A DNA stretch of 64,000 nt, taken from Roseateles saccharophilus. GTDB lineage: Bacteria; Pseudomonadota; Gammaproteobacteria; Burkholderiales; Burkholderiaceae_C. Below the pieces are notes generated by a model, which did not search any database, was not told the origin of the DNA, and saw nothing but the letters and a program-made list of their open reading frames with translations. The position numbers and the translations under genes are program-made. The stretch is taken from contig NZ_SMBU01000014.1 of the NCBI RefSeq assembly GCF_004342485.1, positions 1 through 64,000 on the forward strand, written 5' to 3'. Of the stretch, positions 1 to 64,000 are shown one piece after another; position 1 is the stretch's first letter, and each line of letters opens with the position of its first letter.

Positions 1-73
1 CGTCCCGCGATGACCGCGGCAGCGTTCTCACGAACGCCCCCAACGTTCCTGGGACATCAAGCCCTGGCAAGCC

Positions 74-3000
74 TCAGACAGCGACGGTCATAACAGCATC
101 CCCGTTCTGCCCGATCCGAGTCAATCGACGCGCTAGAAAATTCCCTCTCCGCAGCGCGGCAGTTTTTCCATTCGGTGATTGAGGCAACTGCTCATGGCAT
201 CGAGTGCAAATCCCGAAGCCGCGGTGCAGATGCACGCGACCGCACGCGTCGCAACGCCACCAAGGCGCGTGCTCATCCACGAGGTGAACATGCAGGCCAT
301 CCAGCCGCACTATTCCGTCCATGTGGCCCAACTGTCCGAGTCGATCTAGCCAACCGCTCAAACGACGATCTACGTCTTCCCCGGTTGCCTCGGCAAACCG
401 CTTCACCCTTCCCGGGAATTCGCGCGGACTTGATATCGGCGCAGGGTCGCGATATCTGTTCCCTTCCACTGCATAGCTGTCTCCAATGACTCGAAGAAGG
501 GCATCCAGCTGATCGGAGTCGGGCTCTTGAGATGCTGTAAGCGACGGATAGCCAACGCCGGTTTCCTCCAGGGCGAAGTACGTCTTAGAAAACAAGACCT
601 CGTAGGTCAACGGTCGCTGCTCGTCAGCCATCGCGGCGCGCGCGACCCCCGCCGTGTCATTGACATCAATCGAGCGCCAACGAGGCGTTCCACCACGGCC
701 ATCGATCCATGAGTGCCAAGGTTTTCCGCAAACTACATCGATGCCCGCAGGATCTATGGGATGAACACCGAGCTCAACGTGGCGACGCATGAGAGCTTTC
801 AGCTCTGTATCTCGTGGACTGCGCGGCTCAAGCAGATCAGACAACGGAACCCTTGACCCGTCTCCAGCCGCCTTCAGCTGGTCAACTCGGTCCTGAAGGT
901 CCATTGCCTGCTTTCGCTTTCCACTCGCCCAGAGTCGATCCACCTCCGCCTGCATCTCGTCAAGGCGTGCCAGTTGCTCGCCGCGCGCCAGCGACACATT
1001 GCGAATTTCGGACACCAAGAGCTGCCGTCTCATGTCTTGGTGATGCCGACGTTCTATGTCGAGCGCGGCGCGAGCTGCGTCCTGCCGGCTATCTGAGAAG
1101 ACAATGGATTTCGCAGCAGAGCCCGTAACGTGGAGCAGAGAAAACAGTTCCGTTGCCAGGAGCTGCGAAGCTTTGGCAAAGCCGATCCGGAAACTTCTAA
1201 GCGGCGAGGCGACGCCCATACCTGGCTTGCGCTTCCCGTAGTCAGTTCCGCAAGACGGACAGCACTTCGGCAAAGCCGACCCCGCTTTTCGCTCATGACC
1301 AGGCGGCGCTGCAAACACCTGACCCGGTACGCTCCAGGGCCCATCCCCGGAGGCTAGAAGAACGCTGTTCCGCGTGTCGAGCACGCGCGGTCTCCACTGC
1401 TCTAGTTTCCCTACTGCCCTAGGCTCTCGCGTAGATGGCCAGAACACTGCGTAGTCAACATGCGCCATATCCTCATAAAGGGTGTCGCTAGTTCGCTCAG
1501 GCAGTTCCTCAAGGTTGGGGGCAGTTGTCAGAATTTCTGAGCTCGCCGCACCGTCCGGGCTTCTCCGACCTCCGACGAATAGCTCACCGCATGCTTCGCA
1601 ATACACGAGTTCGACAAAGCGCCGCAACAACCCATCTTTGCCCTTGGCGTGGGTCATCCCTCGCTCAACCGTCGGCGACTCATAGAGGTAGTTGCCATCC
1701 TCCCGACGGACTGTGCCGAACAGTCCGTCCGTACTTCTAAAGAAGGCATGGATACGGACGCTTGGAAGCGTCGACGCTGCGACCTTTTCATACATGGCCT
1801 TGAGGCCGATTCGATCAGACAACCCTCTAAGGATGCACAGTCCCTGAAGCGCAATCCGCCGGTCGGGCGAATGCCCGAATAGGCTTTCAGCTACAACGTC
1901 CGCAGCAGTTGCCCGAGGCCGGCCAGTAGCCGAGTCCCGGCAGGCGTAGGCCAGCAACGCCGCCACTTCACCGACGACGTCCACCGCAATATCCGCCGTA
2001 TCTCTGCCACTGGTTTGAATTGCCAGAGTCTCAGCAACTGCTTGGATCGCTTCATCCAACTCATTTGACCGACGATCTATAGACGCGACGAACCGATCTG
2101 GCCCATCTGCAAATTTGTGCACCACTGCGACAAACGGCGATGCAGCCAGCGGCAGGCGTGCCGACGCGACGGCTATCTCTTGATCACCCGGCACAACCGC
2201 GCCAGCCCATCTATCAGCGCTTCCAGCGTCCCCTTTGCCGCTAGACGTGCCAAACGAAGCAAAGAATTGGCGTAGGTAGGTCGCTGTGTCCTCTGCTCCC
2301 GCTTCCTCACCAATCGGCAGTGAAGCACTAGAACCGAGCACTCGCAGCTTGTGGCGCATACCATCACGGTGAAGCCCAAGCCGCGCTACAAGCGATCGCA
2401 AGAGACCTACGACCTCCGATCCAGCCGATCCACGGATGAGGTGCAATTCGTCAAGAATTAGATAGAAGTAGGCGTCGTCATCGCGCTCCAACCAATCTCG
2501 CGTAGCGTCCCAGATTGGGGACTCAACCTCTCGAACCAGCATGGTCGCCAGCATCGACATGTTCGTCACAAGGACGTCTGGCGGCGTGGACTGCATATCC
2601 CATCGGCTCACCAACTCACCGCCGTCGAGCGCAGGAAACATGTAGCGTGTTTCGTCATGATCACCCACAACTTCACCGCGCTGTCTAGCCTGCTCGACAC
2701 GCTCTTGTGCTCGCTGATCATGGTCACGCGCAAGCGCCTGGCCCTTCCACATATCGGCCATGCGTGCGGCCAACTTTTCCTTTCGACGTTCAAGGCTTCG
2801 CTTCTCGCCGTCGTCGTCGTACAGACGCGGATGCTCTAGGTGCCCTGTCACGGGCGTATCGCCCGTGTAGCGGCCGAAGAAGATGCGGTTGCCATGGAAT
2901 CGGCTGTCCATCACTCGATGAGCTTCTGGAGAATCGAACGTCCGACGAAGACGCGCCATCTGGTCTTCGACAAGCGCATTCATCGGATACAAGAGGATCG

Positions 3001-3595
3001 CTCGTACTGCTCTTGGCCGGTCAGGATGCTCGTTAGCACGACGCAAGCGAAAATCCGAACCGTCGTCGAACCAGCGCTCGGGGCTCAATGGCCGGCGAGG
3101 CTTCGGCCAATGAATGGCCTCAGCGGAGAGCGCGGCGAGCAGGGGCAGCATGAATGACTCGGTCTTACCTGAGCCGGTCCCCGATGTGACGATGCCCGGA
3201 GTGCCAGGATGCGCGCCCCTTTCCAGCATGTTCCATTGATGTGTGTAAGGGCGAACGCCGCGCCTGCTACGCCGCAGCATTTCAGGATCGTCAGTGTCCT
3301 CCCCGGGAAACAAGCCAGAGAGCGCTAACTCAGCGAATGCTCGCCGTGCCTCATATGAGAATCCGCGCAACGGGTTGCTAGCTTCAGAAAGGCTCCTGAC
3401 GTCCTCAAGCAGGTATTGGCTCTGCCTGTAGCGTGGCACCACCTCAAGAAAAAGGTCCGTCGCGAGCGTACCTGGCTCTCGCAGCAGCACCTGCCTAGCC
3501 GAAGCTAGAGAGGCATCACGTATACGAAAAGCTGTGTCGAGGTAGCTCAGCCAGAACTCTCGAATGCGATTGAAGCCGCCAATTGGATCAAGCAT
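74..3595 (-). CDS. DEAD/DEAH-box helicase of YprA/DrmA/DpdJ type, apparently C-terminally truncated
   Basis: Superfamily 2 helicase. From the chosen ATG the protein is 1173 aa. It has motif I TSGTGSGKTES near residue 140, a YPMNALVEDQ motif, TNMSMLATML, motif II DELH near 382 and motif III GSSAS near 422. Cys pairs occur near 666-669 and 778-782, then a motif IV-like SIVFSDSRQDAAR near 830-843, and a CxxC...CxxC zinc knuckle near 1115-1140. Helicases with this layout normally continue into the rest of RecA-2 (motifs V and VI) and often DUF1998; here the frame stops about 25 residues after the last zinc knuckle. ATG 3595 is preferred over TTG 3631 because GAGAGG lies 5-6 nt upstream and it follows the previous stop by 10 nt. 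It is the third gene of a three-gene unit. A defence role is inferred from the family. Confidence 0.85.
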   Translation of the reverse strand: MLDPIGGFNRIREFWLSYLDTAFRIRDASLASARQVLLREPGTLATDLFLEVVPRYRQSQYLLEDVRSLSEASNPLRGFSYEARRAFAELALSGLFPGEDTDDPEMLRRSRRGVRPYTHQWNMLERGAHPGTPGIVTSGTGSGKTESFMLPLLAALSAEAIHWPKPRRPLSPERWFDDGSDFRLRRANEHPDRPRAVRAILLYPMNALVEDQMARLRRTFDSPEAHRVMDSRFHGNRIFFGRYTGDTPVTGHLEHPRLYDDDGEKRSLERRKEKLAARMADMWKGQALARDHDQRAQERVEQARQRGEVVGDHDETRYMFPALDGGELVSRWDMQSTPPDVLVTNMSMLATMLVREVESPIWDATRDWLERDDDAYFYLILDELHLIRGSAGSEVVGLLRSLVARLGLHRDGMRHKLRVLGSSASLPIGEEAGAEDTATYLRQFFASFGTSSGKGDAGSADRWAGAVVPGDQEIAVASARLPLAASPFVAVVHKFADGPDRFVASIDRRSNELDEAIQAVAETLAIQTSGRDTADIAVDVVGEVAALLAYACRDSATGRPRATAADVVAESLFGHSPDRRIALQGLCILRGLSDRIGLKAMYEKVAASTLPSVRIHAFFRSTDGLFGTVRREDGNYLYESPTVERGMTHAKGKDGLLRRFVELVYCEACGELFVGGRRSPDGAASSEILTTAPNLEELPERTSDTLYEDMAHVDYAVFWPSTREPRAVGKLEQWRPRVLDTRNSVLLASGDGPWSVPGQVFAAPPGHERKAGSALPKCCPSCGTDYGKRKPGMGVASPLRSFRIGFAKASQLLATELFSLLHVTGSAAKSIVFSDSRQDAARAALDIERRHHQDMRRQLLVSEIRNVSLARGEQLARLDEMQAEVDRLWASGKRKQAMDLQDRVDQLKAAGDGSRVPLSDLLEPRSPRDTELKALMRRHVELGVHPIDPAGIDVVCGKPWHSWIDGRGGTPRWRSIDVNDTAGVARAAMADEQRPLTYEVLFSKTYFALEETGVGYPSLTASQEPDSDQLDALLRVIGDSYAVEGNRYRDPAPISSPREFPGRVKRFAEATGEDVDRRLSGWLDRLGQLGHMDGIVRLDGLHVHLVDEHAPWWRCDACGRVHLHRGFGICTRCHEQLPQSPNGKTAALRRGNFLARRLTRIGQNGDAVMTVAV

Positions 3596-3605
3596 CGTTT
3601 CCTCT

Positions 3606-5810
3606 CTATCGCGTAGACCTGAGACTCGCAACCGCGCGCAGACCTAGCTTGAGAGCCTCATGCAGGGATGAGGGGTCTGCTTCAGAAAGAAAATCTGCCC
3701 ATCCGGCAGCGGCATCACGCGCCATGACTTCAGCGGTGTTGATGCCCACGGCTGCTACCCGCAGTGCTCGTCGAATAGCTGCGGTATCTCGACCTCGCTT
3801 GGCTACGAGTTGGAGGGTTTGTCGAGAGAGCGGCGGCGGATCTGACACCAGCCAACGAGTCGGCGCGGCCCCGGCAGAACCCATGATGTCATCGGACCTT
3901 GCCGCATCAGCAAGAGGTCGAGGAGCGAGTGCCGCCAAATACCTTGCTGGATCACTAGCTGGCGGCAGTTCCTGGGCGTCCTCCGTCCTGGCCGACGGCA
4001 GGGCGATGACAAGCAGATTTCTCGGTCGCTGAGCGCTGTCGAGTACTGCCTGGAGGGATGACAACCACAGGCGGAAAGGTGCTGCATCTAAGTCCCGGAT
4101 GCAAAGAAGCACCACTTCACTGGGCACCTGGTGTGCACGGTGCCATGCGAGAGCGAAGGCAGTCGGGCGACCGGTGGGCGACGTTCGCCAAAGATCGTCC
4201 AGCCCAATCACGGAGGGATCGGCAGCATGCACGCGTATTACTCCTCCAGCAACAGCTCGCGAGTACGCACGAAGGCAACTGTCGGCCATCGGCCCCGCCA
4301 AAAGGACCATTTCGCCCGAACGCGCAAAAGCGTCCAAGAGCAGCATGTCTTCGCTCGACACTCCCGCCCATTGCGCCTCATGTATCAACCGATTCCCAAT
4401 TTGGCGAGCGTCAACTATCTCGCAAGCCGCGTTGTCGATCGCGAGTGCCCATGGAGGCAAGGAATTTGGCAAGAAGGGCGGAACAGATTTTTCTCCGCCG
4501 TTCAGCAATGCCTGAAGTCTTGTCGCAAGCGCACCGACGGCTTCGTGATCTGCCCCACCTGCGACTTCGAACACACGTCGCGCACCGTCAGAAAAATTGA
4601 CCAAGCTCGCGCGCAGCGCCTGAAGCTTTGAATCAGCTGCTGAGTTGCCTTCTTCGATCAAGGCACGCTCTCGAAGCAGATCGGCAATTCGCGCCTCAAC
4701 CTCGTCGAGGTCTCGCTGCCTTTCGTCCAGAAGCGTCTGCGCCGCTCCGACGTCCTCCTTCACTTGCTTGATATCTGCGTTAGCTTTCTCGCGATCTCGG
4801 TGCAGCGCCTCAAGAGCACCGGTGCCGAGCTTCAAATCGCGGGATACGTCTCCAAGCTTTTCGTTCAGCTCAACCAACTCCTTCTCTCGACCGGCAAGCC
4901 GAATGGAGATTTCCGACTTAAGTTTGGACTCCATCGAGCTGATCACTTCGCGCGTTCGGTGCTCGATCGCAGTCTCTAGCAAACGTTTCCCCTCATCTGT
5001 GTCTATGAGGAGTGCAGTCATCGAACCTAGCGCTTCCAATGAGCGCGCTGTATCGCTCCATTCGACTCTCAGTCGCTCGACGAACAGCTGCAACTCCTCA
5101 GCGGAACTGGCGGTCAAATTCGCTTCGTGCAAGGCTCGATGTAGACGGCGATGAGGCGCGTCGGTGCCACGAATCATCGCCAGATACGAGGACAGCGCGC
5201 CTCGATACCGGTCAACCACGGAGGCCAAGAAGTCTCCGTCAGAGACCCAGGTAACGCGTGTGACGACTTCAGCAAGTTTTCCCGGCAAGAACGGTGGGCC
5301 ACCGTCCACGCCAATTCCCAGCCAGCTCTGGTCAACAGGACGCAGTTCAACAGACCCGTCTGTTGGCAGCTTGACGTACCACTTGCCTTGGCGAAGTTCG
5401 AACTTGAGGAGCGCGCAATACCCCTCCGGCAGCAACGCCACCGCTGAATTGCCATTGCCTTCTGGCAACACCACGCCCGTCTCGCATAGGGTACGTCGCG
5501 CTTGCGCCATAGAGCCTTTTGAGAGATTGAGCATCGGCAGAGCTCGCTCTGGGTCCTTCGCGACCCATCGATCCGAACCGCTCTCGACATGACATCTGAA
5601 CAGCCAGTACGTTCCAACCCGCTGATGCGACGCAGCGTTTTTCTCGCCGTACACCACGCCTTTGTTGAACGCTTTTCGGCGCTCGGGCTCAGATACGGAG
5701 TCCCAGCTTGATCCGGTGAAGCGCGCTACCGGCTTGAAATGGCTGTAGAGGTTGTTGGCTTTGTCTAGCTGACCCAGCCACACATCATTGTCACCTGCCA
5801 TATTGCTCAT
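3606..5810 (-). CDS. Coiled-coil protein with possible degenerate AAA+ domain, second gene of helicase island
   Basis: A 734-aa protein that I cannot assign to a named family. Residues 1-200 look globular, and about 285-400 form a long charged coiled coil rich in Glu, Lys and Leu. Residues about 498-610 have the order of an AAA+/McrB-like core. A hydrophobic strand, MVLLAGP, sits where Walker A would be but lacks GKS/T. IGLDDLW follows, then a Walker-B-like strand EVVLLCIRDLD and a sensor-1-like strand NLLVIAL. If this is AAA+, it probably does not bind ATP normally. The start is ATG, 3 nt after the stop of the upstream gene, and the stop lies 10 nt before the helicase start, so the three genes are probably co-translated. 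Codon use is less GC-biased than in the rest of the window. Confidence 0.75.
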   Translation of the reverse strand: MSNMAGDNDVWLGQLDKANNLYSHFKPVARFTGSSWDSVSEPERRKAFNKGVVYGEKNAASHQRVGTYWLFRCHVESGSDRWVAKDPERALPMLNLSKGSMAQARRTLCETGVVLPEGNGNSAVALLPEGYCALLKFELRQGKWYVKLPTDGSVELRPVDQSWLGIGVDGGPPFLPGKLAEVVTRVTWVSDGDFLASVVDRYRGALSSYLAMIRGTDAPHRRLHRALHEANLTASSAEELQLFVERLRVEWSDTARSLEALGSMTALLIDTDEGKRLLETAIEHRTREVISSMESKLKSEISIRLAGREKELVELNEKLGDVSRDLKLGTGALEALHRDREKANADIKQVKEDVGAAQTLLDERQRDLDEVEARIADLLRERALIEEGNSAADSKLQALRASLVNFSDGARRVFEVAGGADHEAVGALATRLQALLNGGEKSVPPFLPNSLPPWALAIDNAACEIVDARQIGNRLIHEAQWAGVSSEDMLLLDAFARSGEMVLLAGPMADSCLRAYSRAVAGGVIRVHAADPSVIGLDDLWRTSPTGRPTAFALAWHRAHQVPSEVVLLCIRDLDAAPFRLWLSSLQAVLDSAQRPRNLLVIALPSARTEDAQELPPASDPARYLAALAPRPLADAARSDDIMGSAGAAPTRWLVSDPPPLSRQTLQLVAKRGRDTAAIRRALRVAAVGINTAEVMARDAAAGWADFLSEADPSSLHEALKLGLRAVASLRSTR

Positions 5811-5813
5811 ACG

Positions 5814-8447
5814 TCATTTCATTGCGATGGACGCCCGTGACCAGCCGTCGAGGCGATGTCTTGCTCGGCCGAAATCGGCCACGGTTATTCCTGCACTGAC
5901 TTCGGCCGGTCTATCCAACACGGCAACAAACGCCCTCCCGAGAGCCACGACTAAACCGGGCACAGCACTGGAGGAATATGCATAGCGCCAGGCGCCTTTA
6001 TGCATGACCGGGCCCGGTGCGCGAAGGGCGCCTATATACGCCGTGCGTGCAAAATGCAGCGGCAAATGGCCCTCAAGGGCACAGCAAAGTAGGATGTCGC
6101 CTATCGGTTGGAATAGTGGCTTTCCAGCGCGCCTATGAGCCTCGGCGACGGCCGATGTCCGCGATGAGGTTAGAAAGGCTTGTCCTCTTCCCTCCACTGC
6201 ATAGACATCATGGCGATCCGCCTCCTGACGGCGGTACCAAAGCAGACGCACACCGCTACTGCTACTGGCTTGGCTGAAGCCACCCGCACGCCAGTCCCAC
6301 TCACGATGCACGTGGAAGCCTGCAGTCGTCAGCTTACGCGTCGGCCAGCAACGAGGCGCGCTCACCAGTGAAGCGATGAGTGCATCGCCGACTGGCCAAC
6401 CCAGATTCGTCGAGAGCTGTGTGACATCCACATTCGTCGCGCACATTGACGCAACGGAAAATGGCCCGAGCCCTGCTCGGGCAACTACTCGGCCGCCCAT
6501 CGCCGACGCTGTCAGCTGGAACCGTCTCCGTATTGCTGCGCTGGCGGAACCGGTAAGCAACGCGACATCACCACCGTCAGTCAACATACGGACAATGCGA
6601 GGGGGAACAAGGCGCCATCCCACGGCGCGCCATCCTTCATGGACGACACGCTCTAGCCAGCCTGCCTCATGGAGGGATCGAAGCACCTCCCAAGGAGATG
6701 GCCCTGGACACAGCTCGCGAACCGTCTGCACGAGTTCTCGCTCGGACCAGCCTGCACGACCGAGCGCGTATATCACCTCAAGAAGGTCATCAAACGGCTC
6801 AGGGTGTACGGCGGCCTCATCGTCAACACGCAAGTTGACCTGTCCTGCGACGATCCATGCCTCCTGCACGCACTCTGGATCGGTACACCAGGCGGAGGGA
6901 GTAGGCGGGATTGAGGCATGCGCCGGCGCATCGCCGACGAAACGAACCGGAAGCTCCACAGCAAGCGCCTCACCTCCAGTTAGCGACTCCTGTAGACGGA
7001 TTCGATACAGCCCGTCAACCGGACTCTCCGCGACAAGGCGGTGCATCCCGCCCAAACTCTCTTTAGCCGTCACCAACGCCCTGGCATGCTCGCTGGCGGG
7101 GCGCAAAGTTACGGCCCCACTCCCCCTTCGTCGAACTGACGGCAGCACAGAAGGCCGACCCAGCCATCCTGCCCTCGTGCGTACGCCGAACTCAATCTGG
7201 AGCGGACGTACAACAACGGCTGATGGCGCCTCAATATTTAGTGCGCCGTGTATCAATAGAGCGTCTTTTGCCGCCACCGGGCCTAGGTGGTACCAGGCGC
7301 CACCCACAGCAGCCAGCGAAGGCCGGATCGCCGCCGGGATGCTTGACAAATGGCGGGCGTGAATCAGGTACCTATGCAGTTGGCCATCACAAGGCGGGAT
7401 CGAAGACGCGGTCCAAACTCCGAAGCGTTCAGGCAGGAAAGGAACGGCACCGGCATCGAACATGCGACGCAATCGCAGCGCAGGCTCGCCGCCCCATGCA
7501 TGCAAGCGACGAGCTGTCTCGTCCACACTCTCGGTAAAGGGTGGACAGGTCGCTTGGACTTCGGTGCCATCCCGATCCACCATGGCGACATACAGACGGA
7601 CATCTGAGACGAGTGCTCCTGACACCAGCTCGATGCGGGCAAGGACGAGTTCCGCCTTCTTGCGCGGTTGACTATGCCGAGCGGCACGACAGACCACCGG
7701 CCAGAATCTATGAAGTTCCAGCAGCGAGGTACCGCAGTCATAGAGTTGCCGGAAAGATCTTGCAGCCATGACCATTTCTGGCCGATAGCCTCGCTCATCG
7801 ATGATCAAAGGGCAGATATCTAGTGCGGTCTCTTTCGGCCCCTTTGACGCTCGAAGGAGTCGCGGGCTGGAGTCAAAGTCTGTTCTCAGCGCCTTGATGG
7901 CACGCCAGTTTGGAAACGCGATAGCGTTACTCAGGCCGATATGCTTACCTGGTCCAGGCTGCGGTAAAGAGACTTCGCGGATGGGGTGCCCTTCCGAATG
8001 GCGCAGGCCACACCATCTCACCAGTGCATTCCACATGTGCGGAATTCCTGATCGACTGCCGAATGCTCTTTCCGATTTCAGCAGGCGCCTCAGGTTGTGC
8101 CCGAAGTCCTGGCTGTCTGGGTCGTCATAGGCAGACGCAACGACCGCGCAGCTTAGAACCAAGAAACGCAGGAATCCTGGGGCTCCGCGATCAGGCCAGC
8201 TACGCAGCCAACCGACCTCTAGGGCAGCTGAAACTTGGTGCGGCCCTTCACAACCTCCGACTAGCAACGCCATCGCAGTCTCGGCATCGGGCGCTCCGAA
8301 GGCATCCTGAAGCGCATGGTCCGTCGCATCCAAGTAGGACAACGGGCCAGCACCTCCGGGGCCATCCGAATGAAGGTAGTACCGGACTAGCGCCGCCTCG
8401 ATCTCGACGGGCGTCGAAGATCCCAATTTCGTTCCTACCAGCGTCAA
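5814..8447 (-). CDS. Large uncharacterised protein, first gene of helicase island
   Basis: An 877-aa protein with no catalytic motif that I recognise. The N-terminal 200 residues are helical with Trp-rich patches. Residues about 552-620 look like a winged helix: helices, then a WLERVVHEGWRAVGW hairpin. The C-terminal 200 residues are mixed alpha/beta. No membrane segments or signal peptide are visible. The frame opens with TTG 8447, where GGGAGGG abuts the codon. A second TTG at 8426 has AGGA at a better spacing (6 nt) and may be the real start; no ATG or GTG lies nearby. It heads a unit with only 3 nt before the coiled-coil gene. Large proteins of unknown fold beside YprA-like helicases are common in defence loci, but that role is inferred here. 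Confidence 0.7.
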   Translation of the reverse strand: MTLVGTKLGSSTPVEIEAALVRYYLHSDGPGGAGPLSYLDATDHALQDAFGAPDAETAMALLVGGCEGPHQVSAALEVGWLRSWPDRGAPGFLRFLVLSCAVVASAYDDPDSQDFGHNLRRLLKSERAFGSRSGIPHMWNALVRWCGLRHSEGHPIREVSLPQPGPGKHIGLSNAIAFPNWRAIKALRTDFDSSPRLLRASKGPKETALDICPLIIDERGYRPEMVMAARSFRQLYDCGTSLLELHRFWPVVCRAARHSQPRKKAELVLARIELVSGALVSDVRLYVAMVDRDGTEVQATCPPFTESVDETARRLHAWGGEPALRLRRMFDAGAVPFLPERFGVWTASSIPPCDGQLHRYLIHARHLSSIPAAIRPSLAAVGGAWYHLGPVAAKDALLIHGALNIEAPSAVVVRPLQIEFGVRTRAGWLGRPSVLPSVRRRGSGAVTLRPASEHARALVTAKESLGGMHRLVAESPVDGLYRIRLQESLTGGEALAVELPVRFVGDAPAHASIPPTPSAWCTDPECVQEAWIVAGQVNLRVDDEAAVHPEPFDDLLEVIYALGRAGWSERELVQTVRELCPGPSPWEVLRSLHEAGWLERVVHEGWRAVGWRLVPPRIVRMLTDGGDVALLTGSASAAIRRRFQLTASAMGGRVVARAGLGPFSVASMCATNVDVTQLSTNLGWPVGDALIASLVSAPRCWPTRKLTTAGFHVHREWDWRAGGFSQASSSSGVRLLWYRRQEADRHDVYAVEGRGQAFLTSSRTSAVAEAHRRAGKPLFQPIGDILLCCALEGHLPLHFARTAYIGALRAPGPVMHKGAWRYAYSSSAVPGLVVALGRAFVAVLDRPAEVSAGITVADFGRARHRLDGWSRASIAMK

Positions 8448-8500
8448 CCCTCCCGTAGAGACGCTCTTGCCGGCGCCTAGGATCCGTAACGTTCTGAAAC

Positions 8501-8632
8501 CTACTCGATGGTACGCCGCTTAAAGGGGGCTCGGAACAGCGGTCCTACCCTGATATCTGCCTGCTCAGGCGGCCGCGCCTCACGACTGGCTACCGCCTCT
8601 GGCTCATCCGCGAATAGGCGTGGAGTCTCCAT
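8501..8632 (-). CDS. Possible 43-aa ORF just upstream of the helicase island
   Basis: An ATG opens a 43-codon frame encoding a charged, Pro/Arg-rich peptide that starts METPRLFADEPEA and ends FKRRTIE. The stop lies about 53 nt before the first long island gene, on the same strand. The frame stays open about 14 codons further upstream, so this could also be the remnant end of a longer gene. I see no convincing ribosome binding site and no known family. It may be a small first gene of the operon or simply chance coding. Confidence 0.25.
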   Translation of the reverse strand: METPRLFADEPEAVASREARPPEQADIRVGPLFRAPFKRRTIE

Positions 8633-8681
8633 AGGGTCGAGTGAAGCTTGTGCATGGCGTGCTGGGCCGGATCAGCGAGCA

Positions 8682-8760
8682 GCGAGTTCCAGGTTGAGCG
8701 CAAACCGACAGCGAGTTCAGAGTTGAGCGCAAAGAGTTCAGAACTCAGCGCAAACCGACA
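8682..8760 (-). repeat. Three imperfect tandem repeats, possible IS21-type element end
   Basis: Three units of 23-29 bp occupy 8682-8710, 8711-8733 and 8734-8760. Read on the minus strand, each contains TTTGCGCTSA followed by a GAACTC core, and the outermost begins TGTCGG. Multiple short repeats inside a TG...CA end are typical of IS21-family termini (family knowledge), but no istA or istB is present. The array sits where base composition changes from the less GC-rich island to the GC-rich chromosome. Confidence 0.45.
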
Positions 8761-8830
8761 CAGACAAACAGCCCGTCCCCCCGAATCTGCAGTCCGTCGC
8801 GCCCCGCTAGGTCCCAGCCCGGCCTGGAGA

Positions 8831-8857
8831 TATGGTGTGCTACATCAGCAACACACC
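8831..8857 (+). promoter_or_regulatory. YtrA-type operator with candidate -10 element
   Basis: GGTGTG at 8834-8839 and CACACC at 8852-8857 form an inverted repeat with a 12-bp spacer, about 12 nt upstream of the GntR start codon. YtrA-subfamily regulators bind GGTGTACTA-like palindromes at their own promoters. A TATGGT at 8831-8836 could be a -10 element overlapping the left half-site, which would suit autorepression. No good -35 is visible. Confidence 0.5.
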
Positions 8858-8868
8858 TCGGAGCGCTC

Positions 8869-9222
8869 ATGACTCCCACCTGGACAGACCAGGCGCCGAT
8901 CTACCAGCAGCTGGCCGACCGCCTGGCCGTGCAGCTGCTCGACGGCAGCCCCCCGGAAGGCGAGGCCCTGCCCTCGGTGCGCCAGCTGGCCAGCCAGTAC
9001 GTCATCAACCCGCTGACCGTGACGCGGGCTCTGCAGGAGCTGAGCGAGCACGGCCTGATCGAGTCGCGCCGCGGCCTGGGGATGTTCGTCATGGCCGGCG
9101 CCCGCGAGCGGCTGCTGCGCCACGAGCGCGAGCAGTTCCTGCAGAAGGACTGGCCGGCGCTGCGCGCCCGGCTCAAGCGGTTGGGCCTGAGCGCCAAGGA
9201 TCTGAACTGGGAGTCGACATGA
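8869..9222 (+). CDS. GntR-family transcriptional regulator, YtrA subfamily
   Basis: A 117-aa DNA-binding repressor. Residues about 10-75 are the GntR winged helix, with PIYQQLADRL, LPSVRQLA and NPLTVTRALQEL, ending in the GLGMFV wing. The C-terminal tail is only about 40 residues, which defines the YtrA subfamily; its members control adjacent ABC exporters and respond to envelope stress or peptide antibiotics (family knowledge). The stop overlaps the start of the ABC ATPase gene (ATGA). The ATG at 8869 directly follows a palindromic operator, which suggests autoregulation. Confidence 0.9.
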   Translation: MTPTWTDQAPIYQQLADRLAVQLLDGSPPEGEALPSVRQLASQYVINPLTVTRALQELSEHGLIESRRGLGMFVMAGARERLLRHEREQFLQKDWPALRARLKRLGLSAKDLNWEST

Positions 9223-10091
9223 TGAATCTCATCGAAGCCAAGAACCTGACGCTGCGCTATGGCAAGAAGACGGCGCTGAACGATGTCTCGGTGGCCGTGC
9301 CCAAGGGCCGTGTCGTCGGCCTGCTGGGCCACAACGGCGCGGGCAAGACCTCGCTGATGAAGGCCCTCGTGGGCCTGCTGCCGGTGCAGGGCGAGCTGAC
9401 GGTGCTGGGCCTGCAGCCCACGCGGGACCGCCAGCAGTTGCTGGAGCAGCTCAGCTACATCCCCGACGTGGCCGTGCTGCCGCGCTGGGCCCGGGTGCAT
9501 GAGCTGATCACGCTGATGAGCCGGCTGCAGCCCAAGTTCTCGGCCGAGCGCGCCCGGGCGCTGCTCAGGCGCACCAGCGTCGGCGAGGGCGACAAGGTCA
9601 AGAGCCTGTCCAAGGGCATGGTGGCGCAGACCCATCTGGCGCTGATCGCGGCCATCGACGCGAAGCTGATGATCCTGGACGAGCCGACGCTGGGCCTGGA
9701 CGTGGTCTCGCGCAAGAGCTTCTACGAGATGCTGATCGACGAGTGGTGCGACGGCGAGCGCAGCGTGCTGATCTCGACGCACCAGGTCGAGGAGGTCGAG
9801 GCGCTGCTGAGCGATGTCGTCATGCTGGACGAGGGGCGCGTGGCGCTGTCGATCAGCCTGGAGGACATCGACCGCCGCTTCGTCGCGCTCAACCATGACC
9901 CGGCCGCCGCGGACGCGATGGCCGCCGCCCACCCGCTGCTGCGCTACCGCGAGCAGGGCCGCACGACGGCACTGTTCGACGGCGCGCCGCCCGAGCATGT
10001 CGCCAGCCTGGGCCAGCGCGTGCGGCCCAGCCTCGTCGACCTCTTCATGGCGCTGACCCGCAACCCGGCGCTCAACGGCAAGCAAGCCTGA
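9219..10091 (+). CDS. ABC transporter ATP-binding protein of GntR-controlled operon
   Basis: A 290-aa nucleotide-binding subunit. Walker A GHNGAGKT is at residues 37-44, an atypical signature SLSKGM replaces LSGGQ, Walker B is LMILDEP, and the switch His is in STHQVEE. This resembles the CcmA/YtrB/BcrA group of export ATPases. It probably powers the membrane protein encoded next, exporting a peptide, drug or lipid; the substrate is unknown. Two in-frame ATGs (9219, 9222) overlap the regulator stop, implying translational coupling. Confidence 0.9.
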   Translation: MMNLIEAKNLTLRYGKKTALNDVSVAVPKGRVVGLLGHNGAGKTSLMKALVGLLPVQGELTVLGLQPTRDRQQLLEQLSYIPDVAVLPRWARVHELITLMSRLQPKFSAERARALLRRTSVGEGDKVKSLSKGMVAQTHLALIAAIDAKLMILDEPTLGLDVVSRKSFYEMLIDEWCDGERSVLISTHQVEEVEALLSDVVMLDEGRVALSISLEDIDRRFVALNHDPAAADAMAAAHPLLRYREQGRTTALFDGAPPEHVASLGQRVRPSLVDLFMALTRNPALNGKQA

Positions 10092-10107
10092 CCTGGAGGA
10101 ACAAGCC

Positions 10108-10974
10108 ATGAACAACCACATCCCGACCCTGCTGCTGCGCGAATGGATGCAGCACAAGCGCGGCTGGCTGATCGCCGCGTTTGCGCCACCTCTTCTTTTC
10201 CTGGCCGTGCTGCCCTTCAGCCACATGGATGGCCGGCCCGATGGCACGCTCGAGTTGATCGCGCTGGCGATCCTGGTCATCTGCAGCTGCGCGATCTACG
10301 GCATTGCCTTGCTCGTTGCGCTGTTCCAGCTGCCCGGCCTGGCGCGGCGCGATGCGCAGGACCGCTCCATCGAGTTCTGGCTGTCGCTGCCCGGGCGACC
10401 CAGCGAGAGCGTGGCTTCGACGGTGCTGGCGCACGCCTGGCTCGCTCCGGTGGGGGGCGCCGTCGTCGGCGCGGCCTTTGGTCTGCCGATCGCGTTGTTG
10501 ATGCTGGGCCGCATGTTCGGCTGGGCCGACACGATGGCCCTGCACTGGGGCGAGGTGGTGGTGGCCGCACTCCCGCTGCTGCTGCGTGGGCTGGTCGGCA
10601 CGGTGCTGCTGACGCTGTGGCTGCTGCCGCTGATCTTCGTGCTGATGGCGGCTTCGGCCTGGCTCAAGCGCCTGGGCGTGCCGGTGGCGCTGGTGGGCGG
10701 CGGCGTGGCGGTGGCGGTGATGCACAAGGTCTATGGCATCGATTGGCCGCTGGTGGCACTGCTCGACCTGAACGAGCACATCAATCACTCGTTGCTGTAT
10801 GACGGCCACGGCCTGGTTAGCGCGCTGCGGTCCGGCCTGGACATCGGCGGCTACATGCTTCAGGACCTGGGCCGCTCGGCGGCGGAACTGATGTCGCTGT
10901 CCTTCGTCGGCTGGATGGCGGTGGCAGCGGCGGGCTTTGCGCTGGTGGTGGCGAAGCGCGCGCGTGGCGGCTGA
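10108..10974 (+). CDS. ABC transporter permease of GntR-controlled operon
   Basis: A 288-aa inner-membrane protein with about six hydrophobic segments (near residues 20-40, 50-72, 105-130, 145-165, 170-205 and 265-283). It follows the ATPase by 16 nt, with GGAGG-like sequence before the ATG, so the two most likely form one exporter under the GntR regulator. The conserved substrate site cannot be read from sequence. A hairpin with a T-rich tail follows at 11000. Confidence 0.85.
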   Translation: MNNHIPTLLLREWMQHKRGWLIAAFAPPLLFLAVLPFSHMDGRPDGTLELIALAILVICSCAIYGIALLVALFQLPGLARRDAQDRSIEFWLSLPGRPSESVASTVLAHAWLAPVGGAVVGAAFGLPIALLMLGRMFGWADTMALHWGEVVVAALPLLLRGLVGTVLLTLWLLPLIFVLMAASAWLKRLGVPVALVGGGVAVAVMHKVYGIDWPLVALLDLNEHINHSLLYDGHGLVSALRSGLDIGGYMLQDLGRSAAELMSLSFVGWMAVAAAGFALVVAKRARGG

Positions 10975-10999
10975 GCCTGCGGCAGGCCGAAGCGACATG

Positions 11000-11022
11000 G
11001 GGGCCGACGAGGCCCCTTTCTT
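11000..11022 (+). terminator. Rho-independent terminator of the GntR/ABC operon
   Basis: GGGGCC and GGCCCC pair around a 5-nt loop and are followed by TTTCTT. It lies about 25 nt after the permease stop, between convergent genes. Confidence 0.7.
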
Positions 11023-11043
11023 GCATCCGGTCGTTGGCGGCCG

Positions 11044-11913
11044 TCAGGCCGGCGCGCCGGCCAGGCCGTCGCCCGAGGGCGGCACGATGCGGGCGGCCAT
11101 CTCCTTGCGGAAGCGGTTGAGCTCCTGCACGGTGGCGAAGCTGCGGTCCATCAGCAGGCTCATGTTGTGCAGGATGCGCTCGACGACCTTGCTTTCCCAG
11201 ACGCTGTCGAACTGGATCTGCTTGTCCAGCCAGCGCTCCAGCCACTCGGGGTCGGGCAGGCGGCTCTGGATGGTGTCGCGCGGGAAGAGCTTGGTGTTGA
11301 CGTGCAGGTTGGTCGGGTGCAGGGCCTGGGCCGTGCGGCGGGCGCTGGCCATCAGCACGCCCACCTTGGCGAAGGCGGCGCGCGCCTCGTCGCCGAACTT
11401 GGCCATCGCGCGCTTCATGTAGCGCAGGTAGGCGCCGCCGTGGCGAGCCTCGTCGCGCGACAGGGTCTCGTAGATGGCCTTGATGACCGGCTCGGTGTGC
11501 CATTCGGCGGCGCGGCGGTACCAGTGGTTCAGGCGGATCTCGCCGCAGAAGTGCAGCATCAGCGTCTCCAGCGCCGGCGCCGGGTCGAAGTCGAAGCGCA
11601 CCTCGTGAAGCTCGGCCTCGGTCGGCACGAGGTCGGGGCGGAAGCGCCGCAGGTATTCCATCAGCACGAGGCTGTGCTTCTGTTCCTCGAAGAACCAGAC
11701 GGACATGAAGGCCGAGAAGTCGCTGTCCTCGCGGTTGTCGCGCAGGAACATCTCGGTGGCGGGCAGGGCCGACCACTCGGTGATGGCGTTCATCTTGATG
11801 GTCTGGGCCTGCTCGTCGGAGAGCCTGGCCGGGTCGAACTTGTCCCAGGGGATGTCGCTGTCCATGTTCCAGCGCACGGCTTCGAGTTGCTTGAACAGTT
11901 CGGGGTAAAGCAT
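11044..11913 (-). CDS. Ferritin-like diiron-carboxylate protein
   Basis: A 289-aa soluble protein with a four-helix diiron motif: E46, E77xxH80, E125 and E155xxH158 (EEQKH, GEIRLNH, DEARH). The spacing matches the ferritin-like superfamily that includes acyl-ACP desaturases and ribonucleotide reductase small subunits. The actual reaction is unknown; oxidation, hydroxylation or redox protection are possible. The gene is monocistronic and convergent with the ABC operon. The ATG at 11913 has GAGGATTCCCC upstream. Confident for the fold, not for the substrate. Confidence 0.85.
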   Translation of the reverse strand: MLYPELFKQLEAVRWNMDSDIPWDKFDPARLSDEQAQTIKMNAITEWSALPATEMFLRDNREDSDFSAFMSVWFFEEQKHSLVLMEYLRRFRPDLVPTEAELHEVRFDFDPAPALETLMLHFCGEIRLNHWYRRAAEWHTEPVIKAIYETLSRDEARHGGAYLRYMKRAMAKFGDEARAAFAKVGVLMASARRTAQALHPTNLHVNTKLFPRDTIQSRLPDPEWLERWLDKQIQFDSVWESKVVERILHNMSLLMDRSFATVQELNRFRKEMAARIVPPSGDGLAGAPA

Positions 11914-12330
11914 GGGGAATCCTCGTTTAGAGGCGGGATTCTAAAGTTTGCGCCGTCCGGCTGCTCGGGGCCACACAGGAGCCGGGCGGCATGGAGGTGC
12001 CGGTCGCCGCTGAATTCCGATGGTTTTTTGAGTTAGCGGTACTGTTCTTGGTTGACGGTCGACATCTGGCGCGCCACGCCGAGCGCCGGCCATGCCGACA
12101 ACAATCGTCGCTGGAAAGCGGGACAGTGCCTTGGAACTTCCTGCCTCGGCCCCACTCTCCAGCTACACATGCAGTGATAACCCGTATCGAGGTTCGCGAG
12201 GAGTTCCCATCCACCGAATTCAGGCCGCCCAACCTCTCTGAGCGCAGAGCAGCAATCTCGGAGCCCTTCTCCTCCTCCTCCCTCCCTCCCTCGTTGGTTC
12301 CGAGGCGTTCCGCGGCCGCTTTTACGCCCA
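11914..12330 (+). other. Long intergenic region, possible small RNA upstream of orphan terminator
   Basis: No convincing protein gene lies between the ferritin-like gene and corA. Around 12270-12296 there is a CTCC-repeat tract complementary to Shine-Dalgarno sequences. It is followed by a perfect terminator with no plus-strand gene in front of it, so a plus-strand small RNA ending at 12358 is possible. No clear promoter is visible. The promoter of the ferritin-like gene must lie near 11920-12000 on the minus strand. Confidence 0.3.
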
Positions 12331-12358
12331 GGCCCGTGTCATCGACACGGGCCTTTTT
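12331..12358 (+). terminator. Orphan rho-independent terminator
   Basis: A perfect 10-bp stem (GGCCCGTGTC / GACACGGGCC) with an ATC loop is followed by TTTTT on the plus strand. Both flanking genes are on the minus strand, so it ends no annotated gene. Confidence 0.85.
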
Positions 12359-12394
12359 CGATCTGGAGTGCCTTGCGCAGCGACTGCCGTCGAA

Positions 12395-12452
12395 CCGGCT
12401 TCGCCGGGCCACTGGCAGTGCCCCTGGAGGGGCGCGCGAAGCGCGTAGGGGT
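12395..12452 (-). repeat. GC-rich hairpin cluster after corA, REP-like
   Basis: Consecutive small stem-loops (CCGGCTTCGCCGG, CCCCTGGAGGGG, GCGCGCGAAGCGCG) lie immediately downstream of corA. Such elements recur between genes in Burkholderiales and may stabilise or terminate transcripts. A loosely similar element follows the substrate-binding gene near 29380. Confidence 0.4.
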
Positions 12453-12455
12453 GGT

Positions 12456-13445
12456 CTATTTCAACCAGCCCTTGCGGCGGAAGTAGATGAAGGGGGCGGC
12501 GACGGAGGCGATCATCAGCGCAAGCGCGAACGGATAGCCCCAGGGGTGGTCCAGTTCCGGCATGTGTCTGAAGTTCATGCCGTAGATGGACGCGATCAGC
12601 GTCGGCGGCAGCAGGGCGACGCTGGCCACCGAGAAGATCTTGATGATCTTGTTCTGGTTGATGTTGATGAAGCCGACCGTGGCATCCATCAGGAAATTGA
12701 TCTTGTCGAACAGGAAGGCCGTGTGCGAGTCGAGCGAATCGATGTCGCGCAGGATCTGGCGCGACTCCTCGAATTGCTCGGCGCTCAGCATGCGGCTGCG
12801 CATCATGAAGCTGACCGCGCGGCGCGTGTCCATCACATTGCGGCGGATGCGGCCGTTCAGGTCCTCCTCGCGGGCTATCGAGCCCAGCACTTCGCCGGCC
12901 TCGGCGTCGGTCACATGGTTCTTCAGCACGCGGGTGCTGACGGCCTCCAGCTTGTCGTAGATGCCCTCCAGCACGTCGGCCGAGTATTCGGCGTCGGCGT
13001 CGTAGAGCTTGAGCAGCACGTCCTTGGCATCCTCGATCAGCGCCGGGATGCGCCGCGCGCGCAGGCGCAGCAGCCGGAACACCGGCAGGTCCTCGCCATG
13101 GACCGAGAACAGCACGTTGTCGCGCAGGATGAAGGCCACGCGCACATTGCGTGCCGGCCTGGCCGCGGGGCCGTCGTCGCCCTCGATGAGGAAGTCGGAG
13201 CGGATGTGCAGCTCGCCGTTGTCCTCCTCGTAGAAGCGCGCCGACTCCTCCAGGTCCTCGTCGACGATGTCATCGGGGATGACGATGCCGAAGCGGTCGC
13301 GTATCCAGCCCTTCTCCTCGGCGCTCGGGTTCTCCAGGTCGACCCAGACCGGGCGCGACTGGGCCAGGTCCTCGGCGGTCTCGATTTCCTCCTGGAACAA
13401 CCCGCCCTTGAGGCGGCCGTTGTCCAGCGTGAACACGTTCAGCAT
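12456..13445 (-). CDS. corA: Magnesium/cobalt transporter CorA
   Basis: A 329-aa CorA-family divalent-cation channel of the inner membrane. The long N-terminal soluble domain is followed by two C-terminal membrane helices. The selectivity motif GMNF sits at residues 289-292, then the periplasmic loop and a final helix ending RRKGWLK. The length and the basic C-terminus fit the family. The gene is transcribed divergently from hpf. The ATG at 13445 has GGAGACG upstream. Confidence 0.95.
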   Translation of the reverse strand: MLNVFTLDNGRLKGGLFQEEIETAEDLAQSRPVWVDLENPSAEEKGWIRDRFGIVIPDDIVDEDLEESARFYEEDNGELHIRSDFLIEGDDGPAARPARNVRVAFILRDNVLFSVHGEDLPVFRLLRLRARRIPALIEDAKDVLLKLYDADAEYSADVLEGIYDKLEAVSTRVLKNHVTDAEAGEVLGSIAREEDLNGRIRRNVMDTRRAVSFMMRSRMLSAEQFEESRQILRDIDSLDSHTAFLFDKINFLMDATVGFININQNKIIKIFSVASVALLPPTLIASIYGMNFRHMPELDHPWGYPFALALMIASVAAPFIYFRRKGWLK

Positions 13446-13860
13446 GCATCGTCTCCAGCGGCGCTGGCAGGGGGACGACGGTGGGCGCCGTCCGGGGTGG
13501 CGGGGCAGATCGACCGGCTCACTCCGGGCGGGGCGCGTGGCTCAGCGCACGTGGCGGGAGCGGACGCTCACCGAGGGTGACCGCTGTCCAAGAAGCTCTC
13601 CACGATGGGCGATAGCCGAGGATTATTGCATCGCGCCAGCGCGTGAAAGAAGCCGCGAAAACGAGTCCTGACCTGCGACAAAAGCTCACCGTCATCCCCT
13701 TGTCATGCGGCCGCTTCGCGCGCAAACTGGGCTCGTCGATTCCCCACTCCCACCCACCTCCGCTACCCGAAAGACCCCCTCCCTCCTCCTCCCCCTTTTC
13801 TCAGTTCTTTCAGTTTTCCGGTTCCGTTTTTCCCGACCCATTCCTCTGAAAGGAGGCTTT
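13446..13860 (+). promoter_or_regulatory. corA-hpf divergent region with long polypyrimidine leader
   Basis: This 415-bp gap contains no gene. Positions about 13741-13850 are almost purely C and T on the plus strand (runs of CCCTCC and TTTTC), and directly precede the AAAGGAGG ribosome binding site of hpf. The tract would form an unstructured, C/U-rich 5' leader. I could not place -35/-10 elements with confidence. Confidence 0.35.
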
Positions 13861-14202
13861 ATGAATCTGACGATCAGTGGCCATCATCTCGAAGTCACGC
13901 CCGCTCTGCGTGAGTACGTGCTTACCAAGCTGGACCGTGTGACCCGCCACTTCGACCAGGTCGTTGACATCAACGTCCTGCTGACCGTGGAGAAGCAAAA
14001 GGAGAAGGAACGCCGGCAGCGAGCCGAAGTGACGCTGCACGTGAAGGGCCGAGACATCTTCGTCGAGCAATCCCACGAGGATCTCTACGCCGCCATTGAT
14101 CAGCTGATGGACAAGCTGGACCGCCAGGTCTGCCGCCACAAGGACAAGGTGCAGGATCACCACCACGCCTCGGCCAAGCGCCTGGAAGTGCCGGCGCGCT
14201 GA
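13861..14202 (+). CDS. hpf: Ribosome hibernation-promoting factor HPF
   Basis: A 113-aa short-form HPF/YfiA protein that binds the 30S decoding region and inactivates ribosomes in stationary phase or starvation. It starts [20 protein letters not shown], has the conserved LTVEKQK and AEVTLHV strands, and carries [16 protein letters not shown] in the last helix. ATG 13861 is fixed by AAAGGAGG 5 nt upstream. In many proteobacteria this gene follows rpoN; here rpoN is absent and corA diverges instead. ptsN and hprK follow, as usual for the nitrogen-PTS cluster. Confidence 0.95.
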
Positions 14203-14227
14203 ATCGAGCCCCGGCTCATGCATCACG

Positions 14228-14253
14228 GCGGCCTGCGGGCCGCTTTTGCTTTT
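14228..14253 (+). terminator. Terminator after hpf
   Basis: A GCGGCC/GGCCGC stem with a 4-nt loop is followed by TTTTGCTTTT. It probably separates hpf from ptsN, at least partly. Confidence 0.7.
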
Positions 14254-14457
14254 GCGATGCGCAATCGATGGCAATCGGTTGTTGCTGCAGTGCCGCAAAA
14301 AACCGGAATCGGGGGCCGGCAGCGGCGTTTTCCACGTCCCTAGGGTCTGCCGCCCACCCCAAAACCGCCCGGGGTTCCATAATCTGCGGCTCAGATTGAC
14401 CCACCAGCCCGGTTCCGGCCGCGCCCGACAGGCGCCCCCGATGCCCGGCCACCGCCC

Positions 14458-14928
14458 ATGAACCGTCTCGCCGCCATCCTGCCCGCCGACAACGTGTTGG
14501 TGAATGTGGATGCGTCCAGCAAGAAACGCGCCTTTGAACACGCCGGCCTGCTGTTCGAGAATCACCACCAGATGGCCAGGGCGCTGGTCACCGACAACCT
14601 GTTTGCACGTGAGCGCCTGGGCTCGACCGGCCTCGGCCATGGCGTCGCGATCCCGCATGGCCGCGTCAAGGGGCTGAAGAACCCGCTCGCGGCCGTGCTG
14701 CGGCTGCAGCAGCCCATCGCCTTCGACGCGCCGGACGACGAGCCCGTCGGCCTGCTGATCTTCCTGCTCGTGCCCGAGGCGGCCACGCAGCGCCACCTCG
14801 AAATCCTGTCCGAGATCGCCGAGATGCTGTCCGACCGCGAACTGCGCGAGCAGCTGAAGACCGAGCCGGACGCCGCGACGCTGCACAAGCTGATCGCGGC
14901 CTGGGAACCGCTGAAGTCGGTCGCCTGA
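14458..14928 (+). CDS. ptsN: Nitrogen-PTS EIIA protein PtsN
   Basis: A 156-aa EIIA-Ntr domain, the terminal phosphate acceptor of the regulatory nitrogen phosphotransferase chain (PtsP-PtsO-PtsN). The phospho-accepting His is H67 in GVAIPHGR. The core has LLIFLLVPE and [12 protein letters not shown]. It acts in the cytosol on targets such as potassium transport and stress signalling (family knowledge). It is followed by hprK 28 nt later, typical of Betaproteobacteria. Confidence 0.95.
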
Positions 14929-14956
14929 TGCGGCGCGTCGCGGGCCGAGCGGCAGC

Positions 14957-15913
14957 ATGAAGCCGACCTCGATCAGCGCCGAGCGGCTCTTCGAAGAGCA
15001 CCGCGAAGCCTTGCGCTGGGAGTGGATCGCCGGCCACGCGCACCCCGAACGCCGCTTCGACGAAGCCGCCGTGCGCGATGCGCAGAGCGCGGCCGACCTG
15101 GTCGGCTATCTGAACTACATCCATCCCTACCGGGTGCAGATCGTCGGCCGCCGCGAGGTGGCCTATCTGAGCCAGGAGAGCGTCGAGATCCAGGACCGCC
15201 GCATCTCGCGCATCGTCACGCTGGAGCCGCCGGTCATCATCGTGGCCGACGACTCGGCGCCGCCGCCGCGCCTCGTCGCGATGTGCGACCGCGCCGAGAT
15301 TCCGCTGTTCCGCACCCATGAGTCCGCCGGCCACGTCATCGACCTGGTGCGGGGCTATCTGTCCCAGCTGTTCGCCAACCGCACGACGCGCCACGGCGTG
15401 TTCATGGACATCCTGGGCCTGGGCGTGCTGCTGACCGGCGAGTCCGGCCTGGGCAAGAGCGAGCTGGGCCTGGAGCTGATCTCGCGTGGCCATGGCCTCG
15501 TGGCCGACGATGCGGTCGACTTCTTCCGCATCGCCCAGACCGCCATCGAGGGCCGCTGCCCCGAGCTGCTGCTGAACCTGCTGGAAGTGCGCGGCATCGG
15601 CCTGCTCGACATCAAGGCCATCTTTGGCGAGACCGCCGTGCGCCGCAAGATGCGCCTCAAGCTCATCGTCCACCTGGTGCGCAAGGAGACGATGGAGCGC
15701 GACTTCGAGCGCCTGCCCTACGAGCCGCTGTACGAGGACGTGCTCGGCATGCCGGTGCGCAAGGTCGTCATCGCCGTGGATGCGGGCCGCAACCTGGCCG
15801 TGCTGGTGGAAGCCGCCGTGCGCAACACCATCCTGCAGTTGCGTGGCATCGACACCTACAAGGAATTCGTCGAGCGCCACCAGCGCGCCATCGACAACGG
15901 CTCCATCGATTGA
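14957..15913 (+). CDS. hprK: HPr kinase/phosphorylase
   Basis: A 318-aa bifunctional kinase/phosphorylase acting on a serine of HPr-like proteins. The P-loop GESGLGKS is at residues 161-168, preceded by conserved His146 in RHGVFMD. The family signature [17 protein letters not shown] lies near 207-223. In Proteobacteria it lies beside ptsN and is thought to tune the nitrogen PTS. The stop overlaps the start of the next gene. A downstream rapZ, common in related genomes, is missing here. Confidence 0.95.
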
Positions 15914-17325
15914 ACCCGTTGAATTCGTTCGGCGACATCGCCCGCCTGCTCGTCCTCAACACGGACAGCTACAAGGCCAGCCACTGGCTGCAATACCCGC
16001 CGCAGACGACGACCGTCTTCAGCTACATCGAGGCGCGCGGCGGCACGCTGCCCTACACGGTCTTCTTCGGCCTGCAGGCGCTGCTGAAGGAGTACTTCAG
16101 CAAGGCGGTCACGGCCGATGACGTTGTTTTGGCTGGCGAGATCTGCGCGGCCCACGGCGTACCGTTCAACCGCGAAGGCTGGCAGCACATCGTCGACGCG
16201 CAAGGCGGCCGGCTGCCGGTGCGCATCCGTGCGGTGCCCGAGGGCACGGTGGTGCCCGTGGGCCACGCCCTCGTCACTGTCGAGAACACCGACCCGGCCT
16301 GCTGGTGGCTCACGAGCTTCCTCGAGACGGCGCTGCTGCGCGTCTGGTACCCGACGACGGTGGCCAGCCACAGCCAGGCCACGCGCCGCCTGATCGCCGA
16401 TGCCCTCGCGCGCACCGGAGACCCCGCGGGCCTGTCATTCAAGCTGCATGACTTCGGCGCGCGTGGCGTGTCGTCGCTGGAGTCGGCCATGCTGGGCGGC
16501 ATGGCCCATCTCGTGAACTTCCAGGGCACCGACACGATGACGGCCCTGCTCGGTGCCCGCGCCTACTACGGCGAGCCCATGGCCGGCTTCTCCATCCCCG
16601 CGGCCGAGCACAGCACCATCACCGCCTGGGGGCGCGACGGCGAGCTGGACGCCTACCGCAACATGCTCAGGCAGTTCGCCAGGCCGGGCGCCGTGCTGGC
16701 CGTCGTGTCCGATTCCTACGACCTGGACCTCGCCGTCTCCCGGCTCTGGGGCGGGGCTTTGCGCGAGGCCGTCATCGCCAGCGGCGCCACCGTCGTCATC
16801 CGCCCCGACAGCGGCGACCCGACCAGCGTCGTGCTGCGCACCGTGCGCGCGCTGGACGCGAGTTTCGGCAGCGACATGAACGCCAAGGGCTACCGGGTGC
16901 TGAGGCATGTGCGCGTCATCCAGGGCGACGGCATCACGCGCGAGTCCATCGCCAGCATCCTCGGCGCGCTGGAGTCGGCCGGCTACTCGGCCGACAACAT
17001 CGCCTTCGGCCAGGGCGGCGCACTGCTGCAGCAGGTCAACCGCGACACGCTGGGTTTCGCGATGAAGGCCTCGGCCGCCAAGGTGGGCGGGCATTGGCGC
17101 GATGTCTTCAAGGCGCCCGTCACCGACCCGGCCAAGCGCAGCAAGGCCGGGCGCCTCACGCTGATGCGCCGAGGCGAGGCCTTCGCGACGGTGCGCCTGG
17201 ACGGGCCGGGCTACCAGCAGGCCCTGGCCGACGGCGCGACCGAAGTGATGCGCACCGTCTTCGAAAACGGCCGCCTGCTCGTCGACGACAGCTTTGCGGC
17301 CATCCGCGCCCGCGCGGCCGGCTGA
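15910..17325 (+). CDS. Nicotinamide/nicotinate phosphoribosyltransferase (NAMPT/NadV type)
   Basis: A 471-aa enzyme converting nicotinamide plus PRPP to NMN for NAD salvage. NAMPT-type motifs are TDSYKASHW at the N-terminus, [22 protein letters not shown] and RPDSGDP for the phosphoribosyl site. The length fits NAMPT rather than bacterial PncB. The start is TTG overlapping the hprK stop (TTGA); a second in-frame TTG lies 9 nt on. No NrtR-type regulator or NMN adenylyltransferase is adjacent. Nicotinamide is the likelier substrate, by similarity. Confidence 0.9.
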
Positions 17326-17366
17326 GCGCGGCGGGCTGCTGCCGACGGCCGGGGGACAATCCGGCG

Positions 17367-19241
17367 ATGGCAGTCCTCTCCCTCACCAACGCCCATCTCG
17401 CCTTCGGCCATGTCGCCTTGCTCGATGGCGCCAACTTCGCGCTGGAAACCGGCGAACGCGTCGGCCTTATCGGCCGCAACGGCACCGGCAAGTCCTCGCT
17501 GCTGAAGATCCTCGCCGGCCTCGAGAAGCTCGACGACGGCCTGCTGCAGCAACAGCAGGGCCTGACCAATGTCTATGTGCCGCAGGAGCCCGAGCTGCGC
17601 GGCGACGCGACCATCTTCGACGTCGTCAGCGAGGGCGTCGCCGAGGCCAAGGCCCTGCGCGAACGCTATGAGCGCCACGACGAGAACGACGACCTGGCCT
17701 GGGTGCAGGAGCGCATCGAGCACATCGGCGCCTGGAACTGGGAGCAGCGTGTCGACGAGACCCTGCACCGCCTGGGCCTGGACGGCACGCGCCTGGTGGG
17801 CAGCCTGTCCGGCGGGCTGAAGAAGCGCGTGGCCCTGGGCCGTGCGCTGGTCGCCCAGCCCGATGTGCTGCTGCTGGACGAACCCACCAACCACCTGGAC
17901 CTGGACGCCATCACCTGGCTGGAAGGCCTGCTGAACGACTTCAAGGGCTCGCTGCTGCTGATCACCCACGACCGCGCCTTCCTGGACAACGTGGCCAACC
18001 GCATCGTCGAGCTGGACCGCGGCCAGCTGCGCGGCTACCCCGGCAACTTCGCCGCCTTCCAGGCCGCCAAGGCCTATGAGCTGGAGAACGAGGCGCTGTT
18101 CAACGCCCGCTTCGACAAGCTGCTGGCGCAGGAGGAGATCTGGATCCGCAAGGGCGTCGAGGCCCGCCGCACGCGCTCGGTTGCGCGCATCCAGCGCCTG
18201 GAGGCCATGCGCCTGGCCCACGCTGCGCGGCGCGACGTGCAGGGCAAGGTCAAGCTGGACATCGACACCGGTGGCGCCAGCGGCAAGATCGTCGCAGAGC
18301 TGGAGGACGTGTCCAAGAGCTTCGGCGAGCGCGCCATCGTGCGCGGCTTCACGACCACCATCCTGCGCGGCGACAAGGTCGGCCTGATCGGCCCCAACGG
18401 CGCCGGCAAGACGACGCTGCTGAAGATGATTCTCGGCGAGCTGCCGCCCGACAGCGGCACGGTGCGCCTGGGCTCGCGGCTGACGGTGGCCTATTTCGAC
18501 CAGATGCGCGACACGCTGAACCTCGACGCGACGCTGGCCGACACCATCAGCCCCGGCTCGGAGTGGATCGAGATCGGCACGCAGAAGAAGCATGTGAAGA
18601 GCTATCTCGGCGACTTCCTGTTCTCGCCGGCGCGCGCCAACTCGCCGGTGCGCACGCTGTCGGGCGGCGAGCGCAACCGCCTGCTGCTGGCCCGCCTGTT
18701 CGCGCGGCCGGCCAATGTGTTGGTGCTGGACGAGCCCACCAACGACCTCGACATCGAGACGCTGGAGCTGCTGGAGGAATTGCTGGCCGACTACGACGGC
18801 ACGGTCTTCCTCGTCAGCCATGACCGGCGCTTCCTGGACAACGTCGTCACCTCCACCCTCGTCTACGAGGGCGATGCGCGCTGGCGCGAGTACGAGGGCA
18901 GCGTGCAGGACTGGCTGACGCAGTCCAAGCGCGCCGCGGCGCTGCAGGCCAAGGCGGCGCCGGCTGCCGCCGCGCCCACGCCGCCGCCTGCGCCCGAGCC
19001 GGCCCCGGTCGTCGCCACCAAGCGCAAGCTCAGCTACAAGGAGCAGCGCGAGCTGGACGAGATCCCCAAGCAGATCGCCGCGCTGGAGGCCGAGCAGACC
19101 CAGCTCAACGCGTTGATCGCCGGCAGCGAGCTCTACACGCAGGGTGCCAAGCGCATCGCCGAGGTGACCGAGCGTGCCGCCGAGATCGACACCGAGCTGC
19201 TGGCGCTGATGGAGCGCTGGGAAGTGCTGGAAGCCAAGTGA
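17367..19241 (+). CDS. uup: ABC-F ATPase Uup
   Basis: A 624-aa cytosolic ABC-F protein with tandem ATPase domains and no membrane part. The first Walker A is GRNGTGKS (residues 36-43) with signature LSGGLKKR; the second is GPNGAGKT with LSGGERNR. An Ala/Pro-rich linker then leads to a C-terminal coiled-coil domain beginning KLSYKEQRELDEIP, which is diagnostic of Uup. Uup acts on ribosomes and affects branched-DNA stability and transposon excision (family knowledge). The ATG at 17367 starts the first conserved strand. The stop overlaps the next gene. Confidence 0.93.
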   Translation: MAVLSLTNAHLAFGHVALLDGANFALETGERVGLIGRNGTGKSSLLKILAGLEKLDDGLLQQQQGLTNVYVPQEPELRGDATIFDVVSEGVAEAKALRERYERHDENDDLAWVQERIEHIGAWNWEQRVDETLHRLGLDGTRLVGSLSGGLKKRVALGRALVAQPDVLLLDEPTNHLDLDAITWLEGLLNDFKGSLLLITHDRAFLDNVANRIVELDRGQLRGYPGNFAAFQAAKAYELENEALFNARFDKLLAQEEIWIRKGVEARRTRSVARIQRLEAMRLAHAARRDVQGKVKLDIDTGGASGKIVAELEDVSKSFGERAIVRGFTTTILRGDKVGLIGPNGAGKTTLLKMILGELPPDSGTVRLGSRLTVAYFDQMRDTLNLDATLADTISPGSEWIEIGTQKKHVKSYLGDFLFSPARANSPVRTLSGGERNRLLLARLFARPANVLVLDEPTNDLDIETLELLEELLADYDGTVFLVSHDRRFLDNVVTSTLVYEGDARWREYEGSVQDWLTQSKRAAALQAKAAPAAAAPTPPPAPEPAPVVATKRKLSYKEQRELDEIPKQIAALEAEQTQLNALIAGSELYTQGAKRIAEVTERAAEIDTELLALMERWEVLEAK

Positions 19242-19618
19242 ACGCCTTGCATCAGGAGTGGCTGGCCCTGCAGGCCCAGCACGAACGCTACGAGGCCCTG
19301 GCCCTGGCCGTGAAGCTGGCCGCCTTCGCGGCCGTCGTGCTGGTGCCGGACAACGCGCTGGCCCTCGCGCTGCTGGCCCTGCTGTGGCTGCAGGAGGCGG
19401 TGCTCAAGACCTTCCAGGGCCGGCTGGGCGAGCGGCTGCTCGCCGTCGAGGCGGGGCTGAAGTCGGGGCAGGCCGTGGCGGCGATGCAGCTGCACAGCGA
19501 CTGGCTGGCGACCCGGCCACGCGGCCTGGGGCTGGCCGGGCAATACCTCAGGAGCGCGTTGCGTCCGACGGTGGCGCTGCCCTATCCGCTGCTGATGCTG
19601 CTCGCCCTCTGGGGCTAG
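19238..19618 (+). CDS. Small membrane protein of unknown function, coupled to uup
   Basis: A 126-aa protein with an amphipathic N-terminus, one or two hydrophobic helices (about residues 22-58) and a short C-terminal hydrophobic tail. No family is recognised. GTG 19238 overlaps the uup stop (GTGA), so it is translationally coupled. Its stop shares the palindrome CTAG with the stop of the convergent response-regulator gene, leaving no intergenic base. Confidence 0.7.
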   Translation: MNALHQEWLALQAQHERYEALALAVKLAAFAAVVLVPDNALALALLALLWLQEAVLKTFQGRLGERLLAVEAGLKSGQAVAAMQLHSDWLATRPRGLGLAGQYLRSALRPTVALPYPLLMLLALWG

Positions 19619-20214
19619 GCAGGCTGCAGCTTCTCGAGCGGCACGAAGGCCGTCTGCCCCTTGAGCTGGACGACCGTCTCGCCGTGGCGATGCACGACGT
19701 ACTGGGCCACATGGACGGCGCCCTGGTAGCGCACCCTGTCGCCGGGCTTGACCAGGGGCTGGGGCGGCATGATGGGCAGCACCGGCCGCGGTGCCGGCCT
19801 GGCGGGGCGCCCCGGGCCGGGTGAATTCTTGGCCACCGCTTCCAGCGCGCGCGTCAGCTCGGTCTGCAACTGCTCGGCCGTGAAGGGCTTCTTCAGCAGG
19901 AAATGGGCGCCGAGGGCCAGGGCCTCGAACTCACGCTCGGGCGTGACCTCGAAGCTCAGCAGCGACAGCTGCAGGCCCGGCTGGACCTCGCGCAGCCGCC
20001 GGTAGAGCTGGATGCCGCTCAGCGGCGCCTTCGGGAACCAGTCGGTGATCAGGAAATTGGGCTTGAAGGCCAGGCCCTGGGCCAGCGCGGCGTCGGTGTC
20101 GGCGCAGCAGAGGATGCCGTCGGCGGCGAAGCCGTGGCTGTGCAGCAGTTGGCGCGCAAAGGCCTGTACGCCGTTCAGCGCATCTACAACGAGAAATTTC
20201 AAGGGGTCGCTCAT
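19615..20214 (-). CDS. Response regulator receiver protein with C-terminal SH3-like tail
   Basis: A 199-aa protein. Residues 5-120 form a CheY-like receiver with the acidic start FLVVD, phospho-acceptor D58 in ITDWFP, Ser near 87 in the usual Thr/Ser position and K109 in LLKKPF. After a Pro-rich linker the last about 50 residues (VKPGDRVRYQGAV...ETVVQLKG) resemble a small beta-barrel. There is no DNA-binding domain. The partner kinase is not adjacent. ATG 20214 was chosen; ATG 20229 is an alternative, and neither has a strong ribosome binding site. Confidence 0.85.
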   Translation of the reverse strand: MSDPLKFLVVDALNGVQAFARQLLHSHGFAADGILCCADTDAALAQGLAFKPNFLITDWFPKAPLSGIQLYRRLREVQPGLQLSLLSFEVTPEREFEALALGAHFLLKKPFTAEQLQTELTRALEAVAKNSPGPGRPARPAPRPVLPIMPPQPLVKPGDRVRYQGAVHVAQYVVHRHGETVVQLKGQTAFVPLEKLQPA

Positions 20215-20365
20215 GTCCGCATCGGGCATCGCTGCCGCGGCGATGCCAGGCGGTGGATTGTGCCGGCAGCCCCGGGCCGGCCTCGCGGCGGGCCCCTTGT
20301 CGAGCGAGAATTTTTCGTCAGCCCAGCGCGAGCGAGCGGACGAGGCGCGCCAAGGCGCCCGGCCG

Positions 20366-20728
20366 TCAGCTCTGCAGGTGGCAGAAATCGGCGCGCAGGC
20401 CGAGCGGGGTGCGGGCCAGGTAGAGGGTCTGGGCTGCGCCGCCTTGCAGCGCGAGCGTGTGCAGGGCGTCGCCCAGGCCCGGGGGCAAGGGGCCGGCAAA
20501 GCTCAGGCTGAATTGCTCGCCGGCTTGCGGGCTGGGTACGCGCCTGACCGCCTGCAGCGTGACGGGGTGCCCGTCCACCTCGAAGCGCTGGCCGACATGG
20601 GCCTGCCAGCTGGCGAGCCCGGCCTGGCTCCCCAGGCTGGGCCGCACGCGGGCCATGGCGGCCGTGGTGCCGGTGCTGGCGACGATGGCGGTTGCGCCGC
20701 CCTTCAGGAAATCGCGCTTGTTGATCAC
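20366..20728 (-). CDS. DUF6916-like protein with N-terminal hydrophobic leader
   Basis: A 120-aa protein. It begins with KRDFLKGGATAIVAS, a secretion leader of Tat-like layout but without twin Arg. The body (VGQRFEVDG...FSLSFAGPLPPGL...LYLARTP) resembles the DUF6916 proteins that accompany tail-collar genes, and a second such gene lies at 22804. GTG 20728 overlaps the stop of the acetyltransferase (GTGA), with GGAG upstream. It is the last gene of the collar operon. The function is unknown. Confidence 0.65.
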   Translation of the reverse strand: MINKRDFLKGGATAIVASTGTTAAMARVRPSLGSQAGLASWQAHVGQRFEVDGHPVTLQAVRRVPSPQAGEQFSLSFAGPLPPGLGDALHTLALQGGAAQTLYLARTPLGLRADFCHLQS

Positions 20729-21225
20729 GGCAGGCACTCCTCGGTGGTGGGGCGGCGGGCGGGCCGGTGCATGGCCTGGTGCAGGCCCTGGGGCTCGCCA
20801 TCGGCGACGAAGCCCAGCCGCTCGTAGAGCCGCCGGGCGGGGTTGTGGATCTCGACATGAATGCCCAGCGGCTGGCCGCGGCCATCGGCCTCGCCCGCCA
20901 GCGCCCGCAGGCAGGCCGTGCCTATGCCCCGGCCGCGCCAGGCGGGCAGCAGGGCGATGTCGAGGACGTGCATGCCGTCGGGCCGCCTGTCGACCCAGAG
21001 CCGGCCGGCGATTTCGTCCGCGGCCGCGAGGATGAGCTGGCAGCCCGCATGCGGGAAGTGCTGCAGATAGTGCTGCTGCTGGGCGCGGTGCTGCATGGCG
21101 ACGAAGCGCTCGCATTGCTCGGGCGGCCAGCCGGTCTGTGCCAGTTCGTCGGCGCGCGTGCTCGCGTAGATGGCGAGCTGCCAGGCGTCGTCGGCCGGTG
21201 TCGCCACGCGCAGGCGGTAGTCCAT
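20725..21225 (-). CDS. GNAT-family N-acetyltransferase in collar operon
   Basis: A 166-aa protein. The acetyl-CoA loop is WRGRGIGTACLRAL, preceded by the beta-strand VLDIALLPA and followed by NPARRLYERLGFV, all typical of GNAT enzymes. The substrate is unknown. ATG 21225 is chosen because it begins the first GNAT strand and follows the upstream stop by 10 nt with GAGGG in front. The gene sits between the collar proteins and a DUF6916-like gene. Confidence 0.85.
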   Translation of the reverse strand: MDYRLRVATPADDAWQLAIYASTRADELAQTGWPPEQCERFVAMQHRAQQQHYLQHFPHAGCQLILAAADEIAGRLWVDRRPDGMHVLDIALLPAWRGRGIGTACLRALAGEADGRGQPLGIHVEIHNPARRLYERLGFVADGEPQGLHQAMHRPARRPTTEECLP

Positions 21226-21235
21226 GTGCCGGCCC

Positions 21236-21757
21236 TCAACTGCGTGCCGGGAAAACACCCTGCAGCGCGATGCAGAAGGTGAGCGCCAGATAGGGCTGGC
21301 GGTTCTCATGCGGCTGGCTGCCGCCGGCCGGGCTGATCGCTGTGCTCGCCATGGTCACGGTCGGCCCGGGTGCGTGGTAGACATTGCCGCCGCCGGTGGC
21401 CGTCGGGGCCATCACATTGCCGGCCGGGCTCGTCGATGCCGGCGTGAGGCCAGCCATCAGGCCGTGGGTGTGGGCAGGCATCTCGGAGGCCAGCAGTGAC
21501 ACCGTGGCCTCGCCGTCGATTTCGCCGAGGTCTCTCAGGCTCAGGCCCGCGCCCTGGCCCGCACCCATCGCGAAGGAGCCATCCAGGTTGGGCAGGGCGA
21601 AGTTCGACGTGCCATTGCCGCCGTAGGTGGTGCCCAGCAGCGAGAACAGCGCCGTGTTCTGGCTGATCGGCATCAGCTGACCGTCGCAGGCGGCCCAACC
21701 CTTGGGCGCAAAGTTGAACGGTAGAACGCGAATCTCGGCGACGAAGGGATTGGACAT
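21236..21757 (-). CDS. Tail-collar (MdpB/microcystin-dependent-like) protein 1
   Basis: A 173-aa protein of the phage tail-collar family, as in microcystin-dependent protein B. It starts MSNPFVAEIRVLPFNFAP and has GWAACDGQLMPI, FSLLGTTYGGNGTSNFALPNLDG and an HTHG segment, ending QPYLALTFCIALQGVFPA. Phage relatives act in tail-fibre attachment; bacterial relatives are exported or surface proteins of unclear role. It is one of three tandem paralogues and lies 10 nt from the next. Confidence 0.9.
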   Translation of the reverse strand: MSNPFVAEIRVLPFNFAPKGWAACDGQLMPISQNTALFSLLGTTYGGNGTSNFALPNLDGSFAMGAGQGAGLSLRDLGEIDGEATVSLLASEMPAHTHGLMAGLTPASTSPAGNVMAPTATGGGNVYHAPGPTVTMASTAISPAGGSQPHENRQPYLALTFCIALQGVFPARS

Positions 21758-21767
21758 GTCACGCTCC

Positions 21768-22268
21768 TCAGGACTGGGACGGGAAGATGCCGAACAGCGA
21801 AATGATGTAGTTCACCGCCACCGTCGGAGCCATGTTGTCGTGGGGTTGCGAGCCGCCTGCCATGCCGATGCCGACGGCTGCCATCGGCGTCGCGGCGGGG
21901 GCCGTGTCATAGCTGGCGACGTTGGTGGTCGCGAGCAGGGCACCGGCTGGCGAGGTGCCGATGGCGGCGGTCGTGCTGGCCAGCATGGCGTGGGTGTGCT
22001 GCGGGATCTGGCTGGATGTCAGGGTGACAGACTCAGCGCCCCCCTTCTCGCCGATGACATGACCTTGGCCCGCATGCACCGGAATGCGGCCGGCCAGATC
22101 GGGCAGCGCGAAGGTGGACTGACCATCCCCGCCATAGGTCGTGCCGATCAGGTTGAACAATGTCTCGTTCTCGACGATGGGCAGCAACTGGCCCTGGCAG
22201 AGCGCCCACCCGACGGGCGCGAAGTTGCCGGCAAAGAGGCGGATTTCGCCAACATAGGGGCTGGACAT
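21768..22268 (-). CDS. Tail-collar (MdpB-like) protein 2
   Basis: A 166-aa paralogue of its neighbours: GEIRLFAGNFAPVGW, LCQGQLLPI, LIGTTYGGDGQSTFALPDL, QIPQHTHAM and a C-terminus ending ISLFGIFPSQS. ATG 22268 is supported by GAGGAG 6 nt upstream. The family fold is clear but the cellular role is not. Confidence 0.9.
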   Translation of the reverse strand: MSSPYVGEIRLFAGNFAPVGWALCQGQLLPIVENETLFNLIGTTYGGDGQSTFALPDLAGRIPVHAGQGHVIGEKGGAESVTLTSSQIPQHTHAMLASTTAAIGTSPAGALLATTNVASYDTAPAATPMAAVGIGMAGGSQPHDNMAPTVAVNYIISLFGIFPSQS

Positions 22269-22282
22269 CGCGGTCTCCTCGT

Positions 22283-22792
22283 TCAGTTCTGGCTGGGGAA
22301 GATGCCCTGCATCGCGATGATCCACATCAGCACGGTGTAGGGCTGCATGTTCTGGTGAGGCTGGCTGCCGCCGATCGGGTTCAGCGAGCTCGCGCCCATC
22401 ACGGTGTCGTTGCCGTCCGGCGCGTAGCGGTTCATGCCGCCGCGCGGCTTGGCCGCCGGCAGTGCGCCGCCCGGCACGCTGGCATTGGCGATGTCGGCGC
22501 TGGCCGTCAGCGTGTGCGTGTGCGTCGGCAACTGGCTGCTGTTCAGCGTCACGGTTTCGGCGCCAGCTATCTGGCCCAGCACGACGCCGTTGCCTCGGTG
22601 CAGCGGCGCCCGGCCCTGCAGGTTGGGCAGCGCGAAGGTTTGTCGGCCGTCGCCGCCATAGGTCGTGCCCAGCAACGCGAACAGCGCCTGGTTCTGGTTG
22701 ATGGGCAGCAACTGGCCGTTGCACTGCGCCCAGCCCTTGGGCGGGAAGTTGAAGCTCGCGAGCTTGAGTTCGCCGAGGAAGGGTTCAGACAT
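22283..22792 (-). CDS. Tail-collar (MdpB-like) protein 3
   Basis: A 169-aa paralogue: GELKLASFNFPPKGW, QCNGQLLPI, LLGTTYGGDGRQTFALPNL, QLPTHTHTL and ending MQGIFPSQN. It is the first of the three collar genes in the transcript and follows a DUF6916 gene by 11 nt. The divergence between copies is greatest in the loop after the HTH segment, as expected for a variable binding region (inference). Confidence 0.9.
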   Translation of the reverse strand: MSEPFLGELKLASFNFPPKGWAQCNGQLLPINQNQALFALLGTTYGGDGRQTFALPNLQGRAPLHRGNGVVLGQIAGAETVTLNSSQLPTHTHTLTASADIANASVPGGALPAAKPRGGMNRYAPDGNDTVMGASSLNPIGGSQPHQNMQPYTVLMWIIAMQGIFPSQN

Positions 22793-22803
22793 GGTGATGT
22801 CTC

Positions 22804-23094
22804 CTAGCCGAACACGGCTTCGTAGTGCAGGCCGGCGGCCGTACGGGCCACAGGCACCAGGAAGAGGTCCATCGCGTCGAGCTGCGGGTGCTCGAGCCGG
22901 TAGATGCGTTGAGGCAGTGCCGGCTCGGCTGGGGCCTCGAAGGTCAGGCTGAAGGACTTCGCGCTGCCGCGGCCAGCACTGGCATCGATGAGCTGGGCCG
23001 GCAGTTCGGCCGCGTCGTCCAGCCGCAGCGTGAAGCGGCTGCCCACCAGCGGCTCGAAGCGCGCCAGCGTGAACATGGAAGCAGCTTCAGGCAT
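22804..23094 (-). CDS. DUF6916 family protein
   Basis: A 96-aa protein with the DUF6916 pattern: FEPLVGSRFTLRL, FSLTFEAP, LPQRIYRLEHP and LFLVPVA, ending YEAVFG. The family is found beside tail-collar genes and has no known function. ATG 23094 overlaps the stop of the upstream PEP-CTERM gene by 8 nt; ATG 23076 is an equally possible start. Neither has a clear ribosome binding site, so coupling is likely. Confidence 0.8.
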   Translation of the reverse strand: MPEAASMFTLARFEPLVGSRFTLRLDDAAELPAQLIDASAGRGSAKSFSLTFEAPAEPALPQRIYRLEHPQLDAMDLFLVPVARTAAGLHYEAVFG

Positions 23095-23785
23095 GGCGGC
23101 GCGCCGCGCGAGCGCCCAGGGCCGCAATCGCGAGCAGCGCCAGCGTGGCTGGCTCGGGGGCACTGTTGCCGCCGCCGTTGCCCCCGCTGTCCTGGGTGAT
23201 CAGGTCGATGCGGAAGTCGGCATGCGCGAAGCTCGAGCCCGTGCCGCGATCGTTGAAGAGGATGTTGTCGAGATCGAGGCTGACCGTGTGCGGGTCGATG
23301 AGGTTCACGAGGTCGGATGCCAGCGGACTGGCCAGGCCGCTGTAGCCGCTGGTCAGGAAATTGTCAAAGGCATAGACGGTGAAGCCGGTGATGGTCTTGC
23401 CGGCGATGCTGAGGTCGTCGAACTCGTAGCGCGCATGCTCGCCGCCGAGGCCGACGTAGCCGGTGGTGAAGGCGTCGGTGCCGGAGTAGCTACGCACACG
23501 GATGGAATCGCCGCTGAAGAAGACGTGCTCGTTGTCCGCCAGATAGTTGCTGACGTCCCCACTGCCGCCAAATAGCGGGGACACGATGCCGGTGGCGAGG
23601 TTGGCCGTCGTGACGACCTGGGATACGCCGATTGGCGTCGGGTCGCCCTGAACGCCTCCGGGCGCGATCAGCTTGACCGTGATGTCGCTCTGGAAGTCAG
23701 CCCGGGCCGACATCGACGACAGCGCGAGCAGCGTGCCGATGGCTGCGCCAACCAGGCTGCGGACGGGGGACGAAGCGAGTCGCAT
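23087..23785 (-). CDS. Exported PEP-CTERM protein
   Basis: A 232-aa secreted protein. It has an N-terminal signal peptide (MRLASSPV, hydrophobic stretch, cleavage near SARA-DF) and a beta-rich body. The C-terminal sorting signal is APEPATLALLAIAALG followed by RAARRH. PEP-CTERM proteins are processed by exosortase and tied to exopolysaccharide or biofilm; no exosortase gene is in the window. ATG 23785 has GGGAGGG 4 nt upstream. It heads the collar operon. Confidence 0.85.
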   Translation of the reverse strand: MRLASSPVRSLVGAAIGTLLALSSMSARADFQSDITVKLIAPGGVQGDPTPIGVSQVVTTANLATGIVSPLFGGSGDVSNYLADNEHVFFSGDSIRVRSYSGTDAFTTGYVGLGGEHARYEFDDLSIAGKTITGFTVYAFDNFLTSGYSGLASPLASDLVNLIDPHTVSLDLDNILFNDRGTGSSFAHADFRIDLITQDSGGNGGGNSAPEPATLALLAIAALGARAARRHA

Positions 23786-23876
23786 GAAACCCTCCCGGGC
23801 GTGAACCGAGCCGCAAGTTGACTCGCGGCCGGCCTCGGGCGCCAGGGGCCTGCCCCGTGAACGCGGGGGGAACAAA

Positions 23877-25316
23877 CTAGGGGGGTGTCGCCGGGCCGCG
23901 GATGTCGTCCACTGCCGCGCGCAGCGCGCGCCAGAAGGCCGGGTCCAGCGAGGTCGCCATGTTGAGGCGCATCAGCGAGCCGGGTCGGCGCGTGGCGCTG
24001 AAGAGGGCGCCGGGCGCGGTCAGCCAGCCCGCGTCGAGCAGGGGCTGGGCCAGGCGTTCGGTGTCGACGCCGACATCGAGCCAGCCGAACAGGCCGTCGG
24101 GCGGCGCGGCCCATGTGAAGCCCTGCCGGGTGGCCAGGGCCGACACGCGCTGCCGCGCGGTGGCCAGGCGCTCGCGCAGGCGCTGCGCGTGGCGGCGCAG
24201 CCGCCCCTGCTCCAGGCACAGCGCGACGGCGCGTTCCAGCACGGGCGAGCTGGTCAGGCCGTCGAGCAGCTTGGTGTCGGTCAATGCCCGCAGGCGTTCG
24301 GGCGCGGCGGCAAGGTAGCCCACGCGCCAGGCCGGCGTCAGCACCTTGGAGAAGCCGCTCACGTAGGTCACGCGGCGCAGGCCGTCCAGTGCCGCGAGGC
24401 GCGGCAGGTGCTCGGGCGCGAGGAAGCCGTAGCTGTCGTCCTCGACGATGAAGAAGTCGTGCTCGTCGGCCAGGCGCAGCAACTTGTGTGCGCCGGCCAG
24501 GTTGAGGCTGTGGCCGGTCGGGTTGTGCAGCACCGACACGGTCAGGTAGGCGCGCGGCGCGTGCTGGGCGGCCAGCGCGGCGAGCACGTCGAGGTCGGGC
24601 CCTTGCGCGCCGCGCGGCACCGGCAGCAGGCGGATGCCGGCCTGGGTGAGCCGCGCGAACATGATGGCCCAGCCCGGGTCGTCGACGAGCACGGCATCGC
24701 CGGGCTGCAACTGGGTGCGGATGATGAGGTCAAGGGCGTGGGTGGCGCCGTGGGTCGTCAGGATCTGCGCCGGACCGGCATGGATGCCGAGGTCGGCCAG
24801 GCGCTGGCCGAGCGCCACGCGCAGGCGTTCGTCGCCGCTCGGGTCGCCGTAGCTGACCTGCACGGCATGCGCGTCGGCGTTGTGCAGGCGGCGCAGCGCG
24901 GATTGCAGCAGCGTCGGGTCCAGCCAGTCGGCCGGCAGGGTGCCCAGGCCGGGGGAGCGGGCGGCGTCGGCTTCGAACATGCCGCGGATCAGCGCGGTCG
25001 CGTCCATCGGCGCCTGGCGCGGCGCGGCCGCCGGGTGGGGCGCGCGCGAGGCGGCTGCCGCAGGCCGGGTCTCGCGCACGAAGAAGCCGCGCTGGCGGCG
25101 CGCCTCCAGCAGGCCGGCGGCCTGCAACTGGTCGTAGGCGGCCACGACGGTGTGCGGGCTGACGCCGTGCTGGCGCGCGCAGTCGCGCACCGAGGGCAGG
25201 CGGGCGCCGGGCAGCAGCAGGCGTTCGCGGATGCGCTGCGCATAGCGCTCGGCCAGCTGGCCGGCCAGTGGCTGGCTGGCGCCGCGTTGCAGCGGTGGGT
25301 GTGTACCGGTAGGCAT
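23877..25316 (-). CDS. MocR-type GntR/aminotransferase transcriptional regulator
   Basis: A 479-aa chimeric regulator. Residues about 15-80 are a GntR winged helix (LPSVRDCARQHGVSPHTVVAAYDQL), then a linker, then a fold-type I aminotransferase domain. The PLP lysine is in SGFSKVLTP and the domain also has HNPTGHSL and DDSYGF. MocR proteins sense PLP or amino compounds and usually control a divergent gene. Here an EamA transporter diverges across a 73-bp gap with matching half-sites. Confidence 0.92.
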   Translation of the reverse strand: MPTGTHPPLQRGASQPLAGQLAERYAQRIRERLLLPGARLPSVRDCARQHGVSPHTVVAAYDQLQAAGLLEARRQRGFFVRETRPAAAASRAPHPAAAPRQAPMDATALIRGMFEADAARSPGLGTLPADWLDPTLLQSALRRLHNADAHAVQVSYGDPSGDERLRVALGQRLADLGIHAGPAQILTTHGATHALDLIIRTQLQPGDAVLVDDPGWAIMFARLTQAGIRLLPVPRGAQGPDLDVLAALAAQHAPRAYLTVSVLHNPTGHSLNLAGAHKLLRLADEHDFFIVEDDSYGFLAPEHLPRLAALDGLRRVTYVSGFSKVLTPAWRVGYLAAAPERLRALTDTKLLDGLTSSPVLERAVALCLEQGRLRRHAQRLRERLATARQRVSALATRQGFTWAAPPDGLFGWLDVGVDTERLAQPLLDAGWLTAPGALFSATRRPGSLMRLNMATSLDPAFWRALRAAVDDIRGPATPP

Positions 25317-25320
25317 GGCA

Positions 25321-25364
25321 ATACAGATTCGTGGTCTGGCTGGCTAACTGTACTGGTTCTGTAT
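25321..25364. promoter_or_regulatory. Candidate MocR operator between divergent genes
   Basis: ATACAGA at 25321-25327 and TCTGTAT at 25358-25364 are perfect inverted 7-mers, with a further CTGTACTGG at 25348-25356. MocR regulators typically bind several such half-sites in the gap to a divergent target. No other regulator gene is close. Confidence 0.5.
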
Positions 25365-25389
25365 CTATTGCTGTGCCTAGACTGATCCC

Positions 25390-26334
25390 ATGCCAGGGTT
25401 TTCCACGTCTACTTCAGCGATCCCGACGACCTCTGCGTCCGACGCGACGCGCGGCCTGCTGCTCGGCGTTGCCGGCGTCGTCATGTTCGCCCTCAGCATC
25501 CCGATGACGCGTCTGGCCGGCGGCAGCGCCGCCGCGCCCCAACTGGACCCGGCCTTCGTCGCCTTCGGCCGGGCGGTCGTGGCGGGGTTGTTGTCCGTCG
25601 CCTATCTGGCCGCCACCGGTGCGCGCCGGCCGCGCGGGGCCGAGTGGCGGCTGCTGGCCATGACGGCGGGCGGCGTGGTCTTCGGCTGGCCGCTGTTGTC
25701 GGGCCTGGCCGTGCGGCATGTGGACGCGGTGCATGCGGCCGTCGTGTCCGGCGTGCTGCCGCTGGCCACGGCCGTCATCGCCGCGCTGGTGCTGCGCCAG
25801 CGGCCCAGTCGCGGTTTCTGGGCCTGCGCGCTGGCGGGCCTGGCGCTGGTGGTGGGCTTTGCAGCCTGGCGCGGCGCGGGCGGGCTGGAGGCGGCGGACG
25901 GGCTGCTGCTGGGCGCCGTGGTCTGCGCGTCGGCGGGTTATGTCAGCGGGGCACGGTTGTCTGGTGCGATGAGCGCAGAGCAGGTGATCTGCTGGGTGCT
26001 GGTCATCAGCCTGCCCGTCACGCTGCCGCTGGCGCTGTGGACGCGGCCGACCGCGCCGGTCGCGCCCTCGGCCTGGGCGGGCTTCGCCTATGTGTCGCTG
26101 TTCTCGATGTGGATCGGCTTCTTTGCCTGGTACCGGGGCCTGGCCCTGGGCGGCACGCTGCGGGTCAGCCAGGTGCAGGTGCTGCAGCCGTTTCTATCGA
26201 TGCTGTTCGCCGTGCCCCTGCTGGGCGAGAGGCTGGACGCGACGACCCTCGTCTTCGCCGTCGCCGTGCTCGCGGTCGTGTGGCTGGGAAAGCGGCAGCC
26301 TGTGGGGCAACCGAAGAAGGAGGCAAGGCCATGA
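25390..26334 (+). CDS. EamA/DMT-family transporter
   Basis: A 314-aa inner-membrane protein with ten predicted helices in two EamA repeats, preceded by a Ser/Thr-rich cytosolic tail of about 20 residues. Relatives export amino acids and metabolites such as cysteine pathway intermediates; the substrate here is unknown. It is divergent from, and probably regulated by, the MocR protein. The stop overlaps the DUF2917 gene start (ATGA). Confidence 0.9.
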   Translation: MPGFSTSTSAIPTTSASDATRGLLLGVAGVVMFALSIPMTRLAGGSAAAPQLDPAFVAFGRAVVAGLLSVAYLAATGARRPRGAEWRLLAMTAGGVVFGWPLLSGLAVRHVDAVHAAVVSGVLPLATAVIAALVLRQRPSRGFWACALAGLALVVGFAAWRGAGGLEAADGLLLGAVVCASAGYVSGARLSGAMSAEQVICWVLVISLPVTLPLALWTRPTAPVAPSAWAGFAYVSLFSMWIGFFAWYRGLALGGTLRVSQVQVLQPFLSMLFAVPLLGERLDATTLVFAVAVLAVVWLGKRQPVGQPKKEARP

Positions 26335-26627
26335 GCGATCGATTCACAACCCTGCTGGGCCCCGGCCAGGCGATGACGCTGGCCGCGGTGCCCGCGCCAC
26401 GCCGCCTCGTCGTGACGAGCGGGCGGCTGTGGCTGACGATTTCCGGCGGTACCGTCGACCACTGGCTGGGCGCCGGCGAGGGCCTGACGGTGGCGGCCGG
26501 CCAGGAGGTCGTGGCCGAGGGCTGGCCGCAGGCCGAGTTCCAGCTGCTGCAGCCCCTGCCCACGCGGCGCGCCGTGGCCAGGCCGGCGCGGGGCTGGCGC
26601 ATGAATCTGGCGGGGCAGGGGGCATGA
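26331..26627 (+). CDS. DUF2917 family protein
   Basis: A 98-aa small protein with the DUF2917 core: LLGPGQAMTL, LVVTSGRLWLTISGG, DHWLGAGEGLTV and AEFQLLQP. It resembles a half-cupin beta fold. It is found next to EamA transporters and MocR regulators in Burkholderiales. Its function is unknown; sensing or accessory roles are guesses. It is translationally coupled to the transporter by a 4-nt overlap. Confidence 0.85.
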   Translation: MSDRFTTLLGPGQAMTLAAVPAPRRLVVTSGRLWLTISGGTVDHWLGAGEGLTVAAGQEVVAEGWPQAEFQLLQPLPTRRAVARPARGWRMNLAGQGA

Positions 26628-26752
26628 AGACTTCGGTGATCCTGGGCGCACGGCACCGGCCGTCCCGGCCCGCCGACTTGCCGGCGGCCCTCCCTCTCTT
26701 CGACTCCACCGACTCGCAGGCCTGCGCGGCGGTCGACTGGATGCTAGGCTGA
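26624..26752 (+). CDS. Possible 42-aa ORF coupled to the DUF2917 gene
   Basis: ATG 26624 overlaps the previous stop (ATGA) and opens 42 codons ending AVDWMLG. The peptide shows no recognised domain. The overlap favours translation, but the base pattern is compatible with chance. Confidence 0.35.
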   Translation: MKTSVILGARHRPSRPADLPAALPLFDSTDSQACAAVDWMLG

Positions 26753-26780
26753 GCCCTTTGAAATCACACGTAACCCGAAC

Positions 26781-27989
26781 ATGAGCACCGTCTGGACCCA
26801 AGCCCGCCGCGCCGCGCGCATGAACCCGTCCATCATCCGGGAGATTCTCAAGGTCACCGAGAAACCCGGCATCCTGTCCATGGCCGGCGGCCTGCCCAGC
26901 GCCGATACCTTCCCGGTCGACGCGCTGAAGGCCGCCTGCGACCGCGTGCTGACGAACAACGCGCGCGAGGCGCTGCAGTACGCGGCCAGCGAGGGCTTCG
27001 CGCCGCTGCGCGAATGGGTGGCCGAGCGCGTCGCGGCGCTCGGCATGCACGTCAAGCCCGACCAGGTGCTGATCACCAGCGGCTCCCAGCAGGGCCTGGA
27101 CCTGGTCGGCAAGGTGCTCTGCGACGCCGGCGCGCCGGTGGCCGTCGAGACACCGACCTACCTCGGCGCGCTGCAGGCCTTCACGCCCTATGAGCCCATC
27201 TTCGCCAGCCTCGCCAGCGACACCGAGGGGCCGCGCCCCGAGGCGATTGCGGCGCTGCCGCACGACGCGCCGGGCACGCGCTTCGCCTACCTTCTGCCCA
27301 ATTACCAGAACCCGACCGGCCGCGTGATGAGCGCGGGCCGCCGCGCCGAGGTCGTCGAGGCCGCGCGCCGCGCCGGCGTGCCCATCGTCGAGGACAACCC
27401 CTATGGCGACCTCTGGTTCGACCAGCCGCCGCCCGACTCGCTGTCCAGCCTCTGGCCCGAGGGCTCGATCTACCTCGGCTCGTTCTCCAAGGTGCTGACA
27501 CCGGGCTTCCGCCTGGGCTATCTGATCGCGCCGCCGGAACTCTTCCCGAAGCTGCTGCAGGCCAAGCAGGCGGCCGACCTGCACACGCCGGGCTTCAACC
27601 AGCGTGTGGTGCACGAGGTCATCCGTGACGGCTTCCTGGACCGCCACATCCCCTCCATCCGCGCCCGCTACAAGGCCAACCGCGACGCGATGGCCGCCGC
27701 GCTGAAGACCCATCTGCCGGCCGGCTGCGATTACCTGTCCCCACAGGGGGGCATGTTCTTCTGGCTGCGCCTGCCGGCGGGCCTGGATGCGATGGCCCTG
27801 CTGCCGCGTGCGGTGGACGCCGGCATCGCCTACGTGCCCGGCGCCGCTTTCTATGCGCACCAGCCCGACGCACGCACGTTGCGCCTGTCCTTCGTCACGC
27901 TGACGCCGGAGCTGATCGCCGAGGGTGTCGAGAAGCTGGGGCGGCTGCTGCACGAGGCGCTGGAAGTCGCGGCGGAGCCGGCGCCCTAA
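26781..27989 (+). CDS. PLP-dependent aminotransferase, LysN/2-aminoadipate-like
   Basis: A 402-aa fold-type I aminotransferase without a DNA-binding domain. The N-terminal motif is KPGILSMAGGLPS, substrate and PLP motifs are PNYQNPTGR and EDNPYGDL, and the catalytic Lys lies in GSFSKVLTPG. Relatives transaminate 2-aminoadipate, aromatic or branched amino acids. The adjacent branched-chain uptake operon makes an amino-acid catabolic role plausible but unproven. Confidence 0.9.
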   Translation: MSTVWTQARRAARMNPSIIREILKVTEKPGILSMAGGLPSADTFPVDALKAACDRVLTNNAREALQYAASEGFAPLREWVAERVAALGMHVKPDQVLITSGSQQGLDLVGKVLCDAGAPVAVETPTYLGALQAFTPYEPIFASLASDTEGPRPEAIAALPHDAPGTRFAYLLPNYQNPTGRVMSAGRRAEVVEAARRAGVPIVEDNPYGDLWFDQPPPDSLSSLWPEGSIYLGSFSKVLTPGFRLGYLIAPPELFPKLLQAKQAADLHTPGFNQRVVHEVIRDGFLDRHIPSIRARYKANRDAMAAALKTHLPAGCDYLSPQGGMFFWLRLPAGLDAMALLPRAVDAGIAYVPGAAFYAHQPDARTLRLSFVTLTPELIAEGVEKLGRLLHEALEVAAEPAP

Positions 27990-28135
27990 TCCCCGAGCCT
28001 GACAGCGAGCTGAACCGCCCGACCCTGGCGTTCTCCCGGGTTTCCATATCCCAAACTCGTTGCCGCTCTGGCATCGTATGCAATCGGTCCCCGGCAAAGC
28101 CGCCGGGTGGATTGCATAACGGAGACGAGGCAGCG

Positions 28136-29365
28136 ATGAAGCAGGTTTTGACAGCGGTGGCCGTGGCGGCTTTTGCAATGGGCGCGCAGGCGGCCGACCC
28201 GATCAAGATCGGCGTGGCGGGGCCCTTCACCGGCGGTTCGTCGTCGATGGGCGTCAGCATGCGCGACGGCGTACGCCTCGCGGCCGAGGAGATCAACAAG
28301 GCCGGTGGCGTGCTGGGCCGCCAGATCCAGCTCGTCGAGCGCGACGACGAGGCCAGGAACGAGCGCGGCGTGCAGATCGCCCAGGAGCTCATCAACAAGG
28401 AAAAGGTCGCCGCCACGGTCGGCTACATCAACACCGGCGTGGCCCTGGCCTCGCAACGCTTCTACCAGGACGCCAAGATCCCGGTGATGAACAACGTGGC
28501 CACCGGCTCCATCATCACCAAGCAGTTCAACGACAAGCCCGAGAACTACATCTTCCGCAACGCGGCCCATGACAGCATCCAGGCGCCGATGATCGTAGAG
28601 GAAGCCATCGCCAAGCGCGGCTTCAAGAAGGTCGCCATCCTGGCCGACTCGACGAACTACGGTCAGCTCGGCCGCGCCGACCTGGAGGCCGCCCTCAAGC
28701 TCAAGGGCATCACGCCGGTCGCCGTCGAGAAGTTCAACATCAAGGACGTCGACATGACGGCCCAGCTGCTCAAGGCCAAGGAGGCCGGTGCCGAGGCCGT
28801 GCTGACCTATGGTATCGGCCCCGAGCTGGCCCAGATCGCCAACGGCATGACCAAGCTGGGCTGGAAGGTGCCGATGATCGGCTCCTGGACCTTGTCCATG
28901 GCGAACTACATCGACAACGCCGGCCCCGGCGGCGAGGGCGCGCGCATGCCGCAGACCTTCATCCAGGAGCCCACGACGCCCAAGCGTCAGAGCTTCATCA
29001 TCAACTACCTGAAGACCTTCAACCCGAAGAACTCGCGCATCGAGTCCCCGGTGTCGGCCGCCCAGGGCTATGACTCCATCTACCTGCTGGCCGCGGCCAT
29101 CAAGCAGGCCGGCTCCACCGAAGGCCCCAAGATCAAGGCCGCGCTGGAAGATCTGAAGACCCCGGTGGACGGTGTTGTGACCACCTACACCAAGCCCTTC
29201 AGCGCCAAGGACCATGAGGCCATCACGGCCAACATCCCGGTCATGGGCGAGGTCAAGGGCCAGCGCGTGGTCTACGCCTACCCCGAGGATCACAAAAAGG
29301 CCTCCGAGGTGCGCGTGAAGGACCTCAACGCCAAGGGCGCCCTCGAGCAGAAGAAACGTCAATAA
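28136..29365 (+). CDS. Branched-chain amino-acid ABC transporter substrate-binding protein
   Basis: A 409-aa periplasmic binding protein of the LivJ/Leu-Ile-Val family. The signal peptide ends near GAQAA. The mature part starts DPIKIGVAGPFTGGSS and contains the usual two-lobe pattern (RQIQLVERDDEARNERG, AAVSAAQGYDS-like PVSAAQGYDS). ATG 28136 is chosen for the signal peptide and the GGAGACGAGG upstream. It is first of a liv operon; a hairpin-rich gap separates it from the permease, suggesting separate control of mRNA levels. Confidence 0.93.
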   Translation: MKQVLTAVAVAAFAMGAQAADPIKIGVAGPFTGGSSSMGVSMRDGVRLAAEEINKAGGVLGRQIQLVERDDEARNERGVQIAQELINKEKVAATVGYINTGVALASQRFYQDAKIPVMNNVATGSIITKQFNDKPENYIFRNAAHDSIQAPMIVEEAIAKRGFKKVAILADSTNYGQLGRADLEAALKLKGITPVAVEKFNIKDVDMTAQLLKAKEAGAEAVLTYGIGPELAQIANGMTKLGWKVPMIGSWTLSMANYIDNAGPGGEGARMPQTFIQEPTTPKRQSFIINYLKTFNPKNSRIESPVSAAQGYDSIYLLAAAIKQAGSTEGPKIKAALEDLKTPVDGVVTTYTKPFSAKDHEAITANIPVMGEVKGQRVVYAYPEDHKKASEVRVKDLNAKGALEQKKRQ

Positions 29366-29396
29366 ACGAGCCCACCCCCTACCGGCTTCGCCGTGA

Positions 29397-29476
29397 CAAG
29401 GCCAGAGGCCTTGGTCTTCGGCAGGCACAAAGAGTTCACAGGACTCTTTGTGTCCGGCCTCAGTCCCCTCAAGGGG
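29397..29476 (+). other. Three consecutive hairpins between liv genes
   Basis: CAAGGCC-AGA-GGCCTTG (29397-29413), a perfect 10-bp stem CACAAAGAGT/ACTCTTTGTG with 7-nt loop (29426-29452), and CCCCT-CA-AGGGG (29465-29476). None has a T-tail. They probably stabilise the upstream transcript or reduce read-through. Confidence 0.6.
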
Positions 29477-29518
29477 TGCGCGGCGGCCGCCGGGGAAGGC
29501 ACTACGCACTGGATTGAG

Positions 29519-30394
29519 ATGCAGATATTGACCCAGCTCGTGTTCAGCGGCATCGCGCTGGGCATGATCTATGCCGTCATCGCCTTCGGCTACCAGCTCA
29601 CGTTCGCCACCAGCGACACGCTGAACTTCGGCCAGGGCGAGGCGTTGATGCTCGGCGCCCTCGTCGGCCTCAGCCTGGTCGGCTGGGGCGTCAACTACTG
29701 GCTGATGCTGCCCCTGGTCTGCCTGTTCGGCGCCCTCCAGGGGGCGGTGGTGGAGCGCATCGGCGTGCGTCCGGCCATCAAGATGAAGAGCGAGTTCGGC
29801 TGGATCATGTCCACCATCGCGCTGGGCATCATCTTCAAGAACGTGGCCGAGAACGTCTGGGGCCGTGACGACCTGCGCTTTCCGTCGCCGCTGCCCGAGG
29901 CGCCCATGAAGATCCTCGGCGCCAATGTGCTGCCGATGGAGTTGCTCGTCATCGTCGGCGCGGTCGGCATGATGTTGGCCGTCGAGGTCTTCAACCGCAA
30001 GAGCATCTACGGCAAGGCGGTGGTGGCCACCTTCAACGACCGCGACGCCGCCAAGCTGATGGGCATCAACACCGGCCTGGTCATCACCTTCTCCTACGCG
30101 CTGTCGTCGCTGACCGCCGCCTTCGCCGGCGTGCTGATCGCGCCGCTGACGCTGACCGGCGCCACCATGGGTGCGGTGCTCGGCCTCAAGGCCTTCGCCG
30201 TCGCCATCATCGGCGGCCTGACCTCGGGCATGGGCATCATCGTCGGCGGCATCATCCTCGGCGTGGCCGAGACGACGACGGGCTTTTATATCTCCACCGG
30301 CTACAAGGACGTGCCTGGCCTCGTGCTGCTGCTGATCGTGCTGGCCGTGAAACCCGCGGGCCTGTTCGGCAAGACCGCCATCAAGAAGGTCTGA
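29519..30394 (+). CDS. livH: Branched-chain amino-acid ABC transporter permease LivH
   Basis: A 291-aa inner-membrane permease with eight or nine hydrophobic helices. Family landmarks are GIALGMIYAVIAFGYQLTFA, TLNFGQGE and the cytosolic coupling loop GKAVVATFNDRDAAKLMGI. ATG 29519 is chosen because it begins the first helix; GGA lies 6 nt upstream. It pairs with the LivM half of the next protein. The transporter may also accept amides or urea-type substrates, as members of this family vary. Confidence 0.92.
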   Translation: MQILTQLVFSGIALGMIYAVIAFGYQLTFATSDTLNFGQGEALMLGALVGLSLVGWGVNYWLMLPLVCLFGALQGAVVERIGVRPAIKMKSEFGWIMSTIALGIIFKNVAENVWGRDDLRFPSPLPEAPMKILGANVLPMELLVIVGAVGMMLAVEVFNRKSIYGKAVVATFNDRDAAKLMGINTGLVITFSYALSSLTAAFAGVLIAPLTLTGATMGAVLGLKAFAVAIIGGLTSGMGIIVGGIILGVAETTTGFYISTGYKDVPGLVLLLIVLAVKPAGLFGKTAIKKV

Positions 30395-30398
30395 CCCC

Positions 30399-32312
30399 GT
30401 GAACATCAAGAATCTGGCGCTCGGCGTCGTGGCGGTCGCGGCCCTGGGCGCGTTCCCGATCCTGTCGGGCAATCCGTACTACATCCACCTGGTCGAGACC
30501 ATCATGATCTACGCGATCGTGCTGTTCGGCCTGGACATCGTCGTCGGCTACACCGGCCAGGTGTCGCTGGGCCATGCCGGCCTGTTCGGCATCGGTGCCT
30601 ACACGGCCGGCGTGCTCATCCTCAAGCTCGATGCGCCGGTCTATGCGACGCTGCCGGCGGCCATCGCGGTGGCCGCCGCGTTCGGCGCGATGTTGGCCCT
30701 GCCGGCGCTGCGGGTGACGGGCCCCTATCTGGCCATGGTCACGCTGGCCTTCGGCACCATCATCCAGATCCTCATCAACGAGATGAGCTTCCTGACCGAA
30801 GGCCCGATGGGCATCACGCTGACCAAGCCGACGCTGTTCGGCCATCAACTCGACGAGACCGGCTACTACTGGCTGGTCATGGCCTGCCTCGTTGCTTCCC
30901 TCGTCTTCGTGCATCGGGTGCTGCACTCCCAGCTTGGCCGCGCCTTCGAGGCGCTGCGTGGCAGCCCCGTCGCGTCGGACTGCATGGGCGTATCGGTCTA
31001 CCGCTACAAGGTCTATGCCTTCGTCATCTCGGCGGCGCTGGCCGGCCTGGCGGGTTCGCTCTACGCCTACTCCGAGCAGTACATCAGCCCCAACACCTAC
31101 AACTTCGAGCAGACGGTGATGTTCCTGCTGGCCATCATCATGGGTGGCCGCAAGACCCGCACCGGCGCGCTGCTGGGCGCGACCATCATCGTCATGCTGC
31201 CCAAGCTGCTGGACGACCTAGAGCAGTTCCGCGTCGGCGCCGTCGTGCTGGCCGTCGTCGTCGCGATCTCGGTCGGCGTGGCGCTCAAGCGCGGCAAGAT
31301 GACGGGGCAGCTCGCGGCCATCCCGGTGGTGGGCACCCTCGGCCTGGCGCTGCTGTCCTTCAAGCTCGAGACGATGACCGACTGGCGGCTGTCCGTTTTC
31401 GGCCTCATCACCCTTTTCGTCGTCTACTACCTGCAGGACGGCATCGTCGGCTTCGTGCGCAATGCTCTGAACCTGAAGGCCAGGCATGAGCGCGATGCCA
31501 CGACGGCCCAGGCCGCCGCGCTCACGCGCGCCAGTGCCCAGGGCGACGCCGAGCTGCTGAAGGCCAGCGGCGTGCTGATGCAGTTCGGCGGCCTGAAGGC
31601 GCTGAACAACGTCGACCTCGTCGTCAAGCGAGGCAGCATCCACGGCCTGATCGGCCCCAACGGCTCGGGCAAGAGCACGATGATGAACGTGCTGACCGGC
31701 ATCTACCAGCCGACGCAGGGCACGGTGGCGTTCGCCGGCCGCATGGTGAATGGCCGCACCTCGTCGGACATCGCGCTGTCGGGCATCGCGCGCACCTTCC
31801 AGAACGTGCAGCTGTTCGGCGAGATGACGGCGCTGCAGAACGTGCTCGTTGGCCTGCACCACAGCTTCAGGAGCAACCTCCTCGACATCGCCCTGCACCT
31901 GCCGCGCTATCTGCGCGAGGACCGCGAGCAGCGTGCCCGCGCGCACGCGCTGCTGGATTTCGTCGGCCTGGGCGAGCTGGCCAGCGAGGAGGCCCGCAAC
32001 CTGCCCTATGGCAAGCAGCGCCTGCTGGAGATCGCTCGCGCGCTGGCCCTGGACCCGCAGTTGTTGCTGCTCGACGAGCCCGCAGCCGGCCTGACCGCCC
32101 CCGACATCAAGGAGTTGCTGGAGATCATCCGCAAGATCCGCGACGCGGGCGTCACGGTCATCCTCATCGAGCATCACATGGACGTCGTCATGAGCCTGTG
32201 CGACCGCGTCTCGGTGCTGGACTTCGGCCAGAAGATCGCAGAAGGCCTGCCCGCCGAGGTGCAGGCCAACGAGAAGGTCATCGAGGCCTATCTCGGCGGA
32301 CAAGCCAGCTGA
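30399..32312 (+). CDS. Fused LivM permease and LivG ATPase
   Basis: A 637-aa fusion. Residues 1-360 are a LivM permease with about ten helices (VVGYTGQVSLGHAGLFGIGAY; coupling loop near FEALRGSPVASDCMG). Residues 385-637 are a LivG ATPase with Walker A GPNGSGKS, signature region NLPYGKQRLLEIARAL, Walker B LLLLDEPAAGL and switch His in LIEHHMD. The start is GTG 30399, 4 nt after livH. The fusion ties one ATPase to one permease. Such fusions occur in Burkholderiales; no internal stop is present. Confidence 0.93.
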   Translation: MNIKNLALGVVAVAALGAFPILSGNPYYIHLVETIMIYAIVLFGLDIVVGYTGQVSLGHAGLFGIGAYTAGVLILKLDAPVYATLPAAIAVAAAFGAMLALPALRVTGPYLAMVTLAFGTIIQILINEMSFLTEGPMGITLTKPTLFGHQLDETGYYWLVMACLVASLVFVHRVLHSQLGRAFEALRGSPVASDCMGVSVYRYKVYAFVISAALAGLAGSLYAYSEQYISPNTYNFEQTVMFLLAIIMGGRKTRTGALLGATIIVMLPKLLDDLEQFRVGAVVLAVVVAISVGVALKRGKMTGQLAAIPVVGTLGLALLSFKLETMTDWRLSVFGLITLFVVYYLQDGIVGFVRNALNLKARHERDATTAQAAALTRASAQGDAELLKASGVLMQFGGLKALNNVDLVVKRGSIHGLIGPNGSGKSTMMNVLTGIYQPTQGTVAFAGRMVNGRTSSDIALSGIARTFQNVQLFGEMTALQNVLVGLHHSFRSNLLDIALHLPRYLREDREQRARAHALLDFVGLGELASEEARNLPYGKQRLLEIARALALDPQLLLLDEPAAGLTAPDIKELLEIIRKIRDAGVTVILIEHHMDVVMSLCDRVSVLDFGQKIAEGLPAEVQANEKVIEAYLGGQAS

Positions 32313-32322
32313 GGCCAAGAAC

Positions 32323-33045
<723 letters not shown>

Positions 33046-33047
33046 GC

Positions 33048-33500
33048 GTGCGGCGCGCCGGCTACCGGCTGAGCTTCGACGCGGCGGACCTCGACGCCGT
33101 CGCCGCCCATGCCTTCCTGACGTGCGCCTACTGGTGCGAGGGCATCCCGCTGGCCACCGTGCAGCGCGCGATCCAGCACTCGCTGTGCATCGCGCTGCAT
33201 GCCGACGGCCTCGGCCAGGTCGGCTTCGCCCGCGCCGTCACCGACCGCACGACCTTCGCCTACCTCTGCGACGTCTACGTCCTCGAAGACCACAGGGGCC
33301 AGGGGCTGGCCGATTGGATGGTTCAATCGCTGCTCGCCCACCCTGACCTGCAAGGCCTGCGCCGCTTCATGCTGTTCACGCGAGACGCCCACCCGCTCTA
33401 TGCCCGCCATGGCTTCAAGCCGCTGGCGACGCCGCAGCGCGGCATGGAGGTCGTGCGGCCGGGGATCTATCTCCAGCCAGCAAGACCTCCCGATGCCTGA
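33048..33500 (+). CDS. GNAT-family N-acetyltransferase
   Basis: A 150-aa protein. The acetyl-CoA loop is EDHRGQGLADWMVQSL after the strand CDVYVLE, and the C-terminus has YARHGFKPL. The pattern resembles the GNAT group with ARHPLYARHGF-type ends; the substrate is unknown. GTG 33048 follows livF by 2 nt. Its stop overlaps the PhzF-like gene by 8 nt. Confidence 0.85.
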   Translation: MRRAGYRLSFDAADLDAVAAHAFLTCAYWCEGIPLATVQRAIQHSLCIALHADGLGQVGFARAVTDRTTFAYLCDVYVLEDHRGQGLADWMVQSLLAHPDLQGLRRFMLFTRDAHPLYARHGFKPLATPQRGMEVVRPGIYLQPARPPDA

Positions 33501-34335
33501 ACTGCGCCGCTTCGTCCAAGTCGACGTCTTCACTGCCACCCCGCTGAAGGGCAATGCGCTCGCCGTCGTCGTCGACGGCGCCGGCCTGGCCGATGAGCAG
33601 ATGGCCGAGTTCGCGCGCTGGACCCATCTGTCCGAGACGACCTTTCTGCTGCCGCCCACCGATCCGGCCGCCGACTACCGCGTGCGCATCTTCACGCCGG
33701 GCGGGGAGCTGCCCTTCGCCGGCCATCCGACGCTGGGCAGCGCCCATGCCTTCCTGGCCAGCGGCGGCGACGCCAAGCGGCCCGGCGAGGTCGTGCAGCA
33801 ATGCGCCATCGGCCTCGTGCGCGTGAAGCGCGACGGCGCCCGCCTGGCCTTCGCCGCACCGCCGCTCCAGCGCAGCGGGCCGGTCGACGATGCGGCGCTG
33901 CGCGCCCAGGCCATCGCGTCGCTGCGCATCGCGCCCGAGGCCCTGCTCGACCTCGCCTGGGTGGACAACGGCCCCGGCTGGATGGCGGCCCGCCTGGCCG
34001 ACGCGGCCAGCGTGCTGGCCCTGCGACCCGACTTCGTCGCGATGCAGGGCCTCAAGCTCGGCGTCGTCGGCGCCCACCCGGCCGGCAATGAATGCCAGTT
34101 CGAGGTGCGCGCCTTCGTGCCCGACCTCGGCATCCCCGAGGACCCGGTCACCGGCAGCCTGAACGCCGGGCTGGCGTTGTGGCTGCAGCAGCGCGGCCTG
34201 GCCGGCGACAGCTATGTGGCCGCCCAGGGCGCCGCGCTCGGTCGCGCCGGCCGCGTGCATGTGCGCCGCGATGGCGAGGCGACCTGGATAGGCGGCGACG
34301 TCACGCCGCTGATCCATGGCCAGGTGAGGTTGTGA
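33493..34335 (+). CDS. PhzF-family isomerase/epimerase-like protein
   Basis: A 280-aa cytosolic protein of the PhzF/diaminopimelate-epimerase fold. It begins RRFVQVDVFTATPLKGNALAV, has the active-site Glu in HLSETTFLLP, then FTPGGELPFAGHPTLGSAH and the C-terminal half-site EDPVTGSLNAGLALWL. Family members isomerise small metabolites; no phenazine genes are nearby. ATG 33493 is chosen for the conserved N-terminus and overlaps the GNAT stop. Confidence 0.92.
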   Translation: MPELRRFVQVDVFTATPLKGNALAVVVDGAGLADEQMAEFARWTHLSETTFLLPPTDPAADYRVRIFTPGGELPFAGHPTLGSAHAFLASGGDAKRPGEVVQQCAIGLVRVKRDGARLAFAAPPLQRSGPVDDAALRAQAIASLRIAPEALLDLAWVDNGPGWMAARLADAASVLALRPDFVAMQGLKLGVVGAHPAGNECQFEVRAFVPDLGIPEDPVTGSLNAGLALWLQQRGLAGDSYVAAQGAALGRAGRVHVRRDGEATWIGGDVTPLIHGQVRL

Positions 34336-35039
34336 TGACCGAAGAACTCTTCCGCGAGGACGCGACGCTGCTGCACTGCGAGGCCGCCATCACGGGGCAG
34401 GGCGAGGGCGGCGTGCTGCTCGACCGCACGGTCTGCTACCCGCTGGGCGGCGGCCAGGCCGGCGATACCGGCTGGCTGGTGGCCGGCGAACGGCGCTGGC
34501 GCATCACCGACACGCGCAAGAGCAAGGAAAGCCCGGGCGCCATCGTCCACCTGATCGAGGGTGAGGCCCTGCCGGCGATCGGCAGCGCCGTGAGCGTCGA
34601 GGTCGACGCAGCGCGCCGCCAGGCCCACCGGCGCTTCCACACGGCCACCCATCTGCTGTGTGCGCTGCTGCCCTATCCGGTCGACGGCTGCTCCATCACC
34701 GAGGCCTATGCGCGGCTGGACTTCCACACCGATGAGCCCTTCGACAAGGAGGCCATCCAGGCCGGCCTGACCCGCCTCGTCGCCGAGGCGCATCCGGTTT
34801 CGCACCGCTGGATCAGCGAGGAGGAGCTGGACGCCAACCCGGGCCTGGTCCGCTCGATGAGCGTGCAGCCGCCGCGTGGCCTGGGGCGCGTGCGGGTACT
34901 GGAGATCGCGGGCGTGGACCTGCAGCCTTGCGGCGGCACGCATGTGTCGAACACCGCCGAGATCGGCGCCGTCATCGTGACGAAGATCGAGAAGAAGAGC
35001 GCCAAGACCCGTAGGGTCGTGCTCGGCTTTGCCGCCTGA
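34335..35039 (+). CDS. Alanyl-tRNA editing protein, AlaX-like
   Basis: A 234-aa trans-editing enzyme related to the AlaRS editing domain, which removes Ser or Gly from mischarged tRNA-Ala. Zinc ligands are HxxxH in FHTATHLL and the CGGTH motif with Cys and His. The N-terminal CYPLGGGQAGDTG is the second conserved block. ATG 34335 overlaps the PhzF stop (TGATG). The neighbours suggest one compact transcript from livF onward. Confidence 0.92.
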   Translation: MTEELFREDATLLHCEAAITGQGEGGVLLDRTVCYPLGGGQAGDTGWLVAGERRWRITDTRKSKESPGAIVHLIEGEALPAIGSAVSVEVDAARRQAHRRFHTATHLLCALLPYPVDGCSITEAYARLDFHTDEPFDKEAIQAGLTRLVAEAHPVSHRWISEEELDANPGLVRSMSVQPPRGLGRVRVLEIAGVDLQPCGGTHVSNTAEIGAVIVTKIEKKSAKTRRVVLGFAA

Positions 35040-35064
35040 GGTGACTGGCTAAACTGCGGCGCCT

Positions 35065-35580
35065 ATGGCCGGCCCCGACATCCAGCTCATCGCGCCCGAG
35101 TCCGCCGAGGACTGGCAGGCTGTCCGCCAGGTTTTGCGCGATTACGCCAACAGCCTTGATGTGGACCTCTGCTTCCAGGGTTTCGAGGCGGAGTTGGCGG
35201 GACTGCCCGGCGTCTATGCGCCACCCGGCGGCCTGATGCTGCTGGCCACTGTCGATGGGGCCGTTGCCGGCAGCGGAGCCTTCCGGCCGCTGCCCGACGC
35301 CGACTGCCCCAATGCCTGCGAGATGAAGCGCCTGTTCGTGCGCCCGGCCTTCCGCCGCTTCGGCCTGGGCCGCATCCTGGCCCAGGCGCTGATGGACCGC
35401 GCCACCGAGGCCGGCTATTCGTACATGCTGCTCGACACGCTGGACGACATGGAGGCCGCCCGCGGGCTCTACGAGAGCCTGGGTTTCGTCGAGGTACCGC
35501 CGTTCTACTTCAACCCCATTCCCGGCGCCCACTACCTGAAGGCCGAGCTCGGCGCCTTCCGGCCGAGTTACTTCGGATAA
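35065..35580 (+). CDS. GNAT-family N-acetyltransferase
   Basis: A 171-aa GNAT enzyme: strand CEMKRLFVRPAFRR, acetyl-CoA loop FRRFGLGRILAQAL, and YESLGFVEVPPFYFNPIPG near the C-terminus, a variant seen in amino-acid acetyltransferases. The substrate is unknown. It lies 25 nt after the AlaX-like gene and may be in the same operon. Confidence 0.87.
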   Translation: MAGPDIQLIAPESAEDWQAVRQVLRDYANSLDVDLCFQGFEAELAGLPGVYAPPGGLMLLATVDGAVAGSGAFRPLPDADCPNACEMKRLFVRPAFRRFGLGRILAQALMDRATEAGYSYMLLDTLDDMEAARGLYESLGFVEVPPFYFNPIPGAHYLKAELGAFRPSYFG

Positions 35581-35597
35581 CCGCCTAGAGTGGCGGG

Positions 35598-36488
35598 ATG
35601 GCCCCTCATGACATCCAAGCCCTCGGTTCCCATCGCTGCCTGCTCGGCGAATCGCCGCTGTGGCACCCTGCCGAACAATGCCTCTACGCGGTCGACATCC
35701 CCGGCCGCCAAGTGCTGCGGTGGCGTGAGGGTGCGGACGCACCGGACGCATGGCCGCAGGCGGCCGAGCCCGGCTGCATCGCGGCCCGTGCCGGCGGCGG
35801 CCTGCTGGTGGCGCGCCGCGATGGCCTGTGGGCGCTGGACACGGAGACCGGTGCCCAGGCGCTCGTCAGTCCGCCGCCCTACGACCCGGCGCGTCTGCGC
35901 TTCAACGACGGCAAGGTCGACCCGGCGGGGCGGTTGTGGGTCGGCAGCATCTCGGATGCGCGCGAGCCCGAGGCGGTGCTCTACCGCTTCGACGCCGGCT
36001 CATTCGCGGCCCAGGTGACGGGGCTGACGACGAGCAACGGCCTTGCCTGGAGCCCGGACGGCCGCCGCGTGCATTGGTCCGACACCAAGGCCCACCGCAT
36101 CTACGTTGCCGACTTCGACGTCGCCGCCGGTGCGCTGTCTTCGCCGCGCGTCTTTGCCGAGTTCAGCCTGCGCACGCCCGGCGTGGCCTATGGCGGCCGC
36201 CCGGACGGCGCGGCGATGGATGCCGAGGGCCACTACTGGGCCGCGATGTTCGAGGGCGGCTGCCTGCTGCGCATCGCGCCGACCGGCGAGGTCGTGCGGC
36301 GCATCGAGCTGCCCGCGGCCTGCCCGACGATGCCGACCTTCGGCGGTGCGGACCTGCGCACGCTTTTCGTGACGACGGCGCGCGAGAAGCGGCCCGCCGA
36401 GGAGCTTGAGCGTCAGCCGCTGGCCGGTGCCGTGCTGCAGCTGCGCGTGGACGCGCCGGGCTTGCCCGCCATGCTGACGCACAGCTGA
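35598..36488 (+). CDS. SMP-30/gluconolactonase-family protein
   Basis: A 296-aa six-bladed beta-propeller. Metal-binding motifs are LGESPLWHP with the first Glu, RFNDGKVDPAGRLWVGS with the Asn-Asp pair, SNGLAWSPDG and the PDGAAMDAEG block. Relatives hydrolyse sugar lactones (gluconolactone, arabinonolactone); the exact lactone is unknown. It is 17 nt after the GNAT gene and just upstream of the atp promoter. Confidence 0.92.
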   Translation: MAPHDIQALGSHRCLLGESPLWHPAEQCLYAVDIPGRQVLRWREGADAPDAWPQAAEPGCIAARAGGGLLVARRDGLWALDTETGAQALVSPPPYDPARLRFNDGKVDPAGRLWVGSISDAREPEAVLYRFDAGSFAAQVTGLTTSNGLAWSPDGRRVHWSDTKAHRIYVADFDVAAGALSSPRVFAEFSLRTPGVAYGGRPDGAAMDAEGHYWAAMFEGGCLLRIAPTGEVVRRIELPAACPTMPTFGGADLRTLFVTTAREKRPAEELERQPLAGAVLQLRVDAPGLPAMLTHS

Positions 36489-36514
36489 ATCCCAAGCGCT
36501 CCCCGAGGGCGCAT

Positions 36515-36543
36515 TTACCCCGGTGTAACTCGTCACATATAAT
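36515..36543 (+). promoter_or_regulatory. Sigma-70-type promoter of the atp operon
   Basis: TTACCC at 36515-36520 and a perfect TATAAT at 36538-36543 are 17 bp apart, about 94 bp before atpI. The leader downstream is GC-rich and could form hairpins. Confidence 0.65.
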
Positions 36544-36636
36544 GAGGGGCTTTGTTGGATGGCGCCCTGTGCGTCATCCCGGTGCGCGGCTCCCGGTGGT
36601 TGAGGGGGCCGAGTCGCCCACCCCAGGATCTGCGCC

Positions 36637-38002
<1,366 letters not shown>

Positions 38003-38063
38003 AGCGGCGCACCAACCTCAGCAGTTCTTTTTTTCCAACCCTTTCTTTCTCTAAATCCCCTAA

Positions 38064-38339
<276 letters not shown>

Positions 38340-38411
38340 TTCGACGCTGCCGCCCCGCCCTCGGACTCCTGGGGGTGGCTTCCAGCACTCGAAACTTTGT
38401 GAGGCACCACC

Positions 38412-38882
38412 GTGTTTATTAACGCGTCGCTCATCGTTCAGATGATCGTGTTCCTGATCCTGGTCGGGTTCACGATGAAGTATGTGTGGCCGCCGATCGT
38501 CAAGGCGCTTGACGAGCGTGCCGCGAAGATCGCCGCCGGCCTGTCCGCCGCCGACAAGGCCAAGGCCGAACTGGCCGGCGCCGAGGCGCAGATCGCCAAG
38601 GAACTGGCTCAGACCAAGGCCGAGTCCGGCAAGCTGATCTCGGATGCCGAGAAGCGCGCCGCCGCCATCGTCGACGCCGCCAAGGGCAAGGCCGAAGAAG
38701 AAGGCGCCAAGATCCTGGCCGCCGCCAAGGCCGATGCCGAGCAGCAGGTCTCCCGTGCCCGCGAAGTCCTGCGCGAGCAGGTCGCCGCGCTGGCCGTCAA
38801 GGGTGCCGAGCAGATCCTGCAGAAGGAAGTCAACGCCGGCGTCCACGCCGATCTGCTGGCTCGCCTGAAGACGGAGCTGTAA
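38412..38882 (+). CDS. atpF: F0F1 ATP synthase subunit b
   Basis: A 156-aa peripheral stalk subunit with one N-terminal membrane helix (residues 5-27) and a long Ala/Lys/Glu-rich helix for dimerisation. GTG start. Its stop is immediately followed by the atpH ATG. Confidence 0.96.
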
Positions 38883-39416
38883 ATGGCTGAACTCGCCACC
38901 ATCGCCCGGCCCTACGCCGAAGCCCTGTTCCAGGTTGCCAAGTCGCAAGACCTCGCCGCCTGGGGCCGTCAACTCGACGCGCTGGCCCAGGTGGCGCAGG
39001 ACGCCGATCTGCGCCAGTTCGCCGATCACCCCAAGGCCCAGCCTGCCCAAGTCGTCGCGGTCATGACCGCGGCCGCCAAGCAGACCCTGGCCGCCGGTGT
39101 GCAGAACCTGCTGCAGGCCGTCGTCGAGAACGGCCGTCTGGCCGCGCTGCCCGAGATCGTGGCCCAGTACCACGTGCTGGCCAATGCGGCCTCCGGCGTG
39201 TCCGATGCGCAGATCTACAGCGCCTTCGAGATCAACGGCGCCCAGCTCGCCGAACTCAAGGCTTCGCTTGAGAAGCGTTTCGGCCGCAAGCTCGACACGC
39301 ATGTGCAGCTGGAGCCCGGCCTGATCGGCGGCGTTCGCGTCGTCGTCGGCGACGAGGTGCTGGACACCTCCGTCAAGGCCCGCCTGGAGCGCATGAAAGT
39401 CGCTCTGACCGCCTGA
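38883..39416 (+). CDS. atpH: F0F1 ATP synthase subunit delta
   Basis: A 177-aa stalk subunit joining F1 to subunit b. It begins [17 protein letters not shown] and ends with the conserved [19 protein letters not shown] block. Starts directly after the atpF stop with no gap. Confidence 0.96.
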
Positions 39417-39500
39417 TCACCCGCAAGACATTCCACGATTCACCCCGCGTCTGACCCCGCCCTTGATCCGGCGACGGAACGGCCAACTGGGAGACCAAGC

Positions 39501-41054
<1,554 letters not shown>

Positions 41055-41113
41055 GCCACGGAACACGCGGAGCCGCGCCTCAAAGCCCGGCCCCGCACTG
41101 ACTAGGAGTTCGA

Positions 41114-41986
41114 ATGGCTTCAAGCAAAGAAATCCGCGGCAAGATCAAGTCGGTCGAGAACACCAAGAAGATCACCAAGGCGATGGAGATGGTCGCCGCG
41201 TCCAAGATGCGCAAGGCGCAGGAACGGATGCGCTCGGCCCGCCCCTACGCCGAGAAGATCGGCAACATTGCCGCCGAACTGGCCAAGGCCAACCCGGAGT
41301 ACCGCCATCCCTTCCTCGTGAAGAACGAGGACGCGAAGACGGTCGGCATGGTCGTCGTCACGACGGACAAGGGCCTGTGCGGCGGCCTGAACACCAACCT
41401 GCTGCGCGCGGCCACGGCCAAGCTCAGGGAAGTGGAAACCGCCGGCCAGACGGCCGAGGTCGTCGCCATCGGCGGCAAGGGCCTGGGCTTCATGAACCGC
41501 ATCGGTGCCAAGGTCGTGGCCCATGCCACGCAGCTCGGCGACCAGCCCCACATCGAGGCCCTGATCGGCCCCGTCAAGGTGCTGCTCGACGCCTATGCCG
41601 CCGGCAAGCTCTCCGCCGTCTACCTCTGCTACACGCAGTTCATCAACACGATGAAGCAAGAGGTCAAGGTGCACCAGCTGCTGCCGTTGAAGGCTGCCGA
41701 CCTGGCGACCGAGAAGCCGGCCCACTCGTGGGACTACATCTACGAGCCCGACGCCGCCACCGTCATCGACGAGCTGCTGGTGCGCTACTCGGAGGCCCTG
41801 GTCTTCCAGGCCGTCGCCGAGAACATGGCCAGCGAGCAGTCCGCCCGCATGGTGGCCATGAAGGCCGCGACCGACAACGCCGGCACGCTGATCGGCGAGC
41901 TCAAGCTGGTCTACAACAAGACCCGTCAGGCCGCGATCACGAAGGAACTCTCCGAGATCGTCAGCGGCGCCGCCGCTGTGGGTTGA
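41114..41986 (+). CDS. atpG: F0F1 ATP synthase subunit gamma
   Basis: A 290-aa central-stalk subunit. The N-terminal coiled coil is [28 protein letters not shown]; the C-terminal coil ends in [27 protein letters not shown] precedes the ATG. Confidence 0.98.
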
Positions 41987-42017
41987 TCTGGTTTCGGCAC
42001 GCAAAGAATTGAATTGA

Positions 42018-43442
<1,425 letters not shown>

Positions 43443-43512
43443 GCCTGATGGGGCGCCCGGTCGCCCCTTCTCTCGCAAGACCTTCTCAATGGTTATCTAA
43501 GGAAGAACGAAC

Positions 43513-43926
43513 ATGGCAACCCTCCACGTCGACGTGGTCTCCGCCGAAGAGCAGATCTTCTCCGGCGAGGCCAAGTTCGTCGCCCTGCCGGGCGAGAGTG
43601 GCGAGCTGGGCATCCTGCCCAAGCACACGCCGCTGATCACCCGCATCAAGCCGGGCGCCGTGCGCATCGAGCGCACCGATGGCAGCGAAGAATTCGTCTT
43701 CGTCGCCGGCGGCATTCTCGAGGTGCAGCCGCACCGCGTGACCGTGCTGGCCGACACCGCCATCCGCGGCAAGGACCTCGACGAGGCCAAGGCCACCGAG
43801 GCCAGGAAGCTGGCCGAGGAAGCGCTGAAGAACGCCAAGAGCGAGATCGACCTCGCCAAGGCGCAGAGCGAACTCGCCATCCAGGCGGCCCAGATCGCCG
43901 CGCTGCGCAAGTTCCTGAAGAAGTGA
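43513..43926 (+). CDS. atpC: F0F1 ATP synthase subunit epsilon
   Basis: A 137-aa regulatory subunit: N-terminal beta sandwich ([41 protein letters not shown]) and a C-terminal helical hairpin that can inhibit hydrolysis. Last gene of the operon. Confidence 0.97.
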
Positions 43927-43968
43927 GATGTGGCGCCCGCGGCGTGAGCCGCCGTGTCCACTGACAGA

Positions 43969-44003
43969 AAAGCCCATCGACTCTCGGTCGATGGGCTTTC
44001 TCA
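43969..44003 (+). terminator. Terminator of the atp operon, probably bidirectional
   Basis: A 13-bp perfect stem (AAAGCCCATCGAC / GTCGATGGGCTTT) with a 5-nt loop. T-rich tails occur on both sides, so it may also end the convergent lipoprotein gene. Confidence 0.9.
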
Positions 44004-44023
44004 TTTGTGCACCCGACTAGATT

Positions 44024-44587
44024 TCAGGAGGTTGGCGTCGCAGCCTTCTTCCCTTCGGTCGGCACGCTATTGATCGCCGGCACTTCGGCCGGCACAGGTG
44101 CTACGGCTTCCTTGCGTTCTGCCCCGGTCGGCGGCTTGCGGGACAGAGTGGGCGCCCCAGCAACGAAGTCCTTACGATCAAAAACCGCCTCGCTGTCACC
44201 CATCACCAAGCGGATCCACTCCGGATAGTTGTAAGCCGAGCCGTTCGAATGATCCACGATCGCGCCGATGCCACCGCCGATCAAGATGTTGCCGAAGAGG
44301 CTGCCCGCGACACGCGAGGTCACGGTTCCGGCGGCACTGGGCTCGCCGACCTTCTTGCATTCAACGTGCAGATCCGAGCTGGACCGATGCACGAGGACGC
44401 TGCCCGGGGTTGTGACCGAAACGGTGCCGGAATCGTTGGTCAAATTGCAGGTTGCGCCTTCTACGGCCTGTCCGGCCGCCGAGACCGTCTCAACGCGCAT
44501 GGAGCCAGTGGTTCCGTTCGACACCGAGGCGCAGCCGACGAGTTGTAGTGAAACGGCGACCAAGGCCGCGTAGATGATCAGTCGCAT
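44024..44587 (-). CDS. Predicted lipoprotein of unknown function
   Basis: A 187-aa exported protein. The signal peptide ends in the lipobox LVGC (Cys19). A beta-rich region contains repeated VETVSAAGQAV and CKKVGEPSAAGTV, followed by a Gly-rich hydrophobic segment GNILIGGGIGAIVDHS, and a Pro/Ala-rich tail. It resembles Burkholderiales lipoproteins without known function. It is convergent with the atp operon. Confidence 0.8.
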   Translation of the reverse strand: MRLIIYAALVAVSLQLVGCASVSNGTTGSMRVETVSAAGQAVEGATCNLTNDSGTVSVTTPGSVLVHRSSSDLHVECKKVGEPSAAGTVTSRVAGSLFGNILIGGGIGAIVDHSNGSAYNYPEWIRLVMGDSEAVFDRKDFVAGAPTLSRKPPTGAERKEAVAPVPAEVPAINSVPTEGKKAATPTS

Positions 44588-44771
44588 AGGAACTCCCTTG
44601 ATTATTTGCTTTCAGTTGAAGCCGCTCGCATGCAGCGGGCGCGGCAGGATAGCAACTGGAAGTAACTGGAAGCATGCGGAAAACCTGTAAGAACCACAGC
44701 GTCCGGCTGGGTCGGCAGGGATGATGCCCGCCACGCGCATCCATAGAATCCTTTATGTCTAAATCGTCGCA

Positions 44772-45632
44772 ATGACAGCAACCACTTCACCCGCACGCCC
44801 GCAAGGCACCGATGTCGTCGAACTCATCGCGCCCGATGGCGCCGCCGCCGCCATCTCGCTTCACGGCGGCCATCTGCTGTCCTGGAAGCCCGCCGGCGCC
44901 GCCGAGCAGCTCTACCTGTCGCCGCGCAGTGAGTTCGCGCCTGGCAAGGCCATCCGTGGCGGCGTGCCGGTGATCTTTCCGCAGTTCTCGGACCGCGGCA
45001 CGTTGCCCAGGCATGGCTTTGCGCGCACGCTGCCTTGGGAGCTCGTGAGCAGCGAGCAGGGCAAGGGCGATGCGCTCGCGGTGCTGCGCCTGCGCGACAG
45101 CGACGCGACGCGGGCGATCTGGCCGCATGCCTTCGAGCTGGAGCTGAGCGTTCGCATCGGTGGGCGCGAACTGGACATCGAGCTGGCCTGCGAGAACACC
45201 GGCGAGACCCGCTTCCAGTTCACGACGGCCCTGCACACCTATCTGCGCGTGGCCGACCTGGACGCGGTCAGCGTCGAGGGCCTGTCCGGTCTGCGCTATT
45301 TCGACAGCGTCAAGCAGGCCGAGGCGCTGCAGCGCATGGACCTGCTGCTGACCGGCGAGAAGGGCGTGCTCGACCTGGACCGCATCTATTTCGGCGTGAA
45401 GGAGCGCCCCCTGCTGCTGGCCGAGGACCGCCGCCAGGTCGTCATCCGCCAACTGGGCTTCGAGGATGCGGTGCTCTGGAACCCCGGCCCCGAGCGCTGC
45501 GCCAAATTGGCGGACATGCCGCCCGAGGGCTGGAGCGAGATGCTCTGCGTGGAGGCGGCGAGCATCGGCCGCCCGATCGAGCTGCAAGCCGGCGAAAGCT
45601 GGGTGGGTCGACAAAGCCTGGCCTTGCTCTGA
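44772..45632 (+). CDS. D-hexose-6-phosphate mutarotase (YeaD-like)
   Basis: A 286-aa galactose-mutarotase-fold enzyme that interconverts anomers of glucose 6-phosphate. Motifs are ISLHGGHLLSWKP, GVPVIFPQF with RHGFAR, FTTALHTYLRV with the catalytic His, and DAVLWNPGP. Catalytic Glu is expected near the C-terminus (CVEAA). Followed by hemE 39 nt later. Confidence 0.9.
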   Translation: MTATTSPARPQGTDVVELIAPDGAAAAISLHGGHLLSWKPAGAAEQLYLSPRSEFAPGKAIRGGVPVIFPQFSDRGTLPRHGFARTLPWELVSSEQGKGDALAVLRLRDSDATRAIWPHAFELELSVRIGGRELDIELACENTGETRFQFTTALHTYLRVADLDAVSVEGLSGLRYFDSVKQAEALQRMDLLLTGEKGVLDLDRIYFGVKERPLLLAEDRRQVVIRQLGFEDAVLWNPGPERCAKLADMPPEGWSEMLCVEAASIGRPIELQAGESWVGRQSLALL

Positions 45633-45671
45633 ATCAGAGGCGGGCGTGGGGGCGGCGCCGATAATCCGGCG

Positions 45672-46751
45672 ATGTTCGCCCCCCTGCAAAACGACAGCTT
45701 CCTGCGCGCCTGTCTGCGCCTGCCTACCGACCACACGCCCGTCTGGCTGATGCGCCAGGCCGGCCGCTATCTGCCGGAGTACCGCGCCACGCGCGCGAAG
45801 GCAGGCAGCTTCATGGGCCTGGCCACCAACACCGACTATGCGACCGAGGTGACGCTGCAGCCGCTGGAGCGCTTCCCGCTGGACGCGGCCATCCTGTTCA
45901 GCGACATCCTGACCGTGCCCGACGCGATGGGCCTGGGCCTGTCCTTCCAGCAGGGCGAGGGGCCGAAGTTCGAGAAGGTCGTGCGCGACGAGGCCGCCGT
46001 GGCGGCACTCGAGGTGCCGGACCTGGACAAGCTGCGCTACGTCTTCGACGCCGTCACCTCCATCCGCCGCGCGCTGAACGGCCGCGTGCCGCTGATCGGC
46101 TTCTCGGGCAGCCCGTGGACGCTGGCCTGCTACATGGTCGAAGGCGGCGGCTCCGACGACTACCGGCTCGTGAAGAGCCTGATGTACTCGCGGCCCGACC
46201 TGATGCATCGCATCCTGGACGTGAACGCGCGAGCCGTCGCGGCCTATCTGAATGCGCAGATCGAGGCCGGCGCCCAGGCCGTCATGCTGTTCGACTCCTG
46301 GGGCGGCGTGCTCGCCGACGGTGCCTTCCAGCAGTTCAGCCTGGCCTATTCGCGCCAGGTGCTGAAGGCCGTGAAGACCGAGCACGCGGGCCAGCGCATC
46401 CCGCGCATCCTGTTCACCAAGGGTGGCGGCCTGTGGCTGGACGAGATCGCCGATGCCGGCGCCGATGTGGTCGGCCTGGACTGGACCATGAACCTCGGTC
46501 AGGCCCGCGCCCGCGTGGGCGACCGCGTTGCGCTGCAGGGCAACCTGGACCCGAACGTGCTCTTCGCGCCGCCCGAGGCCGTGCGCGCCCAGGCGCGTGC
46601 CGTGCTGGACAGTTTCGGCAAGCCGGCGGCCGGCAGCGGGCATGTCTTCAACCTCGGCCACGGCATCAGCCAGTTCACGCCGCCCGAGAGCGTGACGGCC
46701 CTGGTGGACGAGGTGCACGGCTACTCGCGCCGGCAGCGTGCGGCGGCCTGA
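45672..46751 (+). CDS. hemE: Uroporphyrinogen decarboxylase
   Basis: A 359-aa haem-synthesis enzyme converting uroporphyrinogen III to coproporphyrinogen III. Signatures are [19 protein letters not shown], the catalytic Asp in [34 protein letters not shown] and [11 protein letters not shown]. Full length. Confidence 0.97.
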
Positions 46752-47070
46752 GCAGGCCGTCAAATCTGCACTTGCCCGATGACTTATCCCCAAAAAACAG
46801 GGTGTGTGCAGAACGCATGTTGATTGGTGCGGCGCACCTAAGAGTTTTCCCGAATTTTCGCTAAGTGCTTGATTTTCAAGGTGCGTCGCACAAGGCCGCC
46901 GGAGCGCACGAAACCTCGCCCGATGCACCGGCAGCGGGCATCGGCGGCCGGCGGGGCGATTTGCTCACAAACTTATCCACAGAAATTGTGGGCAACCCGA
47001 GAGCCCTTGCAAATCATGAGCTTGCAGCCGCTTCCTGAGTCGTCGCTTCACAAAACGCGCGGAGCTGCGC
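46752..47070 (+). promoter_or_regulatory. hemE-priA gap, AT-richer, with two DnaA-box-like 9-mers
   Basis: This 319-bp gap has TTATCCCCA at 46784-46792 and a perfect consensus DnaA box TTATCCACA at 46973-46981, flanking a stretch with TTTTC/AATTTTC runs that is unusually AT-rich for this genome. It also contains short palindromes around GTGCGNCGCAC. It may serve priA transcription; no gene is seen in it. Confidence 0.4.
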
Positions 47071-49152
<2,082 letters not shown>

Positions 49153-49158
49153 GCGCTG

Positions 49159-49539
49159 TCAGCCGTGCGGCGCGTGGCCCAATGTGCTGGCCAGCGCGGT
49201 AGCGCGGCGCTGCTGTTCCTGGCGGCGCAGTGCGCGGCTCAGCGGGCGGGACAGGCCCAGCGCCAGGGCGACCAAGGCGATCAGCAGCGTGCCACCATCG
49301 AGCTGTGTGGCGAGGGCGCCGAAATCGTTGTTGTCGGCCGTGCTTCCGGGTTGGGCGGGCGCCCAGCGGCCACTGCCGTTCAACGCCGTCAGGCTGGCCG
49401 AACCGAGGCGGCCGGCATCGGCGATCAGGGCGGCGGTTGCGGTGTCGGTCACGGCTTGCGGATGGGGCTCACGCGTGGCGCCGGCCAGCGCGGTGGCACT
49501 CAGGGCAGCGAGGGCAGCAGCAAGGACCAGGGCTTTCAT
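49159..49539 (-). CDS. Exported protein of unknown function with C-terminal membrane anchor
   Basis: A 126-aa protein with a signal peptide (MKALVLAAALAALSATALA) and a C-terminal helix (TLLIALVALALGLSRPL) followed by basic RALRRQEQQRR. This looks like a sorting-signal-type tail but no PEP motif is present. It is convergent with priA, with stops 6 nt apart. No family known. Confidence 0.65.
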   Translation of the reverse strand: MKALVLAAALAALSATALAGATREPHPQAVTDTATAALIADAGRLGSASLTALNGSGRWAPAQPGSTADNNDFGALATQLDGGTLLIALVALALGLSRPLSRALRRQEQQRRATALASTLGHAPHG

Positions 49540-49649
49540 GATGCGGGCTCACCGTGAAAAGAAGGGGCTGGATCGCATTGTTCGCAGCCTAGCGCGGCTG
49601 GGATGTGAAGACTTCACGCGCTTGAGGGGGACCCCCGCGAATGAGCGAT

Positions 49650-51716
49650 TCAGCCTTGATTTGGTAGCTCGGCGCGCGCGGCGGCCTTGGCGGCCAGTTC
49701 ATCGCGCATGCGCTTGAGCTTTTCCCTGGGATCTTCGCGGCTGCCCCCTTCGCCCAGCTTCATCTCGGCCAAGAAGCGGCTCGGAATGCCCACGACGGTG
49801 TCGCGGCCTTTTTTGCGCCGGCGCAACGTCGAGACGGCCAGCGTCGTGCGCGCGCGGGTGATGCCCACATACATCAGCCGGCGTTCCTCCTGCAGCGCCT
49901 CGGGCGTCAGCTCGGCCTCCTCGCGCCTGAAGGGCAGCAGCCCTTCGTTGACGCCGGCCAGCACGACATGCGGCCACTCCAGCCCCTTGGAGGCGTGCAG
50001 GGTGGTCAGCGTGACCTGGTCCTGCTCCTCGCCGCGCTCGGCCAGCGACAGGATGACGGAGATGGTCTGGGCCACGTCCAGCACACTCTGCTTGGGCTCG
50101 GTGAAGCTGACGCCACCTTCCTCGCTGTGCTGGCCGCCGCAGCGCTTGGCCACCCAGTCGACGAAGTCCAGCACATTGCCCCAGCGGGCCTGGGCCACCT
50201 TCTCGTTCTCCTCGCTGTCGATCAGGTGGGCCTCGTAGGCGATGTCCTTCAGCCACTCGGTCAGCATCGCGTGCGCGGCGGTGTGGCCCTCGGTGTGCCG
50301 GGCCTTGTACTGCAGCTCGTTCACATAGCGGCCGAACTCGTGCAGGCTGTCCAGGCCGCGCTTGGTCACCGCGGTGGCCAGGCTCTCGGAGAACAGGGCC
50401 TCGAACATGCTGCACTTCCACTGCGCCGAGAAGGTACCCAGGGCGCCCAGCGTCGTGTGGCCGATGCCGCGCTTGGGCGTCGTCACGGCACGCAGGAAGG
50501 CGGGGTCGTCGTCCTGGTTCACCAGGAGGCGCAGCCAGGCGCACAGGTCCTTGATCTCGGCCTTGTCGAAGAAGCTCTGGCCGCCCGAGACCTTGTAGGG
50601 GATCTGCGCGCGCCGCAGCGCCTGCTCGAACACGCGCGCCTGGTGGTTGGCGCGGTAGAGGATGGCGAAGTCCTTGAAGGCCGGGCCCTTGCCGTCGGCG
50701 CGCAGCTGCTGGATGCGGGCCACGGCGCGCTCGGCCTCGTGCTCCTCGCCGTCGGCCTCCAGCAGCGCGATGGGCTCGCCGTCGCCGTACTCGCTCCACA
50801 GCTTCTTCTCGAACAGCTTGGGGTTGCCGGCGATGACGTTGTTGGCCGCGCGCAGGATGGCGCCGGTGGAGCGGTAGTTCTGCTCCAGCGGGATGACCTT
50901 GAGGGCCGGATAGTCGGTCGGCAGGCGCTTCAGGTTCTCGATGGTGGCGCCGCGCCAGCCGTAGATGCTCTGGTCGTCATCGCCCACGGCCGTGAACATG
51001 CCGCGCTCGCCCACCAGCGCCTTCAGCAGCTCGTACTGCACGGCATTGGTGTCCTGGTATTCGTCCACCAGCACATAGCGCAGCTTGTTCTGCCACTTCT
51101 CGCGCGCCTCGGCGTCGGTGGTCAGCAGCTTCAGCGGCAGCGTGATGAGGTCGTCGAAGTCCACGGCCTGGTAGGCGGCCAGGCGCTCCTGGTAGCGCAC
51201 CATGACGGCGGCGGCGGCGCGCTCGTCGTCGTCCGCGGCGACCTGCGCGGCCTGGGCCGGCCCCAGGCCCTGGTTCTTCCACAGCGAGATGGTCCATTGC
51301 CAGCGCCGCGCCTGGTTGATGTCGGTCGTGCTGCCGGCGTCCTTCAGCACATTGAGCACGTCGTCGCTGTCGAGGATGGAGAACTGCTCCTTCAGCCCGA
51401 GGCGCCTGCCCTCCTCGCGCAGCAGGCGCACGCCCAGGGAGTGGAAGGTCGAGATTGCCAGGTCCTTGGCCGCCTTGTTGCCCACCAGCGCCTTGGCGCG
51501 CTCACGCATCTCCTGCGCGGCCTTGTTCGTGAAGGTGATGGCCGCGATCTGGCCGGGCCGGTAGCCGGACACCAGCAGCTGGGCGATCTTGGTCGTGATG
51601 ACGCGCGTCTTGCCCGAGCCCGCGCCGGCGATGACGAGGCAGGGCCCCGTCAGGTGGTAGACGGCTTCGAGCTGGGCCGGGTTGAGGCCGGCGGACGGTG
51701 AGGCGGCGGAAGACAT
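49650..51716 (-). CDS. rep: ATP-dependent DNA helicase Rep
   Basis: A 688-aa UvrD/Rep superfamily 1 3'-5' helicase. It has LNPAQLEAVYH, Walker A AGAGSGKTRVIT, ITFTNKAAQEM, VDEYQDTN, GDDDQSIYGWRGA, LEQNYRST and VTLTTLHASKGLEWPHV. Rep clears protein blocks ahead of the fork with the replicative helicase. The C-terminal tail is short. ATG 51716 is chosen since upstream sequence is not conserved and belongs to an intergenic repeat. Confidence 0.95.
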   Translation of the reverse strand: MSSAASPSAGLNPAQLEAVYHLTGPCLVIAGAGSGKTRVITTKIAQLLVSGYRPGQIAAITFTNKAAQEMRERAKALVGNKAAKDLAISTFHSLGVRLLREEGRRLGLKEQFSILDSDDVLNVLKDAGSTTDINQARRWQWTISLWKNQGLGPAQAAQVAADDDERAAAAVMVRYQERLAAYQAVDFDDLITLPLKLLTTDAEAREKWQNKLRYVLVDEYQDTNAVQYELLKALVGERGMFTAVGDDDQSIYGWRGATIENLKRLPTDYPALKVIPLEQNYRSTGAILRAANNVIAGNPKLFEKKLWSEYGDGEPIALLEADGEEHEAERAVARIQQLRADGKGPAFKDFAILYRANHQARVFEQALRRAQIPYKVSGGQSFFDKAEIKDLCAWLRLLVNQDDDPAFLRAVTTPKRGIGHTTLGALGTFSAQWKCSMFEALFSESLATAVTKRGLDSLHEFGRYVNELQYKARHTEGHTAAHAMLTEWLKDIAYEAHLIDSEENEKVAQARWGNVLDFVDWVAKRCGGQHSEEGGVSFTEPKQSVLDVAQTISVILSLAERGEEQDQVTLTTLHASKGLEWPHVVLAGVNEGLLPFRREEAELTPEALQEERRLMYVGITRARTTLAVSTLRRRKKGRDTVVGIPSRFLAEMKLGEGGSREDPREKLKRMRDELAAKAAARAELPNQG

Positions 51717-51732
51717 GGACAAATGGAACTGC

Positions 51733-51822
51733 GCGGGCCGAGCGCCGGGCCGCTCCCAAGCCGGCCCGCACTGGCGATGTGCGAGCGGCTCAATGCCGCG
51801 AGCATCGCCGTCCCCTCGGGGG
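51733..51822 (+). repeat. Dispersed intergenic repeat, copy 1
   Basis: A 37-bp core (51733-51769) is identical to the reverse complement of 60599-60635, and similarity continues to about 51822, through CGGCTCAATGCCGCG, ATCGCCG and CCCCTCGGGGG. It contains internal palindromes. It lies upstream of rep. Confidence 0.75.
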
Positions 51823-51926
51823 ATGAGGCCGGACACGGGGCGCCCGGTGGGCGGCCCGTGCCTGCCGAAGCGCTGCGGCACGCGGCGCGGTCCCGGCCAA
51901 GGCAGGCCTTGGACGAGGGGCGCCAA

Positions 51927-54553
51927 TCATGCCACTCGGGCCACGCCTTCCCCGGGCAGAGCCCTCAGGCCTAGGCCCAGCAGCAGCAGCGTGAAGAACA
52001 TGAAGCCGATGCGCGGCGTGTCCAGCAGGCTGTCGAAGGCACCGACCACGGCGAAGCCGATCAGCGCCGCGACGAAGGCCGGCGCCAGCGGATGGTCGCG
52101 GCCATGGCCGAAGGACAGGCGCAGCAGTGCCAGCAGCCAGGCCCCGGTCAGCAGCGCGAGGCCCGCCAAGCCCTGCTCGAACAGCACATGCAGCGCCGCG
52201 TTCTTGGTGTGCCAGGGCAGGTGGTTGCGGTCACTGGAGAAGAACCAGCGGGCCATCTCGCGGTTGAAGTCGCCGTTGGCGAGCAACTGCCGGCCTTGCG
52301 CGTCCTGCATCGCGATGCGGTCGATGTCGACGCGGGCGCCGCGCGTGTCCAGGGCCATCGAGAAGGTCACGAAGCGCGGCGCCCACCAGTCGCCGCCCAG
52401 GGCCGGCACCGGGCCGAGCTTGACGTCGCGGCTCTGCCATGGGCCGGTGCCCCTGGCCGCGCCGCCCTCCGCCGCAGCCTGTGGCGGCTTCAGCGTCACC
52501 TCGGCGCTGCTGCACTGGTCCGGATAGATCAGGTTCCTCTCGCAGATCTCGAACGCGAGATTGGCATCGGCCGCAGTGCGGCTGACGAGGTGGATCGTGA
52601 CCGGCCCGGGGGCCGGCGCGGCGATGCGCTGGCTGATGCGGAACTGCTCGCCGCGGCCGAGGATGTGCTTGCCCGCCGCCAGCGCCAGGTAGGACTCGTC
52701 GGCGTCGTGGCGCAGCCGGTAGTCGCCTATCTGGGCGGAGGCCGGCCCGTCGTAGAAATAGCTCGCGACGAAGCGGCCCGAGCCCTTGCCGAGCAGCCAC
52801 TGCCGGCCGCCGTGCAGCAGGTGCAGGCTCTCGCGCCAGTGCGTCACGCGGGCCTGGCCGTCTTCCTTCCAGGCCGCGACGCGGTCGCGCAGATAGCTGC
52901 CGCCGCCCAGCGCGGCGACGATGGCCATCACCAGCACCAGGCCCGCCACCAGCAGCGCGCGCTTGCGCCAGCCGGCCGCGCCGTGGCTGCCGGCACCCTG
53001 CAGCGGCCACAGGCGCGGCTCCAGCAGCATCGCGGCCCACAGGCCGGCCAGCGCCAGTCCGGCGGCCAGCGCGGTCCAGCGGCCCGCGGTGCCGCCCCAG
53101 TAGTCGGCCACGATGACCACCGTCGACAGCAGCCAGAACCAGGCCGTCGTCACCAGCAGCACGTAGACCGGCCTTGCCTCGCCCGGTTCGTTGCGCCAGC
53201 GCAGCAGGCCGCAGACGGCCAGGGCGACGATGTTCAGCACATAGGCCGCCTTGGGCACGGCCATGGACAGCGCCCAGCTCGCCGCGGCCAGCAAAAGGGC
53301 CAGCAGGGCGCCCATGATCAGCGCGGTCAGGCGCTGGCCGAGGCCGGGCCGCCACAGGCTGGGCGGCATCGTCAGCAGCACGACCATCACGCCGAACAGC
53401 GCCGCCAGCCCGCGGTAGCCGCCGCCGCCGAACACGAGCGCCGCGGCCAGCGCGAAGGCGCCGGCCATGGCCAGGGCGCCCAGCTTGGCTGCGTGCGGCA
53501 GCGGCGCGTCCACGGTGCCCGTCGAGCCGTCGATGTGGCTACTGTCCGGCACCGAGCCCGCGGCGCGGCGGCGCTGCGCATCGGCCAGCAGCACCATGGG
53601 CACCAGCGCCAGCGGCAGCGCGAGGTAGACGCCGCGCGAGAAGGTCGTCAGCACCGCATAGGCCGCCAGCAGCACGATGACGAGGCCGATGCCGAAGTTA
53701 AGCGGCGAGCGCGTGCGCAGCAGGGCCAGCAGCGCGAAGGGCAGGGTCAGCACGAGGAAGCCGTCCAGTGCCGCGCCGCCGACATGCATCTCCCAGAACA
53801 GTGCCGTCGTGCGGTAGTCGGTGGAGAAGTCCAGCAGGCCGGTGTAGGCCATGCGCTCCCACAGCGCGGCCGCGGCGCCGCCGAGCAGGGCCAGCACGAG
53901 GCCCAGCAGCAGGCCGCGCGCAAAGCCGCGCGGCCGCGCCGCGGCGGCGGCCGCGCCGCGGCGGCGGCCGTCCACAGCGGCAACAGGCTCAGCACGAGGA
54001 AGATGGCCTTCGCGTTGCGCATCGAGTTCATCGGCTCGTGGTAGCCCTGGAACCAGCCGAACTCGAAGCCGCCGGCGTCGGCGAAGCCGCGCTTCATGCC
54101 CCAGGCCGCCGACAGTGCCAGTGCCGCGATCAGCATCAGCACGAGCGGCGAATAGACCAGGGCGTGGCGCCAGGCCGGCGCGCGGTCGCGCGCGTTGAGC
54201 TGCAGCGCATAGCCGAGGTAGCCGCCGCAGCCGCAGGCCGTGACGAGCAGGTCCATCTCCTCGAAGCTGATCCAGCCGGTCCATGGCGCCAGGCCGATCA
54301 GCGGCAGCGGCGCGAGCACGAGCAGGGGCGTCTTGACCCAGAACACGGCGGCCAGCAGTGCGACCATGCCCCAGGCCGCCAGCGCCAGCGGCCCCGACAG
54401 CGGGTGGTGCCGGGCCAGCTCGGCGCCGACCGCGCCCAGCCCGAGCGCGGCCAGCAGGGCCAGCCATTGCAGGCGCGTGGCGGGCAGCCTGAGCTTGAAT
54501 TCACCCAGGCCGAGCAGGCCGGTCGGGGCGGGCTGGGTGCCGACGGCGGCCAT
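51927..54553 (-). pseudogene. O-antigen-ligase-like polytopic membrane protein, frameshifted by a 17-bp duplication
   Basis: The first part (54553 to about 53970) and second part (about 53950 to 51927) are in different frames. Removing one copy of the 17-bp tandem repeat at 53936-53969 joins them into one 869-aa frame. The product would have about 12-14 membrane helices and a large periplasmic domain near the C-terminus (DANLAFEICERN, NGDFNREMARWFFSSDRNHLPWHTKNAALHVLFEQG), the pattern of the O-antigen ligase/Wzy family of polysaccharide enzymes. ATG 54553 overlaps a preceding short ORF. Both halves keep good coding character, so the break is recent or is a sequence artefact. Confidence 0.75.
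53936..53969 (-). repeat. 17-bp tandem duplication causing a frameshift
   Basis: Two perfect, adjacent 17-bp copies (53936-53952 and 53953-53969) of a GC-only sequence lie inside the O-antigen-ligase-like gene. 17 is not a multiple of 3; deletion of one copy restores the reading frame. Confidence 0.9.
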
Positions 54554-54639
54554 CAGCGCGGGCGCCGCAGGCAGGCCCGCGGCAGGGTCGACGGGGCCGG
54601 CAGGGCGGCGAGCAGGTTCCCGGGCAGCGGACGGGCCAT
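54553..54639 (-). CDS. Possible 28-aa leader ORF coupled to the O-antigen-ligase-like gene
   Basis: ATG 54639 has GGAG 5 nt upstream, a better site than that of the following gene. Its 28-codon frame ends in TGA that overlaps the next ATG (TGATG). It may drive translation by reinitiation, or be the true N-terminus if another small indel exists. Confidence 0.4.
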   Translation of the reverse strand: MARPLPGNLLAALPAPSTLPRACLRRPR

Positions 54640-54717
54640 GGAGACTCCGAAAGTGGGGGTCGCATTGTTGCCGAGCGCCGGCCGCGGCGCATCCCCAAAC
54701 AATCCCCTGATCGGAGG

Positions 54718-55755
54718 TCAGCCGTTGCGCTGGCTCGGCGGCGCGGCGGTCGCCGTCTGCGGCTCCGTGACGCGGGCGGCCAGCGCCAGCAGGGCCAGCC
54801 CGGCGGCGGCGCCAAGCCACAGCCAGCGCTTCCACCAGGCTGGCCTGGGGCGGGCCTCGGCGGCCGGCGCGGCCATTTCGGCAGTGCTGCGCTGCGGGCC
54901 CTGGCCCAGCCAGGCGCGCAGCTCGTCGGCCAGGCTCTCGGCGCCGCGCGTGCGCAGCTCGGGCGACTCGGCCATCGTGGCGCGCAGCAGCGCGTCGAGC
55001 TGGATCTGCTGCTCCTCGAGCATCTGCGGCCACGGGTCGGCGGCGCTGCCCCGCCTGGGGGCCAGGCCCTTGGGCGTGTCCTCCCAGCCGCAGATCAGCC
55101 CGCGGGCGAAGGCGCCCAGGCCATAGACCTCGCTGGCCAGGCTGGGCGGCTCGCCGGCGCGGCGCTCGGGCGCGACGAAGGCGGGCGAGGCGCCGAGGCT
55201 GAGGCCGCGGTCGAAGGGGTCGGTCGGGTCCGGGATGCGGGCGATGCCCAGCCCCATCAGGCGCACGCCGCCTTCGGGGCCGAGCCAGATCATGGCCGGG
55301 TCCAGCTCGGCCAGCAGCCAGCCCTGCTGGTGAGCCGAGCGCAGCGCCTCGCAGAGCTGCACCAGCAGCTCGATGCGCTTGCGCAGGCCCAGCTTGTGCA
55401 GCTGGGGCAGCAGGGGTTCGCCGTGCTCGCCGTCGACGATGAGGTAGGGATGGGCGTCGGGCGTCACGCCGCTGTCGCTGGGCACGGCGATGTTGGGGTG
55501 CTGCAGCTGGGCGAGGTCGCCGGCCTGGTCGGCATAGCGCAGCATGACGCCGGCGCCCTGGTCGCTGCGGTCCAGCACCAGCACGGCGGCCTGTTGCTCG
55601 GTGGCCAGGCCGTGGTGGGCGCTGTACCACTGGCCGGCATGCGCCTGTTCGCCGTCGGGCAGCGGCTTCTTCAGCCGCCACACGCCCAGGGCCTGGCCTT
55701 CGTCCAGAGGCGCGGCGGCGGCAGGCGGCGGCAGGGAAAGGTTGGGCATGCGCAT
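54718..55755 (-). CDS. Membrane-anchored protein-kinase-like protein, probably pseudokinase
   Basis: A 345-aa protein with a kinase-like lobe. Visible remnants are LQHPNIAVPSD, the linker YLIVDGEHGEPL and a catalytic-loop-like LLAELDPAMIWLG, where the HRD His-Arg and the Lys/Asn are not conserved. MGLGIAR replaces the DFG motif, and a partial activation segment ends FVAPERRAGEPPS. A C-terminal membrane helix is near residues 310-330. It probably binds or scaffolds rather than phosphorylates. ATG 55755 was chosen (ATG 55749 is possible). Confidence 0.65.
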   Translation of the reverse strand: MRMPNLSLPPPAAAAPLDEGQALGVWRLKKPLPDGEQAHAGQWYSAHHGLATEQQAAVLVLDRSDQGAGVMLRYADQAGDLAQLQHPNIAVPSDSGVTPDAHPYLIVDGEHGEPLLPQLHKLGLRKRIELLVQLCEALRSAHQQGWLLAELDPAMIWLGPEGGVRLMGLGIARIPDPTDPFDRGLSLGASPAFVAPERRAGEPPSLASEVYGLGAFARGLICGWEDTPKGLAPRRGSAADPWPQMLEEQQIQLDALLRATMAESPELRTRGAESLADELRAWLGQGPQRSTAEMAAPAAEARPRPAWWKRWLWLGAAAGLALLALAARVTEPQTATAAPPSQRNG

Positions 55756-55831
55756 GGCGCGGCATATTAGGGGTGACCCCAGGTCCCCGCCATCCCCCGG
55801 GCTGACAAAGCCGGTGCGGCCGCGCAATCGC

Positions 55832-57195
55832 TCACGGCGAGCGATCTCCCGCGCGAGGCTGCGGCAGCGTGAGCGCGACGCGCAGGCCGCCGCCCTCGCG
55901 GTTGCTCAGCGCGATGCGGCCGTCGTGGGCCTCGGCGATCTCGCGCGCCAGCGCCAGCCCGAGGCCGGTACCGCCCGGGTTGCCGGTTTTCGCGCCGGGC
56001 TCGGAGCGCTTGGTCGAGTAGAAGGGCAGCAGGGCCTGGGCCAGCACGGCCTCGCTCATGCCGGGGCCGCGGTCCAGCAACTCGATGCACAGCTCGCCGC
56101 CCTGCAGGCCCAGGCGCAGGGCCACCTGGTCGGTGGCGCTGCCGGACTCGTGCGCGTTCTTGATCAGGTTCAGCAGCACCTGCTCGATCTGCGCCGGGTC
56201 GAACCAGCCGGGCTGGGCGGGCGGTGCGCCGTCGACGCGGAACTCGCCCAGCGTCGCCAGCCGCTCCAGGAAGGCCGGCCATGCCACTGCCTCGCGGCGT
56301 GGCGCCGGCAGCTTGGCAAAGCTCGCATAGCCCGACAGGAAGCCGTGCAGATGGGCCGCACGTTCGCCGATGCTGGCCAGCACGCCGGGCAGGCGGGCGG
56401 TGTCGCCGCGGCGCGCCAGCTCGGCGCCGCTGTGGGCCAGCGACGAGATCGGCGCCAGCGAGTTGTTCAGTTCGTGGCTGAGCACGCGGATGACGCGCTT
56501 CCACGTCGCCACCTCGGCGCGCGAGAGCTCGCGCGTCATGCGCCGCAGCAGGTGCAGGCGGTGCGGCTGGCCCTGCAGCCGGAAGGCCCGCGTGCTGTGG
56601 TGGAAGGTCTCCTCGCTGCCGTCCTCCAGCGTCACGGCGAAGAGCCGGTCGGCCTCGCCGGCCAGGGCCTCGCGCAGCGCCTCGGGCTGGCCGGCGATGA
56701 CGACGGCGAAGTCCAGCCCGGCCAGGCTGCGGCCATCGCCCAGCAGCTGGCGCGCGGCCAGGTTGGCGATCGCGATGCGGCCCCCCGGCCCGGTCAGCAC
56801 CAGGGCGACCGGCGTGTTCTGCACGACGGTGTCCAGCAGCAGCTCGCGCTGGGCCAGGTGCTGGCGCTGCTCGCGCAGGGCCAGGCCGAGCTCGGCGTGC
56901 AGGCGGGTCAGCACGGCCAGCTCGCGCGGTCCGTCCGGGGCCAGGTTGAGGCTGAAGTCGCCGTCGCGGTAGCTCAGCACCGCGCCCTCCAGCGCGCGGC
57001 TCAGGCGCAGCAGCGGCGCCAGCCACAGCGCCGACAGCCAGGCCAGCAGCGGCAGCATCACCAGCACGGCGGCCGCCAGGGCCGTGCCGGCCTCCAGCCC
57101 CGCGCGGCGCACGCCGAGCACGACCAGCGGCGGCACGGCGGCGGCCAGCGCGAGCGCCAGCAGCGCGCGGGCGCGCAGTGACAGCGGCAGCCCCG

Positions 57196-57199
<4 letters not shown>
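55832..57199 (-). CDS. Sensor histidine kinase, NtrY-like
   Basis: A 455-aa membrane kinase. Two N-terminal helices (about 10-32 and 37-60), a HAMP-like linker, a PAS-like domain around 120-190, then HisKA with His242 in VLSHELNNSLAP. The ATP-binding domain has NLIKNAHESG, DRGPGMS and GGTGLGLALAREI. It probably phosphorylates the adjacent NtrC-type regulator; the signal is unknown. Its start overlaps the regulator stop by 4 nt. Confidence 0.9.
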
Positions 57200-58530
<1,331 letters not shown>

Positions 58531-58745
58531 GGCCGCGGAGGATAGGGCGGTTCGGGCCCGCGGTTCGCGGTGGCGGTTTAACGCCCTGTTACCTCTGACA
58601 CACGACTCTAGGTGTTTACCTGGGCGGCTTTGGACGGCAGCGCCACAGGCCCACCCGTATCCTGCGCCGCCTTGCGCGCGAAGACCGAAGGCGCGCGAGC
58701 CTCCAAGCCGCGAACGCGGCCAACAACGTCGAAGGGAATCTTGCA
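58531..58745. promoter_or_regulatory. Divergent promoter region between regulator and transporter
   Basis: A 215-bp gap with AGGTGTTTACCT at 58611-58622 (AGGT/ACCT inverted repeat) and other GC-rich hairpins. I see no convincing sigma-54 -24/-12 pair, so regulation by the adjacent NtrC-type protein is unproven. Confidence 0.3.
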
Positions 58746-60431
58746 ATGTCGTCTGTGGGAATTGACGCCGTACCCGGGCCGGGCCGCGGCGCCGGCTGGC
58801 TCGACAAGGAACGCACCATCGCCGGCGTGGGCTTCAACCGCTGGCTGGTGCCACCGGCCGCGCTGGCCATCCACCTGTGCATCGGCATGGCCTATGGCTT
58901 CTCGGTGTTCTGGCTGCCGCTGTCCAAGGTGCTGCCCGGCGCCGCGGCCTGCTCCAAGGGCACGGGCTTTCTCGGCGGCCTGGCCGCCGGCATCGCCGAG
59001 TTCACGCTGAGCGACTGCAACTGGAACGTCGCGACGCTGGGCTGGATGTACACGCTGTTCTTCGTCTTCCTCGGCTGCGCCGCGGCGATCTGGGGCGGCT
59101 GGCTGGAACGCGCCGGCCCGCGCAAGGCCGGCGTCGTGTCGGCGCTGTGCTGGTGCGGCGGCATGCTGGTCTCGGCCCTGGGCATCCAGATGCACCAGTT
59201 CTGGCTGATGATCCTCGGCAGCGGCGTCATCGGCGGCATCGGCCTGGGCCTGGGCTATATCAGCCCGGTCAGCACGCTGATCAAGTGGTTCCCGGACAAG
59301 CGCGGCATGGCCACCGGCATGGCCATCATGGGCTTCGGCGGCGGCGCGATGATCGGCTCGCCGCTGGCGGCCGAGCTGATGAAGCTGTTCGCCACGCCCG
59401 AAGGCGTCGGCGTCACGCAGACCTTCGTCGTGATGGCCCTCGTCTATTTCGTCTTCATGATGGGCGGCGCCCTCGGCTACCGCGTGCCGCCCACCGGCTG
59501 GAAGCCCGCCGGCTGGACCGCGCCCGCCGCGCAGGCCGCCAACGCGATGATCACCCAGCACCATGTGCACGTGAAGAAGGTCTGGGGCATCCCGCAGTTC
59601 TGGCTGGTGTGGATCGCGCTGTGCATGAACGTGTCGGCCGGCATCGGCGTCATCGGCATGGCCAGCCCGATGCTGCAGGAGATCTTCGGCGGCTCGCTGA
59701 TCGGCGTGCCCGCCCGCTTCATCGATCTGGACAAGGCTCAGCTCGCGGCGATCGCCGGCGTCGCCGCCGGCTTCGCGGCCCTGCTGAGCCTGTTCAACAT
59801 CGGCGGCCGCTTCTTCTGGGCCAGCCTGTCCGACAGGCTCGGGCGCAAGGCGACCTATGTGGTCTTCTTCGTGCTCGGCGGCCTGCTCTACGCCAGCATG
59901 CCGAGCAGCGCCGCGGCGGGCTCCAAGCTGGCCTTCGTCGGCGCGGTCTGCATCATCCTGAGCATGTACGGCGGCGGCTTCTCGACGGTGCCGGCCTATC
60001 TCGCCGACCTGTTCGGCACGCAGATGGTGGGCGCCATCCACGGCCGGCTGCTGACCGCCTGGGCCACGGCCGGCATCCTCGGCCCCGTCGTCGTGAACTA
60101 CATGCGCGACTACCAGCTCGGCCTGGGTCTGCCGCGCGAACAGGTCTACAACCAGACCATGTACATCCTCGTCGGCATGCTGGCCGTCGGCCTGGTCGCC
60201 AACCTGATGGTGCGGCCGGTGGACGCCAGGCACTTCATGAGCGAGGAGGAACTGGCGCACGAGAAGAGGCTGGCGCACGAGCGCGCCGCCGCGGCCGAGG
60301 TGGGCAGCGGCAGCGGCCAGGCCTCCGCCACGTCCACGCTGACCCTGGTGCTGGCCTGGGCCGCCGTCGGCCTGCCGCTGGCCTGGGGCGTCTACAAGAC
60401 CCTGATCAACGTGGGCAAGTTCTTCCACTGA
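58746..60431 (+). CDS. OFA-family major facilitator transporter (oxalate/formate type)
   Basis: A 561-aa, 12-helix MFS protein. Family features are the N-terminal IHLCIGMAYGFSVFWLPL, GFGGGAMIGSPLAA, and the loop DRLGRKATYVVFF after GRFFWASLS. The central cytosolic region is long, with extra residues around KPAGWTAPAAQ. OFA members exchange oxalate, formate or other organic acids; the substrate cannot be read from sequence. The molybdoenzyme downstream fits formate or oxalate handling. Confidence 0.87.
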   Translation: MSSVGIDAVPGPGRGAGWLDKERTIAGVGFNRWLVPPAALAIHLCIGMAYGFSVFWLPLSKVLPGAAACSKGTGFLGGLAAGIAEFTLSDCNWNVATLGWMYTLFFVFLGCAAAIWGGWLERAGPRKAGVVSALCWCGGMLVSALGIQMHQFWLMILGSGVIGGIGLGLGYISPVSTLIKWFPDKRGMATGMAIMGFGGGAMIGSPLAAELMKLFATPEGVGVTQTFVVMALVYFVFMMGGALGYRVPPTGWKPAGWTAPAAQAANAMITQHHVHVKKVWGIPQFWLVWIALCMNVSAGIGVIGMASPMLQEIFGGSLIGVPARFIDLDKAQLAAIAGVAAGFAALLSLFNIGGRFFWASLSDRLGRKATYVVFFVLGGLLYASMPSSAAAGSKLAFVGAVCIILSMYGGGFSTVPAYLADLFGTQMVGAIHGRLLTAWATAGILGPVVVNYMRDYQLGLGLPREQVYNQTMYILVGMLAVGLVANLMVRPVDARHFMSEEELAHEKRLAHERAAAAEVGSGSGQASATSTLTLVLAWAAVGLPLAWGVYKTLINVGKFFH

Positions 60432-60452
60432 CCCCGGCCTGCTAGGCTGACG

Positions 60453-60487
60453 GCCCCGTCGCCTTCATCGGGCGCGGGGTCTTTTTC
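60453..60487 (+). terminator. Terminator after the OFA transporter
   Basis: A GC-rich stem (GGCCCCG-CGCC with GGCG-CGGGGTC, one bulged base) followed by TTTTT, about 20 nt after the stop. Confidence 0.7.
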
Positions 60488-60543
60488 CAGAGATGAAGCC
60501 CCCGGCCCACTCTGGCGGCGCGGAACGCGCGCAGGCCTGGTCC

Positions 60544-60635
60544 GCCCCCCGAGGGGGCGGCGATGTTCGCGGCATTGAGCCGCGAACGCATCGCCGACGC
60601 GGGCCGGCTTGGGAGCGGCCCGGCGCTCGGCCCGC
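60544..60635 (-). repeat. Dispersed intergenic repeat, copy 2
   Basis: The reverse-complement copy of 51733-51822. The 37-bp core 60599-60635 matches perfectly; the rest is about 85% identical by eye. It lies between the OFA terminator and the YdeP-like gene. Confidence 0.75.
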
Positions 60636-60698
60636 AATACCCACGGTTTCATTAGCCGCGGGTGGCGCGCAGCGTTATGGATAACTGAAGTGCGAACG

Positions 60699-63000
<2,302 letters not shown>

Positions 63001-63011
<11 letters not shown>

Positions 63012-63267
63012 TGAAGACGCGCTGCTGCGCCTGCTGCTCGAACTCGACACGGGTGCGGGCGTTGGTGTCGCGCTGACGCGGCTGGCCAAGCGCCTGGACG
63101 AACGTGTCAGCGTGCTGCTGCGGCGCTGCACGGCGCTGAGCGACGCCGTCGTGGGCGGCACGGCCGGCCCGGGCTGGCTGGTGCTGGACGTCGACGAGGG
63201 CGGCCGCTGGACCGCGCGCCTGACCGAGGCTGGGCGGCGCCACCTGGGTGGCGGTCCGATGGGCTGA
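63001..63267 (+). CDS. Small winged-helix-like protein overlapping the YdeP-like gene
   Basis: An 88-aa protein of predicted helix-turn-helix plus hairpin layout (LLRLLLELDTGAGVGVALTRLAKRLDERVSVLLRR then GWLVLDVDEGGRWTARLTEAG). It begins 11 nt before the oxidoreductase stop, so it is translationally coupled. It might be a MarR-like regulator, but the fold is inferred from pattern only. Confidence 0.6.
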
Positions 63268-63403
63268 GGGCGGTCGTTGCGAGCCGGGTGGAGGCGATGC
63301 TCGCTTTGCAGCGGGATCCGTGTGCCGAGACGACAGTTCGCAGGGGCCATTCCCGGCCACTTCCGGCCGTTCGCCAATGGCCGGTTTCGGCTAGGCTACC
63401 TTA

Positions 63404-63712
63404 ATGAGCTCACCACTAACGTCCAGTCGCTGGGCTAACTTGGCGCTTGTGCTGGTTCTCATCGGATGGTTTCTGTTGGCGTGGGGCGTCTTGCGTCAAC
63501 TCGGTGACCCAAGCCCACTTGTCTCGCGAGCTGAGCTGGAAGCGGCACGTGAAGCGTCGCTACTCTTCATGTTTTCCGGTGTCACAGCGCTTGTGAGCTC
63601 GGTATGGCTGTCCGGAATTTGCTTCGAACGCATTCGTGCGAAAGCGGCTCTTGTGCTCGTCCTCCTGCCGATGTTCGGCCTGTTCATAACCGCCTTCATC
63701 TCGCACACTTGA
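63404..63712 (+). CDS. Small membrane protein of unknown function
   Basis: A 102-aa protein with three hydrophobic helices (about residues 11-30, 50-72 and 79-98). No family known. Codon use is less GC-biased than in neighbouring genes, which suggests transfer. ATG 63404 follows TACCTTA, without an obvious ribosome binding site. Confidence 0.5.
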   Translation: MSSPLTSSRWANLALVLVLIGWFLLAWGVLRQLGDPSPLVSRAELEAAREASLLFMFSGVTALVSSVWLSGICFERIRAKAALVLVLLPMFGLFITAFISHT

Positions 63713-63885
63713 CGGTCCAGTGATTGACCGTGCCCGGCCAGGAGCGGCCGGCCGCTAGCTACCGGTACCGGGCAGGCTGTCCTCGGCGCTGCGGCTGTAG
63801 TGCAGGTAACCGGCATGACGCGGAGTTCTGCAGCACGCCGTGCCGGATAAACCAATAGGTAGGCATCAATTGCAATGCCAAGCCG

Positions 63886-63999
63886 TCAGTCTCGCAATTC
63901 AATCGAAGAATCATGATCGTCAGACGCCATCAAGTCCCAACGGAGGTCAACTCCAAGCCCGGTTGGGGCCGAGTAGAAACTGCGCGCGTATCGGACGCG
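63886..63999 (-). CDS. Possible 3' end of a gene entering from the right edge
   Basis: A 37-codon open frame on the minus strand runs in from the window edge and stops at 63886. The peptide (YARSFYSAPTGLGVDLRWDL...) has plausible composition, but it is too short to judge. The 63713-63885 gap shows no gene, only a GC palindrome around 63745-63770. Confidence 0.25.
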   Translation of the reverse strand, partial: RVRYARSFYSAPTGLGVDLRWDLMASDDHDSSIELRD

Positions 64000-64000
64000 G

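Follow-up and report, generated by a model that had tools for sequence, protein, structure and literature searches.

The founding paper on Druantia is that of Doron et al. 2018. Type II of these systems is listed with the components DruMFGE (passages of PMC13316683), and, together with type I, it also goes under the name Type IV CoCoNuT (Bell et al. 2025; PMC12458937). In the relevant passages of that work, the helicase of types I and II carries a C-terminal nuclease-like domain that is predicted to be inactive, and the operons of both types contain an inactivated McrB-like ATPase partner (CnuB) with an extended coiled coil; these passages do not state by Dru name which gene carries CnuB. For Druantia III, passages of PMC13192584 report that DruE binds 3′ single-stranded DNA and describe it as a helicase-nuclease that acts at a late stage of infection, while in a mycobacterial type III system DruH-DruE blocks the circularization of phage DNA, according to passages of PMC13316683.

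The locus analyzed here lies at the beginning of a 64,000-nucleotide stretch of the Roseateles saccharophilus genome, referred to in its entirety as the window. The front 60% of druE, together with druG and druF, remains in its native order, and the end of a mobile element adjoins druE. We interpret it, with a probability of about 0.9, as a Druantia type II locus that has decayed and was probably acquired horizontally. The relevant features are as follows:

1–95, strand not given: end of a mobile element that is repeated in the genome, with the end of contig C14 (one of 108 contigs) at position 1; the element supplies the last few druE codons and the stop
96–3595, minus strand: druE, front part only; 1173-aa frame with its ATG at 3595 and its stop at 74–76; PADLOC DruE2 (PDLC00014)
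3606–5810, minus strand: druG, 734 aa; PADLOC DruG2 (PDLC00025)
5814–8447, minus strand: druF, 877 aa; PADLOC DruF2 (PDLC00019)
8685–8776, strand not given: probable island junction and limit of the similarity to chromosomes of the genus
8869–9222, plus strand: GntR-family regulator (PF00392, E 1.5e-14), the first chromosomal gene beside the island

Identity of the three genes and their relatives

Re-reading of the open reading frames returned the three same-strand genes of 877, 734 and 1173 aa, separated by 3 and 10 bp, that the first-pass annotation had described. The third is present as a frame but does not represent a whole gene, which went unnoticed at first pass, since it is cut at the repeated element on the contig end and its counterparts in seven relatives have 1935–1968 aa; the mechanical ORF, which begins at an upstream TTG, has 1185 aa. 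The G+C content of druF, druG and druE is 0.586–0.606, with a GC3 of ~0.60. As the GC3 list for other genes was an uncurated choice of the longest ORFs, the plain G+C profile was used to assess composition. In 2-kb windows, this profile is 0.580–0.612 up to 7001–9000 and 0.633–0.750 from 8001 on, in agreement with the earlier observation that codon use in the trio is less GC-rich than in the neighboring chromosome.

Each of the three genes matches a PADLOC model of a Druantia type II component. DruF matches over profile positions 7–827 of 850 (E 2.6e-102), DruG with an E of 1.7e-22, and DruE with an E of 0 and 1221.6 bits over profile positions 1–1156 of 1928. The assignment of the helicase to the YprA/DrmA/DpdJ family and the defense origin of the trio were both correctly recognized at first pass, whereas the two partners, which had been said to match no family, are DruF and DruG. 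Above the respective cut-offs, Pfam shows only the DEAD box of DruE in the trio and NCBIfam shows no match; for DruF, neither database gives a match at E up to 1. These results explain why the partners were unrecognizable to a reader without tools, and naming these two proteins without Pfam matches as DruF and DruG closes a false lead.

The type II branch is also indicated by the ranking of the DruE models: the DruE2 models score 1221.6 (PDLC00014) and 957.9 bits, ahead of DruE4 (657.4 bits) and DruE1 (288.1 bits). Druantia type IV (DruE, DruF, DruL) has DruE and DruF in common with this locus and likewise occurs without DruM, as described in passages of PMC8565338, and its DruE4 model does match. 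Nevertheless, we find type IV barely plausible, as both DruE2 models score higher and a cytosine methylase is close by in all seven relatives examined. Furthermore, the middle gene here matches DruG, which is absent from type IV in those passages, and no DruL-named family in place of DruG/DruM is found among the hits.

Seven relatives were obtained using DruF as the query, and all were examined. One, from Variovorax, was obtained in a scan of genome contigs, which picks up only close relatives, and the other six belong to a plasmid collection (Burkholderia, Roseomonas, Sinorhizobium, Rhizobium, Methylobacterium and Agrobacterium). DruF and DruE were detected by tblastn in all seven. DruG was detected in six by tblastn and in six by the PADLOC model, with differing misses (Agrobacterium, Rhizobium), and thus in seven of seven by the two methods together. 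The order druF-druG-druE is preserved on one strand in every case, so the co-occurrence of the trio in other genomes, a check proposed at first pass, holds in these relatives.

The first-pass annotation had proposed the trio as a candidate new defense system. Such a proposal would be consistent with the conservation of the trio across several genera, some of which have restriction genes (GmrSD, McrC) next to it. Against it, each gene matches the model of a described type II component and the gene order is that of all seven relatives; the PADLOC search thus gave the very result, a match of all three genes to a known system with no new features, that had been named as speaking against novelty. 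We consider the probability of a new three-gene system to be close to nil. Judging from the profile matches, the trio is not new and derives from the already described Druantia type II. The original observation is therefore partly confirmed and its interpretation partly supported.

A cytosine methylase is located near each of the seven trios, in Roseomonas (L018) by the annotation of the record alone. Among three of these methylases that were compared, the DruM model ranks best for one, and third, behind other C5 methylase models, for two. A separate gene for a Vsr endonuclease is also found near all seven trios (L016/L060, L017–L022), on either side of the trio and on the same or the opposite strand; where PMC12458937 deals with Vsr, it describes fused Vsr-like domains. 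The vsr gene may simply accompany the cytosine methylase. Both lie near every trio, which points to genuine 5-methylcytosine as the product of the methylase in these hosts. Some relatives of the trio are adjoined by GmrSD-type genes and by mcrC together with a gene for an AAA ATPase (L018 20757–21857; L019 8124–9239; L020 18313–20183), which fits defense islands.

The nearest relative found is that of Variovorax sp. J22R24 (NZ_JASZYF010000040.1; L016/L060), in which the three genes have the same order and encode proteins with identities of 68% (DruE), 49% (DruF) and 40% (DruG) to those described here. In contrast to the present locus, it contains a whole DruE of 1936 aa. Past the position of the cut, the remainder of druE is followed by vsr (16226–16753), an ORF of 287 aa and a C5 methylase gene on the other strand (17642–18817).

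Structure models of DruG and DruF built from two-sequence alignments have mean pLDDT values of 41.4 and 34.2, respectively, and are too poor to use. The low-confidence DruG model shows long helices, with about residues 272–416 probably forming a coiled coil. When solved structures were searched with the DruG profile, 44 matches were obtained, all weak (best E 0.006), of which 43 fall within profile positions 207–420, a region of helices and predicted coiled coil; the DruF profile gave three matches (best E 1.5). A Walker A motif (GxxxxGK[ST]) is absent from all eight DruG proteins. The modeled long helices of DruG and the missing Walker A would agree with an inactivated McrB-like partner, but do not prove it.

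Truncation of druE at a repeated element

The DruE of this locus corresponds to residues 1–1159 of the Variovorax protein. This front part carries a Walker A motif, a DE-H box, the FSDSRQDA motif and CxxC pairs; motif V, motif VI and the C-terminal OB-CON-DUF1998 part (domain names for the region past the cut are taken from passages of PMC12458937) are all absent from it. In seven of seven relatives, motif V (TTTMEVGID) starts 49–59 residues, and motif VI (QRVGRAGR) 78–88 residues, past the end of the match. The names and roles of these motifs are those generally used for helicases, and an SF2 helicase whose second RecA domain lacks motifs V and VI should not couple ATP hydrolysis to movement. 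Since both motifs lie beyond the cut in every relative, it is very unlikely that this DruE works as a helicase. It keeps the ATP-binding first RecA domain, but, from the loss of motifs V and VI and of the DUF1998 part, ATP-driven movement also appears very unlikely.

The druE stop codon (74–76) falls inside the element. The element end is present in at least 14 other places of the genome, 12 with 96–100% and two with 82% identity, a count that is a lower bound, with 40 of 66 candidates scored. In an alignment of eight of the 15 copies, including that of the window, identity stops sharply after window position 95. One copy (L006) extends into an ORF of 192 aa with a DUF6431 domain.

Searches of the 108-contig assembly for the back half of DruE, with either the DruE profile or the Variovorax DruE as the query, did not find it, although both detected back-half matches in a divergent DruE on contig C1. 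A match of the Variovorax query on contig C61 (query 1171–1266, 29%, E 7.9e-5), which begins just past the cut, was rejected as the missing half, as it belongs to a complete protein of 486 aa, called a DEAD-box helicase by eye from its motifs, that shares only the stretch from motif V to motif VI. The C5 methylase family PF00145 has no match in the whole assembly, in a search that was positive in 10 of 14 control genomes, and Vsr has none, in a search that was positive in five of 14. A Rhizobium methylase also found nothing when used as a query against the assembly, a search that had no positive control. Thus, as DruM and a whole DruE, with both RecA domains and the C-terminal part, were searched for and neither was detected, this copy is not classifiable as a complete Druantia type II.

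The position of the cut raises the question of an artifact. The organism might possess a whole, or element-interrupted, Druantia type II, with the rest of druE, vsr and druM missing merely because the assembly collapsed a repeat. The contig does end where druE is cut, inside a repeated element, which is a usual point for an assembly to break, and six of the seven other element copies examined as loci touch a contig end. However, collapsed repeats lose the repeat itself rather than its unique flanks, and this genome, although rated 100% complete, lacks vsr, the C5 methylase and the ~2.3 kb that encode the back half of DruE. Moreover, the element is joined directly to druE codons at position 95, the same boundary as in seven other aligned copies. 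We regard loss by assembly as unlikely. What stands against a decayed locus is the location of the cut at the contig end, so that no sequence reads across the true junction. DNA outside the assembly might contain the missing half, although none of the 108 contigs, which together are rated 100% complete, shows a trace of it.

If the locus has decayed, as we favor, vsr, druM and the back of druE were most likely lost together in a single deletion adjacent to the element. One such deletion would explain all of the losses, because Variovorax has these genes in that order just past the cut.

Origin of the island and a second Druantia locus

DruF was not found in any of 19 other genomes of the same genus, and the island therefore looks acquired, as well as decaying. 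Among 60 genomes searched, including its own, the sole other DruF match is short and weak (E 8.0e-5) and lies in another genus of the family (G035); it was rejected as a relative, with druG and druE not found in the 12 kb examined there.

The 17 same-genus loci aligned to window positions 8300–9300 all start between 8685 and 8776. As these loci align only from there onward, the island probably ends at 8685–8776, and the GntR gene at 8869 is probably chromosomal. The region 8832–11000 is matched in 20 of 20 genomes of the genus, including its own, in two of them by short pieces only. A short repeat at 8714–8764, between the island and the chromosome, has an 88% copy on contig C57 and may represent one end of a further mobile element. 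In the relative G005, the stretch to the left of the GntR gene (L032 1–1500) has its best match in the present genome on contig C6 (82%). At the window, only the last 86 bases of this stretch match, adjoining the GntR gene; the neighborhood to its left is thus rearranged and synteny with G005 is broken.

A second, longer Druantia, which is type I-like, is found on contig C1 of the same genome (L027 7225–12675 and 14493–15566). Its DruE1 match has 1816 aa and covers profile positions 40–1771 of 1776 with 1851.6 bits, and a DruD1 match lies beside it (E 6.1e-71). At the limits used, an adjoining gene of 993 aa matches neither a PADLOC nor a Pfam model, and DruA, DruB and DruC were not identified at this locus. 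ShosA/ShosT-like genes on one side of it and Leo-like genes on the other (L027 4383–5928; L063 936–4957) make contig C1 look like a defense island.

The presence of a second DruE allows a reading in which the remnant still acts: DruF, DruG and the cut DruE, with its ATP-binding half kept, would be expressed and form a hybrid Druantia with the type I-like DruE of contig C1. For the mycobacterial type III system, passages of PMC13316683 report that a different helicase of the family takes the place of DruE. We give such a hybrid only a slight chance.

Possible mechanism and comparison with known systems

For the intact relatives, a mechanism can be proposed by carrying over what is described for type III and by drawing on published structure predictions. 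DruM would mark the DNA of the host by cytosine methylation, DruF and DruG may act as sensors of infection or as a scaffold for the complex, and DruE would load on phage replication intermediates at their 3′ single-stranded DNA and block or unwind them. By this analogy, the intact relatives could act as a methylation-marked, helicase-driven block on phage DNA.

The decayed locus in the window most likely gives no defense, since its DruE lacks motifs V and VI and the DUF1998 part. As the frames of DruF and DruG are still open, the decay may be recent, or these proteins may still act. The locus provides an example of a defense system decaying beside a mobile element.

The helicases of DISARM, Dpd and ARMADA (DrmA, DpdJ and others) belong to the same YprA family as DruE, as described in passages of PMC12458937, and weak DpdJ matches are seen here; in contrast to those systems, the partner genes of this locus match the DruF and DruG models best, rather than the partners found there. 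Compared to Druantia type II (druM-druF-druG-druE), DruM and Vsr were not found in the assembly and DruE is cut to about 60% at the end of a mobile element, whereas the homologues of DruF, DruG and DruE are retained here in the same order and on the same strand.
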